A stretch of DNA of 64,000 nt, from positions 310,001 to 374,000 of the forward strand of contig NZ_CP014230.1 of assembly GCF_001553625.1 (NCBI RefSeq), given 5' to 3'. Source of the DNA: Desulfomicrobium orale DSM 12838 (GTDB lineage: Bacteria; Desulfobacterota; Desulfovibrionia; Desulfovibrionales; Desulfomicrobiaceae). The number at the start of each line of letters is the position of its first letter. Position 1 is the stretch's first letter. This document shows positions 1-64,000 of the stretch, in pieces. The position numbers and the translations under genes were made by a program. A model generated the notes under the pieces. The model searched no databases. It had not been told where the DNA came from and saw only the letters and a program-made list of their open reading frames with translations.

Positions 1-105
1 ATCGGCAGATGGATCGACTTTTACAACCAGACTCGGCCTCACAGCAGTTTGGGCGGGAGAAGCCCGGAGCGTTGTTACCATGAAGGGCTGTTAAAGGCAG
101 CATGA
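1..105 (+). pseudogene. IS3-family transposase, C-terminal end (partial)
   Basis: Frame 1 is open from the window edge to a TGA at 103-105 and reads IGRWIDFYNQTRPHSSLGG, then SPERCY. This is the typical C-terminal motif of the IS3 OrfB integrase (W-I-x-F-Y-N, R-P-H-S-S-L-G-G). The rest lies outside the window, so whether the full gene is intact cannot be told. It is followed 54 bp later by a plausible IS right end. Confidence 0.8.
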
Positions 106-139
106 TGAGGAAAAAGACAAGCTAAGAAACAGCTGCTAA

Positions 140-159
140 CTGTCCAAACTATGGGGACA
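140..159 (+). repeat. Right terminal repeat of the IS3-family element
   Basis: The 20 bases ending in ATGGGGACA and finishing in CA have the form of an IS3-family right inverted repeat (elements run TG...CA). Immediately beyond it a different transposase reading frame starts mid-gene on the other strand, which supports a junction near 159. The left end is outside the window, so the repeat could not be matched. Confidence 0.55.
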
Positions 160-163
160 CTTC

Positions 164-464
164 TGTACGTACCGTCAATCATCACCGCTTCGAGATCGGG
201 GTCAGACGCCAGAGCGAGAAAGATTGCTTTCCAAGAACCTTTTATCTGACAACGCCGAAAGCGGGAATACACGGCATTCCATGAACCATACTCTTCCGGC
301 AAGGCCCTCCAGGGAGCCCCGGTGCGCAGCAACCAGATGATTGCATTTATGAATGTTCGTTTATCTTTGGCCGGACGACCACCTTTGGGTGAACCCTCGA
401 GCGGCAGAACGGGCTCAAGCCGTTGCCAGGTCTCATCGGAAATTTCGGTATAGCACATGTCCAA
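164..464 (-). pseudogene. IS5-family transposase, N-terminal fragment
   Basis: About 99 residues of an IS5-type (DUF4096) transposase start at 464 (MDMCYTEISDETWQRL) and include a GGRPAKDKRTF segment, the WR.LP.EYGSW.AVY.RF region and the first catalytic Asp in VMIDGTY. The match stops exactly where the IS3 right end begins, so this gene was interrupted by the IS3 insertion and has lost its remaining catalytic residues. The start may be right, but the product is non-functional. Confidence 0.75.
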
Positions 465-494
465 AAGCTACACGAACCAAGCCTGATTATAAAG

Positions 495-720
495 TTTGCA
501 AACATACCCTGGGCACGATAGCCCCTTTTTGCGCGTTACGGCGCAGTTCCCGAAATATGCTCGGATGACTCCGATCAAGACACTTGGCGATTTCCCGGCA
601 ACTCATGCCCATGGACACAAATACTTCGATACCGATGCGTTCTTCCTGGTAAGATGGATAGGGACATGGCGGGCTTCTTCTGGCTGTGACGATTGGCGCT
701 TCCAGCTCTGCCAGAATCTC
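495..720 (-). pseudogene. IS30-family transposase, N-terminal HTH fragment
   Basis: The minus-strand frame contains YQEERIGIEVFVSMGMSCREI followed by AKCLDRSHPSIFRELRRN, the helix-turn-helix that opens IS30-family transposases. Only this N-terminal part is recognisable; no DDE catalytic region follows before the frame reaches the IS5 fragment. It is a remnant, third layer of the mobile-element pile-up in the first 0.8 kb. From 720 to 909 I see no gene. Confidence 0.65.
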
Positions 721-909
721 GCTGTGTCCTTTTACCCATTTCTTCCCCTTCGCGGGTGGCGCATTCACAAATAGAATCCACTACCGTGACAGATCCTGCG
801 ACCATTTTCCGGAACCGGCGCAGGCAGCTTGATCTGGAAATGGAACGGCTCTGGATTTACCGGAACCTGCGATACCGTCAGGAGCGCAAGGGGCCCGGCA
901 GCGGTTACC

Positions 910-1563
910 TTACGCCCACTCGCGTTCGAAGCGTTCCGGGCCGACGATCGCGTATCCGGCTTCGCGCAACGCCTGTTCCATGTCCTGCCCGTTGTCCGTC
1001 TGAATGCGGAAAATGAGCATTCGTTTGCTGTCGTGGAAAAAGGTCGCCGTGGACAGGATGTTCACGCCGCGGTTGAAAAAAATTCCGCATATCTCGGCCA
1101 TGACTCCCTTGCGGTCCTCGGCTTCCACCGCGATGCGGCAGCCGCCTAGATCGAGCCCCAGTCCTTCCACCAGAACGGAAAGCATGATTCTGCGGCTGAT
1201 GTAGCCCTTGAGGCGGCTTTTTCCGTCCACCACGGCCAGTCCGTCCAGATGGCGCTCGTACATGATTCTGGCCGCGACCTCGATTTCCATTTCCGGAGTG
1301 ACGGTGGGAATGTCCCTCCGGATCAGATCTTTGACCGTCATCTTGGACAGCAGATAGCTCAGCTCGTGCCTGCTGAACGTGGTCGCGCCGGAAGGCAGGG
1401 CGGACCGGACATCCTCCTTGGAAACGCTGCCCTTCAGGATTCCGTCCTCCACCACCAGCAGAATCCACAGCTTGTTCTCCTCCATCATCTGGTCGGCTTT
1501 GGTCAGCAGGGTTTCAGACGTAATGGTGGGAACATGCTTCCGCATGGCAAGGCCAACGTACAT
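910..1563 (-). CDS. CBS-pair plus ACT domain protein
   Basis: The 217-residue protein has two CBS motifs (about 7-60 and 78-130, with a LAVVDGKSRLKGYISRR segment) followed by an ACT domain (about 140-205, beginning CRIAVEAEDRKGVMAEIC). Family members of this AcuB-like layout bind adenine nucleotides through CBS and amino acids through ACT and act as cytoplasmic metabolic sensors; the ligand here is unknown. The start at 1563 has an AGGAG Shine-Dalgarno sequence 6 nt upstream; a longer frame from 1668 lacks support. It is divergent from the LysM gene. Confidence 0.85.
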   Translation of the reverse strand: MYVGLAMRKHVPTITSETLLTKADQMMEENKLWILLVVEDGILKGSVSKEDVRSALPSGATTFSRHELSYLLSKMTVKDLIRRDIPTVTPEMEIEVAARIMYERHLDGLAVVDGKSRLKGYISRRIMLSVLVEGLGLDLGGCRIAVEAEDRKGVMAEICGIFFNRGVNILSTATFFHDSKRMLIFRIQTDNGQDMEQALREAGYAIVGPERFEREWA

Positions 1564-1661
1564 ACTTGACTCCTTTGATAAAATATCCGCAGAATCTGGA
1601 GGACAATCCCGAAATGCTTGTGCTTGACTCCGGTTTCCATTAACCGGAGAGTCCCCAGTTT

Positions 1662-3371
1662 GTGACAAAATTTCCGGCTCAATACATGGTTTCCAAACGC
1701 TTGGTTTTCCTTATTCTCGCTGCAGGCCTCCTGACAAGCGCCACCCGGCCGGGATTCGCGGAAAAACCCTTGCGTCTTTTTTTCGAGAAAAACATCGAGA
1801 CGGCCAAACGCCCCGAACCACAGACGCATACGGTCCGCGAGGGCGAATGGCTGATCCGCATCCTCGAAGAAAAAGGGTACACCAGACAGGAAATCCGGGA
1901 ACTTCTTCCCGTCGTGAAGGAACTCAACCCCGACATCACGGATCTGAACAAACTCCGGCCTGGGCAGACCCTGCAGCTCCCCGACGAACCTCCCGCCACC
2001 CTGAAAATCCGCCCCGCCATCCCGCCGGAGTCCAAGAAGAAAACCTACACGGTCAAGTCCGGTGATACGCTGGTATCCATACTCAAACGGGAAGGCGTGC
2101 CGCAGGAACTGATCTTCAAGGATTATCTGGGCCTTTTCCTCGAACTGAACCCCCAGATATCCGACATCAACAAATTGCGTGTAGGTCAGGAAATCGTTCT
2201 GCCCGTGCCCGGCTCCGCGCCCGCCGCCGCTGTTCCGGCAGTACCTGACAAAGCTCCGGCCAACGCGACTGCCGTGGCCGCGCCGGTATCGGCGGGACAA
2301 GGTGGCTCACCGGGCGGGGCAAATGGGACGGGAAGCCCGAATGCCACGGGCGGCGGTACGGCAGGTCCAGGAGGCCCGGCCCAGGGCCATGGAGGACACG
2401 GCGCGGCTCCGTCCGGTGCCCAGGCCAAGCTGCCGGTGCAGACCGTCAAGCCCAAGCCTCCGGCAGCGGAAAAACCCGTCAATGCCACCGAGGAAAAAGA
2501 GGAAGAAAAAAAGCCCGTCACGGGACTGCCTTTCGTCCGTTCGGTTCTAGAGCAGATGCGCTTTCGCTTCACCCCCGGACAGGAAGCCCTCTATCCTCTG
2601 CCCAAGGGCGGCTGGCTGCATGTTGACCTGGTCGACAGCCCTATCTTCGACACTCCATGGGGCGAGAAGGTCATTTTCGCCCTGACCCCGAAAAACCAAG
2701 AATGGATCGACAACGCCGAGGCTCTGGGCATGCGGGTGTGCCCCGTTTCGCCCGACTGGTCCTTGCAGGAAGTGCTGGAAAAACTGACCGAGACCTATCC
2801 CCAGGCATTCCGGCTGTGGGCCAAGGATCGGGATCTGGTGCGGTTCAAGGACGGCATGAGCATCACGTTGAAAGGACCGCAGATGGTCGTCATCGAACGG
2901 CGGCTTTCCGAAAAGGCCGTGTACATGCTCTGGCCCAGACAGACGCCCACGGAACCGTCCCTGCCCCAGGGTCTTCCTGAAGTGCTCTCGCAGGGGCGGA
3001 TAAAGGTCATTGAGCTTGATGCCTACAACAAGCCCTCCCGCCTGCCCTCCCGCCCGAGGGGATCGGTTTACATCCCCGTGGCCACGCACACGGATCTGCT
3101 CCAGGCCATGCGCCTGAAAAAACTGGACGGCCGGGAGCCCCAGAATCTGGCCGAACTGCTGCGCATGCTGCAAGGCAAGGACATGCTGCATCAGGGCATG
3201 GCCAGGGCGGCATGGTACTCCGGCCCCAAAAGCCTGGCCGTTCAGGTCCCGGCCTGGCTTGTGTCCCCCGGGAGCGGCAAGATCATCCTGCTGGACAGCC
3301 GTTTCAGCGACGAGTCCCTGATTTCCATCCTCACCCAGGCCGGATACACCTGCTTCGTCCTGCCCAACTGA
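1662..3371 (+). CDS. LysM-repeat exported protein
   Basis: A 569-residue protein with an N-terminal signal segment (VSKRLVFLILAAGLLTSA, cleavage after ..GFA), two LysM repeats (about residues 55-108 and 126-180, each beginning with (Y)TV..G(E/D)), an Ala/Gly/Pro-rich linker (about 185-270) and a C-terminal domain of about 280 residues I do not recognise. LysM modules bind peptidoglycan, so it probably acts in the periplasm or at the cell wall. GTG at 1662 follows GGAGAG; ATG at 1686 puts the signal peptide closer to the N-terminus but has poor Shine-Dalgarno support. It is followed by the small gene at 3383 and hypAB on the same strand. Confidence 0.8.
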   Translation: MTKFPAQYMVSKRLVFLILAAGLLTSATRPGFAEKPLRLFFEKNIETAKRPEPQTHTVREGEWLIRILEEKGYTRQEIRELLPVVKELNPDITDLNKLRPGQTLQLPDEPPATLKIRPAIPPESKKKTYTVKSGDTLVSILKREGVPQELIFKDYLGLFLELNPQISDINKLRVGQEIVLPVPGSAPAAAVPAVPDKAPANATAVAAPVSAGQGGSPGGANGTGSPNATGGGTAGPGGPAQGHGGHGAAPSGAQAKLPVQTVKPKPPAAEKPVNATEEKEEEKKPVTGLPFVRSVLEQMRFRFTPGQEALYPLPKGGWLHVDLVDSPIFDTPWGEKVIFALTPKNQEWIDNAEALGMRVCPVSPDWSLQEVLEKLTETYPQAFRLWAKDRDLVRFKDGMSITLKGPQMVVIERRLSEKAVYMLWPRQTPTEPSLPQGLPEVLSQGRIKVIELDAYNKPSRLPSRPRGSVYIPVATHTDLLQAMRLKKLDGREPQNLAELLRMLQGKDMLHQGMARAAWYSGPKSLAVQVPAWLVSPGSGKIILLDSRFSDESLISILTQAGYTCFVLPN

Positions 3372-3382
3372 CAGAGATCCGC

Positions 3383-3715
3383 ATGCATGCTTTCGGCGTC
3401 TACGGCCATCTCGCCGGTCTGACCGAAGAGGAACTCCGGGCCTGCATGGCGCTGCTTGGCGGATACGAGTGCGAAATTCAGGACGATGTGCTGGATTTCG
3501 TCCATGAAGGCGGATTCGTGGACATCGATTCCGTTCTGGACGCCCTGCCCTCCATGCTGAGCCCGGCGGCGCGCGGCGTCATCGACATCATCGACCGTCA
3601 GGACTGGAAGATGCTCCGCTGCACCCTGGGCCGGGGGCACCTGAGCCAGGCGGCCATCGCTCTGGACAACGCCCTGGACACGGCATACGCCTCCGAAATA
3701 CCCCGCTCCCGGTAA
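3383..3715 (+). CDS. Small conserved-looking protein upstream of hypA
   Basis: The 110-residue frame starts MHAFGVYGHLAGLTEEELRA and is acidic, with no signal peptide or membrane segment. It lies 11 bp after the LysM gene and 12 bp before hypA, so it is probably co-transcribed with them. I do not recognise the family. Placement suggests, but does not show, a link to hydrogenase maturation. The start is the first ATG in frame; a second ATG 4 nt downstream is out of frame. Confidence 0.6.
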   Translation: MHAFGVYGHLAGLTEEELRACMALLGGYECEIQDDVLDFVHEGGFVDIDSVLDALPSMLSPAARGVIDIIDRQDWKMLRCTLGRGHLSQAAIALDNALDTAYASEIPRSR

Positions 3716-3727
3716 TCAGGACGCACC

Positions 3728-4081
3728 ATGCACGAACTTTCCGTGGCCGAAAGCCTGATCAAAATCATCACCGAAGAAATGGCCAAGTACAATCTGGACA
3801 AACTGCTCAAGGTCAAGGTGGTGTACGGACAGCTCTCGGCCATCGTGCCCGAGGCTCTGGATACGGCCTTCGAAGTGCTGACCCTCGGCACCCCCCTGGC
3901 CGGAGCCGTCATGGAACTGGAGCAAAAGCCCATGGCGGTCCGCTGCCGCCGGTGCGGCCATGAATTCACCCCGGCCAGAGAGGAGGTGGTCCGCATGCCC
4001 TGCCCGTGCTGCGCCGCGGAGACGGGACATGCCATCATCGCCGGCCGGGAGCTGTATATCGAACACATCGAGGCCGAATAG
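3728..4081 (+). CDS. hypA: Hydrogenase/urease nickel incorporation protein HypA
   Basis: 117 residues, the usual HypA length. It begins MHELSVAESL, where His2 is the family's nickel ligand, and has the zinc-site pattern CRRCGHEF ... MPCPCC near residues 73-76 and 97-100. HypA hands nickel to the [NiFe] hydrogenase precursor together with HypB. It lies 23 bp upstream of hypB, and a nikR gene occurs 5.8 kb downstream, so the region carries several nickel functions. Confidence 0.95.
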   Translation: MHELSVAESLIKIITEEMAKYNLDKLLKVKVVYGQLSAIVPEALDTAFEVLTLGTPLAGAVMELEQKPMAVRCRRCGHEFTPAREEVVRMPCPCCAAETGHAIIAGRELYIEHIEAE

Positions 4082-4104
4082 CCCGCCGGCCGGAGGAGAA
4101 AGAC

Positions 4105-4761
4105 ATGAAAGTGGATGTGGTGCGCGATATTCTTGAAGCCAACGACCAGGTGGCCGCGGAACTGAACACCGATTTTTCGGCCAGAGGCATTCTGGCCCTG
4201 AACCTGATGAGTTCTCCGGGATCGGGCAAGACCACCTTGCTGGAACGCACTCTGACCGACCTTCGGGACGAATTTTCCATGGCGGTCATCGAAGGCGACT
4301 GCCAGACCGAGAACGACGCCCGCCGCGTGGCCGCCACAGGGGCCCGTGCCGTGCAGATCAATACCAATGGCGGCTGCCATCTGGACAGCGATATGGTGCG
4401 CGATGCCTGCCAAAAACTCGGTCTGGAGGGCACCGACATCCTGGTGGTGGAAAATGTCGGCAATCTGGTCTGCCCGGCGGAATTCAGCGTGGGCGAGGAC
4501 TACAAGGTGACCATTCTGAGCGTGACCGAGGGCGACGACAAACCCGAAAAATATCCGTTCATTTTCGCCGAATCGCGGGTCATGATCCTGAACAAGATCG
4601 ACCTGCTGCCCTATGTCCGTTTCGATGTGGAAAAAGCCAGCGCCTTTGCCCGGGCTCTGAACAAAGATATGGAAATCTTTCCCCTTTCGGCCGCCACCGG
4701 AGAGGGCATGGGGGCATGGTACGACTGGCTGCGCCGGGAGCGGGCCGGAAAGCTGCGCTGA
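4105..4761 (+). CDS. hypB: Hydrogenase nickel incorporation GTPase HypB
   Basis: 218 residues. The G1/P-loop is SSPGSGKTTLLE (about 35-46), the Cys/His metal-binding residues of the G domain are in GDCQTENDARR and NGGCHLDSDM, and NKIDLLPYV provides the guanine-specificity NKxD motif. It lacks the His-rich N-terminal extension found in some HypB proteins, so it is unlikely to store nickel. An AGGAG ribosome-binding site precedes the ATG at 4105. GTP hydrolysis drives nickel insertion into [NiFe] hydrogenase with HypA. Confidence 0.95.
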   Translation: MKVDVVRDILEANDQVAAELNTDFSARGILALNLMSSPGSGKTTLLERTLTDLRDEFSMAVIEGDCQTENDARRVAATGARAVQINTNGGCHLDSDMVRDACQKLGLEGTDILVVENVGNLVCPAEFSVGEDYKVTILSVTEGDDKPEKYPFIFAESRVMILNKIDLLPYVRFDVEKASAFARALNKDMEIFPLSAATGEGMGAWYDWLRRERAGKLR

Positions 4762-4773
4762 ATTCTTCGCACA

Positions 4774-4799
4774 GCGCGGGAAATCCACCGGCCCCGCGC
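4774..4799. terminator. Hairpin between convergent hypB and pgm
   Basis: GCGCGGG (4774-4780) and CCCGCGC (4793-4799) form a 7-bp stem with a 12-nt loop in the 41-bp gap between two convergent genes. There is no T-tract, so a terminator role is inferred from position only. Confidence 0.35.
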
Positions 4800-4802
4800 C
4801 CG

Positions 4803-6440
4803 TCACGCTCCCGAAAGCACTCCGTCCACCATGGCCTGGGCCTCGGCCTTGATCCGGTCCAGATGCTCCCGGCCCCGGAAACTCTCCACATAAATCTTGT
4901 ACATGTCCTCGGTACCCGAAGGGCGCGCCGCAAACCATCCGTTCTCCGTGACCACCTTCAGACCGCCAATGGCCGCGCCGTTTCCCGGCGCATGGGTCAG
5001 CTTGGCCAGAATGGACTCTCCGGCCAGTTCCGAAGAAGGGACCTGGCCGGGCGTCAGGCTGGCCAGAAGCTCGCGCTGCTTCCTGCCGGCCGGAGCCTGA
5101 AGACGTTCGTACAAGGGCGAACCGTGCCGCGCCTCCAGTTCCAGATAGATGTCGCCCAGGTCCTTGCCGGTCACGGCGGTGATTTCCGCCGCCAGCAAAT
5201 TCAACAGAATGCCGTCCTTGTCCGTGGTCCACACCCCGCCGTCCCGGCGCAGAAAAGATGCTCCGGCACTCTCCTCGCCGCCGAAGCAGCAGGCTCCGGA
5301 CAAAAGATCGTCCACAAACCATTTGAATCCGACGGGCACTTCACGCACCTCACGGCCGTGGGCGGCCGCGATCCGGTCCACCATGGAGCTGGTGACCAGG
5401 GTCTTGCCGATCCGGCTCTCCCGGTTCCAGCCGGGCCGGCGTCCGAGCAGATAGTCGATGGCCACGGCCAGATAATGGTTCGGGTTCATGAGCCCGTGCC
5501 GGGCCGTGACGATACCGTGCCGGTCCGCGTCGGGGTCGTTGGCAAAAGCCACGGAAAAAGAGTCCTTCAGGGCAATGAGCTTGGCCATGGCCGAGGAAGA
5601 GGAACAATCCATGCGGATTTTGCCGTCCTTGTCCAGACTCATGAACATGAAGGCCGGGTCCACGGCCGCGTTGGCCACATTGATATCCAGGCCGTACAGT
5701 CCGGCGATGGGCTCCCAGAAGGGCAGTCCGGCCCCGCCCAGAGGGTCCACGCCGATGCGGACGCCCGCGCGGGCAATGGCCTCCATGTCGATGGCCTGCG
5801 CCAAGTCCCGCACATAGGGTTCAATGTAGTCGTGCTCCCCGCACAGCTTCAGGGCTCTGGCCAGCGGCACCCGCGCTATCGCCCCCGGAGAGGCCAGCAG
5901 TTCGTTGGCCCGTTTCTCTATCCAGGCGGTCACGTCCGTTCCGGCGGGGCCGCCGTGGGGCGGATTGTACTTGATGCCGCCGTCCTCGGGCGGATTGTGG
6001 GACGGCGTGATGACCATGCCGTCCGCAAGGCCCGAAGCCCGGCCCTTGTTATGGGTAAGAATGGCATGGGAAATGACCGGCGTCGGCGTGTAGCCGAAAC
6101 CTTTCTGAAATCGGGCCGAAACGCCGTCCGCGGCCAGCACTTCCAACACCGTACGCATGGCCGGTTCGGACAGAGCGTGGGAATCCATGCCCACGAAAAG
6201 CGGCCCGTCGATGCCTTTGGACCGCCTGAACTCGCAGACGGCGCGGGTGATGGCCAGAATGTGGGCCTCGTTGAAGGACGCGCGGAAGGATGAGCCCCGA
6301 TGCCCCGATGTGCCGAAAGACACGACCTGGTCCGGCACGGCGGGGTCGGGCGTCACGGTATAGTAATCGGCCACGAGCCGGGGCACATTGATGCGCAGGG
6401 ATTCGGGCACGGCCTGTCCGGCCAGGGGATGTGCGGACAT
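4803..6440 (-). CDS. pgm: Phosphoglucomutase, alpha-D-glucose-phosphate specific
   Basis: 545 residues, the normal length for the bacterial Pgm family. Visible motifs are [12 protein letters not shown] at the N-terminus, the phosphoserine loop [14 protein letters not shown] (about residues 140-155), the magnesium loop NDPDADRHG, the sugar-binding GGEESAG and the phosphate-binding RPSGTED near the C-terminus. It interconverts glucose-1-phosphate and glucose-6-phosphate in the cytoplasm, feeding glycogen and envelope-sugar synthesis. An AAGGAGG site precedes the start. The response regulator/TPR gene lies 15 bp upstream on the same strand. Confidence 0.95.
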
Positions 6441-6455
6441 TGTTCCTCCTTGCGG

Positions 6456-7835
6456 CTACGAATCCGCGGACTCTCCTTCCGCCGGATGCTGGGTGCGCTG
6501 AACACGCCTCAGAGCTTCCAGTATCCGCTCGTCCTCCGGGTCCAGCTCGTGGGCCTTCTGGAAAAAAGGCGCCCCGTCGAAACCCGCTTTCTGAAATATT
6601 ATGCCTATGTTGAAAGCCACATTCTTCGACGAAGCGGGCAGGTCCGGCTCCAGATCCAGAGCCTTGAGCATCCAGGAGTGGGCCTGAGCCATGTCCCCGC
6701 CCTCGCTGCACGCCAGCGCCATGTTGTAGATGAGACCGGCATTGTCCGGCGCCACATCGAGAATACGCTGGTATTCTTCCATGGCCTCGCGCCATTTGCC
6801 CTGTTTGCGCAGGACGATGCCCAGAGTGTTGACCGTGGCGATGTCCTTGGCCGAAAGCACTCCCCGCCTGAGGGCCAGGGATTTTCTGGAGTAGCGGACA
6901 GCCATGTCGGGGTTGGAATCCGCGCAGATATCCGCAATTTTTCCGGACAGGGCGGCCTCGTGATCCGCCGCTTCCCGCCGGGCCAGATCAAGGGCGTCTT
7001 CGAACATCGCGCCGGCTGCGGCGCTGCCGCCCCGCTCGATCTCCAGTTCGCCGATGCGCAGCATGCGTTCGGTATTGAGCGGACTGATGGCGTGCAGGCG
7101 GCGCAGATACTCCAGCTGCTTGTCCGCCCTTCCCGTCTGTTCGTACAGCTCGGCCAGGCGCTTAAGCGGGGCCAGATACAATTTTTCGCTTTCCGCCGCC
7201 CGCAGGAACATGACTTCGGCTCTTTCCAGCATGCCAAGGCCCATGAAAGCGTCGCCCCGAAGCATGTATGCGGCGGCGCTGCAAGGCTTGCAGCCCAGAA
7301 CCTCGTCGCCGACCTGAAGGGCTTCCTCCCAGCATCCGGCCTCGAGAAGCCTTTTGCCTCTGTCCACAAGTTTGCCGAACCGCCCCTGGGGGCCGATGGT
7401 GAACGCCAGTTTTTCGGTGATGGAAGTGATGGAAGCGGGTTTGGTGATGATGTTTTGTGCGCCGTGTTCCACCAGAAGTACTGCGGAATACTGATCCACG
7501 TCCTGCGTCACCATGATGATCCGTATGCCGGAGCCGGCGCGCAGAATACTCCCCAGCACCTGATCCACACGGGTTCCGGCCACGTTTCTGTCCAGCAGAA
7601 CGATGTATCCCGCATGCATGTCCCGATGCAGCGCGGCGAGCAGATCGGCGAGCGAGGCAAACCGGGACATGGCGATGGAAGATCCCAGAATGCGGAACAG
7701 AGCGCTCTCCACCAGATCCGCAAAGATGCCGTCATCCGTCAATACGGCGAAACGTCCGCCCGATGTGGCGTAGCTGGAAATGGCCGTCCTGTGGGCGTCC
7801 TGTTCCGGCCTGGACGCAGATTTCAATCCACCCAT
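6456..7835 (-). CDS. Response-regulator receiver domain with TPR array
   Basis: 459 residues. Residues about 28-145 look like a receiver domain: acidic pair in VLTDDG, the likely phospho-acceptor Asp in IVLLDRN and the conserved Lys in IITKPAS. The remaining 300 residues are TPR-like helical repeats, for example YNMALACSEGGDMAQAHSW and NIGIIFQKAGF. There is no DNA-binding domain, so output is probably by protein-protein contact. It sits between the flagellar-rod-like gene and pgm, all on the minus strand. The signalling pathway is unknown. Confidence 0.85.
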   Translation of the reverse strand: MGGLKSASRPEQDAHRTAISSYATSGGRFAVLTDDGIFADLVESALFRILGSSIAMSRFASLADLLAALHRDMHAGYIVLLDRNVAGTRVDQVLGSILRAGSGIRIIMVTQDVDQYSAVLLVEHGAQNIITKPASITSITEKLAFTIGPQGRFGKLVDRGKRLLEAGCWEEALQVGDEVLGCKPCSAAAYMLRGDAFMGLGMLERAEVMFLRAAESEKLYLAPLKRLAELYEQTGRADKQLEYLRRLHAISPLNTERMLRIGELEIERGGSAAAGAMFEDALDLARREAADHEAALSGKIADICADSNPDMAVRYSRKSLALRRGVLSAKDIATVNTLGIVLRKQGKWREAMEEYQRILDVAPDNAGLIYNMALACSEGGDMAQAHSWMLKALDLEPDLPASSKNVAFNIGIIFQKAGFDGAPFFQKAHELDPEDERILEALRRVQRTQHPAEGESADS

Positions 7836-8033
7836 ATTTTTTCCGACCAGATCGTATCGTCAATAAATTTTGCCCAAATCGCGACATGTCCGATATTCAG
7901 ACAAGCCAAGGGACTCCTACCCTCTGCATGTTGACGGCGTATCGGCCACATATACCATCCTCTTTTTCCAGAGGGATACATAGAAACCGCCTCATTGAAA
8001 ACAAAGACAAAGAGATTGCCGACGCAAAGCGGG

Positions 8034-8576
8034 CTAGACCAGAGTATCGATTAATACGCCCTGCATGTTCATCTGCGTGTGCAGGGCGACAGCGTTGGCC
8101 GCGAAAACCTGTTCGTTTTCGATCATCCGGACCATTTCCGCGGCCAAGTCTGTGGCCGAAGCTTCGGCCAGCCACTCCTCCCGGAGGGTCTTTTCCGCAA
8201 AATAGGCTTCGTCGGCCCGGCGGATGCGCTCGTCTTCGGCGCGAAGAGCCTCTTCCCGCCTGCGGTTTTCTCCGGCCTGACGCAGACCTTCTTCCGCATG
8301 GCGTTCCCGCACGCGGCGGCCAACGGCCTTTTCCTCTTCCAGGTGGCGTTCTTCCCTTTCCTCGCGACGCAAAGCCTCACGGCGGCGCTCCCGCTGCCGT
8401 GTTTCATGCGAGCCTTCCCGCACAATGCGCTGCACGCGCACACCCTCGCCATCGGGGCCGGTTTCAAAATCCACCCGGCTGGGCAGAAATCCTTCGGTAT
8501 TCACATTGGCCACGTTGTTGGCCGAAACCCGCTGGGCCATACCCACGGCATGCAGAGCCTGAATGTTCGGCGTCAT
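8034..8576 (-). CDS. Flagellar basal-body rod-like protein with charged helical insert
   Basis: 180 residues. The N-terminus (IQALHAVGMAQRVSANNVAN) carries the ANNVAN motif of flagellar rod/hook proteins, and the C-terminus (MIENEQVFAANAVALHTQ, then LIDTL) matches the matching FlgB/FlgC/FlgG C-terminal helix. Between them, about residues 50-140 are almost only Arg, Glu, Ala and Leu, the composition of a single alpha helix or coiled coil, in place of the beta-rich domain expected in FlgC. A GGAGG site precedes the start at 8576. It lies away from any flagellar operon. It is probably a rod-related structural or accessory protein; role uncertain. Confidence 0.75.
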   Translation of the reverse strand: MTPNIQALHAVGMAQRVSANNVANVNTEGFLPSRVDFETGPDGEGVRVQRIVREGSHETRQRERRREALRREEREERHLEEEKAVGRRVRERHAEEGLRQAGENRRREEALRAEDERIRRADEAYFAEKTLREEWLAEASATDLAAEMVRMIENEQVFAANAVALHTQMNMQGVLIDTLV

Positions 8577-8731
8577 GAAGACCTCCGCTGGTTCAATACC
8601 GGTTTTCCTACTCGTTGCTTATCCATCCCGTCAAACACGTATCGTGATACCGGTATGCCATTATTCATTGCGGAAACGGAAAAGACTTCCGGCCGCCATT
8701 CGGACAAAATTCCCCGCCTGTCCGCAGCGGC

Positions 8732-9502
8732 CTATCCGTCCATCTGATCGATACAGGCGTAGGCGCTGTGATTGTGAATGGATTCCATCGACTCCACTTC
8801 CACCCGGAACCCCCGGACTCTGGGATGCGCGGCCAGCCGGGAAGCCGCGTTTCTGACCACATCTTCCACGAATGCCGGAGCCGCAAAAGCCGCCTCGGTC
8901 ACGAATTTTTCATCCTCGCGCTTGAGCAGGGCATACACCGGCGAAGAACCCGACTCCCGGCCGATGTCGATGAGATCTTCCAGCCAGAGCATGCCGGAGC
9001 ATCCGGCCTCCATGCGGATCATGGCCCGCTGGCTGTGCGCACCCTCTCGGGAAATGGCCTTGGAGCAGGGGCATACGGTCATGACCGGCACTTCCACGCC
9101 CAGGGCCAGCTCCGCCTCCGCATCCCGCATGGTGCCCCGCAAAAAGCAGGCATAGTCCACAAGGGCAGGAATGCCCGTGGCCGGGGCCCGGTGTTCCAGA
9201 AAGTAGGAGAACTGAAAGCACAGGTGCGCACTGCGGGCCTGCAGGCGGTCCCGCAGGTCGTGCAGCAGCCGCGTGCAGCCGGGCATGTCCAGAGTGTCCA
9301 TGCCCCGCAGGGCCTCCAGAAAGCGGCTCATGTGCGTGCCTTTGAACCGGGCCGGAAGGTCCACGCTCAGATCCACGCGGGCCACGGTCCGCTGCTCCCC
9401 CCTGGCCCTGTCGCGCACGGTCAGGGGAATGCTCAGGCTTTTCACGCCCACGCGGTCGATGCGCAGGGGAACGTCGGCCGGGCCGCTCTGCACGTCGCGC
9501 AT
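8732..9502 (-). CDS. folE2: GTP cyclohydrolase FolE2
   Basis: 256 residues matching the type IB GTP cyclohydrolase (COG1469): opening [11 protein letters not shown], the metal-binding/catalytic Cys region [12 protein letters not shown] at about 147-158, SQRAMIRM and the C-terminal SIHNHSAYA. It converts GTP to dihydroneopterin triphosphate for folate or queuosine pathways and uses metals other than zinc more readily than FolE. Its start codon overlaps the stop of nikR by 1 nt, so translation is coupled. Confidence 0.93.
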
Positions 9503-9921
9503 CAGGAAAGATCCTGCCCGGTGGTGGCCAGACTGATCTTGCCGTGCTTGACCCCCTTGGTGGACATGAGGCGCTCGGCCGTGGCTTTTATGGTCTCGCC
9601 CGGGCCGCGCAAAACCAGCACTTCCAGGCAGTTGTGGTGATCCAGATGGATATGCAGGGACGTGACGATGACATCCAGGGCGGCATGCTGGATTTCGGTT
9701 ATTTTCTGGGCCAGATCCGACTGGTGATGGTCATAGACCAGAGTCAGGGTGCCGACCATCTCCTTGCCGGGATTCTCCCATTCCTTCTGCACCAAAGTGT
9801 TGCGGATAAGGTCGCGGATGGCTTCGGACCGGGTCTGGTAGCAGCGCTCCTCGCACAGGGCGTCGAATTTCTCCAGCAGATCCGAATCCAGCGATACTCC
9901 GAAGCGTATTGTTTCCCCCAT
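9502..9921 (-). CDS. nikR: Nickel-responsive regulator NikR
   Basis: 139 residues: ribbon-helix-helix DNA-binding part ([15 protein letters not shown] ... [10 protein letters not shown]) and the C-terminal ACT-like nickel domain with the ligand run [14 protein letters not shown], which supplies the His-x-His and Cys ligands. With nickel bound, NikR represses nickel uptake genes. It precedes folE2 in the same transcript. No clear NikR palindrome was found next to it, so its operator is probably elsewhere. An AAGGAGG site precedes the start. Confidence 0.93.
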
Positions 9922-9988
9922 GCATTCCTCCTTGCGGCTCTTCGCCGGTTATTCGGGACAACGCCGCAAACCCTGCCCGGCTCCAGAG

Positions 9989-10732
9989 TCAGGCTGAAGG
10001 CCGAAGGCGGGGCCGGGACAGCTCCCAGAGGGTGACGGCCACGGTGGTCTGATCCGAGGGCACCCGTTCGTGCCCCCGGTCCGCCACTTTCCAGCCCCTG
10101 CGGGCGAACCTGCTCCAGACATCGCGGGAAACGGTCCGCTCCGGATCCGCGAACCAGGCCCGGCCATCGGGTTTCAGGCAGCGCAGCAGCAGTTTCTCCA
10201 GCGGCTCGAAAAAACGCTGCTCGTAGAAGACATCTCCGCCCCAGATATGATCGAAGACTCCGGCGGCAAGGGCCGGACGGTTCCAGTCGGCGCAGAGCCA
10301 CAGCGGCGAAGACACCGCGTTTTCCCGCGCATTCAGAGCCGCGAAACAAAGCGCCTCGTGCTGGTGGTCCATGCCCACCACGCGCGCACCGAGCACGGAC
10401 GCTACCAGAACGGACAGCCCCAGGCCGCAGCCCAGATCCAGACAGACCCGGCCGGACAGATCCCGCCCGGCCAGCCAGCCGCACAGGGCCACGGTCGCGG
10501 GCCACAGTTCCACCCAGTAGGGGATATTGTCTTCGGTCCCAGGGTCGCTGTCATCCATTTGCTGCCAGAGGGACTCCAGATCCGCCGGACGCGCCAGGCT
10601 CCAGTTCCGCCCGGCGGCCTGAACCCGCAGCCGCTGGAAACTTTTTCCCGGCGCGTTATTTTCCACGGAGAACCGCCCCAGGCATGTCCGGGAAAGACCT
10701 TCTCCGGCCGGACAGGGCGCAGCATCTTCCAA
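9989..10732 (-). CDS. Class I SAM-dependent methyltransferase
   Basis: 247 residues with a SAM-binding motif I CLDLGCGLGLSVL (about 95-107), an acidic motif II end VVGMDHQ and IWGGDVFYE as the probable motif IV. Upstream EDNIPYWVELWPATVAL resembles the protein-lysine/NNMT-like methyltransferase group (METTL21/ETFB-KMT type). The substrate is not predictable. The start is uncertain: the longest frame begins with TTG at 10732 without a clear ribosome-binding site. It lies 19 bp downstream of the ABC ATPase gene and may be the last gene of that operon. Confidence 0.75.
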   Translation of the reverse strand: MEDAAPCPAGEGLSRTCLGRFSVENNAPGKSFQRLRVQAAGRNWSLARPADLESLWQQMDDSDPGTEDNIPYWVELWPATVALCGWLAGRDLSGRVCLDLGCGLGLSVLVASVLGARVVGMDHQHEALCFAALNARENAVSSPLWLCADWNRPALAAGVFDHIWGGDVFYEQRFFEPLEKLLLRCLKPDGRAWFADPERTVSRDVWSRFARRGWKVADRGHERVPSDQTTVAVTLWELSRPRLRPSA

Positions 10733-10751
10733 AATAATGGAACATCCGTTC

Positions 10752-12242
10752 CTACGCCTTCGCGCCCGCCATCATCAGGCCGATATTACCGGTTTTGACC
10801 CTGTCCTCCGCCGGGAAGACATCCACAACACGGCCCTCGAACATGACTGCGATACGGTCGGCCAGGGTCAGGGCCTCGGACAGGTCGCCGGTGATGAGCA
10901 GAATGCCCGCTTCCTCCCGGGCGGCCAGCAGAGTCTTCCAGACTTCCTCGATGGCCGACACGTCCAGTCCCTGAGTGGGCTGTTCCGCCACAATGAGCCG
11001 GGGCCGACGGTGGAACTCCCGGGCCAGCACCATTTTCTGAAGATTCCCGCCCGAAAGCTGCCAGGCCCGGCAGGACTCGTCGGGGGGAGAAACATGAAAC
11101 TGCGTGATCAGGCTTCTGGCGGCGGTGCGGGCCTCCGCGCGCTTCAGCCACACGGAAGAGGCATAGCCCTGGCGGGTGGTGAGCAGGAAATTGTCCACCA
11201 AGTCCATGTTCCGGCACACGGCCAGCCCCATGCGATCCTCGGGGATGTAGCTCAGCCCTCCCTGCCAAGGCGGATCGGCGAAAAACGCGGACCAGGACCT
11301 GCCCAGCACGACGGCCTCGCCCGCGTCCGGACGGCGCAGCCCGCAGACGGTTTCGGCCAGATCGCGCTGACCGTTGCCCGCCACGCCGACCACAGCCAGG
11401 ATTTCCCCCTGGCGCAGGGACAAAGACACGCCGCGCAGCATCCCGGCATGCACATCCTCCAGACGCAGCACGTTCTGGCGCGGCTCTCGGGGCTTGCGGC
11501 GTACATCGAGGAGCACTTCCCGGCCCACCATGCGCCGGGCCAGATCGGCCTGGGAACGGACATCGGCGGCCGCGACTTCGTCCACCACCTGTCCCTTGCG
11601 CAGAATGGCCACCTCGTCGGCCAGAGCCATGACCTCGTGCAGTTTGTGGGAAATATAGACGATGGCCTTGCCCTGGGCGACCATGTTCCGCAGGGCCTGG
11701 AAAAGCTGTTCGCCCTCCTGGGGCGTGAGCACGGCCGTGGGTTCGTCGAAAATGAGCACCCGGCTGCGGCGTTCCAGCAGACGCAGGATTTCCACCCGTT
11801 GCCGCTCGCCCATGGACAGATCGGCCACGCGCGCGGCGGGGTCCACCTCCAGACCGTACGACTCCGCCAGCTCGCGTACACGCTTCTCCAAATCCGCCGG
11901 GGAGATGAAAAACCCGGGCTCCTGGCCCAGAAAAACGTTTTCGGCCACGGTCATGGCCTCCACCAGCATGAAGTGCTGATAGACCATGCCGATGCCCGCC
12001 CGGATGGCGTCGCGGGTGGAGCGGAACACGCGGGGCTCGCCATCCACCAGGATTTCTCCCGCGTCAGGGCGGTAATGCCCGGCCAGAATGGACATAAGGG
12101 TGCTCTTGCCCGCGCCGTTCTCGCCGAGCAGGGCCTTGATCCGCCCCGGATGGATATCCAGGCTGATCTCCCCGTTGGCCCGCACCGACCCGAAAACCTT
12201 GGTGATGCCCCGCAGGGCCACCGCCGCCGGAGCCACGGTCAC
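10752..12242 (-). CDS. BMP-type ABC transporter, duplicated ATP-binding protein
   Basis: 496 residues with two ABC domains. The first has P-loop GENGAGKSTL and Walker B VLIFDEPTAVL; the second has a degenerate P-loop (VVGVAGNGQRDLAE), a signature LSGGNLQKMVLAREF and LIVAEQPTQGLD. This is the ribose/nucleoside-type (RbsA, YufO/NupO) layout. I place the start at GTG 12242, just past the gpt stop and preceded by AGGGA, rather than at the ATG at 12314, which would overlap gpt by 70 bp. It powers the permeases at 12740-14715. Confidence 0.88.
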   Translation of the reverse strand: MTVAPAAVALRGITKVFGSVRANGEISLDIHPGRIKALLGENGAGKSTLMSILAGHYRPDAGEILVDGEPRVFRSTRDAIRAGIGMVYQHFMLVEAMTVAENVFLGQEPGFFISPADLEKRVRELAESYGLEVDPAARVADLSMGERQRVEILRLLERRSRVLIFDEPTAVLTPQEGEQLFQALRNMVAQGKAIVYISHKLHEVMALADEVAILRKGQVVDEVAAADVRSQADLARRMVGREVLLDVRRKPREPRQNVLRLEDVHAGMLRGVSLSLRQGEILAVVGVAGNGQRDLAETVCGLRRPDAGEAVVLGRSWSAFFADPPWQGGLSYIPEDRMGLAVCRNMDLVDNFLLTTRQGYASSVWLKRAEARTAARSLITQFHVSPPDESCRAWQLSGGNLQKMVLAREFHRRPRLIVAEQPTQGLDVSAIEEVWKTLLAAREEAGILLITGDLSEALTLADRIAVMFEGRVVDVFPAEDRVKTGNIGLMMAGAKA

Positions 12243-12244
12243 GG

Positions 12245-12730
12245 CTATCCCTGCCGCCGCCCGGCCAGAGGCTGCACGAACTGCGATTCCGTATCCCAGG
12301 GGAAGAGAATCCACGTGTCCTGGCTGACCTCGGTCACATAGGTGTCCACCAGAGGCCGCCCGGCGGGCTTGGCGTAGATGGAGGCGAAATGCGCCTTGGG
12401 CAGAAGCTCCCGGATGAGTCTGGCCGTCCGCCCTGTGTCCACCAGATCGTCGATGATGAGCCAGCCCTCGCCGTCGCCGTTCACCCCCTTGAGGAGCTTC
12501 ACCTCGCCCTTCTGGTCCTGCCAGTCGTAGCTGGCCACGCAGACCGTATCCACCAGCCGGATATCCAGCTCCCTGGCGATGATGGCCGCAGGCACCAGCC
12601 CGCCACGGGTCACGGCGATGATGCCGTTGAAGAAGTCCTTGTCCAGAAGACGCCAGGACAGGGCCTTGGCGTCGCGATGCAGCTGGTCCCAGGAAATGGG
12701 ATAGGTGCGCTGGTATCTGTTTTCAGTCAT
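12245..12730 (-). CDS. gpt: Xanthine/guanine phosphoribosyltransferase
   Basis: 161 residues. The PRPP-binding loop is [17 protein letters not shown] (about 90-106), with [13 protein letters not shown] upstream as the pyrophosphate loop. This fits Gpt-type salvage enzymes that turn guanine or xanthine plus PRPP into the nucleotide. The gene is embedded inside the BMP-family ABC operon, 9 bp after a permease gene and 2 bp before the ATPase start, which suggests that the importer brings in purines that this enzyme traps. Confidence 0.9.
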
Positions 12731-12739
12731 GGCAGAGTC

Positions 12740-13660
12740 CTATTCGGAAGGTTCGACATTGATGCCCAGGGCGGCCGGTGCGGCGGTCCTCCGGCTGCGC
12801 CGGGAAGAAAAGGCCAGGGCCGCGACGGTCAGGACATAGGGCAGCATGAGCAGAATGGACGACGGCACCGCCGTCCCCATGGCCTGAAGACGCAGCTGAA
12901 AGGCCATGACGCCGCCGAAAAGATAGGCCCCGATGACGGCCCGCTGAGGCCGCCAGAAGGCGAAAATAACCAGGGCCACGGCGATCCAGCCCCGGCCCGA
13001 AGTCAGTCCGTTGGTCCACAGGTGCGTGTAGGCCAGGCTCAGATATGCGCCGCCAAAGCCCACCAGAACGCCGCCACCGAGCAGGGAGCCCCAGCGGTAC
13101 GCGGCCATGTTCAGACCGGCGGCGCGGCCCGCGGCCGGGCACTCCCCGCTTGCGGTCACGGCCAGACCCCAGCGGGTGTACCGGAAAAAGGCCCACATGA
13201 ACGGCGGCAGCAGAAACGAGACATAAACCAGGGTGTCCTGCTGAAAAAAAACAGGACCGAGAACGGGGATGTCGCCGAGCAGGGGCAGAGAGAACTTGTC
13301 GAAACCGGGGGCGGTGCGGCCGATGTAGGGCGTACCAAAAAACCCGGACAGGCCCGCGCCGAGGATGGTCAGAGCCAGGCCCGAGACGATCTGGTTGCCC
13401 AGAAACCAGATGCAGATCACGCCGTGCACGGCGGCCAGCAGGGCTCCGGCCAGGCCCCCGGCCGCGAAGGCCAGCGTCGGCGAGCCCGTATGCAGGGCCG
13501 TCAGAAAGGCGGCCAGAGCGCCCACCAGCATGATGCCCTCCACACCCAGATTCAGGATGCCGCCCTTTTCGGTCAGTATTTCACCCAGGGTGGCGTAAAG
13601 GATGGGCGTGCCCGACTGCACCGTAGCGGCCAGAAGGGACAGAAAAATTTCCGGTGTCAT
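12740..13660 (-). CDS. BMP-type ABC transporter permease (second subunit)
   Basis: 306 residues, strongly hydrophobic, with the permease motif GGILNLGVEGIMLVGALAA near residues 34-52 that defines the BPD_transp_2 nucleoside-importer family (YufQ/NupQ). About eight to nine membrane segments are visible. Its start ATG overlaps the upstream permease stop by 4 bp (ATGA), so the two subunits are translationally coupled. Confidence 0.9.
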   Translation of the reverse strand: MTPEIFLSLLAATVQSGTPILYATLGEILTEKGGILNLGVEGIMLVGALAAFLTALHTGSPTLAFAAGGLAGALLAAVHGVICIWFLGNQIVSGLALTILGAGLSGFFGTPYIGRTAPGFDKFSLPLLGDIPVLGPVFFQQDTLVYVSFLLPPFMWAFFRYTRWGLAVTASGECPAAGRAAGLNMAAYRWGSLLGGGVLVGFGGAYLSLAYTHLWTNGLTSGRGWIAVALVIFAFWRPQRAVIGAYLFGGVMAFQLRLQAMGTAVPSSILLMLPYVLTVAALAFSSRRSRRTAAPAALGINVEPSE

Positions 13661-14715
13661 GGCCGCCTCCGAAGCCGGTAGCGGGAGAAAAATCCTCCGG
13701 CCAGCACCGCGAGCAGCACGAGCCCTTCCATGATTCCGCCGAAGGCCGCCGGGACCTGCATATCCAGCTGCAGACTCTCCATGCCCACGCGCAGACCCGC
13801 CAGCAGAAAGGAGGCCACGGCGATGTAAAAGGGATTCAGATGCGCAAGCCAGGCCACCACGATGGCCGTGTATCCGTAGCCGGACATGATGGTCGGTTGC
13901 AGCCGCCCCAGAATGGCCGAGGACTCCAGAAATCCGGCCCAGCCCGCCAGAGCGCCGCTCACGGTCATGACCAGCATCACCAGAAAGGCGTACGGCATGC
14001 GGGCGTAGCGGGCGGCACGGGCGTTCTCCCCGCAGGCCCGCAGTTCGTAGCCCAGCCGGGTGTAGCGCAGGAACACACTCATACCCGCTCCGGCCAGCAG
14101 ACACAGCGCAAGCCCCCAGTTAAGTCGGGTGCCGGGAATGCGCCCGACCACGGCTCCGGCCGCGAACTCGCTGGTCATGGGAAAGCCGAAACTGCCCGGA
14201 TCCTTCCACGGGCCGTAAACCAGATATTCGAGCATCAGAATGCCCACATAGTTGAGCATGAGACTGACGATGATCTCATTGGCGCGCAGGGACAGACGCA
14301 GCACGGCCGGGACGGCCGCCCACAGGGCCCCCGCCAGAGAAGCGCAAAACAGCATGAACGGCAGCAGCAGATACCACGGCCAGCCCGGAAAAGTCAGGGC
14401 GGCCCAGGTCGCGCCCACAGCGCCCAGGGCGAACTGCCCTTCCGCGCCGATGTTCCAGATTTGCAGACGAAACGTCAGTCCCACGCCCACGGAACACAGA
14501 AAAATGGGCACGGCCTTGATCAGACAATCTTCCAGAGCATGCCGAGAGCCGAAGGCGCTTTCGGCCAGAAGCCACAGGCCATCCAGCGCGGGCTTACCCT
14601 GCATGGCCAGCAGCGCGCCGCTCGCGGTCAGGGCCAGGAACAGAGCCAGAAAAAAAACAAAGCAGGAGCCCCAACCCAGAGGCTCCTGCCGTTTGATGAC
14701 GCGAAACACGGGCAT
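13657..14715 (-). CDS. BMP-type ABC transporter permease (first subunit)
   Basis: 352 residues, an inner-membrane protein with the family motif FRLQIWNIGAEGQFALGAVGA (split here as FRLQIWNIGAEGQ and FALGAVGA) around residue 82. It corresponds to YufP/NupP. It lies 5 bp downstream of the substrate-binding protein gene and overlaps the next permease by 4 bp. It forms a heterodimeric channel with the 12740-13660 product. Confidence 0.9.
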   Translation of the reverse strand: MPVFRVIKRQEPLGWGSCFVFFLALFLALTASGALLAMQGKPALDGLWLLAESAFGSRHALEDCLIKAVPIFLCSVGVGLTFRLQIWNIGAEGQFALGAVGATWAALTFPGWPWYLLLPFMLFCASLAGALWAAVPAVLRLSLRANEIIVSLMLNYVGILMLEYLVYGPWKDPGSFGFPMTSEFAAGAVVGRIPGTRLNWGLALCLLAGAGMSVFLRYTRLGYELRACGENARAARYARMPYAFLVMLVMTVSGALAGWAGFLESSAILGRLQPTIMSGYGYTAIVVAWLAHLNPFYIAVASFLLAGLRVGMESLQLDMQVPAAFGGIMEGLVLLAVLAGGFFSRYRLRRRP

Positions 14716-14720
14716 GCGGC

Positions 14721-15779
14721 CTACTGCAGAGTGCCCACGACGCCTTTCACGAACCAGTTGAAGCCGAGCAGTTCTTCATCCGTCATGACCGCTCCGGCCG
14801 GAACCTTTTCCGCGCCGGTCTGGTCAGCGATGGGGCCGCTGAAGACCTTGTACGCGCCCGAAGCGATGTCCGCCTTTCTGGCGAGGACCGCGGCGCGCAC
14901 ATCTTCAGGCACCATGTCGCCGAAGGGGGCGATGTCCACAATGCCCTTGTCCAGGCCGTGCCAGTAGGAGCCGCTCTTCCACGAGCCGTCTTTGATCTGC
15001 TGCACCATTTCCGTATAGAACGGCGCCCAGTTCCAGACGGCGGCGGTCAGGTGGGACTTGGGCGCAAAGGCCTTCATGTCCGAATTGTAGCCCACGGAAT
15101 AGACGCCGCGTTCCTGGGCCGCTTCCTGCGGACCGGGAGAATCCTGATGCTGGGCGATGACGTCGCAGCCTACGTCCAGCAGGGATTTGGCCGCTTCTTT
15201 TTCCGTGGCCGGATCGTACCAGGTCTTGGTCCAGACCACGCGCACTTCCGCGTCCGGCCTGACGGACTGGGCGCCCAGGGTGAAGGCGTTGATGCCCCGG
15301 ATGACTTCGGGAATGGGGAAAGCGGCCACGTAGCCCAGCTTTCCGGATTTGGTCATGGACGCGGCCACCATGCCCGTCAGGTAGCGGGCCTGATAAATGC
15401 GGCCAAAATAATTGGCCATGTTCGGCCCGTTTTTGTAACCGGAACAGTGCAGGAATTTCACATCGGGAAAATCCTTGGCCACTTTCAGCATGGGGTCCAT
15501 GTACCCGTAGCTGGTGCCGAAAATGACGGAATAACCTTTGCGGGCCATATTCAGAATGACCCGTTCGGAATCCTGGCCCTCGGCCACGGATTCCACAAAG
15601 GACGTGCTCACCCCGTCCATGGCTTCCACGGCCAGACGGCCCTGATCGTGAGCATAGGAGTACCCGGCATCCCCCACCGGCGACACATAGACGAATCCGA
15701 CCTTCATATCCCCGGCGAAACAGGGAGCGCCCAGCATCAGAAGCACCGCAAGGGTCAAAAACGCAGACGTTCGCATCAT
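14721..15779 (-). CDS. BMP-family substrate-binding protein
   Basis: 352 residues. The N-terminal signal peptide is MMRTSAFLTLAVLLMLGA with cleavage after CFAG; the mature protein opens KVGFVYVSPVGDAGYSYAHD and contains IFGTSYGYMDP and AQHQDSPGPQEAAQ, typical of the PnrA/BmpA/Med family of nucleoside-binding proteins. I chose the ATG at 15779, which has GGAGGAAGG just upstream; the longer frame to 16367 is antisense to another gene. It is the first gene of the five-gene purine importer/salvage operon. Exact ligand is inferred from the embedded gpt. Confidence 0.9.
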   Translation of the reverse strand: MMRTSAFLTLAVLLMLGAPCFAGDMKVGFVYVSPVGDAGYSYAHDQGRLAVEAMDGVSTSFVESVAEGQDSERVILNMARKGYSVIFGTSYGYMDPMLKVAKDFPDVKFLHCSGYKNGPNMANYFGRIYQARYLTGMVAASMTKSGKLGYVAAFPIPEVIRGINAFTLGAQSVRPDAEVRVVWTKTWYDPATEKEAAKSLLDVGCDVIAQHQDSPGPQEAAQERGVYSVGYNSDMKAFAPKSHLTAAVWNWAPFYTEMVQQIKDGSWKSGSYWHGLDKGIVDIAPFGDMVPEDVRAAVLARKADIASGAYKVFSGPIADQTGAEKVPAGAVMTDEELLGFNWFVKGVVGTLQ

Positions 15780-15999
15780 CCTTCCTCCGTTACGGAATAG
15801 TTGCCGGACGCGGACAGAAACGGTCCGGAAAGGTTGCCGCAGCAAAGGAAGCAGCCTAATCCATCCTCCACTCGCTGGCAACAGCCGCAGGCGGGAGCGG
15901 ACGCGCCCCGGAGCGGAAAACGCGCGGCGCGTTGACATGACGGCAAAAAAACCGAACAAGCCGGGCATTCCGGCCCAGAAAACCCGCCATGGAGCGCCC

Positions 16000-16479
16000 A
16001 TGCCCAAAGACACCATGATCAGCTTCCGGACCACCGTCCGGTTGAGCGCGTCCCTGAAAAAAATGGCCGCGCAGAACGGCACCACCCTGTCCGGGTTCAT
16101 CGATGCCGTGCTGGACGAATACCTGAATTCGCCGGCGGCCCAGAAAATTCTGGACCAGGACAGGCGGAAATTCTCGCGCCAGAACGAAAACATCCCGGCC
16201 CTGGTGGAACGGGGCTCGGGCGCGCCTCTGGCGGCGAGAATCACCTCCTTGTCCCTGGGCGGCGTCAGTCTGGCTCTGTCCGGCGAGGCCGATCCCGGCG
16301 AGTTCAGTCCGGGGCGGCAGTTCGACGTGGTTTTCTCTCTGCCGAGGGGCAGACGCCCCGTGACCATCCACTGCCAGATATCCTGGGCGGCTCCGGCGTC
16401 TGACGTCCTTCAGATCGGGGCTGTTTTCCACGACGCCGACCCGGACAGCTATCAGACCCTGCTCGGCTATCTGTCCTGA
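16000..16479 (+). CDS. Ribbon-helix-helix / PilZ domain fusion
   Basis: 159 residues from ATG 16000, which has GGAG 5 nt upstream; an in-frame ATG at 15937 would add 21 residues but has no ribosome-binding site. Residues about 5-42 (MISFRTTVRLSASLKKMA, then TTLSGFIDAVLDEYL) look like a CopG-type RHH DNA-binding motif. From about residue 50 a PilZ domain follows: RKFSR supplies the RxxxR c-di-GMP motif and SLSLGG replaces the usual (D/N)xSxxG. It could be a c-di-GMP-responsive DNA-binding regulator. It is divergent from the purine operon and stands alone. Confidence 0.7.
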   Translation: MPKDTMISFRTTVRLSASLKKMAAQNGTTLSGFIDAVLDEYLNSPAAQKILDQDRRKFSRQNENIPALVERGSGAPLAARITSLSLGGVSLALSGEADPGEFSPGRQFDVVFSLPRGRRPVTIHCQISWAAPASDVLQIGAVFHDADPDSYQTLLGYLS

Positions 16480-16539
16480 GGAGCGCGGCCGCAAAAAACG
16501 GTACGCCCATTCAGTCCGGAAACACGGCCCGTCCGGCGG

Positions 16540-17070
16540 TCACTCCCGCATCCAGGCCCAGACCCGCCGCCTTTCGGCTTCCCAGTCCGGGCCGAAGCGC
16601 AGGCTCACGAAACGGGCAAAAACCGCGTCCACATAGCCCATGCATTTTTCCAGCAGGTAGATTTTTTCCAGAATCCGGGCGTCGGGCTCCTCGCCTTCCT
16701 CCAGACGCATGTCCACCTTGGGCGTTTTGAGCCCCTGGAGAGTGAAGCCGGCCGCATCGACGAGCACCTGCCAGCCAGCCTCATCCTTTTCGATGCGCAG
16801 CTTGGCCTTGTTCACCTTCTTGCCCGTGCGCAGCCCCATCCGGGCTTCGCGCAGCTCGGCCATGGGGCCGCTGCACACGGCCGTCTCGCGGGCTTCGCCC
16901 TCGCCGCCCTGCACGGACACCTTCTGCTCCACCAGCAGAGAAAACACCTCGCCGTCAGCCGTACGGAACAAACCGTTCTGCGTTTCGCTGGCAAACCACA
17001 GCCAGGTCAGAAATTCCTGACCCAAGGCCAGACTCACGGTTTCGGCGTGTTCAAGATCAAGCTCCATCAT
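16540..17070 (-). CDS. Conserved partner protein of the RdgC-like gene
   Basis: 176 residues starting MMELDLEHAETVSLALGQEF and LTWLWFASE. Its start ATG overlaps the stop of the RdgC-like gene (ATGA), so the two are translationally coupled. It is mostly beta/alpha without signal or membrane segments, with an ELREARMGLRTGKKVNKAKLR block in the middle (positions about 93-113). I do not recognise a named family. The coupling suggests a complex with, or a second half of, the RdgC-like protein. Confidence 0.65.
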   Translation of the reverse strand: MMELDLEHAETVSLALGQEFLTWLWFASETQNGLFRTADGEVFSLLVEQKVSVQGGEGEARETAVCSGPMAELREARMGLRTGKKVNKAKLRIEKDEAGWQVLVDAAGFTLQGLKTPKVDMRLEEGEEPDARILEKIYLLEKCMGYVDAVFARFVSLRFGPDWEAERRRVWAWMRE

Positions 17071-17696
17071 ACGTTCTCTCCGGCGAAAATGGTGGGTTCC
17101 AGGGCGTCCAGCGCGGCGCGGCCGTCTTCGCCCAGAGCGGCCAGAGCCTGAAAATAGGGCGTCATGGGTTCCAGATGCAGACCAAAGGTCTGGGTGAAAA
17201 GTTCCTCGAACAGTTCCGTCAGCCTGGACTGGGTGGAGGCGATCCAGACCTGTCCGCGGTCCGTGTCCCAGATCACGTCGAAGCAGGCCGGGATGGGCAG
17301 GGTCCGCGCCCGCAGCCGCAGCGCCACCTGCTCCCGGATTTCCGTTTTCTGCTCTTTGGTCAGAAACTTGCGGCCCTGTTCGCGCATGGCCTGCAACGCC
17401 TCGTTCAGGGCCACGGCCACATGCTTCTTCATCACCGCCGGAGGCACCCTTCTGGTGTCCAGACGGAGGGTGAAGGCCAGATACGGCCCCTTTTCCGGCG
17501 GACAGAGCGCGAATTCCGGATCGAGCATGTTGTCGAAGGACACCCAGCCGAAACTGCGCTCCTCGGCGCTGGCATCGATGTCCCGGAAGGCCCGCCTTTT
17601 CAGCCGGTCTTCTATTTCCGTCCACAGGGACGGGTCGATGTCCTTTTCCACAATGCGATAGCGGGTCAGGCCCACGCTTGCCGACATGAATCCCAA
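17067..17696 (-). CDS. RdgC-like recombination-associated protein
   Basis: 209 residues. The order SFGWVSFDN, a KGPYLAFTLRLDTRRVPP strand, a long Lys/Arg/Glu helix (RKFLTKEQKTEIREQV), then FDVIWDTDRGQVWIAS and FGLHLEPMTP matches the N-terminal two thirds of RdgC, which in Escherichia coli is about 300 residues and binds DNA as a ring. The C-terminal third is missing here; the coupled gene at 16540 may supply a different one. TTG at 17696 is the better start: GGAGG lies 6 nt upstream, while ATG 17687 is 15 nt from it. Confidence 0.7.
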   Translation of the reverse strand: MGFMSASVGLTRYRIVEKDIDPSLWTEIEDRLKRRAFRDIDASAEERSFGWVSFDNMLDPEFALCPPEKGPYLAFTLRLDTRRVPPAVMKKHVAVALNEALQAMREQGRKFLTKEQKTEIREQVALRLRARTLPIPACFDVIWDTDRGQVWIASTQSRLTELFEELFTQTFGLHLEPMTPYFQALAALGEDGRAALDALEPTIFAGENV

Positions 17697-17919
17697 AACA
17701 TCCTCCCTGGCGGCGGTACTGCCGCATCCGCATATTCTTGCCTGAAGCCGCCGCTTGCCGCAGCGGCCCGGCCGTTCGTCCGTTTCTTAGAATGTCATTT
17801 CCCGAACCGCTCTAAATTGCACTTTGACGCGCCGCCCACCCCGTTGTTAGCAATTTTCCGTCCCCGTCCGGCGATGCGCGAGGCGGCATCCCGCGAAAAT
17901 TCCGTACCCGGAGCCATCC

Positions 17920-20034
17920 ATGAACAGATTTCTGTGCATCCACGGCCACTTTTACCAGCCCCCGCGCCTCGATCCCTGGATCGAGGATATCCTGCCCGAA
18001 AGCGGGGCCGCGCCGGACCACGACTGGAATGCGCGCATCACCCGGCAGTGCTACGCGCCCCTCGGCGTGGCGCGCAGGCTGGACAGTCAGGGCCTGATCC
18101 GGGAGATGATCAATTGCTACGCCTGGATGAGCTTCAATTTCGGGCCGACGCTCCTGTCCTGGATGGAGCGGCACGCGCCCGAAACCTATGCCCGCATTCT
18201 GGCGGCGGACGCCGAGAGCCTGAACCGCTGGGGACACGGCAACGCTCTGGCCCAGGTCTATCATCATCCCATCATGCCGCTGGCCACGGAACTGGACAAA
18301 ACCCTGGAAGTGCTGTGGGCCGTTCAGGATTTCAGGCAGCGCTTCAGCCGCGATCCCGAAGGCATGTGGCTGGCTGAAACCGCCGTGGATCTGCCCACCC
18401 TGGAGGCGCTGGCTGACGCCGGAATAGCCTTCACCATCCTGGCTCCCCGGCAGGCGGCCTCCGTACGCGGCCCCGGGGAAACCGGATTCCGCCCCGTTTC
18501 CGCCGATACCCTCGACACCACGCGGCCCTATCTGGTCCGCCTGTCCCAAGGCAAGTCCATAACCGTGTTTTTCTACCACGGCCCCACATCCCAGGCCGTG
18601 GCCTTCGAGCGGCTGCTGGAAAACGGGGAGAACTTCTGGAACAAACTGGCGGCGGCCTTTTCCGGCGGTCTGCGGAACATCGCCACGGACGGCGAATCCT
18701 ACGGTCACCATTTTCCCTTCGGAGAAATGGCCCTGGCCTATGTGGTGGACCAGGCCCGGCAGGGACGCGACAACCTGACCCTGACCAATTATGCCGCGTA
18801 CCTGGCGGCGCACCCGGCCGACCACGAAGCCGTCCTGCACGAAAACACGTCCTGGAGCTGCGCCCACGGTCTGGAACGGTGGGAAACACACTGCGGATGC
18901 TCCGACGGCGGACATCCGGACTGGACCCAGGACTGGAGGCGGCCCCTGCGCCGCAGCCTCAATTATCTGAAGTATTACGCGGATGAACATTTTTTCCGGC
19001 GCGGCGCGGAGTTTTTCACCGATCCGAATCTGGCCCTGCGGGAATACGGCCTGACTCTGGCCGGAACAGAAGATCTGGAATCCTTTCTGGACCGCCACGG
19101 CCGGAAGAAGCTGGACGGCGCGGAAAAAACCGACGCCTGCCGCCTGCTGCTCATGCAGCGTCTGGCACTGGCCAGCTTCGCCAGCTGCGCCTGGTTTTTC
19201 GACGACATTTCGCGCCTGGAGCCCCTCAACGCCCTGACCGCCGCCCGGCGGGCTCTCGATCTGCTGCGCGCCTCCGGCGGACCCGACGTGGAGGACGGCT
19301 TCGTGCGCATCCTGTCCGAGGCGCAGTCCAACGCCCGCGACGACTGGGACGGAGCCACTCTGTGGAAGACCGTGGTCACCCCGCGCCGTCCTTCCCTGCG
19401 GAGTCTGGCGCGCTACCTCCCGTCCGGCGGTCCGCACGAAACCGCCTGGCCCGGCCTGCGCCTGCAAGTATGGGACGAGGGTCCGGAGCGGACACTTCAG
19501 GCATTCTGGCCCGCCACGCTGGAGGAAGAAAAAATCCGGACAAGCGTTTCGGAAGCGGAGCCGCTGCCGGACCGCCACGCCGCCGAGCTGAGCCTGCGTC
19601 TGTGCGCCGAAGGCGAAGCCGGGCTATTGCGCCACTCCGCACGGCTGGCCCAGGATCTGAATCCGTTCCTGCACAGCTTTTCCGAAGACCGCGCCCGGAA
19701 AAAGCTGGCCCTGCTCCTGCCCGGTCTGGCCTGGAACTGGCTGTCCGGCGAAACGGAGCTGCCCGAGGACATGATCGTCTGGCTGCGGGAAAGTCTGGAG
19801 AAAAACGAGGACATGCGCGCCGTGCTCGACCGCGAAACCGAAGCCCGCGGCGTGCGGCTGGGCAAGGAGCTGCCCCGGAGCGCCAGACAGCTGAGCGGGC
19901 TCATTGTACGGGCCCGCAAGCTCGGCCTGCGGGCCTGGTTCTGGAGGGTCCAGAACATGGTCATGGCCCTGCCCGGCCGGGATGTGCATGCGGAATTGTG
20001 CCAGCTTCTGGGTCTGGCCGTCCGGCCCGGCTGA
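17920..20034 (+). CDS. Glycoside hydrolase family 57 / DUF3536 protein
   Basis: 704 residues. The opening FLCIHGHFYQPPRLDPW is the GH57 N-terminal motif, MWLAETAVDLPTLEALADAG resembles the region with the catalytic nucleophile (Glu in WLAE), and ATDGESYGHHFPFGEMAL carries a further acidic/His motif. The remaining C-terminal half corresponds to DUF3536. It is cytoplasmic (no signal peptide). Such proteins act on alpha-glucans, so a link to glycogen turnover is likely. GGAG precedes the ATG by 6 nt. Confidence 0.85.
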   Translation: MNRFLCIHGHFYQPPRLDPWIEDILPESGAAPDHDWNARITRQCYAPLGVARRLDSQGLIREMINCYAWMSFNFGPTLLSWMERHAPETYARILAADAESLNRWGHGNALAQVYHHPIMPLATELDKTLEVLWAVQDFRQRFSRDPEGMWLAETAVDLPTLEALADAGIAFTILAPRQAASVRGPGETGFRPVSADTLDTTRPYLVRLSQGKSITVFFYHGPTSQAVAFERLLENGENFWNKLAAAFSGGLRNIATDGESYGHHFPFGEMALAYVVDQARQGRDNLTLTNYAAYLAAHPADHEAVLHENTSWSCAHGLERWETHCGCSDGGHPDWTQDWRRPLRRSLNYLKYYADEHFFRRGAEFFTDPNLALREYGLTLAGTEDLESFLDRHGRKKLDGAEKTDACRLLLMQRLALASFASCAWFFDDISRLEPLNALTAARRALDLLRASGGPDVEDGFVRILSEAQSNARDDWDGATLWKTVVTPRRPSLRSLARYLPSGGPHETAWPGLRLQVWDEGPERTLQAFWPATLEEEKIRTSVSEAEPLPDRHAAELSLRLCAEGEAGLLRHSARLAQDLNPFLHSFSEDRARKKLALLLPGLAWNWLSGETELPEDMIVWLRESLEKNEDMRAVLDRETEARGVRLGKELPRSARQLSGLIVRARKLGLRAWFWRVQNMVMALPGRDVHAELCQLLGLAVRPG

Positions 20035-20060
20035 GAGGACGTACATCCACCGGAAAACCC

Positions 20061-20306
20061 ATGGACGCGCCGCGCCATTTCCTGTTCCGGAAGAGCCCCG
20101 GCCACGATCCGGCTCCAGCCGGGTCGGATCACGCCGCGCCGGGCTGCCGTTTTGAAGGAGAATTCACTGAAGCCTTCACCTGGTTTCCCGGCTACGCCTG
20201 GAGATTCGCTCTGTGCGCGGGGTGCGGCACGCATCTGGGCTGGGAGTTCCGGGACCGAACCTCCGGCTTCGCGGGGCTCATCGTGACCGAGCTGTCCCCG
20301 TCATGA
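20061..20306 (+). CDS. Short CULT (cereblon-like) domain protein
   Basis: 81 residues whose C-terminal 45 match the CULT domain of eukaryotic cereblon and bacterial homologues: FTWFPGYAWRFALCAGCG, then THLGWEFR and FAGLIVTEL. All three Trp residues of the aromatic cage that binds uracil/thalidomide-like ligands are present (TWF, YAW, LGW), as is the second zinc CxxC. The first zinc CxxC, normally about 60 residues earlier, is absent, and no missing piece is found upstream in any frame. Start by first ATG in frame, weak ribosome-binding site. It lies 26 bp after the GH57 gene. Confidence 0.65.
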   Translation: MDAPRHFLFRKSPGHDPAPAGSDHAAPGCRFEGEFTEAFTWFPGYAWRFALCAGCGTHLGWEFRDRTSGFAGLIVTELSPS

Positions 20307-20369
20307 GCGGTCGTCATGGTTTTCCGGGCGCTCTTCGGGCTGCGAACCGCAGCTTCTGGGTTCCGGATC

Positions 20370-20459
20370 TCAGCCGTGAATGCCGAGTCTGGGAAAGACG
20401 ATCCTGACCAGGACCGCCCAGACGGCCACAAAAAGCAATACGTACAGCAGATTTTCCAC
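20370..20459 (-). CDS. 29-residue single-span membrane protein
   Basis: A GTG-started frame, 29 codons long, reads VENLLYVLLFVAVWAVLVR and then IVFPRLGIHG before TGA. It is a single hydrophobic helix followed by a short basic tail. The start lies 3 bp after the sirtuin stop codon, and the last codons of the sirtuin gene (GAG AGG) provide a GAGAGG Shine-Dalgarno sequence at good spacing. It is too short for normal gene finders. Role unknown. Confidence 0.5.
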   Translation of the reverse strand: MENLLYVLLFVAVWAVLVRIVFPRLGIHG

Positions 20460-20462
20460 CGT

Positions 20463-21155
20463 TCACCTCTCTTGCAGCAGTTCTTCCACCAGCCGGGGCA
20501 CGCACCGGGCGGCCTTTTCCCGATGGATGACCGCACCGGGCACCCGGCCGGGCTCGGCTTTCGGATCGACAACCAGAACGGACGCGCCGGACGGAGCCTC
20601 ATGGGCCAGAAAGGCGGCCGGGTACACGGCCAGAGACGTGCCGATGACCATGAGCACATCCGCCGAGGCCACGATCTCGCGGGCGCGGTCCATCATGGGC
20701 ACGGGCTCGCCGAACCAGACGATGGCCGGACGCAGCTGCCCGCCCCCGGGGCAGAGGTCCCCCAGGGCGATGGACTCATAGCCGATGTCCACCACGTAGT
20801 CCGGGTCCAGTATGCTGCACGCCAGCCTGAGCTGCCCGTGCAGATGCAGAATGCTGGACGACCCGGCCCGCTCGTGCAGGTCGTCTACGTTCTGGGTGAC
20901 GACACTCACCCGATACCCTTGCTCCAGCCGGGCAAGGGCCGTATGGGCCTCGTTGGGGCGAGCGTCCCGCAGCCGGGCGCGGCGCTGGTTGTAAAATTCC
21001 AGCACCCGGCCGGGATTGCGGGCAAAGGCCTGAGGCGTGGCCACGTCTTCCACGCGGAATTTGCTCCACAGGCCGTCTTTATCCCGGAAAGTGGACAGAC
21101 CGCTCTCGGCGCTGATTCCCGCCCCGGTCAGCGCCACAACATGCTTTTTTCCCAT
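20463..21155 (-). CDS. cobB: Sirtuin-type NAD-dependent protein deacylase
   Basis: 230 residues. NAD-binding motifs are GAGISAESGLSTFRD at the N-terminus, TQNVDDLHERAG and LHLHGQL with the catalytic His, plus VWFGEPVP and VIGTSLAVYPAA. The zinc-binding Cys quartet is not present: only LACS and DLCPGG hold cysteines, as in the zinc-less sirtuin subgroup of some bacteria. It probably removes acyl groups from protein lysines in the cytoplasm. The ATG at 21155 has a GGAAAGAGGA stretch upstream. Confidence 0.88.
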   Translation of the reverse strand: MGKKHVVALTGAGISAESGLSTFRDKDGLWSKFRVEDVATPQAFARNPGRVLEFYNQRRARLRDARPNEAHTALARLEQGYRVSVVTQNVDDLHERAGSSSILHLHGQLRLACSILDPDYVVDIGYESIALGDLCPGGGQLRPAIVWFGEPVPMMDRAREIVASADVLMVIGTSLAVYPAAFLAHEAPSGASVLVVDPKAEPGRVPGAVIHREKAARCVPRLVEELLQER

Positions 21156-21227
21156 GACGATTCCTCTTTCCGGCCCCGGTAGCACAGACCGGAACCACGC
21201 GGCAAAAGGAAAAACAATGGAGTTTTC

Positions 21228-22034
21228 ATGAATCCGGACAACGGGGCGTACACCGGTCTCGTGGACGCGCACTGCCATCTGCAGGACGGCTTTCTGCGCC
21301 ACGCCCTGGCTCCGGCCCTGATCCGGGCCAGGGCGGCCGGAGTGACCCTGATGTGCTGCAACGGCACCGGCGAGGATGACTGGGACTACGTGCTCGGCCT
21401 TGGCCGCACCCACGAGGACGTGCATGTCTCTCTGGGACTGCATCCGTGGTATGTGGCCGGACGTTCGCCGCACTGGCTGGACCGTCTGGAGGAACTGGTG
21501 GCCGCGCAACCCGTGGCCGTGGGGGAAGTCGGCCTGGACAACGCCCTGTCCGAACGCAACGACGCCGAACAGGAGCGCGTATTCCTGGCCCAGATGGCCC
21601 TGGCCGCAAAATACGCCCGCCCCGTGAGCATCCACTGCCGCAAGGCCTTCGGCCGTCTGGCGGATCTGATCCGGGGCATGCCCGAGCGGCCGCCGCGCAT
21701 GATGCTCCATGCCTATGCCGGTTCCCACGAGATGGTCCCGGTGTTCGAAAAGCTCGGCTTTCACATCTCCGTGTGCGCGTCCATCACCCGCCCGGCCAAC
21801 CGCAAGGCCCGTACGGCCTGCATACGTATCTCTCCCGACCGTCTGCTGGTGGAATCCGACAGTCCGGCCATCGCGCCGCCCGGCGTACCTTTCGAGCGCA
21901 ACGAACCGGCCTACCTGCCCCTCGTGGTGGAAACCCTGGCTGGTCTGCGCGGCGAGGATCCCAGGGAACTGGCCCGGTACACGGCGGCCAACGCCCGCCG
22001 TTTTTTCGCCTGCGACGGAGAGGACGGCCGATGA
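21228..22034 (+). CDS. TatD-family metal-dependent hydrolase
   Basis: 268 residues with the TatD motifs VDAHCHLQD (metal His pair), SLGLHPWYV, VGEVGLDNA (metal Glu), PVSIHCRKAF and LLVESDSPA (metal Asp). Family members are cytoplasmic 3'-5' DNA/RNA exonucleases or D-tyrosyl-type hydrolases. GGAG lies 7 nt before the ATG. It overlaps the following tcdA start by 4 bp. Confidence 0.9.
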   Translation: MNPDNGAYTGLVDAHCHLQDGFLRHALAPALIRARAAGVTLMCCNGTGEDDWDYVLGLGRTHEDVHVSLGLHPWYVAGRSPHWLDRLEELVAAQPVAVGEVGLDNALSERNDAEQERVFLAQMALAAKYARPVSIHCRKAFGRLADLIRGMPERPPRMMLHAYAGSHEMVPVFEKLGFHISVCASITRPANRKARTACIRISPDRLLVESDSPAIAPPGVPFERNEPAYLPLVVETLAGLRGEDPRELARYTAANARRFFACDGEDGR

Positions 22035-22798
22035 ACACCGATGCCCTGACGCGCTTTGCCCGCACCCTGCAACTCATCGGCAAGGAGGAACTAGACCGCC
22101 TGCAGGCCGCCACGGTGGCCGTGTTCGGTCTGGGCGCAGTGGGTTCCTACGTGGTGGAAAGTCTGGCCAGGGCCGGAGTGGGCGGCCTTACCCTGTTCGA
22201 TCATGACACCGTGAGCCGCTCCAACATCAACCGCCAGCTGCTGGCTCTGGAATCCACCGTGGGCAGGTTCAAGGTCCATGTGGCCCGCGAACGGATCATG
22301 GACATCAGTCCGTTCTGCCGGGTGGACGCCCGTGTGGAATTCGTGAACGGCGACAACGCGGCGGCGCTTCTCTCTCCCGGGTTCGACGTGGTGGTGGACG
22401 CCATCGACGGCGTCAATTCCAAGGTGAACCTGATCGTGGCGGCCCGCAGCATGGGCCTGCCGGTGGTGTCCAGCATGGGCGCGGCGGCCAAACTGGACCC
22501 TTCCCGCATCCGTACTGCCGACATTTCCAAATCCTTCATGTGTCCGCTGGCTCAGATCATCCGCAAACGCCTGCGTCACCGCAACATCTCTTCCGGCGTA
22601 CGCTGCGTGTTTTCCGTGGAGCAGGCCCAGAACAAAAACGCCCCCGTGCTGGAGGAAGCCCCGGAACAGAACCGGCCGGGGCGGCCGCGCGCGCCCATCG
22701 GCTCCATCTCCTATCTGACGGGCATGTTCGGCCTGCATGTGGCCGGAGAAACCATACGTCTGCTGCTGGGCCGGGACGAGGAATGGAGAAAAGCATGA
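22031..22798 (+). CDS. tcdA: tRNA threonylcarbamoyladenosine dehydratase
   Basis: 255 residues of the ThiF/MoeB/E1-like family, TcdA (CsdL) subgroup: nucleotide loop FGLGAVGSYVVESLARAGVG, DHDTVSRSNINRQ and DAIDGVNSKV. TcdA uses ATP to cyclise the threonylcarbamoyl group of t6A37 in tRNA to ct6A. It overlaps tatD and the DEAD-box helicase gene by 4 bp each, making a coupled tRNA/RNA-processing operon. A TrmO fusion in the same window (55.9 kb) methylates the same nucleotide class. Confidence 0.9.
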   Translation: MNTDALTRFARTLQLIGKEELDRLQAATVAVFGLGAVGSYVVESLARAGVGGLTLFDHDTVSRSNINRQLLALESTVGRFKVHVARERIMDISPFCRVDARVEFVNGDNAAALLSPGFDVVVDAIDGVNSKVNLIVAARSMGLPVVSSMGAAAKLDPSRIRTADISKSFMCPLAQIIRKRLRHRNISSGVRCVFSVEQAQNKNAPVLEEAPEQNRPGRPRAPIGSISYLTGMFGLHVAGETIRLLLGRDEEWRKA

Positions 22799-23985
22799 CT
22801 TTTGACGAACTGAGCATATTGCCCGCCCTGGCCCAGACTCTGGAAAAGCGCGGCATAACGCCCCTGCCAGTACAGGAACTGACCATCCCCGCTCTTCTGC
22901 AAGGCCGGCCGGGCTGGATCGTCTCGCGCACCGGTTCCGGCAAGACCCTGGCCTATCTCCTGCCCGTCCTGTCCCGGATCGAGCCGGAAAGACCGGATAT
23001 TCAGGCCGTCGTTCTGGCCCCCACTCATGAGCTGGCCATGCAGATTTACCGCGTGGCCTCGGAGCTTGTGCGGGAATCGGGCCTGGGCACGCGCATCCAG
23101 CCGCTCATCGGCGGGGTGGCCGTGTCCCGGCAGATCGAGGGACTCAGGAAAAAACCGCACATGGTCATAGGCTCGGCCGGGCGGATCGCGCATCTGATGG
23201 AACTCGGAAAGCTGAATCCGCGCCGCGTGCGGTGGATGATTTTCGACGAGGCCGACCGCCTGCTGGCGGAAGAAGGCATGGCCCATATCCGCCGCATTGC
23301 CGCTGCTCCGGAAAAAGCGCCATGCCACATCTTCGTCTCGGCCACGGAAGGGCCGGGCGCGGTCAAGGCGGCCCGCGAACTGGCCCCCGACATGGAGCTT
23401 CTCAAGGTACGGGAAGAACGGATCAATCCGGCCATCCGGCACGTCTATCTGGTCTGCGAAGAACGGGAGAAAATCGACTGGGCGCGCAAAATCGTACGCG
23501 GTCTGGAAGCGTCCCGGACCCTGATCTTCGTCCATCGCGGCAGTACCGCCGAACGCGTGGCCGAACGCCTGAACTATCACGGCCTGCCCGCTGTCGATCT
23601 GCACGGCGCACGGGACAAGCTGGCCCGGCAGGCCGCCCTGGAACGCTTTCGCAAGGGCGAGGCGCGGGTGCTCATCGCATCGGATATCGCCGCGCGGGGA
23701 CTGGACATTGCCGGGGTGGATCTGATCATCAATCTGGACGCCCCGAGCCAGAGCCGGGACTATCTGCACCGGGCCGGCCGCACGGGCCGCGCCGGGCGGG
23801 AAGGTCTGGTCGTCTCCCTGCTGGCCGGACCCGAAACCCGTCTGGCCAGGCGGTATGCCGGGGAGCTGGGCATATCGCTGGAGGAGGTGCGTCTGGCGCG
23901 CGGCACGCTGGCGGCCGCCCCTTCCGGCCGGGAACGGACGCGGCCTGCGGGGCCGACAAAGCCGCCCTGGCCAAAGCATCCCTGA
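22795..23985 (+). CDS. DEAD-box RNA helicase
   Basis: 396 residues. Q-motif-like ITPLPVQ, motif I SRTGSGKT, Ia APTHELAM, II FDEADRL (a DEAD box), III VSATEG, V SDIAARGLDIAG and VI HRAGRTGRAGR are all visible. The C-terminal tail is short and basic (SGRERTRPAGPTK). Likely roles are ribosome assembly or RNA decay in the cytoplasm. The start at 22795 overlaps the tcdA stop; ATG at 22783 is possible. Confidence 0.93.
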   Translation: MTFDELSILPALAQTLEKRGITPLPVQELTIPALLQGRPGWIVSRTGSGKTLAYLLPVLSRIEPERPDIQAVVLAPTHELAMQIYRVASELVRESGLGTRIQPLIGGVAVSRQIEGLRKKPHMVIGSAGRIAHLMELGKLNPRRVRWMIFDEADRLLAEEGMAHIRRIAAAPEKAPCHIFVSATEGPGAVKAARELAPDMELLKVREERINPAIRHVYLVCEEREKIDWARKIVRGLEASRTLIFVHRGSTAERVAERLNYHGLPAVDLHGARDKLARQAALERFRKGEARVLIASDIAARGLDIAGVDLIINLDAPSQSRDYLHRAGRTGRAGREGLVVSLLAGPETRLARRYAGELGISLEEVRLARGTLAAAPSGRERTRPAGPTKPPWPKHP

Positions 23986-24113
23986 CTGTCGGCATACAAA
24001 TGCGCGGACAGGGCCCGGACATCCGCACCACTCAATGCGGGAGCCGAAATCTCCGGCGGACGGAAATGCGGCGGCGTCAGCATATTGAAATATTTCAGAC
24101 GATCTGCGACAGG

Positions 24114-24150
24114 CGGTCCGGCCGGGAAAATTCCGACCGGACCGATTTTT
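24114..24150 (+). terminator. Rho-independent terminator after the DEAD-box operon
   Basis: CGGTCCGG (24114-24121) and CCGGACCG (24137-24144) form a perfect 8-bp stem, followed by ATTTTT. It lies in the 240-bp gap between the helicase gene and the MFS transporter; the rest of that gap shows nothing else I can assign. Confidence 0.75.
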
Positions 24151-24225
24151 GGCGGCCCGAAATCCTTATGAACCGGGCTGTCCCGGCTGCGGACAATCAA
24201 TAAAAGCAGGTGCGAGGCAGACACA

Positions 24226-25494
24226 ATGAACGACACGAAAAAATTTTACGGCTGGTCGGTTATCGCCGCATCCTGGCTGGCCCTGTTCTGTCTGTTCGGC
24301 TGCCGCGCGACCTTCGCCATCCTCAAGGTGCCCATGAGCGCCGACATGGGCTGGACGCAGGCTCAGGTCACGCTGGGATATTCCTTCATGATGACCTGCT
24401 ATGCCCTCGCGGCTTTCGGCAGCGGCCTGATACTCGACAAGTGGGGCACCCGGCCCGCGTATTTTCTGGGAGCCATCCTCGGCGGGGCGGGCTTCTATGT
24501 GACCAGCAACGCGCACAGCCTCTACGCCTATTACGCCGCATACGGCATCCTGACCGGCACGGCCACTGGCATGCTCTGGGTCTCGTCCGTCATTTCCGTG
24601 CGCAGATGGTATGTGGGGCTTTCCTACTCGAAGATGTTCGGCATCGCCTTCACCGGAGCGCCCATTTCTCAGGTGATAATGAATCTTTTCGTGAAGCAGG
24701 CCCTCGCCGGATCGGAAGGAGACGCCTGGCGCGACGCCATGCAGATGCTCGGCGGCCTGACCCTGATCTGTCTGGCTGTTGCCGCGCTCCTGGCCAGAAA
24801 ACCGCCGGAACGGTACGGCATGGAGCCCTTTGGCGGGATGCCCGGCGCAGGCGGCACGCCCCAGCACGTCTGGAGCATCCGGGAAGCTTTTACGACCTAC
24901 CCGATCTGGGGCGTGATACTGACTTTTCTGACCAGCGTTCTGGGGGAGTTCATGATCTGGACCCAGGCGGTCAGCTACTGGCACACGGATCTCGGCATGC
25001 CGCTGGAGTCCGCCGCTCATCTGTACATCATCATCGGCATAGTCGGCATTTTTTCCATGCCCATAATGGGCGTCGTGGCGGATAAAGTGGTGCAGCGCTC
25101 GACAAGCGAAGCATCGGGCCGGAAAAAGATGCTCATCTTCGGTCCTCTGACCGGCGTCGCAGCCTGCACGCTGCTGCTCATGCAGACTCCGGAGAGCAGT
25201 ATTCTCGGCGCCCTGTCGTGCGTGGTTTTCGCCATGTACTGGGCCGTGGTCCCCGGCGGTGTGGTCGGATACGCCGGCGCGGTGTACGGCCGGGCCACCC
25301 TGGGCAGAATATGGGGGCTGGCCACGCTTATCGTCATGGGAATCGGGCCCTTTGCCGGATCGTTCATCGGCGGATATCTGAAGGATGTCTCCGGAAGTTA
25401 CACCTACTCCATCGTTTTCGCTCTGAGCGCGTTCGTGACGTCCATGCTCTTCGCGTCGAGCCTGCCGCTGACGACAAAACCTGAAAAGTCCTGA
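24226..25494 (+). CDS. MFS transporter, oxalate/formate antiporter (OFA) type
   Basis: 422 residues with about twelve membrane helices. The opening FYGWSVIAASWLALFC and the loop GLILDKWGTRPAYFLG match the OFA/monocarboxylate branch of the major facilitator superfamily. The substrate is probably a small organic anion, but the family also includes transporters of unknown specificity. It is a single-gene unit between two terminator-like hairpins. Confidence 0.85.
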   Translation: MNDTKKFYGWSVIAASWLALFCLFGCRATFAILKVPMSADMGWTQAQVTLGYSFMMTCYALAAFGSGLILDKWGTRPAYFLGAILGGAGFYVTSNAHSLYAYYAAYGILTGTATGMLWVSSVISVRRWYVGLSYSKMFGIAFTGAPISQVIMNLFVKQALAGSEGDAWRDAMQMLGGLTLICLAVAALLARKPPERYGMEPFGGMPGAGGTPQHVWSIREAFTTYPIWGVILTFLTSVLGEFMIWTQAVSYWHTDLGMPLESAAHLYIIIGIVGIFSMPIMGVVADKVVQRSTSEASGRKKMLIFGPLTGVAACTLLLMQTPESSILGALSCVVFAMYWAVVPGGVVGYAGAVYGRATLGRIWGLATLIVMGIGPFAGSFIGGYLKDVSGSYTYSIVFALSAFVTSMLFASSLPLTTKPEKS

Positions 25495-25594
25495 CCAAAA
25501 AAGATACCGACGAAGGGGTTTTCCCAACGCCGGCTCTGAAAGGCTGTTCTCTTCAGGACCGACGAAAAGAGTATCCCGGTCTCCTGAGGCACCA

Positions 25595-25628
25595 AAGGAA
25601 AGGCTCTCGTTTTCGAGAGCCTTTCCTT
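25595..25628. terminator. Perfect 15-bp hairpin between convergent MFS and RRM genes
   Basis: AAGGAAAGGCTCTCG (25595-25609) and CGAGAGCCTTTCCTT (25614-25628) are perfect complements around a TTTT loop. The A-rich foot and T-rich exit on both strands fit a bidirectional terminator for the two convergent genes. Confidence 0.75.
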
Positions 25629-25655
25629 AAAGAATATGCATGGTAAATCAGAGTA

Positions 25656-25925
25656 TTACCATCTGGGGGAGCGGTCCCGTTCGGGACGGGGACGGGCTTC
25701 ATTGACCTTCAGGGAACGCCCGCCATATTCGGAGCCGTCCAATGCTGCAATGGCCTCGTCCGCACCGCTTTCCATTTCAACAAAACCAAAGCCACGGGCC
25801 CGGCCGGTCTCACGGTCAGAAATCAGTTTGACACTCGTAACCCGCCCATAGGTGGCAAACAGAGTCTCCACATCCTGTTCGGTAGCACTCCAGGGCAGAT
25901 TTCCAACATAAATGTTCTTCGCCAT
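25656..25925 (-). CDS. RRM-domain RNA-binding protein
   Basis: 89 residues forming one RNA recognition motif: RNP2 is NIYVGNLPW and RNP1 is ARGFGFVEM. The tail is short and basic (RPRPERDRSPRW). Such single-RRM proteins bind single-stranded RNA and are often cold- or stress-induced. ATG at 25925 gives the usual MAKNIYVG start; a GTG at 25934, closer to the AGGAG site, would add three residues. The leader upstream carries a candidate attenuator. Confidence 0.9.
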   Translation of the reverse strand: MAKNIYVGNLPWSATEQDVETLFATYGRVTSVKLISDRETGRARGFGFVEMESGADEAIAALDGSEYGGRSLKVNEARPRPERDRSPRW

Positions 25926-25944
25926 AATCAACACTCATCTCCTT

Positions 25945-26018
25945 AAAAAAACTGAACAACCCGGGACGGGCCTTCCCATGGTCTCCGTCACCTCACGGGT
26001 CAGCTCCTGTCCCGTCCC
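25945..26018 (-). promoter_or_regulatory. Candidate attenuator in the RRM gene leader
   Basis: On the minus strand a GGCCCG-TCC-CGGGTT hairpin (25972 to 25958) is followed by seven T (25951-25945) directly before the AAGGAG ribosome-binding site. About 40 nt upstream, GGGACGGG (26018-26011) is perfectly complementary to CCCGTCCC (25970-25963), so it could open the terminator hairpin. Two mutually exclusive structures before the start are what an attenuator needs; the trigger is unknown. Confidence 0.45.
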
Positions 26019-26250
26019 CTCACGCCTCGTATCAACCCGCACTTCTGCAACTGATACATGGCTCGGGTTTGTACGTTCTTCCACACAGAGACGCAAGGTT
26101 TTATTCGTTCGCATAGTATCTATGCACGAGTTCTTTAATGCAGGAGCAGGGTACCACGCAGCAATTAATAGTAGCTTTTATTAAAATTTATTCCATAGAA
26201 CATACGCGATGAAAACAACAAGGAGAATCTCCCATTCATAATGACGTCTA
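26019..26250. other. AT-rich gene-free stretch upstream of the RRM gene
   Basis: Together with the attenuator region this forms a gap of more than 300 bp between the RRM gene start and the IS copy. It becomes much more AT-rich from about 26100. It probably holds the RRM promoter and a long 5' leader; I could not place -35/-10 boxes with confidence. No coding frame looks real. Confidence 0.4.
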
Positions 26251-26313
26251 GGCTCAGGCCTCATTAATTGTAAAAATCAGGAAAGTTGGTTAGTTGTGCT
26301 CAGGGAGGACGCC

Positions 26314-26682
26314 ATGAGCCAACTTTTCTATCTTTCTGCCGAACAACTCGAGCGTATCAAGCCTTTCTTTCCACGTTCACATGGTATTCCGCGGGTCGAT
26401 GACCGGAAAGTCATCAGCGGCATCATTTATGTCATCAAACATGGCCTGCAATGGAAAGATGCACCGCGTGAGTATGGCCCGTATAAAACGCTGTACAATC
26501 GCTTTTTGCGCTGGAGCCGGATGGGCGTCTTCAACAATATTTTTACCGAATTGGCAAAAACAGCGGGAAAAGATGGACGATTGATGATCGATGCGACCCA
26601 CCTCAAAGCCCATCGTACCGCCGCAAGCTTGCTCAAAAAGGGGCTCTTTCCCGCTGCATCGGACGCACAAAGGGCGGCCTGA
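26314..26682 (+). CDS. IS5-family transposase, OrfA (copy 1)
   Basis: 122 residues from ATG 26314, which has GGAGG 5 nt upstream. It contains the N-terminal DUF4096 region (LSAEQLERIKPFFPRSHG, QWKDAPREYGPYKTLYNRF) and the first catalytic Asp in LMIDATHLKAHR. The frame ends shortly after a CAAAAAGGGG run (26634-26643), where a -1 shift would join it to OrfB; the full transposase is probably made that way. Confidence 0.85.
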   Translation: MSQLFYLSAEQLERIKPFFPRSHGIPRVDDRKVISGIIYVIKHGLQWKDAPREYGPYKTLYNRFLRWSRMGVFNNIFTELAKTAGKDGRLMIDATHLKAHRTAASLLKKGLFPAASDAQRAA

Positions 26683-27080
26683 ACTCAAAACTCCATGCCC
26701 TTTGCGACGGCCACGGCAGGCCCCTGGCCATGACGCTCACAGAAGGCCAGGTGAGCGACTACAAAGGAGCCGCCCTGCTTATGGACGCCATAGATGCTTT
26801 GCCTGAGGCCAGGGAGCTTCTGGCGGACCGTGGTTACGACGCCGACTGGTTCCGTGGCGCCCTGCTCGCCAGAGGTATTACGCCCTGCATCCCTTCCAGA
26901 AAGAACCGAAAGAGACCCATTTCTTACGATAAAAATCTGTATAAACAGCGGCATAAGATTGAGATCATGTTTGGCAGGATCAAGGACTGGCGGAGAATAG
27001 CCATGCGTTATGACCGCTGCGCGCATACTTTCTTTTCAGCTCTGTGCCTCGCGGCTTCCGTCATTTTCTATCTCAATTAA
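26643..27080 (+). CDS. IS5-family transposase, OrfB (copy 1, -1 frame)
   Basis: The -1 frame continues the transposase: GRTKGGLNSKLHAL, then MTLTEGQVSDYKGAA (in-frame ATG at 26730), the second catalytic Asp in LADRGYDADWF and the Glu in RHKIEIMFGRIKDWRR. The stop codon lies within the right terminal repeat. It is probably expressed only as a frameshift fusion with OrfA; the start given is the approximate shift point. Confidence 0.75.
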   Translation, partial: ALSRCIGRTKGGLNSKLHALCDGHGRPLAMTLTEGQVSDYKGAALLMDAIDALPEARELLADRGYDADWFRGALLARGITPCIPSRKNRKRPISYDKNLYKQRHKIEIMFGRIKDWRRIAMRYDRCAHTFFSALCLAASVIFYLN

Positions 27081-27337
27081 TGAGGCCTGAACCTAATTGC
27101 TGTCTGAGCTTGACCGGGATTCGGGGGCCCGGATGTGACAGAGTTTACAGCTCGCTCCGTGGAGCACCGAGGAAAAGACATCCCGCATTTCCGGCATGGG
27201 GCGGATATGCACCGCTTGCCTTTTCTTTTTTTTCCCACCATGCTGTGGCACACTTTTTCAGCCGGGGAGGGCCCCTGACCGCCTTCCGGCGGGGACAGAA
27301 CTCCGCAGATCAAAACCATATGCCCGGAGGAGGCTTC

Positions 27338-28078
27338 ATGAAACGTATCGCACTTTTGACCCTGTTCATCCTGATGCTGTGCGCCACGGCCGCGGCGGCC
27401 AAGAAACTGGTGGTTGCCACGGACACCAATTTTCCGCCCTTCGAGTTCAAGGATCCGCAGACGGGAAAACATACCGGTTTCGATGTTGAACTCTGGAGCG
27501 CCATCGCCCGGGAAATGGGAGCGGAATACACCCTGCAGCCCATGGACTTCAACGGCATCATTCCCGGCCTGCAGTCCGGCCAGATCGACGTGGGCATCGC
27601 CGGCATGACCATCAAACCCGAGCGGACCCAAGTCGTGGATTTTTCCGATCCCTACTACAACGCGGGCCTGCTCATCCTGGTCCGGCTTGAGGATACCACC
27701 ACCATGGATGTGACCAACCTGGAAGGCAAAATTGTGGCCACGAAGCTCGGCACTACCAGCGAGGATTTCGCCAAACGGGAAGCCAAGGCCAGGGAAGTCA
27801 AACTCTTCCCCAACAACGACGCCATGTTCATGGAACTCCTGGCCGGCGGCGCCGACGCCGTCATTTTCGACTCCCCCGTCGTCTCCGACTTCATGCGTAC
27901 GGCCGGCAAAGACAAGGTCAAGGTCGTCGGGCCGCTGTACATGGGTCAGGCCTACGGCATCGGCTTCCCCAAAGGCAGTGAACTGGTGCTCAAAACCAAC
28001 GCCGCTCTGAAAAAACTCAAGGACAGCGGCGAATACCGCGAACTGTACATGAAGTGGTTCGGCACGGAACCGAAGTAA
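27338..28078 (+). CDS. Polar amino-acid ABC transporter substrate-binding protein
   Basis: 246 residues. Signal peptide MKRIALLTLFILMLCATAAAA; the mature protein opens KKLVVATDTNFPPFEFKD and includes GFDVELWSAIAREMG and IAGMTIKPERTQVVDFSDPY, the signature of the GlnH/HisJ-type family 3 binding proteins. Glutamine or another polar amino acid is the likely ligand. A GGAGGAGG site precedes the ATG. It heads a three-gene import operon. Confidence 0.93.
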   Translation: MKRIALLTLFILMLCATAAAAKKLVVATDTNFPPFEFKDPQTGKHTGFDVELWSAIAREMGAEYTLQPMDFNGIIPGLQSGQIDVGIAGMTIKPERTQVVDFSDPYYNAGLLILVRLEDTTTMDVTNLEGKIVATKLGTTSEDFAKREAKAREVKLFPNNDAMFMELLAGGADAVIFDSPVVSDFMRTAGKDKVKVVGPLYMGQAYGIGFPKGSELVLKTNAALKKLKDSGEYRELYMKWFGTEPK

Positions 28079-28096
28079 TCCCGCATCCGCATGCAG

Positions 28097-28121
28097 GGCC
28101 GGGCATCTCCCGGCCTTTTTT
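28097..28121 (+). terminator. Intra-operon terminator after the binding-protein gene
   Basis: GGCCGGG (28097-28103), loop CATCT, CCCGGCC (28109-28115), then six T. It stands between the binding-protein gene and the permease gene of one operon, where partial termination would give more binding protein than membrane parts. Confidence 0.8.
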
Positions 28122-28171
28122 GAACCGGCGCGGCGGGCAATCTCAACCGGGAGAGGGCGTTCTCCTCTGGA

Positions 28172-28845
28172 ATGTTCATGGCCTTTCAGTTTGAACCATC
28201 CGTCATCGTTTCCACCATGCCCATGCTTATGCGCGGCGTGTGGTACACCATCTACCTGACCATCGGCGGCCTCTTTTTCGGGTTCATTCTGGGCGTGGCC
28301 GCCGGGTTGATGAAGCTGTCCAAAAGAATTTTCTTCCGCAAGGCGGCCGGATTTTACGTGGAACTCATCCGAGGCACGCCCATGCTGGTCCAGGCCATGT
28401 TCCTGTATTACGGCGTGCCCATGGCCATGGGCCTGCGCATTCCGCCCCTGACGGCGGGCATCATCGTCATCGCGGTCAACTCCGGAGCCTATATCGCCGA
28501 AATCGTGCGCGGGGCCATTCAGTCCATCAACGTGGGGCAGACCGAAGCCGGGAGATCCATCGGCCTGACCGGCCCCCAGACCATGCGCTACATTATCTGG
28601 CCCCAGGCCTTCCGGCGCATGATCCCGCCCCTGGGCAACCAGTTCATCATCAGTCTGAAGGACACCTCTCTTCTGATGGTCATCGGCGTGGGCGAGCTGC
28701 TGCGCACGGGACAGGAAATCGTGGCCGTGAGCTTCCGTGCCTTCGAGGTCTATATTGCCGTGGCCCTGATCTATCTGGCCATGACCATGAGCATCGCCAA
28801 GGCTCTGCACATTCTCGAACTTCGCCTGCACAACAGGACCAAGAA

Positions 28846-28849
<4 letters not shown>
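28172..28849 (+). CDS. Polar amino-acid ABC transporter permease
   Basis: 225 residues, about five membrane helices. The family motif [14 protein letters not shown] is near the N-terminus, and [22 protein letters not shown] is the EAA loop region (about residues 126-147) that docks the ATPase. An ATG at 28178 is an alternative start. The stop overlaps the ATPase gene start by 4 bp. Confidence 0.92.
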
Positions 28850-29574
<725 letters not shown>

Positions 29575-29630
29575 CATTTCGGGCATGTGCGAACATGTCC
29601 GGACGCCACTCCCTTTCATTCCATCCGCCG

Positions 29631-31010
29631 CTATTCCGGCCCCTCGCCCGCCATGCCCGCATACACCTCGGCCCGGGCTCTGGCCGCAGCCTCCAGCACG
29701 CCGACCCGGCAATCCACGAAATCATGCACCGTGGCCCGCGTTTTTCCGGATGAAGGACGCAGAATCCGGCCCAGATACTGAATGAGCCTCCCGCCGAACT
29801 TGACCGGCGTGGCCAGGAAAAGCGAGCCCAGATTGCTGGCGTCGAAGCCCTCGCCGATGAGCTGCCCCGTGGCGAAAACAACCCGCACACTCCCCGCCTG
29901 AATACATGCGGCCATTTTTCTGCGCCCGGGAAGCGGGGTGTCGCCGGTCAGTACCGTCCCGTCCAGCCCATGCCGCGCCAGCAGCAGCTCGCGCAGGGCG
30001 TGGCAATGACCTTTGCGATCGGACAGCACCAGGCTCACGCCCCGGCCGGAACGGATTTCCCCGGCCAGCTCGTCCACGATGAGCGCATTTCTGTCCGCAT
30101 CCAGAGTGAGATCGGCGATGATTCCGGCGTATTCCTCCACCGGATCGCGCTCCGAATGAAACATGGTCTGGTGAATCCGGATTTCCGGCCGCAGGATGGC
30201 TCCGCTGTCCATGAGGGCCGCGCTGTCGATACGGGCGTGCATTTCACCCAGATGCCAGAAGATGAGCGGGGTCAGGCCGTCGCGCCGGTACGGCGTGGCC
30301 GAGAGGCCGAGGGAATAGGCGCAGTCGAAGGCGGTCACGGCCGCCGTGAAGGTCCGGCTGGGCGCGCGGTGGCATTCGTCCACCACCAGATGCCCGATGC
30401 GTTTCTTCAGTTCTCTGGCCCGGCTGTACACGGACTGCACCGTGGCCACGGTCACGGCCTGCCCTACCTTGTCCCGGCCGCCGCCGATCATGCCCACTTC
30501 GCGTCCGGGGATTCCCAAAAATTCCTCGACGCGCTCCACCCACTGCATGGCCAGATCTCTGGTATGCACCACGACAAGCGTCGGCTGCCGCCGCCGGGCG
30601 ATGAGGTACAGCCCGCACACGGTCTTGCCCGCTCCGGTGGGCGCGCACAGGGTTCCGAATCGCCGCCGGAGCATGGCCGCACAGGCTTCGCTCTGATAGG
30701 GACGCAACTCCCCGTGAAAATGGAAATCCACTTCGGGCAGGGTCCGGCGTTCGTCCCGGTACTCCACCTCTTCGCCGCATTCGGCGCAAATCCGGGCCAG
30801 CCGTCCGCCGTAGCCCCGGGGCAGAATCAGCCCGCCGCAGGTGCGCGTGGAGTACAGCTTCAGATGCCGGGAAACCCTGTAGTTGCGGCGGCCCATCTTC
30901 AGATTTTCAAGCCACCTGGGATTTTCCAGAGTCAGTTCGGCCATGACCCGGCTTTTGACCTGCTCGGGCACGTCCGAAAGAAAAAGTTTATGGCTGATCC
31001 GGCAAAGCAT
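29631..31010 (-). CDS. DEAD/DEAH-box helicase of the type III restriction-subunit-like group
   Basis: 459 residues from ATG 31010. Motif I is LCAPTGAGKTVCG, motif II VVDECHRAPS (DECH), motif III LGLSATPYRRDG and motif VI QYLGRILRPSSGK. An N-terminal part has SDVPEQVKSRVMAELTLENP and a possible zinc pair CAEC. This is the XPB/SSL2-like (COG1061) group of DNA helicases. The start is uncertain: GTG 31037 and a frame to 31127 are alternatives, none with a good ribosome-binding site. It is convergent with the amino-acid ABC operon. Confidence 0.85.
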   Translation of the reverse strand: MLCRISHKLFLSDVPEQVKSRVMAELTLENPRWLENLKMGRRNYRVSRHLKLYSTRTCGGLILPRGYGGRLARICAECGEEVEYRDERRTLPEVDFHFHGELRPYQSEACAAMLRRRFGTLCAPTGAGKTVCGLYLIARRRQPTLVVVHTRDLAMQWVERVEEFLGIPGREVGMIGGGRDKVGQAVTVATVQSVYSRARELKKRIGHLVVDECHRAPSRTFTAAVTAFDCAYSLGLSATPYRRDGLTPLIFWHLGEMHARIDSAALMDSGAILRPEIRIHQTMFHSERDPVEEYAGIIADLTLDADRNALIVDELAGEIRSGRGVSLVLSDRKGHCHALRELLLARHGLDGTVLTGDTPLPGRRKMAACIQAGSVRVVFATGQLIGEGFDASNLGSLFLATPVKFGGRLIQYLGRILRPSSGKTRATVHDFVDCRVGVLEAAARARAEVYAGMAGEGPE

Positions 31011-31139
31011 CAGGCAGAAAAAATATCCGCGTTCCACGGCGGGCAGGTTGCGCTCAGGAGAGCGGACATCGGGACTCCAATTTCTCGATGAATTTCCCCC
31101 GGACCAGCTGATGCGAAATATCCGCACCCTCGGTCATGC

Positions 31140-31469
31140 TCAGAACGTTTCTCTTTGCTGGCCAGCGCGGCGAAAAAAACCCGGCAGTCCCACCAGCACA
31201 TAGAAGCCGAGCCCCCCGCAGATGATCAGTGTCATCAGGACGATGTTAACGGAAAAGTTGTCCGCATACCGCGTCATGCTGCCGGGATACAGGGCAAAGC
31301 CCGCGTTGCAGAAGGCCGAGACAGCATGGGAAAAACCGTCCAGCCAGAACACACCCTGCTCCGCGCGGGCCGGAGGCGAATGCAAAAGCGCCGCTCCCGC
31401 CAGAATGGCCAGGGCGAAAAAATACACCGGCAGAAAAACCGGTGAAAATATCTTTCCGTTGCGCTTCAC
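31140..31469 (-). pseudogene. Truncated TrkH/KtrB-type potassium transporter
   Basis: A GTG start at 31469 with AAGGGA upstream leads into SPVFLPVYFFALAILAGAAL (first membrane helix), then a pore-loop segment SHAVSAFCNAGFALYP and LMTLIICGGLGFYVLVGL, all typical of TrkH/KtrB. The frame ends after 109 residues, whereas family members have about 450-490. The N-terminal helix sits right next to a second-repeat-like pore loop, so an internal deletion plus loss of the C-terminus is likely. No trkA/ktrA partner is seen. Confidence 0.65.
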
Positions 31470-31505
31470 GATATCCCTTCGGGCTCCACCAGGATTTCCC
31501 GGTCT

Positions 31506-33122
31506 CTATTCCAGGGCCGCGGCCAGCAGGGCTCTGGTGTAGTCCTCGCCGGGCGCGGCGAAAATCCGCTCCGTTTCTCCCTGTTCCACCATCCGTCCGT
31601 CCCGCATGATGACCACCCGGTGGCACAGCTCCCGCACCAGAGAGAGGTCGTGCGTGATAAACATGTACGTCAGCCCGAAACGGCTTTGCAGCCCGCGCAG
31701 CAGTTCCACGATCTGAAACTGCACGGTCCGGTCCAGGGCCGAAGTGGGTTCATCCAGAATCACGAATCCGGGCCGCAGCACCAGCGCCCTGGCGATGGCG
31801 ATGCGCTGACGCTGGCCGCCGGAAAACTCGTGCGGATAGCGGTGCATGGACTCCGGGTCGAGTTCCACGGCCTCCAGGATCCCGGCAATGCGCTTTTCCC
31901 GCTCCCGGCCCGCAGCCAGCCTGTGGGCGTCCAGCCCTTCGGCCACGATCCGCCCCACGGTCATGCGCGGGCTGAGACTCCCGTAAGGATCCTGAAACAC
32001 GATCTGGAAATCCCGGCGCAAAGGCCGGATGCGCCGCTCCTTCATGGCCGAAAGACGGTGCGGCCCGAAAAAGACATCTCCCCGGCTGTGCACCAACCGC
32101 AGAAGAGCCAGACCCAGGGTGGTCTTGCCCGAACCGCTCTCACCCACCACGCCCAGGGATTCGCCCTGACGGATATCCAGGGACACGTCCCGCACGGCCC
32201 GGACATGACCTGCGGGCCGGCCCAGAAAGGTGCGGCCCACGGGAAAACTCACGTTCAGGTTCCGGACGGAAACCAGAACCGGCGCATCCCCGGCCACGGG
32301 CACGGGCCGTCTGCCGGACCGGGGCCGGAGCAGCTCCCTGGTATAGGGATGCTCCGGAGCGGAAAAAATTTTCTCCCGTGGCCCGCTCTCCACGATTTCG
32401 CCGCGCCGCATGACATATACCCGGCCGGCCATGTGCCGGACCACGCCCAGATCGTGGGAAATGAGCAGAATGGCCATGTTCAGACGGACCTGAAGACTTC
32501 TGAGCAAATCCAGAATCTGAGCCTGAGTGGTCACATCCAGAGCCGTGGTCGGCTCGTCGGCGATGAGCAGAGACGGATCGTTGGCCAGAGCCATGGCGAT
32601 CATGACCCGCTGACGCTGGCCGCCAGAAAGCTGATGAGGAAAGCTGTCGAAACGCGACTCCGGATCCGGAATGCCCGCCAGACGCAGAAGCTCCAGCACC
32701 CGCTCCCGCACCGCGACGCCGGGGCGGTGCAGGGCCACGCTTTCGGCTATCTGTCTGCCCACGGGGTGCAGCGGGTTGAGAGAAGTCATGGGCTCCTGAA
32801 AAACCATGCCCACGCGGCCGCCGCGCACTTCGCGCAGGCCGGATTCCGGCAGGGTCCGCATGTCCCGGTCCTCGAACACGATCCGCCCGGAAATCCGGGC
32901 GCTGGCGGGCAGAAGCCTGAGGACGGACAGCGCGGTCACGGACTTGCCCGAACCGCTCTCGCCCACCAGCGCGCAGGTTTCGCCCCGGCGCACGCGCAGA
33001 CTGACCCCGCGCACGGCGGGAATGCTCCGTCCGTCCACATGAAAATCCACGTTCAGATTCTCGACGGACAAAATCGGCCGGTCTTCCGGCGGCACGGATT
33101 CACGCCCTGGGGTCAAAGGCAT
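31506..33122 (-). CDS. yejF: Peptide ABC transporter, fused ATP-binding protein
   Basis: 538 residues with two full ABC domains: P-loops VGESGSGKSVTA and VGESGSGKTTLG, signatures LSGGQRQRVMIAMAL and FSGGQRQRIAIARAL, Walker B LLIADEPTTALD and [12 protein letters not shown]. This is the YejF type that drives YejABE import of oligopeptides (including microcin C in enterobacteria). The ATG overlaps the yejE end by 23 bp. Confidence 0.93.
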   Translation of the reverse strand: MPLTPGRESVPPEDRPILSVENLNVDFHVDGRSIPAVRGVSLRVRRGETCALVGESGSGKSVTALSVLRLLPASARISGRIVFEDRDMRTLPESGLREVRGGRVGMVFQEPMTSLNPLHPVGRQIAESVALHRPGVAVRERVLELLRLAGIPDPESRFDSFPHQLSGGQRQRVMIAMALANDPSLLIADEPTTALDVTTQAQILDLLRSLQVRLNMAILLISHDLGVVRHMAGRVYVMRRGEIVESGPREKIFSAPEHPYTRELLRPRSGRRPVPVAGDAPVLVSVRNLNVSFPVGRTFLGRPAGHVRAVRDVSLDIRQGESLGVVGESGSGKTTLGLALLRLVHSRGDVFFGPHRLSAMKERRIRPLRRDFQIVFQDPYGSLSPRMTVGRIVAEGLDAHRLAAGREREKRIAGILEAVELDPESMHRYPHEFSGGQRQRIAIARALVLRPGFVILDEPTSALDRTVQFQIVELLRGLQSRFGLTYMFITHDLSLVRELCHRVVIMRDGRMVEQGETERIFAAPGEDYTRALLAAALE

Positions 33123-34110
33123 CCCGCACTCCTTCTCCGATAAAGACCAGCAGGGTCAGCAAAAGGCTCAGGGTCACAAAGGCGGAAATGCCCAGCCAAG
33201 GCGCCTGGAGATTGTTCTTTCCCTGAGCCAGAAGCTCCCCCAGAGAGGGTGAACCCGGCGGCAGGCCGAAGCCCAGAAAATCCAGGGAGGTCAGGGTGGT
33301 GATGGCTCCGCTGACGATGAACGGCATGAAAGTGATGGTGGCGATCATGGCGTTAGGCAGGATGTGCCGGAACATGACCACTCTGTCGGAAAGCCCGAGA
33401 GCCTTGGCCGCGCGCACATACTCCAGATTGCGGCCGCGCAGGAATTCGGCCCGGACGACGTCCACCAGGCTCATCCACGAGAAAAGCAGGGTCACGGCCA
33501 GAAGCCACCAGAAGCCGGGGGCGACCAGCGAAGCCAGAATGATCAGGATGAACAGGGCGGGCATGCCGGACCAGATTTCCAGAAAGCGCTGACCGGCCAG
33601 ATCGATCAGGCCGCCGTAATATCCCTGGAACGCGCCCACGGCGATGCCTATGGCGGAGCCGCACGAGGCCAGGATGAGGCCGAACAGGATGGACAGCCGC
33701 ACGCCGTAGATGATGCGGGCCAGCACATCGCGGCCCTGGTCGTCGGTGCCCAGCCAGTTCCGGGCCGAAGGCGGAGCCGGAGCGGGTACGGGCAGATCAT
33801 AATTGATGGTGGCGTGGCTGTAAGGCACGGGGGGCCAGAGCATCCAGCCATCGGCGCGGATCAGGTCCCGGATGTGCGGGTCGCGGTAATCGGCCTCGGT
33901 TTCAAAATCGCCGCCGAAGACGGTTTCCGGATAAGTCCTGAATACCGGAGCATAGAACTGTCCCTGAAAACGCACCAAAAGCGGCCGGTCGTTGGCCACC
34001 AGTTCCGCGCACATGCTGACGGCGAAAATGGTCAGAAAAGCCAGAAGAGACCAGAAGGCCCGCCTGTTGGCCCGGAAAGCCCGCAGACGGCGGCGGGTGA
34101 CGGGATTCAC
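33100..34110 (-). CDS. yejE: Peptide ABC transporter permease YejE
   Basis: 336 residues. An N-terminal [20 protein letters not shown] segment precedes the first membrane helix, a periplasmic region with the YejE-type [20 protein letters not shown] motif follows, and the EAA loop is [20 protein letters not shown]. It pairs with YejB in the inner membrane. Start overlaps yejB by 4 bp. Confidence 0.93.
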
Positions 34111-35189
34111 GCGGCTCCGCCCCGCCCGCTGAAATCGATGCGCGGGTCTACCAGCAAGTAGGTCAGGTCGGACACGATCTTGGTCAGCAGGCCGATCAGG
34201 GTGAAGATGTACAGGCTGCCGAACATGACCGGATAGTCCCGGTTGATGGTCGCCTCGAAGCCCAGAAGCCCCAGTCCGTCCAGGGAAAAGATGACCTCGA
34301 TGAGCAGGGAGCCGGTGAAGAACATGGAGATGAAAGCCGCCGGAAACCCGGCGATGATGAGCAGCATGGCGTTGCGGAAAACGTGGCCGTAGAGCACGCG
34401 GCCCTCGGACAGCCCCTTGGCCCGGGCCGTCATGACATACTGCTTGCCGATTTCATCCAGAAAGGAATTCTTGGTCAGCATGGTCAGGGTGGCGAAGCCG
34501 CCGATGACCATGGCCGAGACAGGCAGGGCCAGATGCCAGAAATAATCCGCGATCCTGCCCCACAGGGAAAGGTTCTCCCAGCCGGGGGAGGTCAGGCCGC
34601 GCAGGGGAAACCAGCTCAGGTAGCTGCCCCCTGCAAAAAGCACCACCAGCAGGATAGCGAAGAGAAATACCGGGATGGCGTTGCCCACGATCATGGCCGT
34701 GCTGGTCCAGACATCGAAGCGCGAGCCGTGGCGCACGGCCTTGGCGATGCCGAGCGGTATGGACAGGGCGTAGATGACAAGCGTGCTCCAAAGCCCCAGC
34801 GACAGGGATACGGGAATTTTCTCGGCGATGAGGGCCACAACGCTCTTGCTGCGGAAAAAGCTCTGACCCAGATCGAATGCGGCGTAATCCCGGAGCATGT
34901 GCACGTAGCGCTCCCACACGGGGCGGTCGAAGCCGTACATTTTCTCGATGCGTTTCACCAGAGCCGGGTCCAGCCCCCGCGCACCCCGGTAATCTGACGG
35001 ATCAGAGGTTTCCCCGCCAGAGCCGCCGATCCGCGCCGTGGCCTCCACGTCCAGGCCCTGGAGCCGGGCCATCATCTGCTCCACGGGTCCGCCGGGAGCG
35101 GCCTGCACGATGAAGAAATTGAGTGTCAGAATGCCCCACAGGGTCGGCAGGACAAGGGCCAGCCTCCGCAGGATGTAGGCGCGCATCAC
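34107..35189 (-). CDS. yejB: Peptide ABC transporter permease YejB
   Basis: 360 residues. [20 protein letters not shown] is the usual N-terminal helix of DppB/OppB-type permeases; a long periplasmic loop and five further helices follow, with the EAA loop [19 protein letters not shown]. It overlaps both yejA and yejE by 4 bp, so all four yej genes are coupled. Confidence 0.93.
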
Positions 35190-36997
35190 TTGGCTTCCAG
35201 ACCGCGCCGCCGGGCCGCCAGCTCGCGGTCCTTATCCGGGTCCACCCACCAGGAATAAAAATCCAGGACATAGTCGGGACGCCTTTCCGCCGGCTGTCCG
35301 AATCTGTCCCAGAAGGCCACGCGCCATGCTCCCGCATGCCACTGGGGAATGACGTACCATCCCCACAGAAGCGCCCGGTCCAGAGCCTTGCAGCGAGTGA
35401 TCAGGGCCGCCCGGTCCGGGGCCGCAATGACCATGTCCACCAGCCTGTCGATGGCCGGGTTCTCGATGCCGCAGTAGTTGCGCGAGCCCGGAGTCCGGGC
35501 CGAGGAAGAATGCCAGAAGGAACGTTGCTCGTTGCCCGGAGAAAGCGACTGCGGAAAGCTGCCCACGATCATGTCGAAGTCGAATCGGTTCAGCCGCTCC
35601 AGATACTGGGAAACATCCACCATGCGCACGTTCATGGTTACGCCCAGCCGGGCCAGGCTGCGCCTCAGCGGCAGGACGACGCGTTCAAAGTCCGGCTGCA
35701 CCAGAAGCATCTCGAATTCGAAAGGCCGGCCATCCTTCATCAGACGCCCGCCCTGCACGGTCCATCCAGCCTCGTGCAGCAGACCCGCGGCCACACGCAG
35801 GTTCTCCCGGTTGTTGCCCGATCCGTCGGTATCCGGCAGCCGGAATTCCCGCTCGCGCACGGCCTCGGGCAAATCCAGGCCGTCCAGCAGGGCGCGTTCT
35901 TCGGGCGAAGGCAGGCCGCCCGAAGCCATCTCGGAATTGGAAAAAAAACTCGTGGAGCGGGTATAGAGGGAGTGAAACAGATTCCTGTTGGTCCACTCGA
36001 AGTCGAAAGCGTAATTAAAGGCCTCGCGCACCCGCGCGTCGGCGAAGAATGGACGGCGGGTATTGAATACGAAGGCCTGCATGCCCTGGGAAAGCTTGTG
36101 CGGTATGGTTTCGGTGCGGATCAGTCCGGCCCGAAGGGCCGGGCCCGCATAGCCCGTGGACCACTGTTTAGCGCTGTATTCCTGGCGGAAGTCGTAGGCT
36201 CCGGCCTTGAAGGCCTCCAGAGTCACGCTCAGATCACGGTAATAGTCGTAGGAAACAGTGTCGAAATTGTAGCGTCCCCGGTTCACGGGCAGATCGCGGC
36301 CCCAGTAACCGGGGTCACGTTCGTAGGTCACGCGCTGACCGGGCCTGAAGTCCTTGATGCGGTACGGTCCGCTGCCGAGGGGAATGTCGAGGGTGGATTC
36401 GGCGAAGTCCCGATCCTTCCAGAAGGCTTCGGGCAGTACCGGCAGCTGTCCGAGAATGAGGGGCAGCTCCTTGCTGGCCTGGGGCTTGAAGAAAAAGGTC
36501 ACGGAGAGAGGGCCGGATACCTCCACCCGGTCCACTTCGGCGTAATACTGGGCGTAGTGCGGATCGCCCTTTCCCACCAGGGCGTGGAACGTGAAGGCCA
36601 CATCCGCCGCCCGCACCGGCGAGCCGTCGTGGAAGCGGGCCTCCTTGCGCAGGTGAAAGGTAATGGAAGAACGGTCCGGCGAAAGCTCCATGCTCTCGGC
36701 CAAGAGGCCGTATTCCGTGAAGGGCTCGTCCCCGGACTGCGTTGTGAGGGTGTCGAAGAGCAGCCCCACCCCGGCGGCGGGATGCCCCTTTACAATGTAT
36801 GGATGAAAGCTGTCGAAGGAGCCGATGGCCGACAGCGTCACATGACCGCCCTTGGGCGCGTCGGGGCGGACGTAATCGAAATGCTCGAAGTCCCGGCCGT
36901 AACGGGGCTCCCCGTCCATGGCCAGGGCGTGCACGCCCGCCGCCGAGGCATTCTGGACGGCGCAGAGCAGAAGAAAAAGAGCCAGAAGGTGTTTCAT
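35186..36997 (-). CDS. yejA: Peptide ABC transporter substrate-binding protein YejA
   Basis: 603 residues with a signal peptide ([19 protein letters not shown]). The mature protein has the SBP family 5 features [35 protein letters not shown] and [17 protein letters not shown] 36997 has AAGGGA 7 nt upstream; the longer frame to 37348 lacks support. It is the first gene of the yejABEF operon, divergent from the aspartate kinase gene with about 265 bp between them. Confidence 0.93.
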
Positions 36998-37262
36998 CGG
37001 AACATCCCTTGCGGTCTTAAGTAGCCAAGCCGAAAATATCCGCGACACAAGGCGCATCCTGTCCCGAAAAACGGATACTCCGCCCCGGTTCAGGAGCCAG
37101 CCTTCTGTACCCGCCCCGCTTTTGAGCGTCAAACCCGCACGAGCCAAGCCTTGGAAGATTGCGAAAGATTCCCGCCCGTATTGACGCCGGAAGCCATCAA
37201 ACCTATCGCATCCGAAGGCCGGATACGCGGCCGGATCATCATGCACGGAGGCGCGCAAAATC

Positions 37263-38675
37263 TTGAAAACCCAACCTCGCGTCGAAAAAATCGGCGGGAC
37301 CTCCATGTCCCGGTTTCCGGAGATCATCGACAATATCATTCTCCGCAACCCTGACGACGTATACGGCCGGATTTATGTCGTTTCGGCCTACGGCGGCATC
37401 ACCAACGAGCTGCTGGAACACAAGAAGACCGGACAGCCCGGCATCTATCAGCTCTTCCGGGAGCAGCAGAATTACCCACGGAAAATGCTGGATCTGCGGG
37501 ACAGGCTGTTTCAGTTGAACGAGGCGCTGGTTCCGGCCGGGCTCGATCTGGACGAGGCCAACGATTTCATCGGCGATCACATCGATCTGGCCATCAACGT
37601 GCTGCGCAGCATGGATAACGTGCTGGCCTCGGGCTACGTGTCGCACAAAGCCCTGCTGCTGGCGGCCCGCGAACTGCTCGCCTCTCTGGGAGAAATGCAC
37701 AGCGCCTTCAATTCGGCCAACATCCTGCAAAACCGGGGCTACGACGCCACCTTTGTCGACCTGAGCGGCTGGGAGGACAGCCGGCAGCTGACCATCGACG
37801 AACGCATCAGAGACAGCTTCGAGCATATCGATCCGTTCTCCACCATCTGCTTCGCCACGGGCTACACCAAGGGTACCGAAGGCATCATGCGCGAATTCGA
37901 CCGCGGCTACTCCGAAGTCACTTTCTCCAAGGTGGCCGTGCTCATGGGAGCCAGCGAGGCCGTCATCCACAAGGAGTACCATCTGTGCTCTGGGGACCCG
38001 GTACTCATCGGCGAAAACAGAAGCCACCCGGTCTGCAACACCAATTTCGACGTGGCCGACCAGCTGGCCGATGTGGGCATGGAGGCTATCCATCCCAAGG
38101 CATCCAAGCCGCTCGAAATCCACAATATCCCCATCCGGATCAAAAATGCCTTCGACCCGGGCCACAGCGGCACTCTGATCACCAAGGATTTCATCGCGCC
38201 ACAGTCCATGGTGGAGATCGTCACGGGTTCGGACAAGGTGGTCTGTCTGGAAATCCACGACACGCGCATGGTCGGCGAGGTGGGCTTTGACCTGCGCATT
38301 CTGCAGGTTCTGGCCGCGCATCAGGTTTCCTACATCAGCAAGGCGACCAACGCCAACACCATCGGCATGATCCTGAATGAGCGGGACTGCACTCCGGAGC
38401 TCGTGGCCGACCTGGAAGAGCGTTTCGAACACATCAGCACCCGGCCCGTGGCCATTGTCTGCGCCATTGGTTCCAATATCGGGCAGCCGGGTATTCTGGC
38501 CAAGGCGGCCGGAGCACTGGCCAAGAACGGCATCAACATCCTGTCCGTGTCCCAGACCGCGCGCCAGACCAACATGCAGTTCGTGGTGGAGCGGAAAAAT
38601 TTCGCCCAGGCCCAGATCGCCCTGCACGCGACCCTGTGCATGCCTCAGAACCCGGAATTTCCGGCTAGAACTTGA
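37263..38675 (+). CDS. Aspartate kinase (divergent subclass)
   Basis: 470 residues. The kinase motif KIGGTSMSRF replaces the usual KFGGTS; other landmarks are VVSAYGGITNELLEHKK, FATGYTKGTEGIMREFDRG (the GRGGSD-like glycine loop) and KVAVLMGASEAVIHKEY. Two ACT-like regulatory segments lie in the last 160 residues (DKVVCLEIHD, AIVCAIGSNIG). It makes aspartyl phosphate for lysine, threonine and methionine, and resembles the Ask_Ect-like kinases. Translation starts at TTG 37263; GGAGG lies 12-13 nt upstream, and no ATG precedes the motif in frame. Confidence 0.85.
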   Translation: MKTQPRVEKIGGTSMSRFPEIIDNIILRNPDDVYGRIYVVSAYGGITNELLEHKKTGQPGIYQLFREQQNYPRKMLDLRDRLFQLNEALVPAGLDLDEANDFIGDHIDLAINVLRSMDNVLASGYVSHKALLLAARELLASLGEMHSAFNSANILQNRGYDATFVDLSGWEDSRQLTIDERIRDSFEHIDPFSTICFATGYTKGTEGIMREFDRGYSEVTFSKVAVLMGASEAVIHKEYHLCSGDPVLIGENRSHPVCNTNFDVADQLADVGMEAIHPKASKPLEIHNIPIRIKNAFDPGHSGTLITKDFIAPQSMVEIVTGSDKVVCLEIHDTRMVGEVGFDLRILQVLAAHQVSYISKATNANTIGMILNERDCTPELVADLEERFEHISTRPVAIVCAIGSNIGQPGILAKAAGALAKNGINILSVSQTARQTNMQFVVERKNFAQAQIALHATLCMPQNPEFPART

Positions 38676-38681
38676 AGAATT

Positions 38682-38726
38682 GAAAAGAAAAATGCTTCCG
38701 GACATCAAGAGCCTGCCCGGAAGCAT
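38682..38726 (-). terminator. Terminator downstream of the MCP remnant
   Basis: ATGCTTCCGG (38692-38701) and CCGGAAGCAT (38717-38726) form a perfect 10-bp stem. Read on the minus strand it is followed by TTTTTCTTTTC, a typical U-tract, so it terminates the minus-strand chemoreceptor remnant and may also slow transcription from the aspartate kinase side. Confidence 0.7.
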
Positions 38727-38748
38727 GGTAGATGAGTGTTCACCGGCC

Positions 38749-39132
38749 CTAAATAATGAACCGCCCCACCAGTTCCTGAAGCCTTTTCGCCAGTTGCTCC
38801 AGTTCCCGGGCACTGTCCTGCACATGCTGACTGTTGGAAGTCATCTCGTCCGAGGCATTGCGGACCAGTTCTATATCCTTACTGATGGACGTGATCTGGC
38901 CGGAGCTTTTCGCCACGTTACTGTCCAGCTCCGTAATACCGGAAGACGACTGCCCCACACTCTCGGCGATTTCGCGGGTGGTGGCGGACTGTTCTTCCAC
39001 GGCGGCAATAGTGCTGACAATGTCGTTCATATCGCCAATCACAGCGCTGACCTGGTTGATTTCGCTGACGGTCTTTCCCGTGACTGCCTGGATTCCCAGC
39101 ACCCGCTGCCGGATGTCTTCCGTGGCTTTAGA
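38749..39132 (-). pseudogene. Methyl-accepting chemotaxis protein, C-terminal remnant
   Basis: About 125 residues of an MCP C-terminus: VSAVIGDMNDIVSTIAAVEE, QSATTREIAESVGQSSSGI and the terminal LVGRFII. The conserved signalling tip and everything N-terminal to it are missing. The frame runs out into unrelated sequence near 39133, the foot of an apparent IS remnant. The piece cannot signal by itself. Confidence 0.75.
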
Positions 39133-39386
39133 GTCTGTCCATAAATAATATTGCCAGCCCTGTAGCCCCGGCCGCGTTTGCCTTTTCTCACTTCTCCAAA
39201 ATTGTCTCACCGCATTCCAGGCAGGCATCAAAAGGCTCCCGCAACTGCCAATCAAGACAGAATAGGCCGACAGGTATTGCCCCGGCAAAAAGCCCCCGAA
39301 TTTACTCGTTGCACCGCAAGATTTCATCACATTTTCATCCTGCGAATGCGATGTCCGAATCCTCTCGGCAGGAGATTTTCTCTTCT
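39133..39386. other. Probable IS-derived remnant next to the MCP fragment
   Basis: On the minus strand the bases before the MCP fragment encode VRQFWRSEKRQTRPGLQGWQ and YYLWTD, which looks like a transposase-adjacent terminal piece rather than MCP sequence. I cannot name the element, and no terminal repeat pair was found. The rest of the gap up to the XRE gene has no convincing frame. Confidence 0.3.
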
Positions 39387-39719
39387 TTATTTTCCCGCCA
39401 TCATTTTTACGAGATAATAGATAATCTGAACATCCCTGTCCGTCAGTTTCTGCGATATTTCGGCGATAATTTTCAGAAGCTCTTCACGCTCCCGCTCGTG
39501 TCCGGCGTCCACAATATCGCTCAATTGTACTCCCAAAGCTTCTGCGACACGGTTCAGATTCCTGAAGGAAATATTTCCGGCACCGCGCTCCACTTCTCCC
39601 AGATACTTGCTGCTGATTCCGGCCCGCTCCGCGAGGCGCTCCAATGACAGGGAACGGCCTTGCCGCAATGATCTGATATGCTTGCCCAGCCTTTTACTTG
39701 TGTCACACATATTTTTCAT
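39387..39719 (-). CDS. XRE-family helix-turn-helix regulator
   Basis: 110 residues. The HTH is SLERLAERAGISSKYLGEVE (about 26-45), of the Cro/C1 type; the C-terminal 40 residues are a charged helix (EREREELLKIIAEISQKLTD) probably used for dimerisation. It is divergent from the outer-membrane barrel gene across 230 bp, so it may regulate that gene or itself. Base composition is more AT-rich than surrounding core genes, which suggests acquisition. Confidence 0.85.
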   Translation of the reverse strand: MKNMCDTSKRLGKHIRSLRQGRSLSLERLAERAGISSKYLGEVERGAGNISFRNLNRVAEALGVQLSDIVDAGHEREREELLKIIAEISQKLTDRDVQIIYYLVKMMAGK

Positions 39720-39949
39720 CGGGCCGGTCCCAAACCGGGAGCCGGTCTGCCCGATAAGGAGCTATGGGGTAAATATGGTTATTCAAATAGAGCGGGGACA
39801 CCGCCAGTCCGCCAAAATGAAAATAGAAAGTATAGGAGGTTTTGTATTCTAGATAATAACATATAAGTGTTTACATATCGGCATTAACAACATATAAGTT
39901 CTAAATCTTTCCAAAAAACCATATATTCGTGCAAAAGGAGGAAACGGAA

Positions 39950-40807
39950 ATGAAAAAAGGGTTTCTGATTGGAGTGGTTTCGGCATTTTCGTTGGTCGTT
40001 CTTTGGTCTTCTGCGATCGCGGCGGAGAGCGGTATTTATGTCGGCGCACATGTGGGCGGAGCGGTTGAATCCTTCTCCGACCGCAGTATTGAGGGCAAGG
40101 CTAACGGCTATACCGATAAGTGGTCCCAAAAAAGAGAATCGGCAGGTGTATTCGGCGCAGGAGCGGTCCTGGGTTATGACTTTGATCCTCTGCTCAGTGT
40201 GCCGGTACGTCTCGAACTTGACTTTACAGCTCGCTCCAAGGGTAACGCCGAATCTTCCGCGTCATGGAGCGAGGATGTCGACTGGCTTGATAGGCATCTC
40301 GACGAAAAATATGGACCTGACTACGATGCTTGGAAGTCTGCCAACAAGGGCTGGATTGACGATGGTTTAGCCTGGACAGGCGATGGAGATTTGAGACTTC
40401 ACTCCAAAAAGAAAGACAGGATTGACCTCAAAACTCTCATGCTCAATTCTTGGTTCGATATTCCAACCGGCACCAGCCTCACTCCATACCTTGGAGGGGG
40501 CATTGGGATCGCCTTTGTCAATTACAAGCCCAGTTACAGCATTTCGTCCGGGACGGAAACGCTGTCCTGGTCAGAGTCCGAGACAAAGAAAAATTTTGTC
40601 TGGAGTCTTGGCGGCGGACTCGCCTACGATTTTCTGGACAACTGGACGGCGGATCTCGGCTACCGCTTCGTCAATGCTGGCAGGGTGGAAGTGAATGATG
40701 ATGTGCCTGTTTCCCTTTACGGACTCGATATCGGAGAAATCAAAGGAAAAAGTAAGACAAAAGTGCAGGTGCATGATATTTCGCTCGGCATCAGATATAC
40801 ATTCTAG
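39950..40807 (+). CDS. Outer-membrane beta-barrel protein
   Basis: 285 residues. Signal peptide MKKGFLIGVVSAFSLVVLWS with cleavage after IAA; the mature part alternates polar and aromatic/hydrophobic residues in short strands (GIYVGAHVGGAVESF, PYLGGGIGIAFVNYKP, LGGGLAYDFLDNWTADLGYR) and ends SLGIRYTF, with the terminal Phe used for barrel insertion. It resembles OmpA/OmpW-like 8-stranded barrels. An AAGGAGG site precedes ATG 39950. Codon use is more AT-rich than the neighbours. Function unknown. Confidence 0.8.
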   Translation: MKKGFLIGVVSAFSLVVLWSSAIAAESGIYVGAHVGGAVESFSDRSIEGKANGYTDKWSQKRESAGVFGAGAVLGYDFDPLLSVPVRLELDFTARSKGNAESSASWSEDVDWLDRHLDEKYGPDYDAWKSANKGWIDDGLAWTGDGDLRLHSKKKDRIDLKTLMLNSWFDIPTGTSLTPYLGGGIGIAFVNYKPSYSISSGTETLSWSESETKKNFVWSLGGGLAYDFLDNWTADLGYRFVNAGRVEVNDDVPVSLYGLDIGEIKGKSKTKVQVHDISLGIRYTF

Positions 40808-40825
40808 ATGCCTTTGAACGAAGAT

Positions 40826-40864
40826 GGCGGCGGCTGACATAAACGACTGCCGCCTATTATTTTG
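40826..40864 (+). terminator. Terminator-like hairpin after the barrel gene
   Basis: GGCGGC (40826-40831) pairs with GCCGCC (40849-40854), followed by TATTATTTT. It lies 19 bp after the barrel protein stop codon. Confidence 0.5.
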
Positions 40865-40893
40865 TTTGATGCGCAGAAGAGGAATTCAAAAAG

Positions 40894-41378
40894 ATGAAAC
40901 AAATTATCAGCTTGATTCTGGTACTTTTTACGGGTGGCTGTTTTAATCTCGCCACGGCGCCGTCTCAAATCTCCGGTGCATATGTCTCAGACGTGAAATA
41001 CAATCACTATTCCTGTGACGAACTGGCGGTGGAACTATCCTCTCTTGCCCGGCGGGAAAACCAGCTGGTGACTGCTCAGGAACAAAGGCGCTCATCGAGC
41101 CAGATGCAGGCCTTCTGGCTGGGGTATGGTCATGGCGACACGGGATCGAAGCTTCGGAACAGGCCAATGTGCGAGGAGAACAAGAAGCCGTACGCCGGGC
41201 CATGGAGAAAAAACAATGCGGAAACAAGCATTCAGTACGTCGGGCGGGCGGATATTCTGGGCCGCAGCCCGGGCATGTACAGCGAGATCTCGAAACCATA
41301 GAAGAATGGCACAAACGCGGTCTGCTTTCGGATCGGGAAGCATTGCAACTCAAAATGGAGGCGTTGAAAAAATATTGA
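40894..41378 (+). pseudogene. Frameshifted small lipoprotein
   Basis: The gene opens with a lipoprotein signal (MKQIISLILVLFTGGCFN, lipobox Cys at residue 16), then YNHYSCDELAVELSSLARRE and QMQAFWLGYGHGDTG. At about 41140 the frame breaks: the same protein continues one frame over as IEASEQANVRGEQEAVRRAM, EKKQC, and ends with EEWHKRGLLSDREALQLK, a SHOCT-like short helix pair, before TGA at 41378. A one-base deletion (or two-base insertion) explains it. Either a real mutation or a sequencing error. Confidence 0.7.
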
Positions 41379-41452
41379 CTGCCACAGACGCGCAGATTCC
41401 TTTTTACGGATCAGACTGCGTCCCCTGTCGGACATGCCGCTCCCTCCAGAGA

Positions 41453-42745
41453 TTATGTCCAGAGTTGCGGGACGCCGTTTTCCAGGTACGGATTGAAATA
41501 TCCGAACTTGAGCCAGGGGCAGGCTCTACCCAGGCGTTTCATAAAATTTCCAAGTCCCATGCAGGCTTCCGCGGAAGTCTCCATCAGGTTCAGATAGAGT
41601 TCCGGATCCAGACTCAGATTGCGCATTTGAATGTAGTCTGGACGGGTGGACGAGATCAGTTCCGTCAAAGCTTCCAGTTCGCCCTCCGTGTCGTTCAAGC
41701 CGGGAAAAAAAAGATAATTGAGAGACACGAACAGTCCGCTTTGCTTGGCCGTGGCAATGGACTCGCGCACGTCGGTAAAGGTGTATCCTTGGGGCCGGTA
41801 ATAGCGGTTGTAACAGGTCTCGCTGGCGCTGTTCAGGCTGACCCTGATGGAGTCCAGGCCAGCCCGGGCCAGGTCGGGAAGAACTTCCGGCCGGCTCGCA
41901 TTGGTGTTGATATTCACCGTGCCCCGGCCACCGCCGTTGCGGAAAAGTTCAATGGCTTCAGCGATGAGCCCCGCTTCGGTCAATGGCTCTCCCTCGCAGC
42001 CCTGCCCGAAGGAAAGGACCGGATTTTTGGCCCGCCGCGCGTGCAGAGTCATGATTTCGGCAATTTCACCGGCCGTGGGTGTGAAGCCGATTCTGTTCTG
42101 AGATGCGGGAAAGCCGGAACTCTCAGGCTGCAGGGAAATGCAGCCGAAGCAGCGGGCGTTGCAGGTTCTGGCCGTGGGCAGGGGTGCTTCATACCGGCCC
42201 AGAGCCAGATTTTTGGCCGCCGGACAGCAGAAGGTCAGAGCGCAGCGGGCCAGATGCTGGATGAGCCGGTTCTGCGGATAGCGCTTTAGCAGATCGTGCG
42301 CACCGCGTTCAATGCGTTCCGGCGGAACATGAGCAAAGACCTGGCGGCGATCCTTGTCCACGCGGGTGGCGGCCACCCAGAAGCGGCCATCGGCAAATCC
42401 TACGGCTCCATAAGCGAAAAGAGGCAGTTTGGGCGCACCCTCTTCTGCCACGTATGCCGCTGTGGCGGACAAGGTGTAGGCCGGACAGACAAAAGCTGCC
42501 ACGGCCTGCTCTCCCGGAGCCTCCGCCACGCCTGTTGCTGGATTGAGACCCAGCGCGCGCCGCCGGGGGAGCAGATACAGATCACTGCCCTCGGGTAGAG
42601 GGATGAGTTCATCCGGCCGGGGCAAAGCCAGCTCCCGGCCCCGCCGGACCAGCATCAGCAGTTCGGGGTCGTCGTAAATATTGCCGTTTTCATCGGCGAA
42701 CACCATGACCGGGCTGACTTTTCGGGCGGCCACACGCACCTCCAT
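41453..42745 (-). CDS. Radical SAM protein
   Basis: 430 residues. The iron-sulfur motif is TCNARCFGCIS (C-x3-C-x2-C) near residue 195, unusually far from the N-terminus; GCEGEPLTEAGL and INTNASRPEVLPDLARAG are the following radical SAM strands with the glycine-rich and LNSASE motifs. The first 190 residues form an extra domain with VMVFADENGNIYD. The enzyme is of the general 'radical SAM, SPASM-less' kind; its substrate is unknown. The start lies at the foot of the rpsI terminator, on the same strand. Confidence 0.85.
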   Translation of the reverse strand: MEVRVAARKVSPVMVFADENGNIYDDPELLMLVRRGRELALPRPDELIPLPEGSDLYLLPRRRALGLNPATGVAEAPGEQAVAAFVCPAYTLSATAAYVAEEGAPKLPLFAYGAVGFADGRFWVAATRVDKDRRQVFAHVPPERIERGAHDLLKRYPQNRLIQHLARCALTFCCPAAKNLALGRYEAPLPTARTCNARCFGCISLQPESSGFPASQNRIGFTPTAGEIAEIMTLHARRAKNPVLSFGQGCEGEPLTEAGLIAEAIELFRNGGGRGTVNINTNASRPEVLPDLARAGLDSIRVSLNSASETCYNRYYRPQGYTFTDVRESIATAKQSGLFVSLNYLFFPGLNDTEGELEALTELISSTRPDYIQMRNLSLDPELYLNLMETSAEACMGLGNFMKRLGRACPWLKFGYFNPYLENGVPQLWT

Positions 42746-42784
42746 AAAAAAACAAGGCAGAGGTGTAAAAACACCCCTGCCTTG
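42746..42784 (-). terminator. Terminator of the rplM-rpsI operon
   Basis: On the minus strand CAAGGCAGGGGTGT, a TTTT loop, then ACACCTCTGCCTTG, a 14-bp stem with one internal mismatch, is followed by seven T. It lies 23 bp after the rpsI stop and touches the start codon of the next gene on the same strand. Confidence 0.88.
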
Positions 42785-42807
42785 GCAGAGACAATTCCCC
42801 GTGGGGA

Positions 42808-43200
42808 TTAACGCTTGGAGTACTGGAAGCGGGCACGGGCGGCGCGCTGGCCGTACTTCTTCCTTTCCTTGATGCGGGAATCCCGGGTCAGGAAACCGGC
42901 ACGTTTCAGTACGCCGCGCAACTCCGGATCGAATTCCAGCAGGGCTCGGCTGATGCCGTGCCGTACAGCCTGAGCCTGACCGGACAGACCACCGCCAGTA
43001 ACACGACAGGCGATGTTGAATTTCTCCAGAGTCTTGGTCAGCTTGAGGGGCTGGCGGATAATCATCTGCAGGGTGGCCCGGGGAAAGTAGCTGGCCAGCT
43101 CCCGCCCGTTGATGGTGATGCTTCCGGTGCCCTTGTACAGTCTGGTCCGGGATACGGATGTCTTTCTTTTCCCGGTGCCGTAAAAGAAATCTTGACTCAT
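42808..43200 (-). CDS. rpsI: 30S ribosomal protein S9
   Basis: 130 residues, normal S9 length. [20 protein letters not shown] opens the protein, [19 protein letters not shown] is the family signature and it ends in the conserved [10 protein letters not shown] tail that reaches the ribosomal P site. ATG 43200 follows GGAGAGG. It lies 18 bp after rplM, the usual L13-S9 pair. Confidence 0.97.
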
Positions 43201-43218
43201 GGTCCTCTCCATCAGGGA

Positions 43219-43647
43219 TTAGATGTCCAGCACTTCAGGCTGCTGCGCCTGGTGAGGATGTTCCGGGCCGGCATAGACCTTCAGCTTGGTGATGAGCTGG
43301 TATCCCAAGGCACTTTTGGGCAGCATGCCCCGCACAGCCTTGGTGATGGCCTGTCCGGGCTTTTTGGCCATCAGTTCCGCCAGGGTGGTTTCCTTGAGGC
43401 CGCCGATATGACCTGTGTGCCGGTAGTAGACTTTCCGCGAGAGCTTCTGTCCCGTGACCTTGATCTTGTCCGCATTGATGACGATGACGAAATCCCCGTT
43501 ATCCATGTGCGGAGCAAATTCCGCCTTATGCTTTCCCCGGAGGCGCAGGGCGATTTCCGAGGCGAGCCGGCCCAGGACCTTGTCCTTGGCGTCCACGACG
43601 TACCATTTACGGGTCAGTTCGCTTGCTTTGGGACTATATGTTTTCAT
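43219..43647 (-). CDS. rplM: 50S ribosomal protein L13
   Basis: 142 residues: [19 protein letters not shown] at the N-terminus, [32 protein letters not shown] and the signature [23 protein letters not shown] 43647 is preceded by AGGAG 9 nt upstream. First gene of the rplM-rpsI operon. Confidence 0.97.
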
Positions 43648-43670
43648 TTTCCATGGCTCCTGCCTGATAA

Positions 43671-43696
43671 TCCCGCACGAAAGCGGGCATTTTTTC
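43671..43696 (-). promoter_or_regulatory. Short hairpin in the rplM leader
   Basis: CCCGC (43672-43676) and GCGGG (43683-43687) form a stem with a 6-nt loop about 10 nt upstream of the rplM ribosome-binding site, in the position of the L13 autoregulatory leader known in several bacteria. On the plus strand the same stem is followed by TTTTTT, so it could also stop antisense transcripts. Confidence 0.35.
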
Positions 43697-43874
43697 ATCC
43701 TGAAATCAATGATGCGGTACATTGTACTTTATCATTGAACCGCTATGGTGTAACGAAATGCGTTGTGGGATAAGGAATGTGACTGGTATCCTTCCCGCCG
43801 GTCCTTGTAAAGCTTTTTTCTCCTGCGGCGGGAACGGAAGTTCCCCCCGACGCCGGGAGGTTCATGGAGGATAT

Positions 43875-45125
43875 GTGACCAGCATACGCAAGAGTCTGTT
43901 GCAGCTCGTTTTTTCCGGCAGTTTCATGAAACGGTGGAACGACAAGATGCGCCCCATGGAGCTGGTGGAAGTGGACAAGCAGGCGCACAAGATGATCGTG
44001 GCCTGGCTGCTGTACGAGCTCAATTCCAGGAATCTGGCCCAGGAAGAAAAATCCCGTCTGGGCGAGGACATCGTGCGCGGCGGCATTTTCGACTACCTCT
44101 ACCGTCTGGTCATCACGGACATCAAGCCGCCCATTTTTTACCAGATCAAGGCCAATCCGGCGCATCACCAGCAGTTGACCGAATGGGTGCTGCGGGAGCT
44201 CCGGCCGCGCGTGCAGCCGTTGGGGCGCGGATTCTGGGAAAACATGGAGGCGCATTTCGCCGCCCAGGTGCGCGGTGCGGGGACGCTGGCCTCGCACATT
44301 CTGGACGCGGCACATCTGTTCGCCAGCCGCTGGGAATTCCATCTCATTCGGGATCTGAACCCCTGGGACGAGGAGATGACCGAAATCGAAAAGACTTTCC
44401 GGAACGGTCTGGAAAATCACCTCGACCTGCAGGGCATCCGGGAGCTTCTCGACGGCGCGGGCTCGGGACTGGGAAAATTCGCCAACATGTGCGGGCAGCT
44501 CCGGTTTCAGAAACGCTGGTCCCAGACGCCGCGTATTCCCGAAACATCGGTCTTGGGGCACATGTTCATCGTGGCCTGCTTCGCCTACTTCTTCAGCATC
44601 GCCGTGAGCGCCTGCCCCGCGCGGCGACACAATAATTTCTACGCGGGGCTTTTCCATGACGTGCCGGAGCTTCTGACCCGGGACATCATTTCTCCGGTCA
44701 AGGTGTCGGTACAGGGCATAGGCGAACTCATCCGCGAGTATGAAGGCCGGGAACTGGACCGGCGTCTGTTCGCCATTCTGGCCGATCCTTCATACGCGGA
44801 TCTGCTGGCGCGGCTGAAATATTTTCTGGGAGTCGATGTGGGCTCAGAGTTCGAATCGACCATCATTCAGGACGGCGCGGCCCGCATCGTCAGCTGGGAG
44901 CAACTCCAGGGACAGTACAACCAGGACCGCTTCTGCCCAAAGGACGGCCGGATGCTCAAAATCTGCGACCACCTGGCCGCATTTCTGGAAGCGTACACGG
45001 CCTTGGCAAACGGTATTGACAACGCCCATCTGCAACAGGCCCTGTGGCGCATCCGCAATATGTATCAGAACGAGGCCCTGACCGAGGACCTGCACATCGG
45101 AGCGCTGCTGGCGGATTTTGAATAG
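43875..45125 (+). CDS. HD-domain hydrolase
   Basis: 416 residues from GTG 43875, preceded by GGAGG 4 nt upstream; a longer frame to 43722 has no support. The HD metal site is spread over TSVLGHMFIVACFAYFF and NNFYAGLFHDVPELLTRDI (His...His-Asp), with a further Asp in KICDHLAAFLEAYTA. This fits the YfbR/5'-nucleotidase-like HD group. The reaction is probably phosphate ester hydrolysis; substrate unknown. It is followed 27 bp later by a CBS protein on the same strand. Confidence 0.8.
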   Translation: MTSIRKSLLQLVFSGSFMKRWNDKMRPMELVEVDKQAHKMIVAWLLYELNSRNLAQEEKSRLGEDIVRGGIFDYLYRLVITDIKPPIFYQIKANPAHHQQLTEWVLRELRPRVQPLGRGFWENMEAHFAAQVRGAGTLASHILDAAHLFASRWEFHLIRDLNPWDEEMTEIEKTFRNGLENHLDLQGIRELLDGAGSGLGKFANMCGQLRFQKRWSQTPRIPETSVLGHMFIVACFAYFFSIAVSACPARRHNNFYAGLFHDVPELLTRDIISPVKVSVQGIGELIREYEGRELDRRLFAILADPSYADLLARLKYFLGVDVGSEFESTIIQDGAARIVSWEQLQGQYNQDRFCPKDGRMLKICDHLAAFLEAYTALANGIDNAHLQQALWRIRNMYQNEALTEDLHIGALLADFE

Positions 45126-45152
45126 CGAGCCTTTCACAAGGAGACATCAGCC

Positions 45153-45626
45153 ATGCTACTGCGGAAAAGAGTCTGGGATATCATGCGGGAAGAATATGCC
45201 TCCGTGGATGAGGACGCGAGTCTGGCCGAGGCCGTCCAGGCCATGCACGATCTCCGGGCCAGACAGCCCGATGCCAACTTCATTCTGGTATTTACCCGGG
45301 ACGGACGTTTCCTCGGCATTCTGAGCATGTGGAATCTCATTCAGGGCATGGGGCCATGCCTGCTCAAGGAACCCGAGCCCGAAGATCGGGAAGTGGACTG
45401 GGACAAGGCCTTTGGAACGGCATGCCGGAGCTGCGCCCAGATACGAATCAGTGAATGGGTGCAGACCGATGTCCCGGTCCTCAAGGCCAACGATCCGCTG
45501 GCCAGAGGACTGGAGGTTCTGCTGGATTACCGCCGGGGCCGGGCCGTGGTGGAAGAAGGCGGGCGGATCATCGGCGTGGTCACCGTGGCCGATCTGTTCC
45601 GGGAGATCTCCAGGGCTCTGGCCTGA
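45153..45626 (+). CDS. CBS-pair protein
   Basis: 157 residues made almost wholly of two CBS motifs: VWDIMREEYASVDEDASLAE (about 6-25) with ILVFTRDGRFLGILSMWNL, and VLKANDPLARGLEVLLDYRR with VVEEGGRIIGVVTVADLF. It probably binds an adenine nucleotide. AAGGAG precedes the ATG. Co-transcribed with the HD gene, so it may regulate that enzyme. Confidence 0.88.
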   Translation: MLLRKRVWDIMREEYASVDEDASLAEAVQAMHDLRARQPDANFILVFTRDGRFLGILSMWNLIQGMGPCLLKEPEPEDREVDWDKAFGTACRSCAQIRISEWVQTDVPVLKANDPLARGLEVLLDYRRGRAVVEEGGRIIGVVTVADLFREISRALA

Positions 45627-45735
45627 ACACCGCCGGGAGCCGTTCGTTTTCCGGCGGCCGCTTTCGGGCGCCATCGACCTGAGCTGACACACAATAGCGG
45701 AGTCCGGTATGGAATATCTGGTTATCTGCCTAGGC

Positions 45736-46142
45736 TCAGGCCTCATTAATTGAGATGAAAATGAGGGAAGCGGCGAGGCACAGAGCTGAAAAGAAGGTAT
45801 GCGCGCAGCGGTCATAACGCATGGCTATTCTCCGCCAGTCCTTGATCCTGCCAAACATGATCTCGATCTTGTGCCGCTGTTTATACAGATCTTTATCGTA
45901 CGGGCAGGGTCTCTTCCGGCTCCTTCTGGGCGGGATGCAGGGCGTAATGCCTCTGGCGCGCAGGGCATCACGGAACCAGTCGGCGTCATAACCACGGTCC
46001 GCCAGCAGCTCCCTGGTCTCGGGCAAAGCATCTATGGCATCCATAAGCAAGGCGGCTCCCTTGTAGTCGCTTACCTGGCCTGCCGTGAGCGTCATGGCCA
46101 GAGGCCTGCCGTGGCCGTCGCAAAGGGCATGGAGTTTGGAGT
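45736..46142 (-). CDS. IS5-family transposase, OrfB (copy 2, -1 frame)
   Basis: The frame carries MTLTAGQVSDYKGAALLMDA, LADRGYDADWFRDALRARG with the second catalytic Asp, and RHKIEIMFGRIKDWRR with the catalytic Glu. It is reached from OrfA by a -1 shift at the AAAAAAGG run near 46190. A free-standing ATG start exists at 46095. Right end given is approximate. Confidence 0.7.
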
Positions 46143-46511
46143 TCAGGCCGCCCTTTGTGCGTCCGATGCAGCGGGAAAGAGCCCTTTTTTGAGCAAACTG
46201 GCGGCGGTACGATGCGCCTTGAGGTGGGTTGCATCGATCATCACTTGGCCATCCTGTCCCGCTGTTTTTGCCAATTCGGTAAAAATATTGTTGAAGACGC
46301 CCATCCGGCTCCAGCGCAAAAAACGATTGTACAGTGTCTTGTACGGGCCATACTCACGCGGCGCATCTTTCCACTGCAGGCCATGTTTGATGACATAAAT
46401 GATGCCGCTGATGACTTTCCGGTCATCGACCCGCGGAATACCATGTGATCGTGGAAAGAAGGGCTTGATACGTTCGAGCTGTTCGGCAGAAAGGTAGAAA
46501 AGTTGGCTCAT
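46143..46511 (-). CDS. IS5-family transposase, OrfA (copy 2)
   Basis: 122 residues from the ATG at 46511 with GGAGG upstream, nearly identical to copy 1 OrfA. QWKDAPREYGPYKTLYNRF and VMIDATHLKAHRTAASLLKK are present, including the first catalytic Asp. It needs the -1 frameshift into OrfB to make the full transposase. Confidence 0.85.
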   Translation of the reverse strand: MSQLFYLSAEQLERIKPFFPRSHGIPRVDDRKVISGIIYVIKHGLQWKDAPREYGPYKTLYNRFLRWSRMGVFNNIFTELAKTAGQDGQVMIDATHLKAHRTAASLLKKGLFPAASDAQRAA

Positions 46512-46576
46512 GGCGTCCTCCTTGAGCACAACTGACCAGATTTTCTGCTTTTTGGCAATTAATGAGGACTGAGCCT

Positions 46577-46849
46577 AAACCGGTGGGACACCTCATCGAA
46601 ATTATTCCCACCTCGGATTTGTCCAATCTGAAGGTTGGCGACAGTATTTCCTTTAAAGTTCTGCATAATGGTAAAGCGCTTGACAAATTCAATCGCGGTG
46701 AAATTCCGTTCTGGCCGTATTTTTGCGCATTCGGAACCAATTTTGGCGGAGAAGAAGAAGGGTTTCATCTTTCTGGATACCTGAATAACGGTGAAGGCCG
46801 GTTGAAAATCCCAGCATCAGGTCAATGGGCGGATGCGTTCAGGAACGTT
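46577..46849 (+). pseudogene. DUF4198-type protein, internal remnant
   Basis: About 91 codons directly beside IS copy 2 read KPVGHLIEIIPTSDLSNLKV, GDSISFKVLHNGKALD and IPASGQWADAF, which resemble the C-terminal half of the DUF4198 (periplasmic metal-uptake-associated) family. The N-terminal two thirds are missing at the IS border and the normal C-terminus is lost in sequence that runs into the tRNA cluster. IS insertion with adjacent deletion is the simplest explanation. Confidence 0.6.
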
Positions 46850-46993
46850 TCGCCTTTGAATCTCTGGCGTCTGCTGCGGCGCAGAAAAAACGCAAAAAAG
46901 CCCGCCTTGGCTGAACGCCAAAACGGACTTGATGGAAAATCGGCACGAAAGAAGCTCAGACAGATGAAAAAATCTGCTGCGCTCTGGAAAAAT

Positions 46994-47071
<78 letters not shown>

Positions 47072-47107
47072 TATGGTAAACCGAAATCTGCTGCGCTCTG
47101 AAAAAAT

Positions 47108-47185
<78 letters not shown>

Positions 47186-47200
47186 GAATACTTGAGCGAT

Positions 47201-47276
47201 TGGTGGGCGGTACAGGGATCGAACCTGTGACCCTCGGCTTGTAAGGCCGATGCTCTCCCAGCTGAGCTAACCGCCC
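47201..47276 (-). tRNA. tRNA-Val(TAC)
   Basis: Minus strand: GGGCGGT acceptor, D arm TAGCTCAGCTGGGAGAGCA, anticodon loop CTTACAA with anticodon TAC, T arm CAGGTTCGATCCCTG, and an encoded CCA end (47201-47203). It heads the tRNA cluster in the transcription direction. Confidence 0.95.
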
Positions 47277-47406
47277 TCCCTGCCCGTCCTGATGGAAAGA
47301 TGCTTCTACAGATGCGCAATCAGTCTGTCAAATATTTTTCCGAAGCCAAAGCGCCTTCAGACTTGTTTTCCTTCTCCCGCTTTGACTGCCTTCTGCGGGA
47401 CAGACG

Positions 47407-48150
47407 TCAGGGTTTCCGGTTCTTCTCTTCCCACAGACGGGCAATCTCGTCCTCACCCAGAGGACGGGCATGTTTGATGGTCAGACTTCTTCCCCATTCA
47501 CGGACAAAATCCTTCTGCAGATACATGTTGAGGGCCATGGTGATGAGCATGGCGATGAGGGCTCCCAGACTGGCCAGAGCCATATCCTTGTGCGCGTCCC
47601 ACACGTCTCCCTGCGTGCCGAGATAGGCTGCGCCCAGTTCTCCCCCGAATATTTCGGCGGCCAGCCATTCGAAGAGCTCGTACAGCATGGATGTGGACAT
47701 GGTGAAGTCGAGCGGCAGGAAGTAGCCCCAGAAACCTTCGGCTTCGGCCACGCGGAAATAGATTTCCCGGATGGGATAAACCAGAAGCAGCCCGTAGGAA
47801 AAATGCACGATCCGATCGAAGTTGTTTCGCTCCCAGCCCAGCATTTCATTCAGCGTGACGCCGAAGAGCGAGGAGAACCACTGGTCATAGGGCACCAGGG
47901 AATAGGTGTAGTGCGAGCCGATTTCATGAATGGACAGAAAAAGGAAGATGAGGGAGTAGGAAACGCGCGACAGGGGCATTTTCCGCGACGTGGCGAACAG
48001 GGTGCCGAGAAAGGCGACCACCAGAAAGTTTTCCAGTGCCCAGTCTTTCCTGTCATACGGAGCAATGGCCAGAAAAACGAACAAAATGAGAAAGATGAAT
48101 GTCAGCACGTGGAAATACTGAACGTGCGGAAAATGACTGCGGTCTGGCAT
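47407..48150 (-). CDS. DUF2238 (YjdF-type) inner-membrane protein
   Basis: 247 residues with about six membrane helices. Conserved blocks are IHEIGSHYTYSLVPYDQW, RNNFDRIVHFSYGLLLVYP, MLYELFEWLAAEIFGGE and GTQGDVWDAHKDMALASLGA, which define DUF2238. Several conserved His, Glu and Asp residues lie near the membrane, but the function is unknown. ATG 48150 was chosen over the longer frame to 48264, which would run through a perfect hairpin. Confidence 0.85.
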   Translation of the reverse strand: MPDRSHFPHVQYFHVLTFIFLILFVFLAIAPYDRKDWALENFLVVAFLGTLFATSRKMPLSRVSYSLIFLFLSIHEIGSHYTYSLVPYDQWFSSLFGVTLNEMLGWERNNFDRIVHFSYGLLLVYPIREIYFRVAEAEGFWGYFLPLDFTMSTSMLYELFEWLAAEIFGGELGAAYLGTQGDVWDAHKDMALASLGALIAMLITMALNMYLQKDFVREWGRSLTIKHARPLGEDEIARLWEEKNRKP

Positions 48151-48191
48151 GTTCCGTCCTGAAGGCGAGTGGCCGGGTTGAATGTGTTTTT

Positions 48192-48230
48192 TGCGCCGGG
48201 CTCCAGCCCTCCGGGGTGGAGCCCGGCGCA
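48192..48230. promoter_or_regulatory. Perfect 14-bp hairpin between divergent DUF2238 and alaX genes
   Basis: TGCGCCGGGCTCCA (48192-48205) and TGGAGCCCGGCGCA (48217-48230) are perfect complements with an 11-nt loop. It lies between two divergent genes, so it is not in the usual position for a terminator; it could be an operator, a leader structure or a transcription barrier. Confidence 0.5.
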
Positions 48231-48355
48231 TGTTTTGTGGATTTACGCGGCATATTCCGGCCAATAAACCGTATTTGACGCCCCGTGCGGTAAAAAATAT
48301 TTCTTGTCAAACCCGTAAAACTCTTCCGGCGGGAATATCTGCCCGCGGAGACGGC

Positions 48356-48799
48356 ATGGCCAAAAATCACGATCCGCGCATGCATACGGCGGAACACATC
48401 CTGAATCAGACCATGGACCGCATGTTCGCCTGCGGCCGGTGCTTCTCCGCCCACGTGAACCCGGACAAGGGCAAATGCGACTACCATTTCGACCGCCCTT
48501 TGACCGATGACGAAGCCAGGGAGGTGGAACGCCGGGTCAACGACGTGCTCCGGGCGGACCTGCCTGTGTTCGCCGAAACCATGATCCGTTCCGAGGCCGA
48601 GGCATGTTTCGATCTGCGCCGCCTGCCCCCGGAATCGGGACCGGAGGTACGCATTGTGCGCGTGGGCGATTACGACGCCTGTCCGTGCAGTGGCGAACAC
48701 GCCGAACGCACCGGCCAGCTGGGCCGGTTCCGCCTGACCAGTCACACCTTTGAAAACGGCGTACTCCGGGTGCGTTTCAAACTTGCCGCACTGGCCTGA
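48356..48799 (+). CDS. AlaX-type alanyl-tRNA editing protein
   Basis: 147 residues with the zinc/editing-site motifs HTAEHILNQ (about 10-18) and CPCSGEHAERTGQLG (about 111-125, Cys and His ligands). This short form of the AlaRS editing domain hydrolyses mischarged Ser/Gly-tRNA(Ala). GGAG lies 5 nt upstream of ATG 48356. It stands 51 bp before the cobalamin gene. Confidence 0.85.
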   Translation: MAKNHDPRMHTAEHILNQTMDRMFACGRCFSAHVNPDKGKCDYHFDRPLTDDEAREVERRVNDVLRADLPVFAETMIRSEAEACFDLRRLPPESGPEVRIVRVGDYDACPCSGEHAERTGQLGRFRLTSHTFENGVLRVRFKLAALA

Positions 48800-48850
48800 T
48801 GTTTCCGCCTCCGGGGACGCCATTCTCCCGTCCTGAACAAGGAAACCTCC

Positions 48851-51397
48851 ATGCTTCATCCCTCCCTCCACGGCGGAGACATCCGCGCCGCGTCCCGAAA
48901 GCTTGGCTGCCGCCCCGAGGAAATTCTCGACTTCTCGGCCAGCATCAATCCTCTGGGGCCGCCCGCGTGGCTGCGTTCCGTGGTGGCCGCAAACCTCGCG
49001 GGCGTGGCTCATTATCCCGAACCCAGAGCCCGAAGTCTGCGCCGCGCGGCGGCCTGCCGTCTCGGTCTTGCGGAGCCGTGCGTCACGGCGGGCAACGGCT
49101 CCTCGGAAATCCTGTATGCCGTGGTCCGCGCGGCCCGGAACATGGGCCTGCGCCGCGCCGTGCTGCCCGCGCCCTGCTACGGAGACTACGCCCGCGCCTG
49201 CCGGGCCGCGGATATTGCGGTGGACATGCCCGTCCTGCGCCCGGAAACGGATTTTTCCCTGGACTGGGAGGATCTCGCGGCACGGCTCCATGAACAGGCT
49301 CTGGTCGTGCTGGGCCAGCCGTCCAACCCGGCGGGCGCGGTGCTGGATTCCGGACGAGCGGTCGAATGCGCCGCGCGGCATCCGGACAGTCTGTTCGTGG
49401 TGGACGAGGCCTTTGCCGATTTCGTGCCCGGCCTGTCTCGTCTGGCCTGCGCCGCACCCAATATCTTCGTCCTTCATTCCCTGACCAAATTTTACGCCGT
49501 GCCCGGCCTGAGACTGGGGCTGGGCTATGGCCGCGAAGACCTGATCGCCGCCGTGGACGCCCTTCTGCCGGACTGGACCGTGAATGCGCCAGCCCAGACC
49601 GTGGGCGAAGCCGCTCTGGCGGACGCGGATTACGCCAGGCGCACTGTGGAAGCCGTACCCGGCCTGCGGGAGAAACTGCGGGAAGACTTGCTGCGGCTGG
49701 GCCTTGCGGTTTTTCCGGGCCAGGCCAACTACCTGCTCTGCCGCAGCCGGGAGCCGGACGGCGCGGCATTGCGGGAGCGCCTGCTTGAACGGCGCATCCT
49801 GATCCGCTCCTGCGCCGACTATGCCGGGCTCGACGCCGGATATTTCCGGGTGGCGGTGCGTTCCGGAAACGAAAACGACCATCTGGTGGACGCCCTGTCC
49901 GACGTCCTGGGTGCACGCCGCATCCGCCAGGCGGCCGGACGCCGTACTCCGGCCCTCATGTTCCAGGGTCTATCCTCCAATGCGGGCAAGTCCGTGCTCA
50001 CGGCCGCCCTGTGCCGCATTTTCCTGCAGGACGGACTCTCCGTGGCGCCGTTCAAGGCCCAGAACATGTCGCTCAATTCCTTCGTCACCCGCGACGGCGG
50101 GGAAATGGGCCGCGCCCAGGCGCTCCAGGCCCAGGCCTGCCGGATAGAACCCGACGTGCGCATGAACCCGGTCCTGCTGAAGCCCAATTCCGAAACCGGA
50201 GCGCAGGTCATCGTGCTCGGACGGCCCGTGGGCAACATGGATGTCATGAGCTACATCCGGGAAAAGCCGCGCATGTTCGAAACCATCAAGCGCGCCTACG
50301 ACGAACTGGCGTCCACGGCCCGGATCATGGTGCTGGAGGGTGCGGGCAGTCCGGCCGAGGTCAATCTCAAATCCCACGACGTGGTCAACATGGCCATGGC
50401 CAGGTATGCGGACGCGCGGGTGCTGCTGGCCGGGGACATCGACCGGGGCGGCGTGTTCGCCTCCTTTGTGGGCACCATGGAAGTGATGGAGGAATGGGAA
50501 CGGGCGCTGGTGGCGGGATTTGTCATCAACCGTTTCCGGGGCCGCCGGGAACTGCTGGAAGACGCCGTGGACTATGTGCACCGCTACACTGGCGTGGAAA
50601 CCCTGGGAGTTGTGCCGTACCTGGCGGACCTAGGCCTGCCGGAGGAAGATTCCGTCAGCTTCAAGGAAACGCGGCCGCCGTCTTCCGGAGCGGCGCTGCG
50701 TATCGCGGCCGTGGACCTGCCCCATATCTCCAACTTCACGGATCTGGACGCCCTGCGTCTGGAGCCGGATGTGGATCTGCGCGTGATCCGCACGCCGGAA
50801 GAACTGGACGGGGCCGATGCCGTGATTCTGCCCGGATCGCGCAACGTGTTTGCGGATCTGGAATATCTGTGGAGTTCCGGCCTGGCCCCGCGCATTTTGT
50901 CCGCCCCGGTGATCATCGGTATCTGCGGCGGGCTGCAGATGCTCGGAAACGCCGTGACGGACCCGGGACAGGTGGAAAGCTCCGGGCAGACGGCCCGCCC
51001 GCTGGACCTGCTCCCGCTGTCCACGGAAATGGCCCCGGACAAAGTACTGCGCCAGACCCGCGCCGTGTTTCTGCCCACGGGCAGGGCAGTGCACGGATAT
51101 GAAATCCACCACGGCAGAAGCGCGGGCCACGCCCGGCCGGTCATGACCTCGGAGGATGGAGAAACCATAGGCTGGGGCCGGGAGGACCTGTCCGTCTGGG
51201 GGACATACCTGCACGGCGTGTTCGACGACGACGCCTTCCGCCGGGAATTTCTGGACGGTCTGCGAAGCCGCAAGGGCCTCGCGCCCCTTGGAGCCGTGCA
51301 GGCCGTGTACGACGTGGAGGCAGCTTTGGACCGGCTGGCCGAAACAGTGCGCCGGAACCTGGACATGAAGCGCATCTATGAACTGCTGAAAATGTGA
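48851..51397 (+). CDS. Fused threonine-phosphate decarboxylase-like / cobyric acid synthase
   Basis: 848 residues. Residues 1 to about 355 are a class I/II aminotransferase of the CobC/CobD type ([28 protein letters not shown], pyridoxal-binding Lys in [15 protein letters not shown]). Residues about 366-848 are Cob[44 protein letters not shown], then a glutaminase part with catalytic Cys in [11 protein letters not shown] and His in YEIHHGRS. The two halves make the aminopropanol-phosphate arm and amidate the corrin ring in B12 synthesis. Usually they are separate genes. Confidence 0.9.
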
Positions 51398-51442
51398 TGC
51401 TTTCGTAATTTCGCACGCCGCAGGGGCGTAAAAGGAGATGCC

Positions 51443-51733
51443 ATGGACCAGATTGCCTCTTCCGATCTCAAGACCATCCTGCACTCCAAACGAGCCAACA
51501 TCTACTATCTGGAGCACTGCCGCGTGCTGGTGAACGGCGGCCGCGTGGAATACGTGACCGATGCGGGCAGGGAACGCCTGTACTGGAACATTCCCATTGC
51601 CAACACCACGACCGTGCTGCTCGGTCCCGGCACCTCGGTGACCCAGGCGGCCATGCGTGAGCTAGGCAAGGCCGGTGTGATGGTTGGCTTCTGTGGCGAA
51701 TTCACGCGGGCCGCACAGGCAGCTCAGGTATAA
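51443..51733 (+). pseudogene. cas1: Type I-F Cas1, N-terminal remnant
   Basis: The first 87 codons match subtype I-F Cas1 closely: SDLKTILHSKRANIYYLEHC, RVLVNGGRVEYVTD, YWNIPIANTTTVLLGPGTS, VTQAAMRELGKAGVMVGFCG. Normal Cas1-f is about 325 residues; here it diverges right after GFCG into a CRISPR-repeat-like sequence and stops after 96 codons. The catalytic Glu/His/Asp residues of the C-terminal domain are gone. AAAGGAG precedes the ATG. No other cas gene is in the window. Confidence 0.85.
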
Positions 51734-51734
51734 A
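51700..51734 (+). repeat. Degenerate type I-F CRISPR repeat fused to cas1
   Basis: TTCAC at 51701, then CCGCACAGGCAGCT (51711-51724) and AG..AAA match the well-known I-F repeat (ends GTTCAC... and CCGCACAGGCAGCTTAGAAA), including a 14-base exact core in the same orientation that the array has relative to cas1. Five extra bases and changes near the 3' end show decay. Only one unit is seen, so it is not an array. Confidence 0.65.
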
Positions 51735-51892
51735 GCTTGGCACCAGCGTCATCATCTCTTTCTCCTTTTGAAAGAAGTTGAGCTATTCATCCACTCCGAC
51801 TTTCTTGATCATCCGCCAAGGGGCACGTAAGAGGCCTAAATCGCGCCATACGGAATTCTTTCCATAATACGGCAACACCTTGAGAGGCATCC

Positions 51893-52348
51893 ATGCGATA
51901 CGCTCTTTTTCTGCTTACTCTGTTTCTGGCTGCGCCCGTCTGGGCCGCGCCCTGGCTGGCCCTCAAACCCGTCGCGCTTTCATCGTCCGGCTCTCCCGCG
52001 ACCATCAGCGTAGACAAGAAAACCGGGCCGGTATCCGCTCTGCGGCTGAAGATTGACGGAGCGACCGTGCATCTGGACTCTCTGGCCCTGATCCCCATAA
52101 AGGGCGATCCCATTCCCCTGCATGTACCCCAGATTCTGAAAACGGGCGAATCCTCCGGACTGATCCGCATTCCCGGTACGGCCGTGCCCACCGCTGAACT
52201 GCGTCTCGGCTACCGCGTTTCCGGTGGAAAAAAAGCCATCCTCTCCGTGCGCCTCAAGACTGCGGGAGCCCCGCAAAACGGTACCATCACGTATCCACAG
52301 TCCGGTGGACCCGAACTCATACGGCCCATACTACCCGTCGAACAGTAA
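51893..52348 (+). CDS. Exported protein of unknown function
   Basis: 151 residues with a clear signal peptide (MRYALFLLTLFLAAPVWA). The mature part is beta-rich and mildly basic, with KTGPVSALRLKIDGATVHLD and a GYRVSGGKKAILSVRLKT block. I do not recognise the family. GAGAGG precedes the ATG. It lies between the CRISPR scar and the phosphatase-superfamily gene. Confidence 0.65.
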   Translation: MRYALFLLTLFLAAPVWAAPWLALKPVALSSSGSPATISVDKKTGPVSALRLKIDGATVHLDSLALIPIKGDPIPLHVPQILKTGESSGLIRIPGTAVPTAELRLGYRVSGGKKAILSVRLKTAGAPQNGTITYPQSGGPELIRPILPVEQ

Positions 52349-52428
52349 CCTGCCGGCCGGACCGGAGGTTGCCTGCCTAGGCTTCTCTCCAGACCGGTCG
52401 GAACCGCGCCCTCCGGCCGCAAAATTCC

Positions 52429-53730
52429 ATGCAGTCCACTTCTCCACTGGTTTTTCTGGGTCTGGACGGCTTGCCGTGGTCTCTGGCCCGTGAACTGTCC
52501 GTTCAGGGGCTGCTCCCCAACCTGACCCGGGTCATGGACACAAGCGGCCCCATCCGGGCCGAGTTGCCGGAACTCTCCCCGGTCAACTGGACCTCCCTTT
52601 TCACCGCCTCCCCGCCGGGCGTCCACGGTGTGTACGGGTTCACCCGCATGGACCCGCAAACCTACCGGCTGTCCTTCACTGATTTCACCCATGTGCACGG
52701 ACCCACCATCTTTGAGATTCTGGGCCAAGCCGGATTCTTCTCCAGGGCGGTAAACATGCCGCTTCTGGCCCCGGTGCGGCCCTGCCGTGCCATGCTGGTG
52801 GCCGGATTTCCGGCCGGCGGCCTTGAGGGGAGCACACATCCGCCCGTGCTGGGAGGCATGCTCGAAGACCTCGGCTACCGCGTGGATGCCGACACCGTAC
52901 ACGGAGCGACAGACCCGGCCTTTCTGCTGGACGAGCTGCACCGCACCCTGCGCGGCCGGAAAAAAGCTCTGGACCTGCTCTGGCCGGACATGTCCTGGGA
53001 CCTGTTCATGCTGGTTCTGACCGAAACCGACCGGCTGGGGCATTTTCTTTTTCCGGCTCTCAGGGAAGAACACCACCCCTGGCGCGGCCCGTGTCTGGAA
53101 TTCATGGCCGCCTGGGACGAGGTCATCGGAGCCCTGCTCGACCGCTACCATGACCTGCCCGACCCCAAGCGGCTGATCATGATGGCCGATCACGGCTTTA
53201 CCGCCCTGGACCAGGAGGTGGACCTGAACGCCTGGCTCGCCCGCACGGGGCTGCTGTACACATCCAGACCGCCCGAAAACGAATGGGACGCGGACTGCCT
53301 GGACGCCCGGACCAGGGCTTTCGCCCTTGACCCCGGCCGCATCTACCTGCACACCAGAGACCGCTTCGCCAAAGGCCGGATGTCCCCCGACGACGCCCGG
53401 CGTCTGGCCGCCGAACTGGAAACGGCCCTGAGAGCGATCACCGTGGACGGCCGCCGGGTCATCCGGGAAATCCACCACGGCCGGGAACTCTATATGGGCC
53501 CCCAGGCGCATCTGGCCCCGGACCTGGTTCTCGTGCCGGAGCCCGGTTTCGATCTGAAGGGAAAATTCGGCAGAACCGCCGTGACTGGCCATTTCGGCCG
53601 TCAGGGCATGCACACGGCCCACGACGTGTTCCATTTCGACAGCGCCGGAGCCCCGGCCCGCACGCCCACGGATGTAGGCCGCCACATTCTCGAACATTTC
53701 GGGCTGCCCAGGCAGGCCGTACCCCTGTAA
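52429..53730 (+). CDS. Alkaline phosphatase superfamily / type I phosphodiesterase-like protein
   Basis: 433 residues. Metal and nucleophile motifs of the superfamily are visible: FLGLDGLPW at the start (metal Asp), SPVNWTSLFTASPPGVHGVYG (nucleophile Thr/Ser region), LTETDRLGHFLFP (metal Asp/His) and MMADHGFTALDQEV (metal Asp-His). No signal peptide. Related proteins hydrolyse nucleotides or phosphonate/phosphodiester bonds; the substrate here is open. It lies 8 bp before the UvrD gene. Confidence 0.8.
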   Translation: MQSTSPLVFLGLDGLPWSLARELSVQGLLPNLTRVMDTSGPIRAELPELSPVNWTSLFTASPPGVHGVYGFTRMDPQTYRLSFTDFTHVHGPTIFEILGQAGFFSRAVNMPLLAPVRPCRAMLVAGFPAGGLEGSTHPPVLGGMLEDLGYRVDADTVHGATDPAFLLDELHRTLRGRKKALDLLWPDMSWDLFMLVLTETDRLGHFLFPALREEHHPWRGPCLEFMAAWDEVIGALLDRYHDLPDPKRLIMMADHGFTALDQEVDLNAWLARTGLLYTSRPPENEWDADCLDARTRAFALDPGRIYLHTRDRFAKGRMSPDDARRLAAELETALRAITVDGRRVIREIHHGRELYMGPQAHLAPDLVLVPEPGFDLKGKFGRTAVTGHFGRQGMHTAHDVFHFDSAGAPARTPTDVGRHILEHFGLPRQAVPL

Positions 53731-53738
53731 AACCGCTC

Positions 53739-55913
53739 ATGCTCGACTACCAGAACGATCTCAATCCGGCCCAGTACGAGGCCGTCTCCACCCTGGACGG
53801 CCCGGTGCTGGTCATCGCCGGAGCCGGATCGGGCAAGACCCGGACTGTCGTCTACCGCCTGGCCCACCTGGTGGAACGCGGCGTTTCACCCGCCGAAATT
53901 CTCCTTCTGACCTTTACCCGCAAGGCTTCGGCCGAAATGCTGCATCGCGCCGGAGCCCTTCTTGGCCACCAGAATCTGGGCGCGGTACGCGGAAGCACCT
54001 TCCACGGCTTCGCCTTTTCCCTGCTCAAACAGTACGCAGGACTGCTCGGATTCGAGCGAGGCGTGTCCATCATGGACAGAAGCGACGCCGAGGACATGCT
54101 GGGCGAGGCCAGGGACCGGCTGCGCATCGGGCGCGGAGACCGCAAGTTCCCCAAACGCGGGACCATCCTCTCCCTCATCAGCAAAAGCCGGAACAAGGAG
54201 CTGCCGCTGGAGCAGATTCTCCGGCGCGAGGCGTACCATCTGGGCGCCTACGCCGAGGACATGGCCCGGCTGGACGAGGAGTATACCCGCATGAAGCGGG
54301 AATGCGGCCTGCTCGACTACGACGATCTTCTGTTCATGCTGGAGCGTCTGCTGACGGATTTTCCGCATGTGCGACAGGCCGTGACATCGTCCATCTCACA
54401 CATCATGGTGGACGAATATCAGGACACCAATCTGGTCCAGGCCCGGCTGACGGGCCTGCTGGCTCCGCCGGATCAGGACCGGCCCAACATTCTGGCCGTG
54501 GGCGACGACGCCCAGTCCATCTACGCCTTCCGGGGAGCCGATGTCCGCAACATCCTGAACTTCCCGAATCTCTTCCCGGAAACCCGGATCATCAAGCTGG
54601 AGCAGAATTACCGCTCCACCCAGCCCATTCTGGAGCTGACCAACGCCATTCTGGACGGCTTCCGGGATAAATTCGGCAAAAAACTTTTCTCCGACCGTCA
54701 GGATTCCCGCCTGCCCGAATACATCCAGCCCTTTTCCGACCGCAGCCAGGCCAGACTGGTCACGGCCAAGATCGCAGAGCTCAGCCGGGAATACCCCCTG
54801 GACCAGATCGCGGTTCTGTTCAGGGCCGGGTACCAGTCCTACCATGTGGAAGTGGAGCTGAACAAAATCGGCCTGCCTTTTCGCAAATACGGCGGCATCA
54901 AGTTTTCCGAGGCCGCGCACATAAAGGATGTGCTGGCCTGCCTGCGCCTGTCCCTGAACGCCGCCGACCTGCCCGCCTGGCAGCGCATGCTCGGCAACAT
55001 TCCGGGCATCGGCCCCAAAAGCGCCCAGAAAATCCACCATGCGGTCATGGTCAACGACCAGAATTTCCTGCGCGCCCAATGCTCCAAAAAGCCCGCCCTG
55101 ACGGAGCTTCTGGGCGTGCTGGACACCCTGCGCGCCCAGGTAATGAAACCGGCCACGGCCATCGGCTTCATTCTGGAATACTACACGCCGGTCCTGCGGG
55201 AAAAATTTTCCGACGACTATCCGCGCCGGGAAGCGGGACTTGAAGAGCTGGCCCAGATCGCCCTGGGCTACGAGGACACGGCCTCCTTTCTGGGCGACCT
55301 GAGCCTGGACAGTCCCGACGCCGAAGAAGCGCGCGGTCCGGCGGTCACGCTGTCCACGGTGCATTCGGCCAAGGGGCTGGAATGGGAGGCCGTGCTGGTC
55401 ATCGATCTGGTGGAGGACCGTTTCCCGTCCCGCCACGCTCTGGGCGACAGCGAAGCCTTCGAGGAGGAACGGCGGCTTCTGTACGTGGCCTGCACCAGGG
55501 CTCGCGCGCACCTGAGCCTGTTTTCGCCGGAAACCCTGTACAGCCGGGAGGCGTCCACCTCCATGCCCGCCCGGCCCAGCTCCTTTCTGCAGGACATCCC
55601 GCCGCATTTGTTCACCCGCTACCGCGAGCAGTTCACGGGCGGGCTTGCCCCGCAATCCGCGCCCATCCGGACCGGAACAGGACGGACGGACTCTTTTCCG
55701 GACGCGGCGGATCTGAACATTTCCGCGCCGGACGGCGAATACGCCTCCGCGCCGCGCCAGACAGGCCAGACGCCTGTTCAGGGAACCTTCTGCCGCCACA
55801 AGATCTTCGGCCGGGGCAAAGTCATCGCGCGGGTGGAGCCCAACAAATACAAGATCAATTTTCCGGGCTTCGGCCTGAAACTCATCATCGAGGATTTCGT
55901 GGAGCTGGAATGA
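53739..55913 (+). CDS. UvrD/Rep-family superfamily 1 DNA helicase
   Basis: 724 residues, the usual UvrD/PcrA size. Q motif LNPAQYEAV, motif I VIAGAGSGKTRTVVYR, motif II VDEYQDTN, motif III AVGDDAQSIYAFRGA, motif IV KLEQNYRSTQ, motif V STVHSAKGLEWEAV and motif VI RRLLYVACTRAR are all present. The C-terminal 45 residues (HKIFGRGKVIARVEPNK) form the PcrA-like Tudor fold that touches RNA polymerase. It overlaps the following gene by 4 bp. Confidence 0.95.
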   Translation: MLDYQNDLNPAQYEAVSTLDGPVLVIAGAGSGKTRTVVYRLAHLVERGVSPAEILLLTFTRKASAEMLHRAGALLGHQNLGAVRGSTFHGFAFSLLKQYAGLLGFERGVSIMDRSDAEDMLGEARDRLRIGRGDRKFPKRGTILSLISKSRNKELPLEQILRREAYHLGAYAEDMARLDEEYTRMKRECGLLDYDDLLFMLERLLTDFPHVRQAVTSSISHIMVDEYQDTNLVQARLTGLLAPPDQDRPNILAVGDDAQSIYAFRGADVRNILNFPNLFPETRIIKLEQNYRSTQPILELTNAILDGFRDKFGKKLFSDRQDSRLPEYIQPFSDRSQARLVTAKIAELSREYPLDQIAVLFRAGYQSYHVEVELNKIGLPFRKYGGIKFSEAAHIKDVLACLRLSLNAADLPAWQRMLGNIPGIGPKSAQKIHHAVMVNDQNFLRAQCSKKPALTELLGVLDTLRAQVMKPATAIGFILEYYTPVLREKFSDDYPRREAGLEELAQIALGYEDTASFLGDLSLDSPDAEEARGPAVTLSTVHSAKGLEWEAVLVIDLVEDRFPSRHALGDSEAFEEERRLLYVACTRARAHLSLFSPETLYSREASTSMPARPSSFLQDIPPHLFTRYREQFTGGLAPQSAPIRTGTGRTDSFPDAADLNISAPDGEYASAPRQTGQTPVQGTFCRHKIFGRGKVIARVEPNKYKINFPGFGLKLIIEDFVELE

Positions 55914-56956
55914 ACGAGGAAAACGCCGTCTCCCGGATCATCGGCCATGTACGCTCGCCTCTCGCCGCCAGAGAGGAATGCCCCAAATACGGCGATCCGG
56001 ACCTGCCGCCGGTGTGGATCGACCTTGCCCCGGAATACGAGACCGCGGCGGCGGATCTGAACGTCGGCGATGCCATTCTGGTCCTGACCTGGATGCATCT
56101 GGCCGACCGGAGCGTACTGCGCTGCCATCCCAAAGGAGATAAGGATCTGCCGCCGCGCGGCATCTTCTCCACCCGCTCCCCGGACCGGCCCACACCCATC
56201 GGCCTGCACGCCGTGCGTATCACCGGCCGCAAGAAAACGAGCATCCAGGTGCACCCGCTGGAAGCCATGCACGGCACGCCCGTCATCGACATCAAACCCG
56301 ACAACTCACCCTCCCCCGGACAGGCCGAATTCCCGGCCCTGGTCGAGCCCCGCGCCGGAGAAGAAATCCTCCGGGCCGGAAGGGACGGCTGGTCCCGCGG
56401 CCTTTTCGCCGGGTTCAACGGCAATATCAGCGTGCGCCGGGGAGAGCGGATCATCATTACCGCCACGGGCAGCGCCAAAGGGCACCTCACACCCCGCGAT
56501 CTGACCGTGGTGGACCTGGCCGCGGGCCGTCCCCTGTCCTCCGCCAAGCCCTCTTCGGAACTGGCCGTACATCTGGAAATATACCGGAACCAGCATCTGG
56601 CGCAGGCTGTGGTGCACACCCATCCGCCGCTGCTGACCGCCCTGTTCCTGCGCGGCGGGGAACTTGAGCCGTCTCTTTTTGAAAGCCGCACTCTGGCGGG
56701 GAAACTGGTCCGCATCCCCTTTCTGGAACCGGGATCGGCGGAGCTGGGGCAGGCCGTGGGTCAGGCCGCCCGGACCGCCGAAGCCGTGTTCATGGACCGC
56801 CACGGTCTGGTCTGCCGGGGAGAAAGCCTGACACAGGCCCTGGCGCTATCCGAAGAACTGGAGCACCTGGCCGCAATCAGCCTGTCGGTCCGAAACGGCG
56901 GACCTTACGGCAGTTCAGACCAGACCACCGCGCCCCGGCCGGAACAGCTCCCGTAG
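55910..56956 (+). CDS. TrmO (tRNA m6t6A37 methyltransferase) / class II aldolase fusion
   Basis: 348 residues in one frame. Residues 1 to about 137 are TrmO/TsaA: IGHVRSPLAAREECPKYG and the signature RGIFSTRSPDRPTPIGLHAV, then HGTPVIDIKPD. From about 145 a class II aldolase/adducin domain follows: GFNGNISVRRG, TATGSAKGHLTPRDL, SSELAVHLEIY, the zinc pair VVHTHPPLL and MDRHGLVCRG. TrmO methylates t6A37 of tRNA; the aldolase domain cleaves or dehydrates sugar phosphates. The ATG overlaps the uvrD stop. The two halves are normally separate proteins. Confidence 0.85.
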   Translation: MNEENAVSRIIGHVRSPLAAREECPKYGDPDLPPVWIDLAPEYETAAADLNVGDAILVLTWMHLADRSVLRCHPKGDKDLPPRGIFSTRSPDRPTPIGLHAVRITGRKKTSIQVHPLEAMHGTPVIDIKPDNSPSPGQAEFPALVEPRAGEEILRAGRDGWSRGLFAGFNGNISVRRGERIIITATGSAKGHLTPRDLTVVDLAAGRPLSSAKPSSELAVHLEIYRNQHLAQAVVHTHPPLLTALFLRGGELEPSLFESRTLAGKLVRIPFLEPGSAELGQAVGQAARTAEAVFMDRHGLVCRGESLTQALALSEELEHLAAISLSVRNGGPYGSSDQTTAPRPEQLP

Positions 56957-56971
56957 CGGCTCGCCGGAACC

Positions 56972-57799
56972 TCATTCTTCCAGAAACGGCGCGGCCAGCT
57001 CCCGCACGCGCTGGGCCTCCCCGGCATTACCGTGCTTGACGCAGCCACGCGCGTACATCCTGACCCGTTCCCCCAGAGCCCGCGTCGTCCAGCCCCGCTG
57101 TTCCGGCGTCAGCTCCGCGCGCCGCAGAAGATCCAGCATGGCGTAGATGCGGTACAGGTCGAGCCCGGTGATCCGCCGCGAAAGCTGGTCCGCATGCCCG
57201 CCCGTCTTGACCGTCAAAGCCTCGGGCAGAAGTCCCACAGCGTATCTGATCCCGACGCGCAGCCACAGGCTGTAATCCTCGCAGGCGGGAAGGCTTTCGT
57301 CGAAAGGCCCCAGCTCTTCCCAGAGCCCGCGGGAAAACATGACGCAGGACGGACTGATCAGACACAATTCCAGGGAACGCGGCAGAAACCATCCGGCCAT
57401 CTTGGCGTGTTTGCGGCACGAATTGACCCGGACGCCGTGACGAATCCAGATTTCTTCTGTCTGGCAGATGGAAAACCCGCTTTCGGCCAGAAAACGGAGC
57501 TGTTTTGAAAGCTTGTCCGGCATCCAGTAGTCGTCGGAGTCCAGAAGGGCGATCCAGGGCGCGGACGTGGCGGCGATGCCCGCGTTGCGCGCCGCGCTGA
57601 CGCCTTTATTTTCCCGGCGTATTCCCTTAAGCCGGGGATCGCTGAATCCGGCCAGCACGGCGGGCGTGGCGTCGGTGGAGCCGTCGTCCACCACGACGAG
57701 CTCGAAATCGGTCCACGTCTGGGCCAGCACCGAGGAAACGGCCCGGCCCAGCACGGCGGCCCGTTCATGGGTGGGAATAATCACGGAAACACGTGGCAT
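56972..57799 (-). CDS. Family 2 glycosyltransferase
   Basis: 275 residues. The GT-A fold shows VSVIIPTHERAAVLGRAV, VVVDDGSTDATPAVL and the metal-binding DSDDYW, plus an acceptor-region CEDYSLWLRVG. It is cytoplasmic and transfers a sugar from a nucleotide donor, probably to surface polysaccharide. Its start codon overlaps that of the divergent GT4 gene: ATG on the minus strand at 57799-57797 shares CATG with the plus-strand ATG at 57798. Confidence 0.9.
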   Translation of the reverse strand: MPRVSVIIPTHERAAVLGRAVSSVLAQTWTDFELVVVDDGSTDATPAVLAGFSDPRLKGIRRENKGVSAARNAGIAATSAPWIALLDSDDYWMPDKLSKQLRFLAESGFSICQTEEIWIRHGVRVNSCRKHAKMAGWFLPRSLELCLISPSCVMFSRGLWEELGPFDESLPACEDYSLWLRVGIRYAVGLLPEALTVKTGGHADQLSRRITGLDLYRIYAMLDLLRRAELTPEQRGWTTRALGERVRMYARGCVKHGNAGEAQRVRELAAPFLEE

Positions 57800-58895
57800 G
57801 CGCAGTATTCAGGTTGTCAATGTACGCTGGTTCAACGCCACGGCGTGGTACGGAATGTACTTGAGCCGCCTGCTGCTGGAGGCCGGACACGAAACCCTGG
57901 TTCTGGTCCTGCCGGACACTCTGGCCGAAGCAAAGGGGCAGGAATGGAACCTGCCCATGCGCCGGATGCCTCTCAACACGGTCACGCCGTGGGGAATAAT
58001 CGGGCTGTATGCGGAACTCAAGGCGCTGGTCCGGGAATTCCATCCCCGGGTGGTCAACTGCCACCGGGGCGAAGCCTTCATTCTCTGGGGTCTGCTGAAG
58101 AAGGAACTGGGCTCCTTCCGGCTGGTCCGCACCAGAGGCGACCAGCGCCCGCCCAAAAACAGTCCCGCCAACCGCTGGCTGCACAATACGGCAAGCGACG
58201 CGGTCATCACCACCAACTCTCGCATGACCTGCCATTTCCGCGACAATTTCCGCACTCCGCCCGGCAGGCTGCACCAGATTCTGGGCGGCGTGGACAAGAG
58301 CGTCTTTTTTCCCGACGCCCGGGCCCGCGCTCTGGCCAGAGAGGAGCTGGGCTACACGGACAGGCATTTCGTGATCGGGCTTCTGGGCCGTTTCGACCGC
58401 GTCAAGGGACAGCGGGAACTGATCCAGGCCCTGGGACTGCTGCGCACACGCGGCCTGCGGGACATCCACCTGCTGCTTCTGGGCTTTGACTCGGCGACAC
58501 CTGAAGGTCAGGTCCGGGATTGGCTCCGCGAGGCAGGCATGGAAGAAGCAGCCGCCATCACGGGCAAACGAAGCGACATTCCCCGGCTTCTGAACGCCCT
58601 GGACCTCGGCGCCGCGCCGTCCTTGTGGTCCGAGACCATCGCCCGCGCCGCTCTGGAAATCATGGCCTGCGGCGTGCCGCTCATCGCCTCCGATGTCGGC
58701 GTCATGCCGGACCTGCTGGACGCGGACGCCCTGTTTCCGCCCGGCAACGTGGAAGCCCTGGCCCGGCGGGTGGAAGCCGCGTATCTGGACTCCGGCCTGA
58801 GGGAAAATCTGCGCCAGGCCCAGGCCGTCCGCATGGCTGACCTGGACGGGCGGGATTTCCTGGCCCAAACCCTTGGCGTGTACGAAAGCCTATGA
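57798..58895 (+). CDS. Family 4 glycosyltransferase (first)
   Basis: 365 residues of the GT-B fold: N-terminal QVVNVRWFNATAWYGMYLSR, C-terminal nucleotide-sugar site LLGRFDRVKGQRELIQAL and the E-x7-E-like ETIARAALEIMACGVPLIASD. It probably extends lipopolysaccharide or exopolysaccharide. It shares CATG with the divergent GT2 start and overlaps the next GT4 gene by 4 bp. Confidence 0.9.
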   Translation: MRSIQVVNVRWFNATAWYGMYLSRLLLEAGHETLVLVLPDTLAEAKGQEWNLPMRRMPLNTVTPWGIIGLYAELKALVREFHPRVVNCHRGEAFILWGLLKKELGSFRLVRTRGDQRPPKNSPANRWLHNTASDAVITTNSRMTCHFRDNFRTPPGRLHQILGGVDKSVFFPDARARALAREELGYTDRHFVIGLLGRFDRVKGQRELIQALGLLRTRGLRDIHLLLLGFDSATPEGQVRDWLREAGMEEAAAITGKRSDIPRLLNALDLGAAPSLWSETIARAALEIMACGVPLIASDVGVMPDLLDADALFPPGNVEALARRVEAAYLDSGLRENLRQAQAVRMADLDGRDFLAQTLGVYESL

Positions 58896-60043
58896 TCCGG
58901 GTCGGCATCATGCTGCCCAGGCTCGGCCGCTACGGAGGCGCGGAGCAGTTCGGCTGCCGTCTGGCCGGATATCTGGCCGGTCTTCCGGAAAAGGAATTCG
59001 ATGTGACCTTTGTCTGCGCCCGGCAGGACGGCCCCGAACCTTCGGGAGTACGGGTCATCCGCGTGGGCAGGCCCCTGCCCGGCAAGCTGGGCAAGACCCT
59101 GTGGTTCGCCCTGGCCGCCGAAGCCGTCCGGCGCAGGGAAAAATTCGACGTCAGCGTGGGGCTGGGCAACACGATTTTTCAGGACCTGCTCCGCCTGTCC
59201 GGAGCGCCCACGGCCCTGTTCTGGGAACGCTCGGCCAAAGCCTACCCGCCGGGCTTCGCCCGCGCGGCCAAATCCCTGGCCCGCCGTCTGTCGCCCGGCA
59301 AACAGGTGGCCCGCCTCATCGAAAAACTTCAGGTCCGGCACAGCGGGACACTGGTCGCCAATTCCGACCTGGTGCGCGATCTGTCCGTGCAGGCATTTCC
59401 CTTTCTGCGGCCGGAGCGCATCCCCGTCATCTACAACGAGGCGGATCCGGCCCGCTTCCATCCGGTCTCCGGACAGGGCCGAAATGAGGCTCGCGCCGCT
59501 TTCGGGCTGCCGGAGCAGGCGAACCTGATCCTCACCGCCGGAACCAATTTCCGGCTGAAGGGCGTGCATATGCTGCTGGAAGCCCTGGCCGGACTGCCGA
59601 AGTCGTTTCATCTGGCCGTGGCCGGAGGCCGAAAAGAGCTTACGGATACGGCCCGAAAATGCGGCGTGGAGCACCGCGTCCATTTTCTGGGCCGGGTGGA
59701 CGACATGCCCCGGCTGTACCGGGCCGCCGATATTTTCGTGCTGAACACCTTTTACGACGCCTGCTCCAACGCCGTGCTCGAAGCTCTGGCCTGCGGCCTG
59801 CCCGTGCTGTCCACGATCCACAACGGCAGCTCCGCCTTTCTGCGGCCCGAGGCCGTGCTGCCCGACCCGTCCGACGCTCCCGAAGTGGCGCGGCGCATCC
59901 GGACGCTGATCCGCGGCGGCTCCACGGCCCGGACGGATTTTTCACCCCGCCGCGGTCTGGAACCCTACGCGGAGATCATCCGCTCTCTGGCAGCCGCGAG
60001 CCGGAGACAGCGTCCGTCCCTCCTGAAACAGACCCAGCGTTGA
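58892..60043 (+). CDS. Family 4 glycosyltransferase (second)
   Basis: 383 residues, GT-B: GIMLPRLGRYGGAEQFGCRL at the start, the donor-site LILTAGTNFRLKGVHMLLEAL and DIFVLNTFYDACSNAVLEAL with the catalytic-region Glu. It resembles the heptose/hexose transferases of LPS core (WaaG-like). Translationally coupled to the upstream GT4 gene. The 260 bp after it contain only an 8-bp inverted repeat (60044-60051 and 60077-60084) and no gene. Confidence 0.9.
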   Translation: MIRVGIMLPRLGRYGGAEQFGCRLAGYLAGLPEKEFDVTFVCARQDGPEPSGVRVIRVGRPLPGKLGKTLWFALAAEAVRRREKFDVSVGLGNTIFQDLLRLSGAPTALFWERSAKAYPPGFARAAKSLARRLSPGKQVARLIEKLQVRHSGTLVANSDLVRDLSVQAFPFLRPERIPVIYNEADPARFHPVSGQGRNEARAAFGLPEQANLILTAGTNFRLKGVHMLLEALAGLPKSFHLAVAGGRKELTDTARKCGVEHRVHFLGRVDDMPRLYRAADIFVLNTFYDACSNAVLEALACGLPVLSTIHNGSSAFLRPEAVLPDPSDAPEVARRIRTLIRGGSTARTDFSPRRGLEPYAEIIRSLAAASRRQRPSLLKQTQR

Positions 60044-60304
60044 GCCTAAAGACACAGACCTGAAAGCCGACAGTACCTTTAGGCGCAAGAAAACACCCGC
60101 TCCCAGCCCGGTCACATCATTTCTTCACAGGGCGACACGGATACGCCAAAGGCGGCTTTATTAGCCGTGGCAATGCAGGGAAAAGGAGCGTTGTCTGGAG
60201 GCAGACAAAAGCCCTCCGCCGTGGATACTATCAAGAAAAAATCGGCCCGTTACCTCTTCATAATCGCAGCACACCGACTTTTCACAATCAACGCAGGCTG
60301 AGAA

Positions 60305-61153
60305 TCAACGGTATTTTTTCGGAGGGACGCCAAAGTGACGCGAAAAGGCCCGACTGAAATGGCCGGGGTTCGCATATCCGACCCGGTAAGCCACCTCGGT
60401 CACGTTGTACCTACCTTCCTCGAGCAGTTTGCGGGCCTCGCTCATCCGATGCTGCTGGAACAGTGAAAAAATCGAAGTCCCGTACATGGAACGAAAGGTC
60501 CGCTTGAGACTGCTCTCGCTCATACCAACAGATTTGGCGAGCTGGCTGATGGAAAAAGGATGTTCGAGACTGTCGCGCATCATCTGCCACGCTCTGGCGA
60601 CCTTGCTGTGACGGGTATAGCTCTCGCAGCAGCATTCGTTCTGAACAAAATACTGGGACAGGTATTCGAGGGTCAGTTCCATGCCCTTCAACTCCAGATA
60701 CGCCTCACGCATGGGTCCCTTGAACGGGCAGCTCAGTATCTGCCCTGAAAGAAGCAGGGTCGTCACGCTGCCCGGAGCCGCATACATAAACGGCTCGGGA
60801 TTTTGCATCAGCAGGCATTTGGCTTTCCTGTTGAGCCTGATTTTCTCGTTATCAAGCAGGCCGAGCACATGCATGTGCGAAATGGTCAGGCCGAGAAAAC
60901 ATGTCGAGCAATGAGGGCATCCCCTGACGCAACGTCCCGTTCCTCCTCCGAAAACACAGGTCGTGTGCTGCGGGAACAGCTCGGAGCGCAGTTCCGTATC
61001 AACGGCCAGTTCTCCTTCGAGCACGTAGCCGAACCCGACATGTTCGGAGAGTTTCTCTGGATCAAGCGCCAGTGGTTCGAGATTCGGTTTTATGACTGTG
61101 AGGTTTATGCCGAAGCGATTATTCCCATCCAGAATCGTCGTAACTGTGGACAT
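60305..61153 (-). CDS. AraC-family transcriptional regulator
   Basis: 282 residues. The C-terminal 100 residues hold two helix-turn-helices (FSISQLAKSVGMSESSLKR and YNVTEVAYRVGYANPGHFSR, ending RHFGVPPKKYR). The N-terminal domain has an odd Cys cluster (GRCVRGCPHCSTCF, about residues 73-86) that could bind metal or an iron-sulfur group. It resembles PchR/YbtA-type regulators of siderophore genes and lies next to two ABC genes of that kind, so an iron-linked role is inferred. Confidence 0.88.
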   Translation of the reverse strand: MSTVTTILDGNNRFGINLTVIKPNLEPLALDPEKLSEHVGFGYVLEGELAVDTELRSELFPQHTTCVFGGGTGRCVRGCPHCSTCFLGLTISHMHVLGLLDNEKIRLNRKAKCLLMQNPEPFMYAAPGSVTTLLLSGQILSCPFKGPMREAYLELKGMELTLEYLSQYFVQNECCCESYTRHSKVARAWQMMRDSLEHPFSISQLAKSVGMSESSLKRTFRSMYGTSIFSLFQQHRMSEARKLLEEGRYNVTEVAYRVGYANPGHFSRAFSRHFGVPPKKYR

Positions 61154-61154
61154 A

Positions 61155-61213
61155 GTTCGCCTGATTTGAAAAAAATTTTACCGTCATTGAAATCAGGTTG
61201 ATCCCCTGATTTC
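61155..61213. promoter_or_regulatory. Repeat elements upstream of the AraC regulator
   Basis: GAAATCAGG (61189-61197) and CCTGATTTC (61205-61213) are a perfect inverted repeat with a 7-nt spacer; a third CCTGATTT lies at 61160-61167, close to the start codon. Repeated half-sites right before an AraC-type gene suggest an autoregulatory operator. The palindrome also sits 3' of the ABC gene, followed after 20 nt by a T-run, so termination is possible too. Confidence 0.4.
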
Positions 61214-61286
61214 GGGTTTCCTCCAGTTGCCCCGGCACTTCTTTCCGAAATTCCAGGCGCCCGCTACTCGGTTAAGCCGATCTTCT

Positions 61287-63026
61287 CTATGCCGTCAGCT
61301 GCCACAACTTGACGGCAGATTCCTTCTCCCAAAGCTGCTTGTACAAGCCGCCACGCGCCAACAGTTCGTCGTGCGTTCCTGTTTCGACGGGCTTGCCCTC
61401 GTTCATCACGAGTATCTGGTCGGCATGGCGGATATGATTCAATGTATGCGCCACCATGATGACCGTCTTCCGATGAGTCAGAGCGGAGATGCCCTGTTGA
61501 ATGGCCCATGCGTTCTCAGGATCGACGCTCGAGAAGGCCTCGTCGAGCAGAACAACGGGAGCGTCCTTCAGAATGGCCCGGGCGATGGACACGCGCTGCC
61601 GCTCTCCCCCGGAGAAAGTGCAGCCACCCTCGCCCACGAGGGTTTTATAACCTTCCGGCAGCGCCGTGATAAAATCGTGGCATCCGGAGGCCTTCGCCGC
61701 GGCGACAATCTCTTCGGGTGAAGCCTCCGGTCTGCCCATGCGGATGTTTTCCTCGATGGTACCAGTGAACAGGTATACATCCTGAAACACGATGGAGAAC
61801 ACAGCCATGAGATCCCGCTGCGGAATATCCCTGATGTCGATGCCCCCCAGCGACACCTTGCCGCCCTGTACGTCCCAGAAACGGGCCAGAAGCATCAGAA
61901 GGGTGGTCTTGCCGCTTCCCGAGTGCCCCACCACCGCTGTCAGCGTACCGGGGCGAAAGGCGGCCGTCATTCCGTTGACGGCCGGAGCCTGGCCGGGTTG
62001 ATAAGCGAACGTGGCCTGCTCCATGCCGAGGCCGTTCTCTTCAGGACTGGTGTCTCCTTCGTCCGGCAGGACCGGCAGGGAATGCAGACTGTCGATGTGG
62101 TCGAGACTCAGCGAGATGATGTTCAGAATGCCGAACTCGCCGAGAAGCGCCTCCACCGGCTGGTAGTAGGTGCCGCTCATGATGGCGAAGAACAGAAAGA
62201 CCGGTAGCGATATCATGCCGTTCAAGTGGAAAATCAGGCCGCACAGGAAGACCATCCCCATCCCGATGCGGATGAAGAGCTGATACAGCATCATCGGCCG
62301 TATGGCCTTGAGTTCATATGCGGCGGCGGCATCCCGGTAGCGTTCCAGATGCCCCGAGATTTCCCTGAAGATATGCTCGCTCATCCGATAGGAACGGATC
62401 GTTTCCATACCCGAAACATATTCCAAAATGGCGCCGATGACTCCCCGTTCCATTTCCTGCCGTTTTTCTCCGGCGGTTTTGAAGGCCCGTTTCGTCGAGT
62501 TGTACACGAACCACGCCGGTACGAATCCGATCATCGCAATGATTGCCAGCCGAAAGTCCATGAAAAGCATGATAACGGAGAGGCAGACCACAGACGTCAT
62601 GCCTGCGATGAAATTGGCCGCAGTGGCCATACAGCGCATTTCGACGAAGCTCATGTCATTTGTGAAAACAGATGTCAGGCCACCGAGCTGTTCCGCCTGG
62701 AAGGTGCCCAGCGGCAGTCTGGCCAGCCGCCCGCTCTCTTTGATCCGGACATCCCGCATGATTTCGTAGCCGACGGCGGCCTGAAGCCTGGTGACCTGGT
62801 ATTCCAGAACATAGCGCAGCGCGAGAAGACCTGCCATACACAGGCTGTATCGCACCAGCACGCCCATGCCGAAGGTCCCGTTCACAAGGCTGACTATCGC
62901 CGCCATGACAAACAGATATATGCCGCCCGTGCAGCAGTTCTGAAGGATGTTCAGTGTCGCCGCCGCGAGCAGTGTCTTTCGTCTGCCGCCCGCCAGTGCA
63001 AAAATACGGCGAATCATCTCAATCAT
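61287..63026 (-). CDS. ABC transporter, fused permease-ATPase (second)
   Basis: 579 residues. Six membrane helices in the first 310 residues (IRRIFALAGGRRKTLLAAAT onwards) and an ATPase domain with Walker A VVGHSGSGKTTLL, signature FSGGERQRVSIARAIL and Walker B PVVLLDEAFSSVD. This layout matches YbtP/YbtQ- and IrtA/IrtB-type ferric-siderophore transporters that form heterodimers. The start overlaps the previous ABC gene by 8 bp. Confidence 0.88.
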   Translation of the reverse strand: MIEMIRRIFALAGGRRKTLLAAATLNILQNCCTGGIYLFVMAAIVSLVNGTFGMGVLVRYSLCMAGLLALRYVLEYQVTRLQAAVGYEIMRDVRIKESGRLARLPLGTFQAEQLGGLTSVFTNDMSFVEMRCMATAANFIAGMTSVVCLSVIMLFMDFRLAIIAMIGFVPAWFVYNSTKRAFKTAGEKRQEMERGVIGAILEYVSGMETIRSYRMSEHIFREISGHLERYRDAAAAYELKAIRPMMLYQLFIRIGMGMVFLCGLIFHLNGMISLPVFLFFAIMSGTYYQPVEALLGEFGILNIISLSLDHIDSLHSLPVLPDEGDTSPEENGLGMEQATFAYQPGQAPAVNGMTAAFRPGTLTAVVGHSGSGKTTLLMLLARFWDVQGGKVSLGGIDIRDIPQRDLMAVFSIVFQDVYLFTGTIEENIRMGRPEASPEEIVAAAKASGCHDFITALPEGYKTLVGEGGCTFSGGERQRVSIARAILKDAPVVLLDEAFSSVDPENAWAIQQGISALTHRKTVIMVAHTLNHIRHADQILVMNEGKPVETGTHDELLARGGLYKQLWEKESAVKLWQLTA

Positions 63027-64000
63027 GGTCCTCGCCTCCCGCAAGCCAGTTTTCGGAACGCTCAAAGGCTTCCCACATGTTTCTATAGACGGGAGACGCG
63101 GCAAGCAGGTCGGCATGGGAACCGGAAGCCGCCAGTTCGCCGTTTCGGATCACCATGATCGTATCCGCGTCCACAACACTCAGCAGGCGATGGGCGATGA
63201 CCACGACAGTCTTCCCCCGCGCCAGTGCGGAAAGCGCTTTTTGGAGTTCATCCTCGTTATCGGGGTCGCAATACGCCGTGGCTTCGTCCAGAATGAGTAC
63301 GGGAGCATTTTTCAGCAGCGCCCGCGCAATGGCGATGCGCTGGCGTTCGCCGCCCGACAGCGTGCACCCGCGTCCGAGCATGGTTTCATAGCCCTGCGGC
63401 AACGCCATGATGAAATCATGACACCGGGCGGCCTTCGCCGCTTCGGACACTTCCTCGAAGGTGGCATCGGGTTTGCCCAGACGGATATTATCGATCACAC
63501 TCTGCTCGAACACCGTGTTGTTCTGGGTCACGAAAGCGATAGTCGAGGCAAGCTGTTCCGCCGTCATGGAGCGGATGTCCACTCCGCCGATACGGATGCT
63601 GCCACCCTTGACGTCCCAGAATCTAGCGATCAGCCTGGCGATGGTGCTTTTGCCGCCGCCGGAAGGTCCGACCAGCGCGGTCACCTTGCCCGCCTCGGCG
63701 GTGAAGGAAAGGCCGTCGAAGACCTTTTTCTCGCCGTATCCGAAGGAGACATTATCGAAAACGACGTCAAACCCTTCCGGCACGGAAGGTGCCTTTTCCT
63801 GCGGCAGTTCGCGCATATCGAGCAGTTCGGCGAGGCGTCCGGCAATCTGCATGCAGATATTCATTTCGTCGCCATAGCGTCCGATCTTGGTCAGTGGCGC
63901 GACATAGCACAGAGACGCGAACAAATAGAACAGCAGCGACGGTGCGTCGATCCTGCCTGTGGCATACAGATACCCCGCCGCCGGAAAAACGAAGACGATC
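63019..64000 (-). CDS. ABC transporter, fused permease-ATPase (first; partial at edge)
   Basis: Only the C-terminal 326 residues are in the window; the frame is open to base 64000 (LLFYLFASLCYVAPLTKIGR), so the N-terminal permease half lies outside. The ATPase domain has Walker A LVGPSGGGKSTIA, signature LSGGERQRIAIARALL, Walker B PVLILDEATAYCD and a H-loop VVIAHRLLSVVDAD. It is the probable heterodimer partner of the 61287-63026 product. Confidence 0.88.
   Translation of the reverse strand, partial: IVFVFPAAGYLYATGRIDAPSLLFYLFASLCYVAPLTKIGRYGDEMNICMQIAGRLAELLDMRELPQEKAPSVPEGFDVVFDNVSFGYGEKKVFDGLSFTAEAGKVTALVGPSGGGKSTIARLIARFWDVKGGSIRIGGVDIRSMTAEQLASTIAFVTQNNTVFEQSVIDNIRLGKPDATFEEVSEAAKAARCHDFIMALPQGYETMLGRGCTLSGGERQRIAIARALLKNAPVLILDEATAYCDPDNEDELQKALSALARGKTVVVIAHRLLSVVDADTIMVIRNGELAASGSHADLLAASPVYRNMWEAFERSENWLAGGEDHD

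Follow-up and report, generated by a model that had tools for sequence, protein, structure and literature searches.

An orphan flagellar axial-type family of the Desulfovibrionales and its variant with a predicted Arg/Glu-rich helix in Desulfomicrobium orale

Introduction

The flagellar rod is usually described as four rod proteins and an adapter. In the 64,000-nucleotide stretch of Desulfomicrobium orale DSM 12838 DNA analysed here (the window), one gene encodes a protein in which flagellar axial-type termini enclose a long segment rich in arginine and glutamate, which raises the questions of what kind of protein this is, where the charged segment came from and whether either has to do with the flagellum. 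The first-pass annotation had taken the gene for that of a rod-like protein whose central domain was replaced by about 90 alternating Arg and Glu residues, and had entertained both an extension or regulation of the rod and a non-flagellar structure built with rod-type termini.

Results

Reading frame and conserved termini

The open reading frame, whose product we call the mini-rod protein, starts with ATG; its parts and neighbours are listed in Table 1. Both termini exceed the curated Pfam cut-offs, with Flg_bb_rod (PF00460) matching residues 14–30 at 22.7 bits (cut-off 20.7) and Flg_bbr_C (PF06429) matching residues 138–176 at 24.8 bits (cut-off 23), so the rod-protein termini originally read from the sequence stand up to scoring against rod-protein profiles. 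A whole-genome search with Flg_bbr_C recovered the locus among other flagellar proteins. Pfam matches to DDRGK and Draxin lay under the cut-off and are due to the charged composition.

High-GC sequence and long overlapping opposite-strand ORFs would be compatible with a decaying or misannotated gene, that is, with chance termini flanking a low-complexity reading frame. Against this, both termini pass the curated Pfam cut-offs, and orthologues keep their gene order across the Desulfovibrionales. The independently assembled sister genome (G014) encodes the protein without indels at 93% identity, and neither it nor the present genome (G000) shows a stop or frameshift. Both termini are under strong purifying selection, with dN/dS of about 0.06 for the N-terminal and 0.04 for the C-terminal part, which indicates that the gene is read in the right frame and that the long ORFs overlapping it on the other strand are spurious. 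The indel-free sister genome and the selection on the termini rule out a spurious ORF or assembly artefact, and the selection and synteny data refute a decaying or misannotated gene, a reading that we regard as highly improbable.

Table 1. Features of the mini-rod locus, with positions in the window
Feature	Position	Strand	Basis
Mini-rod gene, 180 aa, flagellar axial-type termini and expanded linker	8034..8576	(-)	ORF, Pfam, sister genome, AlphaFold2
Ribosome-binding site GGAGG	8582..8586	(-)	Read off sequence
Residues 1–54: D0-type N-terminal helix 5–23, ANNVANVNTxGF motif, beta strands 33–39 and 46–53	8415..8576	(-)	Pfam Flg_bb_rod, AlphaFold2, dN/dS about 0.06
Residues 57–140: Arg/Glu-rich linker expansion, predicted continuous helix, 84 residues	8157..8408	(-)	
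Residues 144–179: D0-type C-terminal helix; Pfam match residues 138–176	8040..8147	(-)	Pfam Flg_bbr_C, AlphaFold2, dN/dS about 0.04
folE2 (GTP cyclohydrolase I type 2), conserved upstream neighbour	8732..9502	(-)	Pfam GCHY-1, synteny
nikR, conserved upstream neighbour	9502..9921	(-)	Pfam NikR_C and RHH_1, synteny
Receiver-like/TPR protein, 459 aa	6456..7835	(-)	Adjacency only in this genome and sister

Distinction from known rod and hook proteins

The genome, a single contig of 2.78 Mb, encodes its own FlgB, FlgC, FlgF, FlgG and FlgK together with two FlgE-like proteins. A misplaced flgC is ruled out, since the genuine flgB and flgC sit together elsewhere in the genome; FlgC, at C1:1390739–1391161, scores 160.4 bits against TIGR01395. 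The mini-rod protein was absent from the matches to that FlgC model at E up to 1 (curated cut-off 102.1 bits), and reached 28.0 bits against the FlgB model TIGR01396 (cut-off 59.05). Against full-length models, it scored 31.6 bits for FlgG (cut-off 252.75), 26.5 for FlgF (178.5) and 36.6 for FlgE (400), and it attained the cut-off of no NCBIfam model. It is thus a protein distinct from FlgB, FlgC, FlgF and FlgG. The two FlgE-like hook proteins of this genome are separate, lying at C1:844886–845017 (L003) and C1:1126488–1126622 (L002) in ORFs of 528 and 614 aa.

Alignment to FlgG locates the linker within the axial-protein architecture. The family profile matches the FlgG of the same genome at residues 24–60 and 224–268, with the D1 region between. 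Domain D1 of Salmonella FlgG comprises residues 91–222, and the domains of axial proteins are arranged radially (PMC5288503). Because the matches flank D1, the mini-rod linker occupies the D1 site, and given the radial arrangement, material added there should point outward.

An orphan family that accompanies flagella

The mini-rod protein is a member of an unnamed orphan family of the Desulfovibrionales that consists almost solely of D0-type terminal helices and has no central domain. The 82 distinct family sequences compared have a median length of 126 aa, and none exceeds 142 aa outside two insert-bearing lineages; 12 of 13 members match both Pfam terminal models. Most members from the same genus share 53–70% identity per terminus with the mini-rod protein, the most divergent (G008/G009) 48–55%. 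Since typical relatives are of about 100–142 aa with a short linker, the proposal that a central domain had been replaced does not hold for a family that lacks one. Similar D0-only proteins of 99–101 aa were also seen beyond the Desulfovibrionales (L083, L108, L119 (Acidovorax); L085, L088 (Desulfurellales); L111 (Sulfurimonadaceae)).

A profile search returned matches in 249 of 297 Desulfovibrionales genomes, of which 197 contain a genuine member when these are defined by E below about 1e-11 (our own threshold, counted by hand). In this sample, the family is present in about 196 of 249 FlgG-positive genomes vs 1 of 48 FlgG-negative ones (Fisher p about 2e-25); because shared ancestry is left out of account, the genomes are less independent than this p-value implies. 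The sole FlgG-negative carrier (G075) has 15 FlgG candidates under the threshold, and a split gene is possible there. About one-fifth of FlgG-positive genomes have no clear mini-rod member, which implies that the protein is not essential to the flagellum. A non-flagellar structure is unlikely, because the family is nearly confined to FlgG-positive genomes and its gene usually adjoins that of a flagellar sigma-54 regulator. A literature search by family name returned nothing beyond one table entry.

Mini-rod is not part of the main rod operons. In several f5 genomes (e.g. G244, G148, G231), ~20–28 kb separate it from flgG on a shared contig.

Gene neighbourhood and a sensorless activator

Comparison of 20 loci gave the usual order nikR, folE2, mini-rod, a sigma-54 activator of ~345 aa and a large TPR protein of ~1,000 aa, with the activator downstream of mini-rod on the same strand and within about 2.6 kb in 14 of them. 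The activator carries a GAFTHA motif and, in most loci, a GTCA-N6-TGAC operator just 5' of its gene, both of which match the published description of Desulfovibrio vulgaris DVU2894, a FlrA/FleQ-like protein that is predicted to act in the flagellar cascade and is devoid of an N-terminal domain (PMC4641369). From locus number and gene order, the D. vulgaris orthologue of mini-rod is probably DVU2893. This gene is annotated as 'flagellar basal-body rod protein' with mRNA measured at about 9,400, and its protein was undetected in the proteomic data cited in PMC3114432.

Ancestrally, mini-rod was thus preceded by nikR–folE2 and followed by the gene for a DVU2894-type sigma-54 activator. The window keeps the upstream half of this arrangement (nikR–folE2–mini-rod), of which folE2 is not part of the function proposed below, while the activator orthologue, 84% identical, is now far from mini-rod at C1:1560594 and is distant in the sister genome as well. 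The activator and the large TPR protein relocated together (C1:1560594–1564725; L156, L160), and mini-rod stayed behind folE2. A scan of the vicinity of the mini-rod gene for a DVU2894-type operator or a sigma-54 promoter gave none above chance, and a ACCGGTAT direct repeat 5' of the gene was set aside, as the sister genome does not keep it.

Downstream in the window, the gene instead borders one for a receiver-like/TPR protein. Its response-regulator match of 23.3 bits lies under the Pfam cut-off of 30.2, and it may thus be a degenerate receiver. Elsewhere in the genus its orthologues are found at unrelated loci, so the adjacency is recent; the protein is probably unrelated to mini-rod, and a functional link was rejected as ancestral. 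The response regulator/TPR gene that the first-pass annotation noted beside mini-rod is not an ancestral neighbour, and a bearing of it on function is not supported.

The main rival to a structural role is that the family acts as an export-gated regulator or assembly factor, and not as a subunit: the mini-rod protein would remain inside the cell for as long as the export apparatus is off, affecting the sensorless DVU2894-type activator in a FlgM-like manner. It would account for the proximity of the two genes in most loci examined and for the location of mini-rod outside rod operons, and the missing N-terminal domain of DVU2894 (PMC4641369) points to the involvement of a partner protein or of a regulatory cascade. 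However, an operator belonging to the activator separates the two genes, so that co-transcription is not required, and mini-rod has been retained in this genome and its sister though the activator is far away. Moreover, the conserved residues of the family are those common to assembling axial subunits, whereas binding to the activator is hypothetical. We consider export-gated regulation unlikely, while ranking it first among the rivals.

Origin, composition and predicted structure of the insert

Of the 76 residues at positions 55–130, 21 are Arg and 20 are Glu. In the family survey, this expansion occurs only in the present genome and its sister, and the comparison of sequences identifies it as the short family linker grown by about 60 residues. 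The insert is of recent origin, in the lineage of these two genomes. Its length is equal in both. A search with TRF for a tandem-repeat origin at the DNA level found no repeat.

AlphaFold2, run on 13 sequences that did not include the sister genome, predicted a helix at residues 5–23, strands at 33–39 and 46–53, a long helix at 57–140 and a final helix at 144–179. Mean pLDDT was 88, with about 94–98 over most of the long helix, and pTM was 0.46; charged helices readily receive high confidence from AlphaFold2. The 31 best Foldseek matches were all to flagellar rod, hook or hook-filament junction structures, with E-values (0.02–0.6) that are weak because only the termini align. The model agrees with the initial suggestion that the composition is that of a long single helix. 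The supposed run of about 90 alternating residues was accurate as to an Arg/Glu-rich segment, while the predicted helix has 84 residues and its Arg and Glu come in blocks.

Helix 57–140 has no proline and 3 glycines, is 58% charged and carries a net charge of −1. No heptad register places more than 6 hydrophobic residues in the 24 a/d positions, and a coiled-coil reading was rejected on this ground. Opposite charges at i+3/i+4 number 37 vs 27.8 expected from composition-matched shuffles, a modest excess (p = 0.016), and 40 in the insert of the sister genome (p = 0.002, shuffles); a charge periodicity of 6–9 residues was not significant (p = 0.14). The i+3/i+4 pattern is consistent with a single alpha helix, though not strong evidence for one by itself.

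Selection on the insert and a second insert-bearing genus

Between the two sister genomes, dN/dS rises from the low values of the termini to about 0.82 in the insert. The insert shows 10 nonsynonymous and 3 synonymous codon changes, the termini 3 and 17 (Fisher p = 0.0007, one genome pair). The sequence of the insert drifts, while its length is the same, its charge composition nearly so and no proline has been gained. This pattern, from 13 changed codons in one genome pair, fits a spacer or strut and also a tolerated insertion.

An extension at the same linker site is also present in genus g41, where all 8 genomes examined carry a different insert that brings the protein to 173–183 aa. It comprises several dozen residues conserved in sequence within the genus, with a motif around NYDTA.AQD (L074, L166–L173), and the linker has a dN/dS of about 0.04–0.12, indicative of purifying selection. 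AlphaFold2 predicted just a 36-residue helix for it, at low confidence. Independent extension of the linker site has thus occurred at least twice.

These data bear on the second-ranked rival, in which the mini-rod protein is a functional axial subunit and the Arg/Glu insert a tolerated, neutral low-complexity expansion, possibly disordered once assembled. A dN/dS of about 0.8 vs 0.04–0.06 in the termini, the restriction to two sister genomes and a salt-bridge spacing just modestly above shuffled sequence are all what neutrality would produce. Yet the insert has kept its length, nearly kept its charge and gained no proline, and a continuous helix is predicted by AlphaFold2; furthermore, the independent g41 insert, being under purifying selection, implies that the site can accommodate functional additions. 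We hold neutral expansion to be improbable.

Discussion

Proposed function

We judge it somewhat probable that the mini-rod protein is exported and becomes a minor axial component, with its helix extending outward like a strut, a reading in which we infer export, assembly, location and the strut role alike. What the data establish are the axial-type termini and the purifying selection on them, family membership, the co-occurrence with flagella, the synteny with a predicted flagellar regulator gene, the recent origin of the insert and the prediction of its helix. The protein would leave the cell via the flagellar type III apparatus, like other axial proteins, and would pack through its two terminal D0-type helices into the rod, or into a rod junction, as a minor subunit. 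In this lineage, the enlarged linker would form one alpha helix of ~84 residues, which at 0.15 nm per residue comes to about 12.6 nm, and this Arg/Glu helix would serve as a rigid charged strut directed radially away from the axis. A wider and distinctly doubtful extension is that the flagella of Desulfovibrionales commonly contain an extra axial subunit, that outward modules have been added at its D1 site on at least two occasions, and that the charged helix seen here would touch the periplasmic rings or peptidoglycan and alter rod behaviour in one small-genome lineage.

The orphan family is of more interest than the Arg/Glu helix, being widespread, tied to flagella and essentially unstudied in the literature searched. 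An axial-type protein encoded in ~4/5 of the sampled flagellated Desulfovibrionales, beside a predicted flagellar regulator gene and nearly absent from that literature, constitutes a directly testable gap in the description of the rod. The Arg/Glu helix elaborates a known kind of part in one narrow lineage, a variation that is real but modest. The variant would nonetheless show that the D1 site of axial proteins accepts a simple rigid rod instead of a folded domain, and it would be a useful natural means of probing what the portion of a minor rod subunit that faces outward does.

Comparison with known systems

Without its insert, the mini-rod protein is similar in size to FlgC and FlgB, with which it shares D0-type termini, the lack of a large D1 and weak sequence similarity; it differs in falling under the cut-off of every FlgC and FlgB model. 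FlgG, FlgF and FlgE provide the best profile matches of its terminal regions, but the mini-rod protein is without domain D1, bears the linker or insert at that site and aligns to them through the termini alone. DVU2893-type proteins carry the same annotation, and their genes adjoin that of a DVU2894-type activator, as seen from locus number and conserved gene order. Other Desulfovibrionales orthologues have the mini-rod termini in common, whereas their linkers span a few dozen residues and contain no Arg/Glu helix. The insert-bearing mini-rods of g41 place their extra residues at the same linker site, although these are unrelated in sequence, low in charge and conserved between species. Finally, the insert resembles SAH/ER-K domains in being long, proline-free and rich in Arg and Glu, in its predicted monomeric helix and in the lack of a hydrophobic heptad stripe; it departs from them in being Arg-rich with almost no Lys and in its modest i+3/i+4 enrichment.
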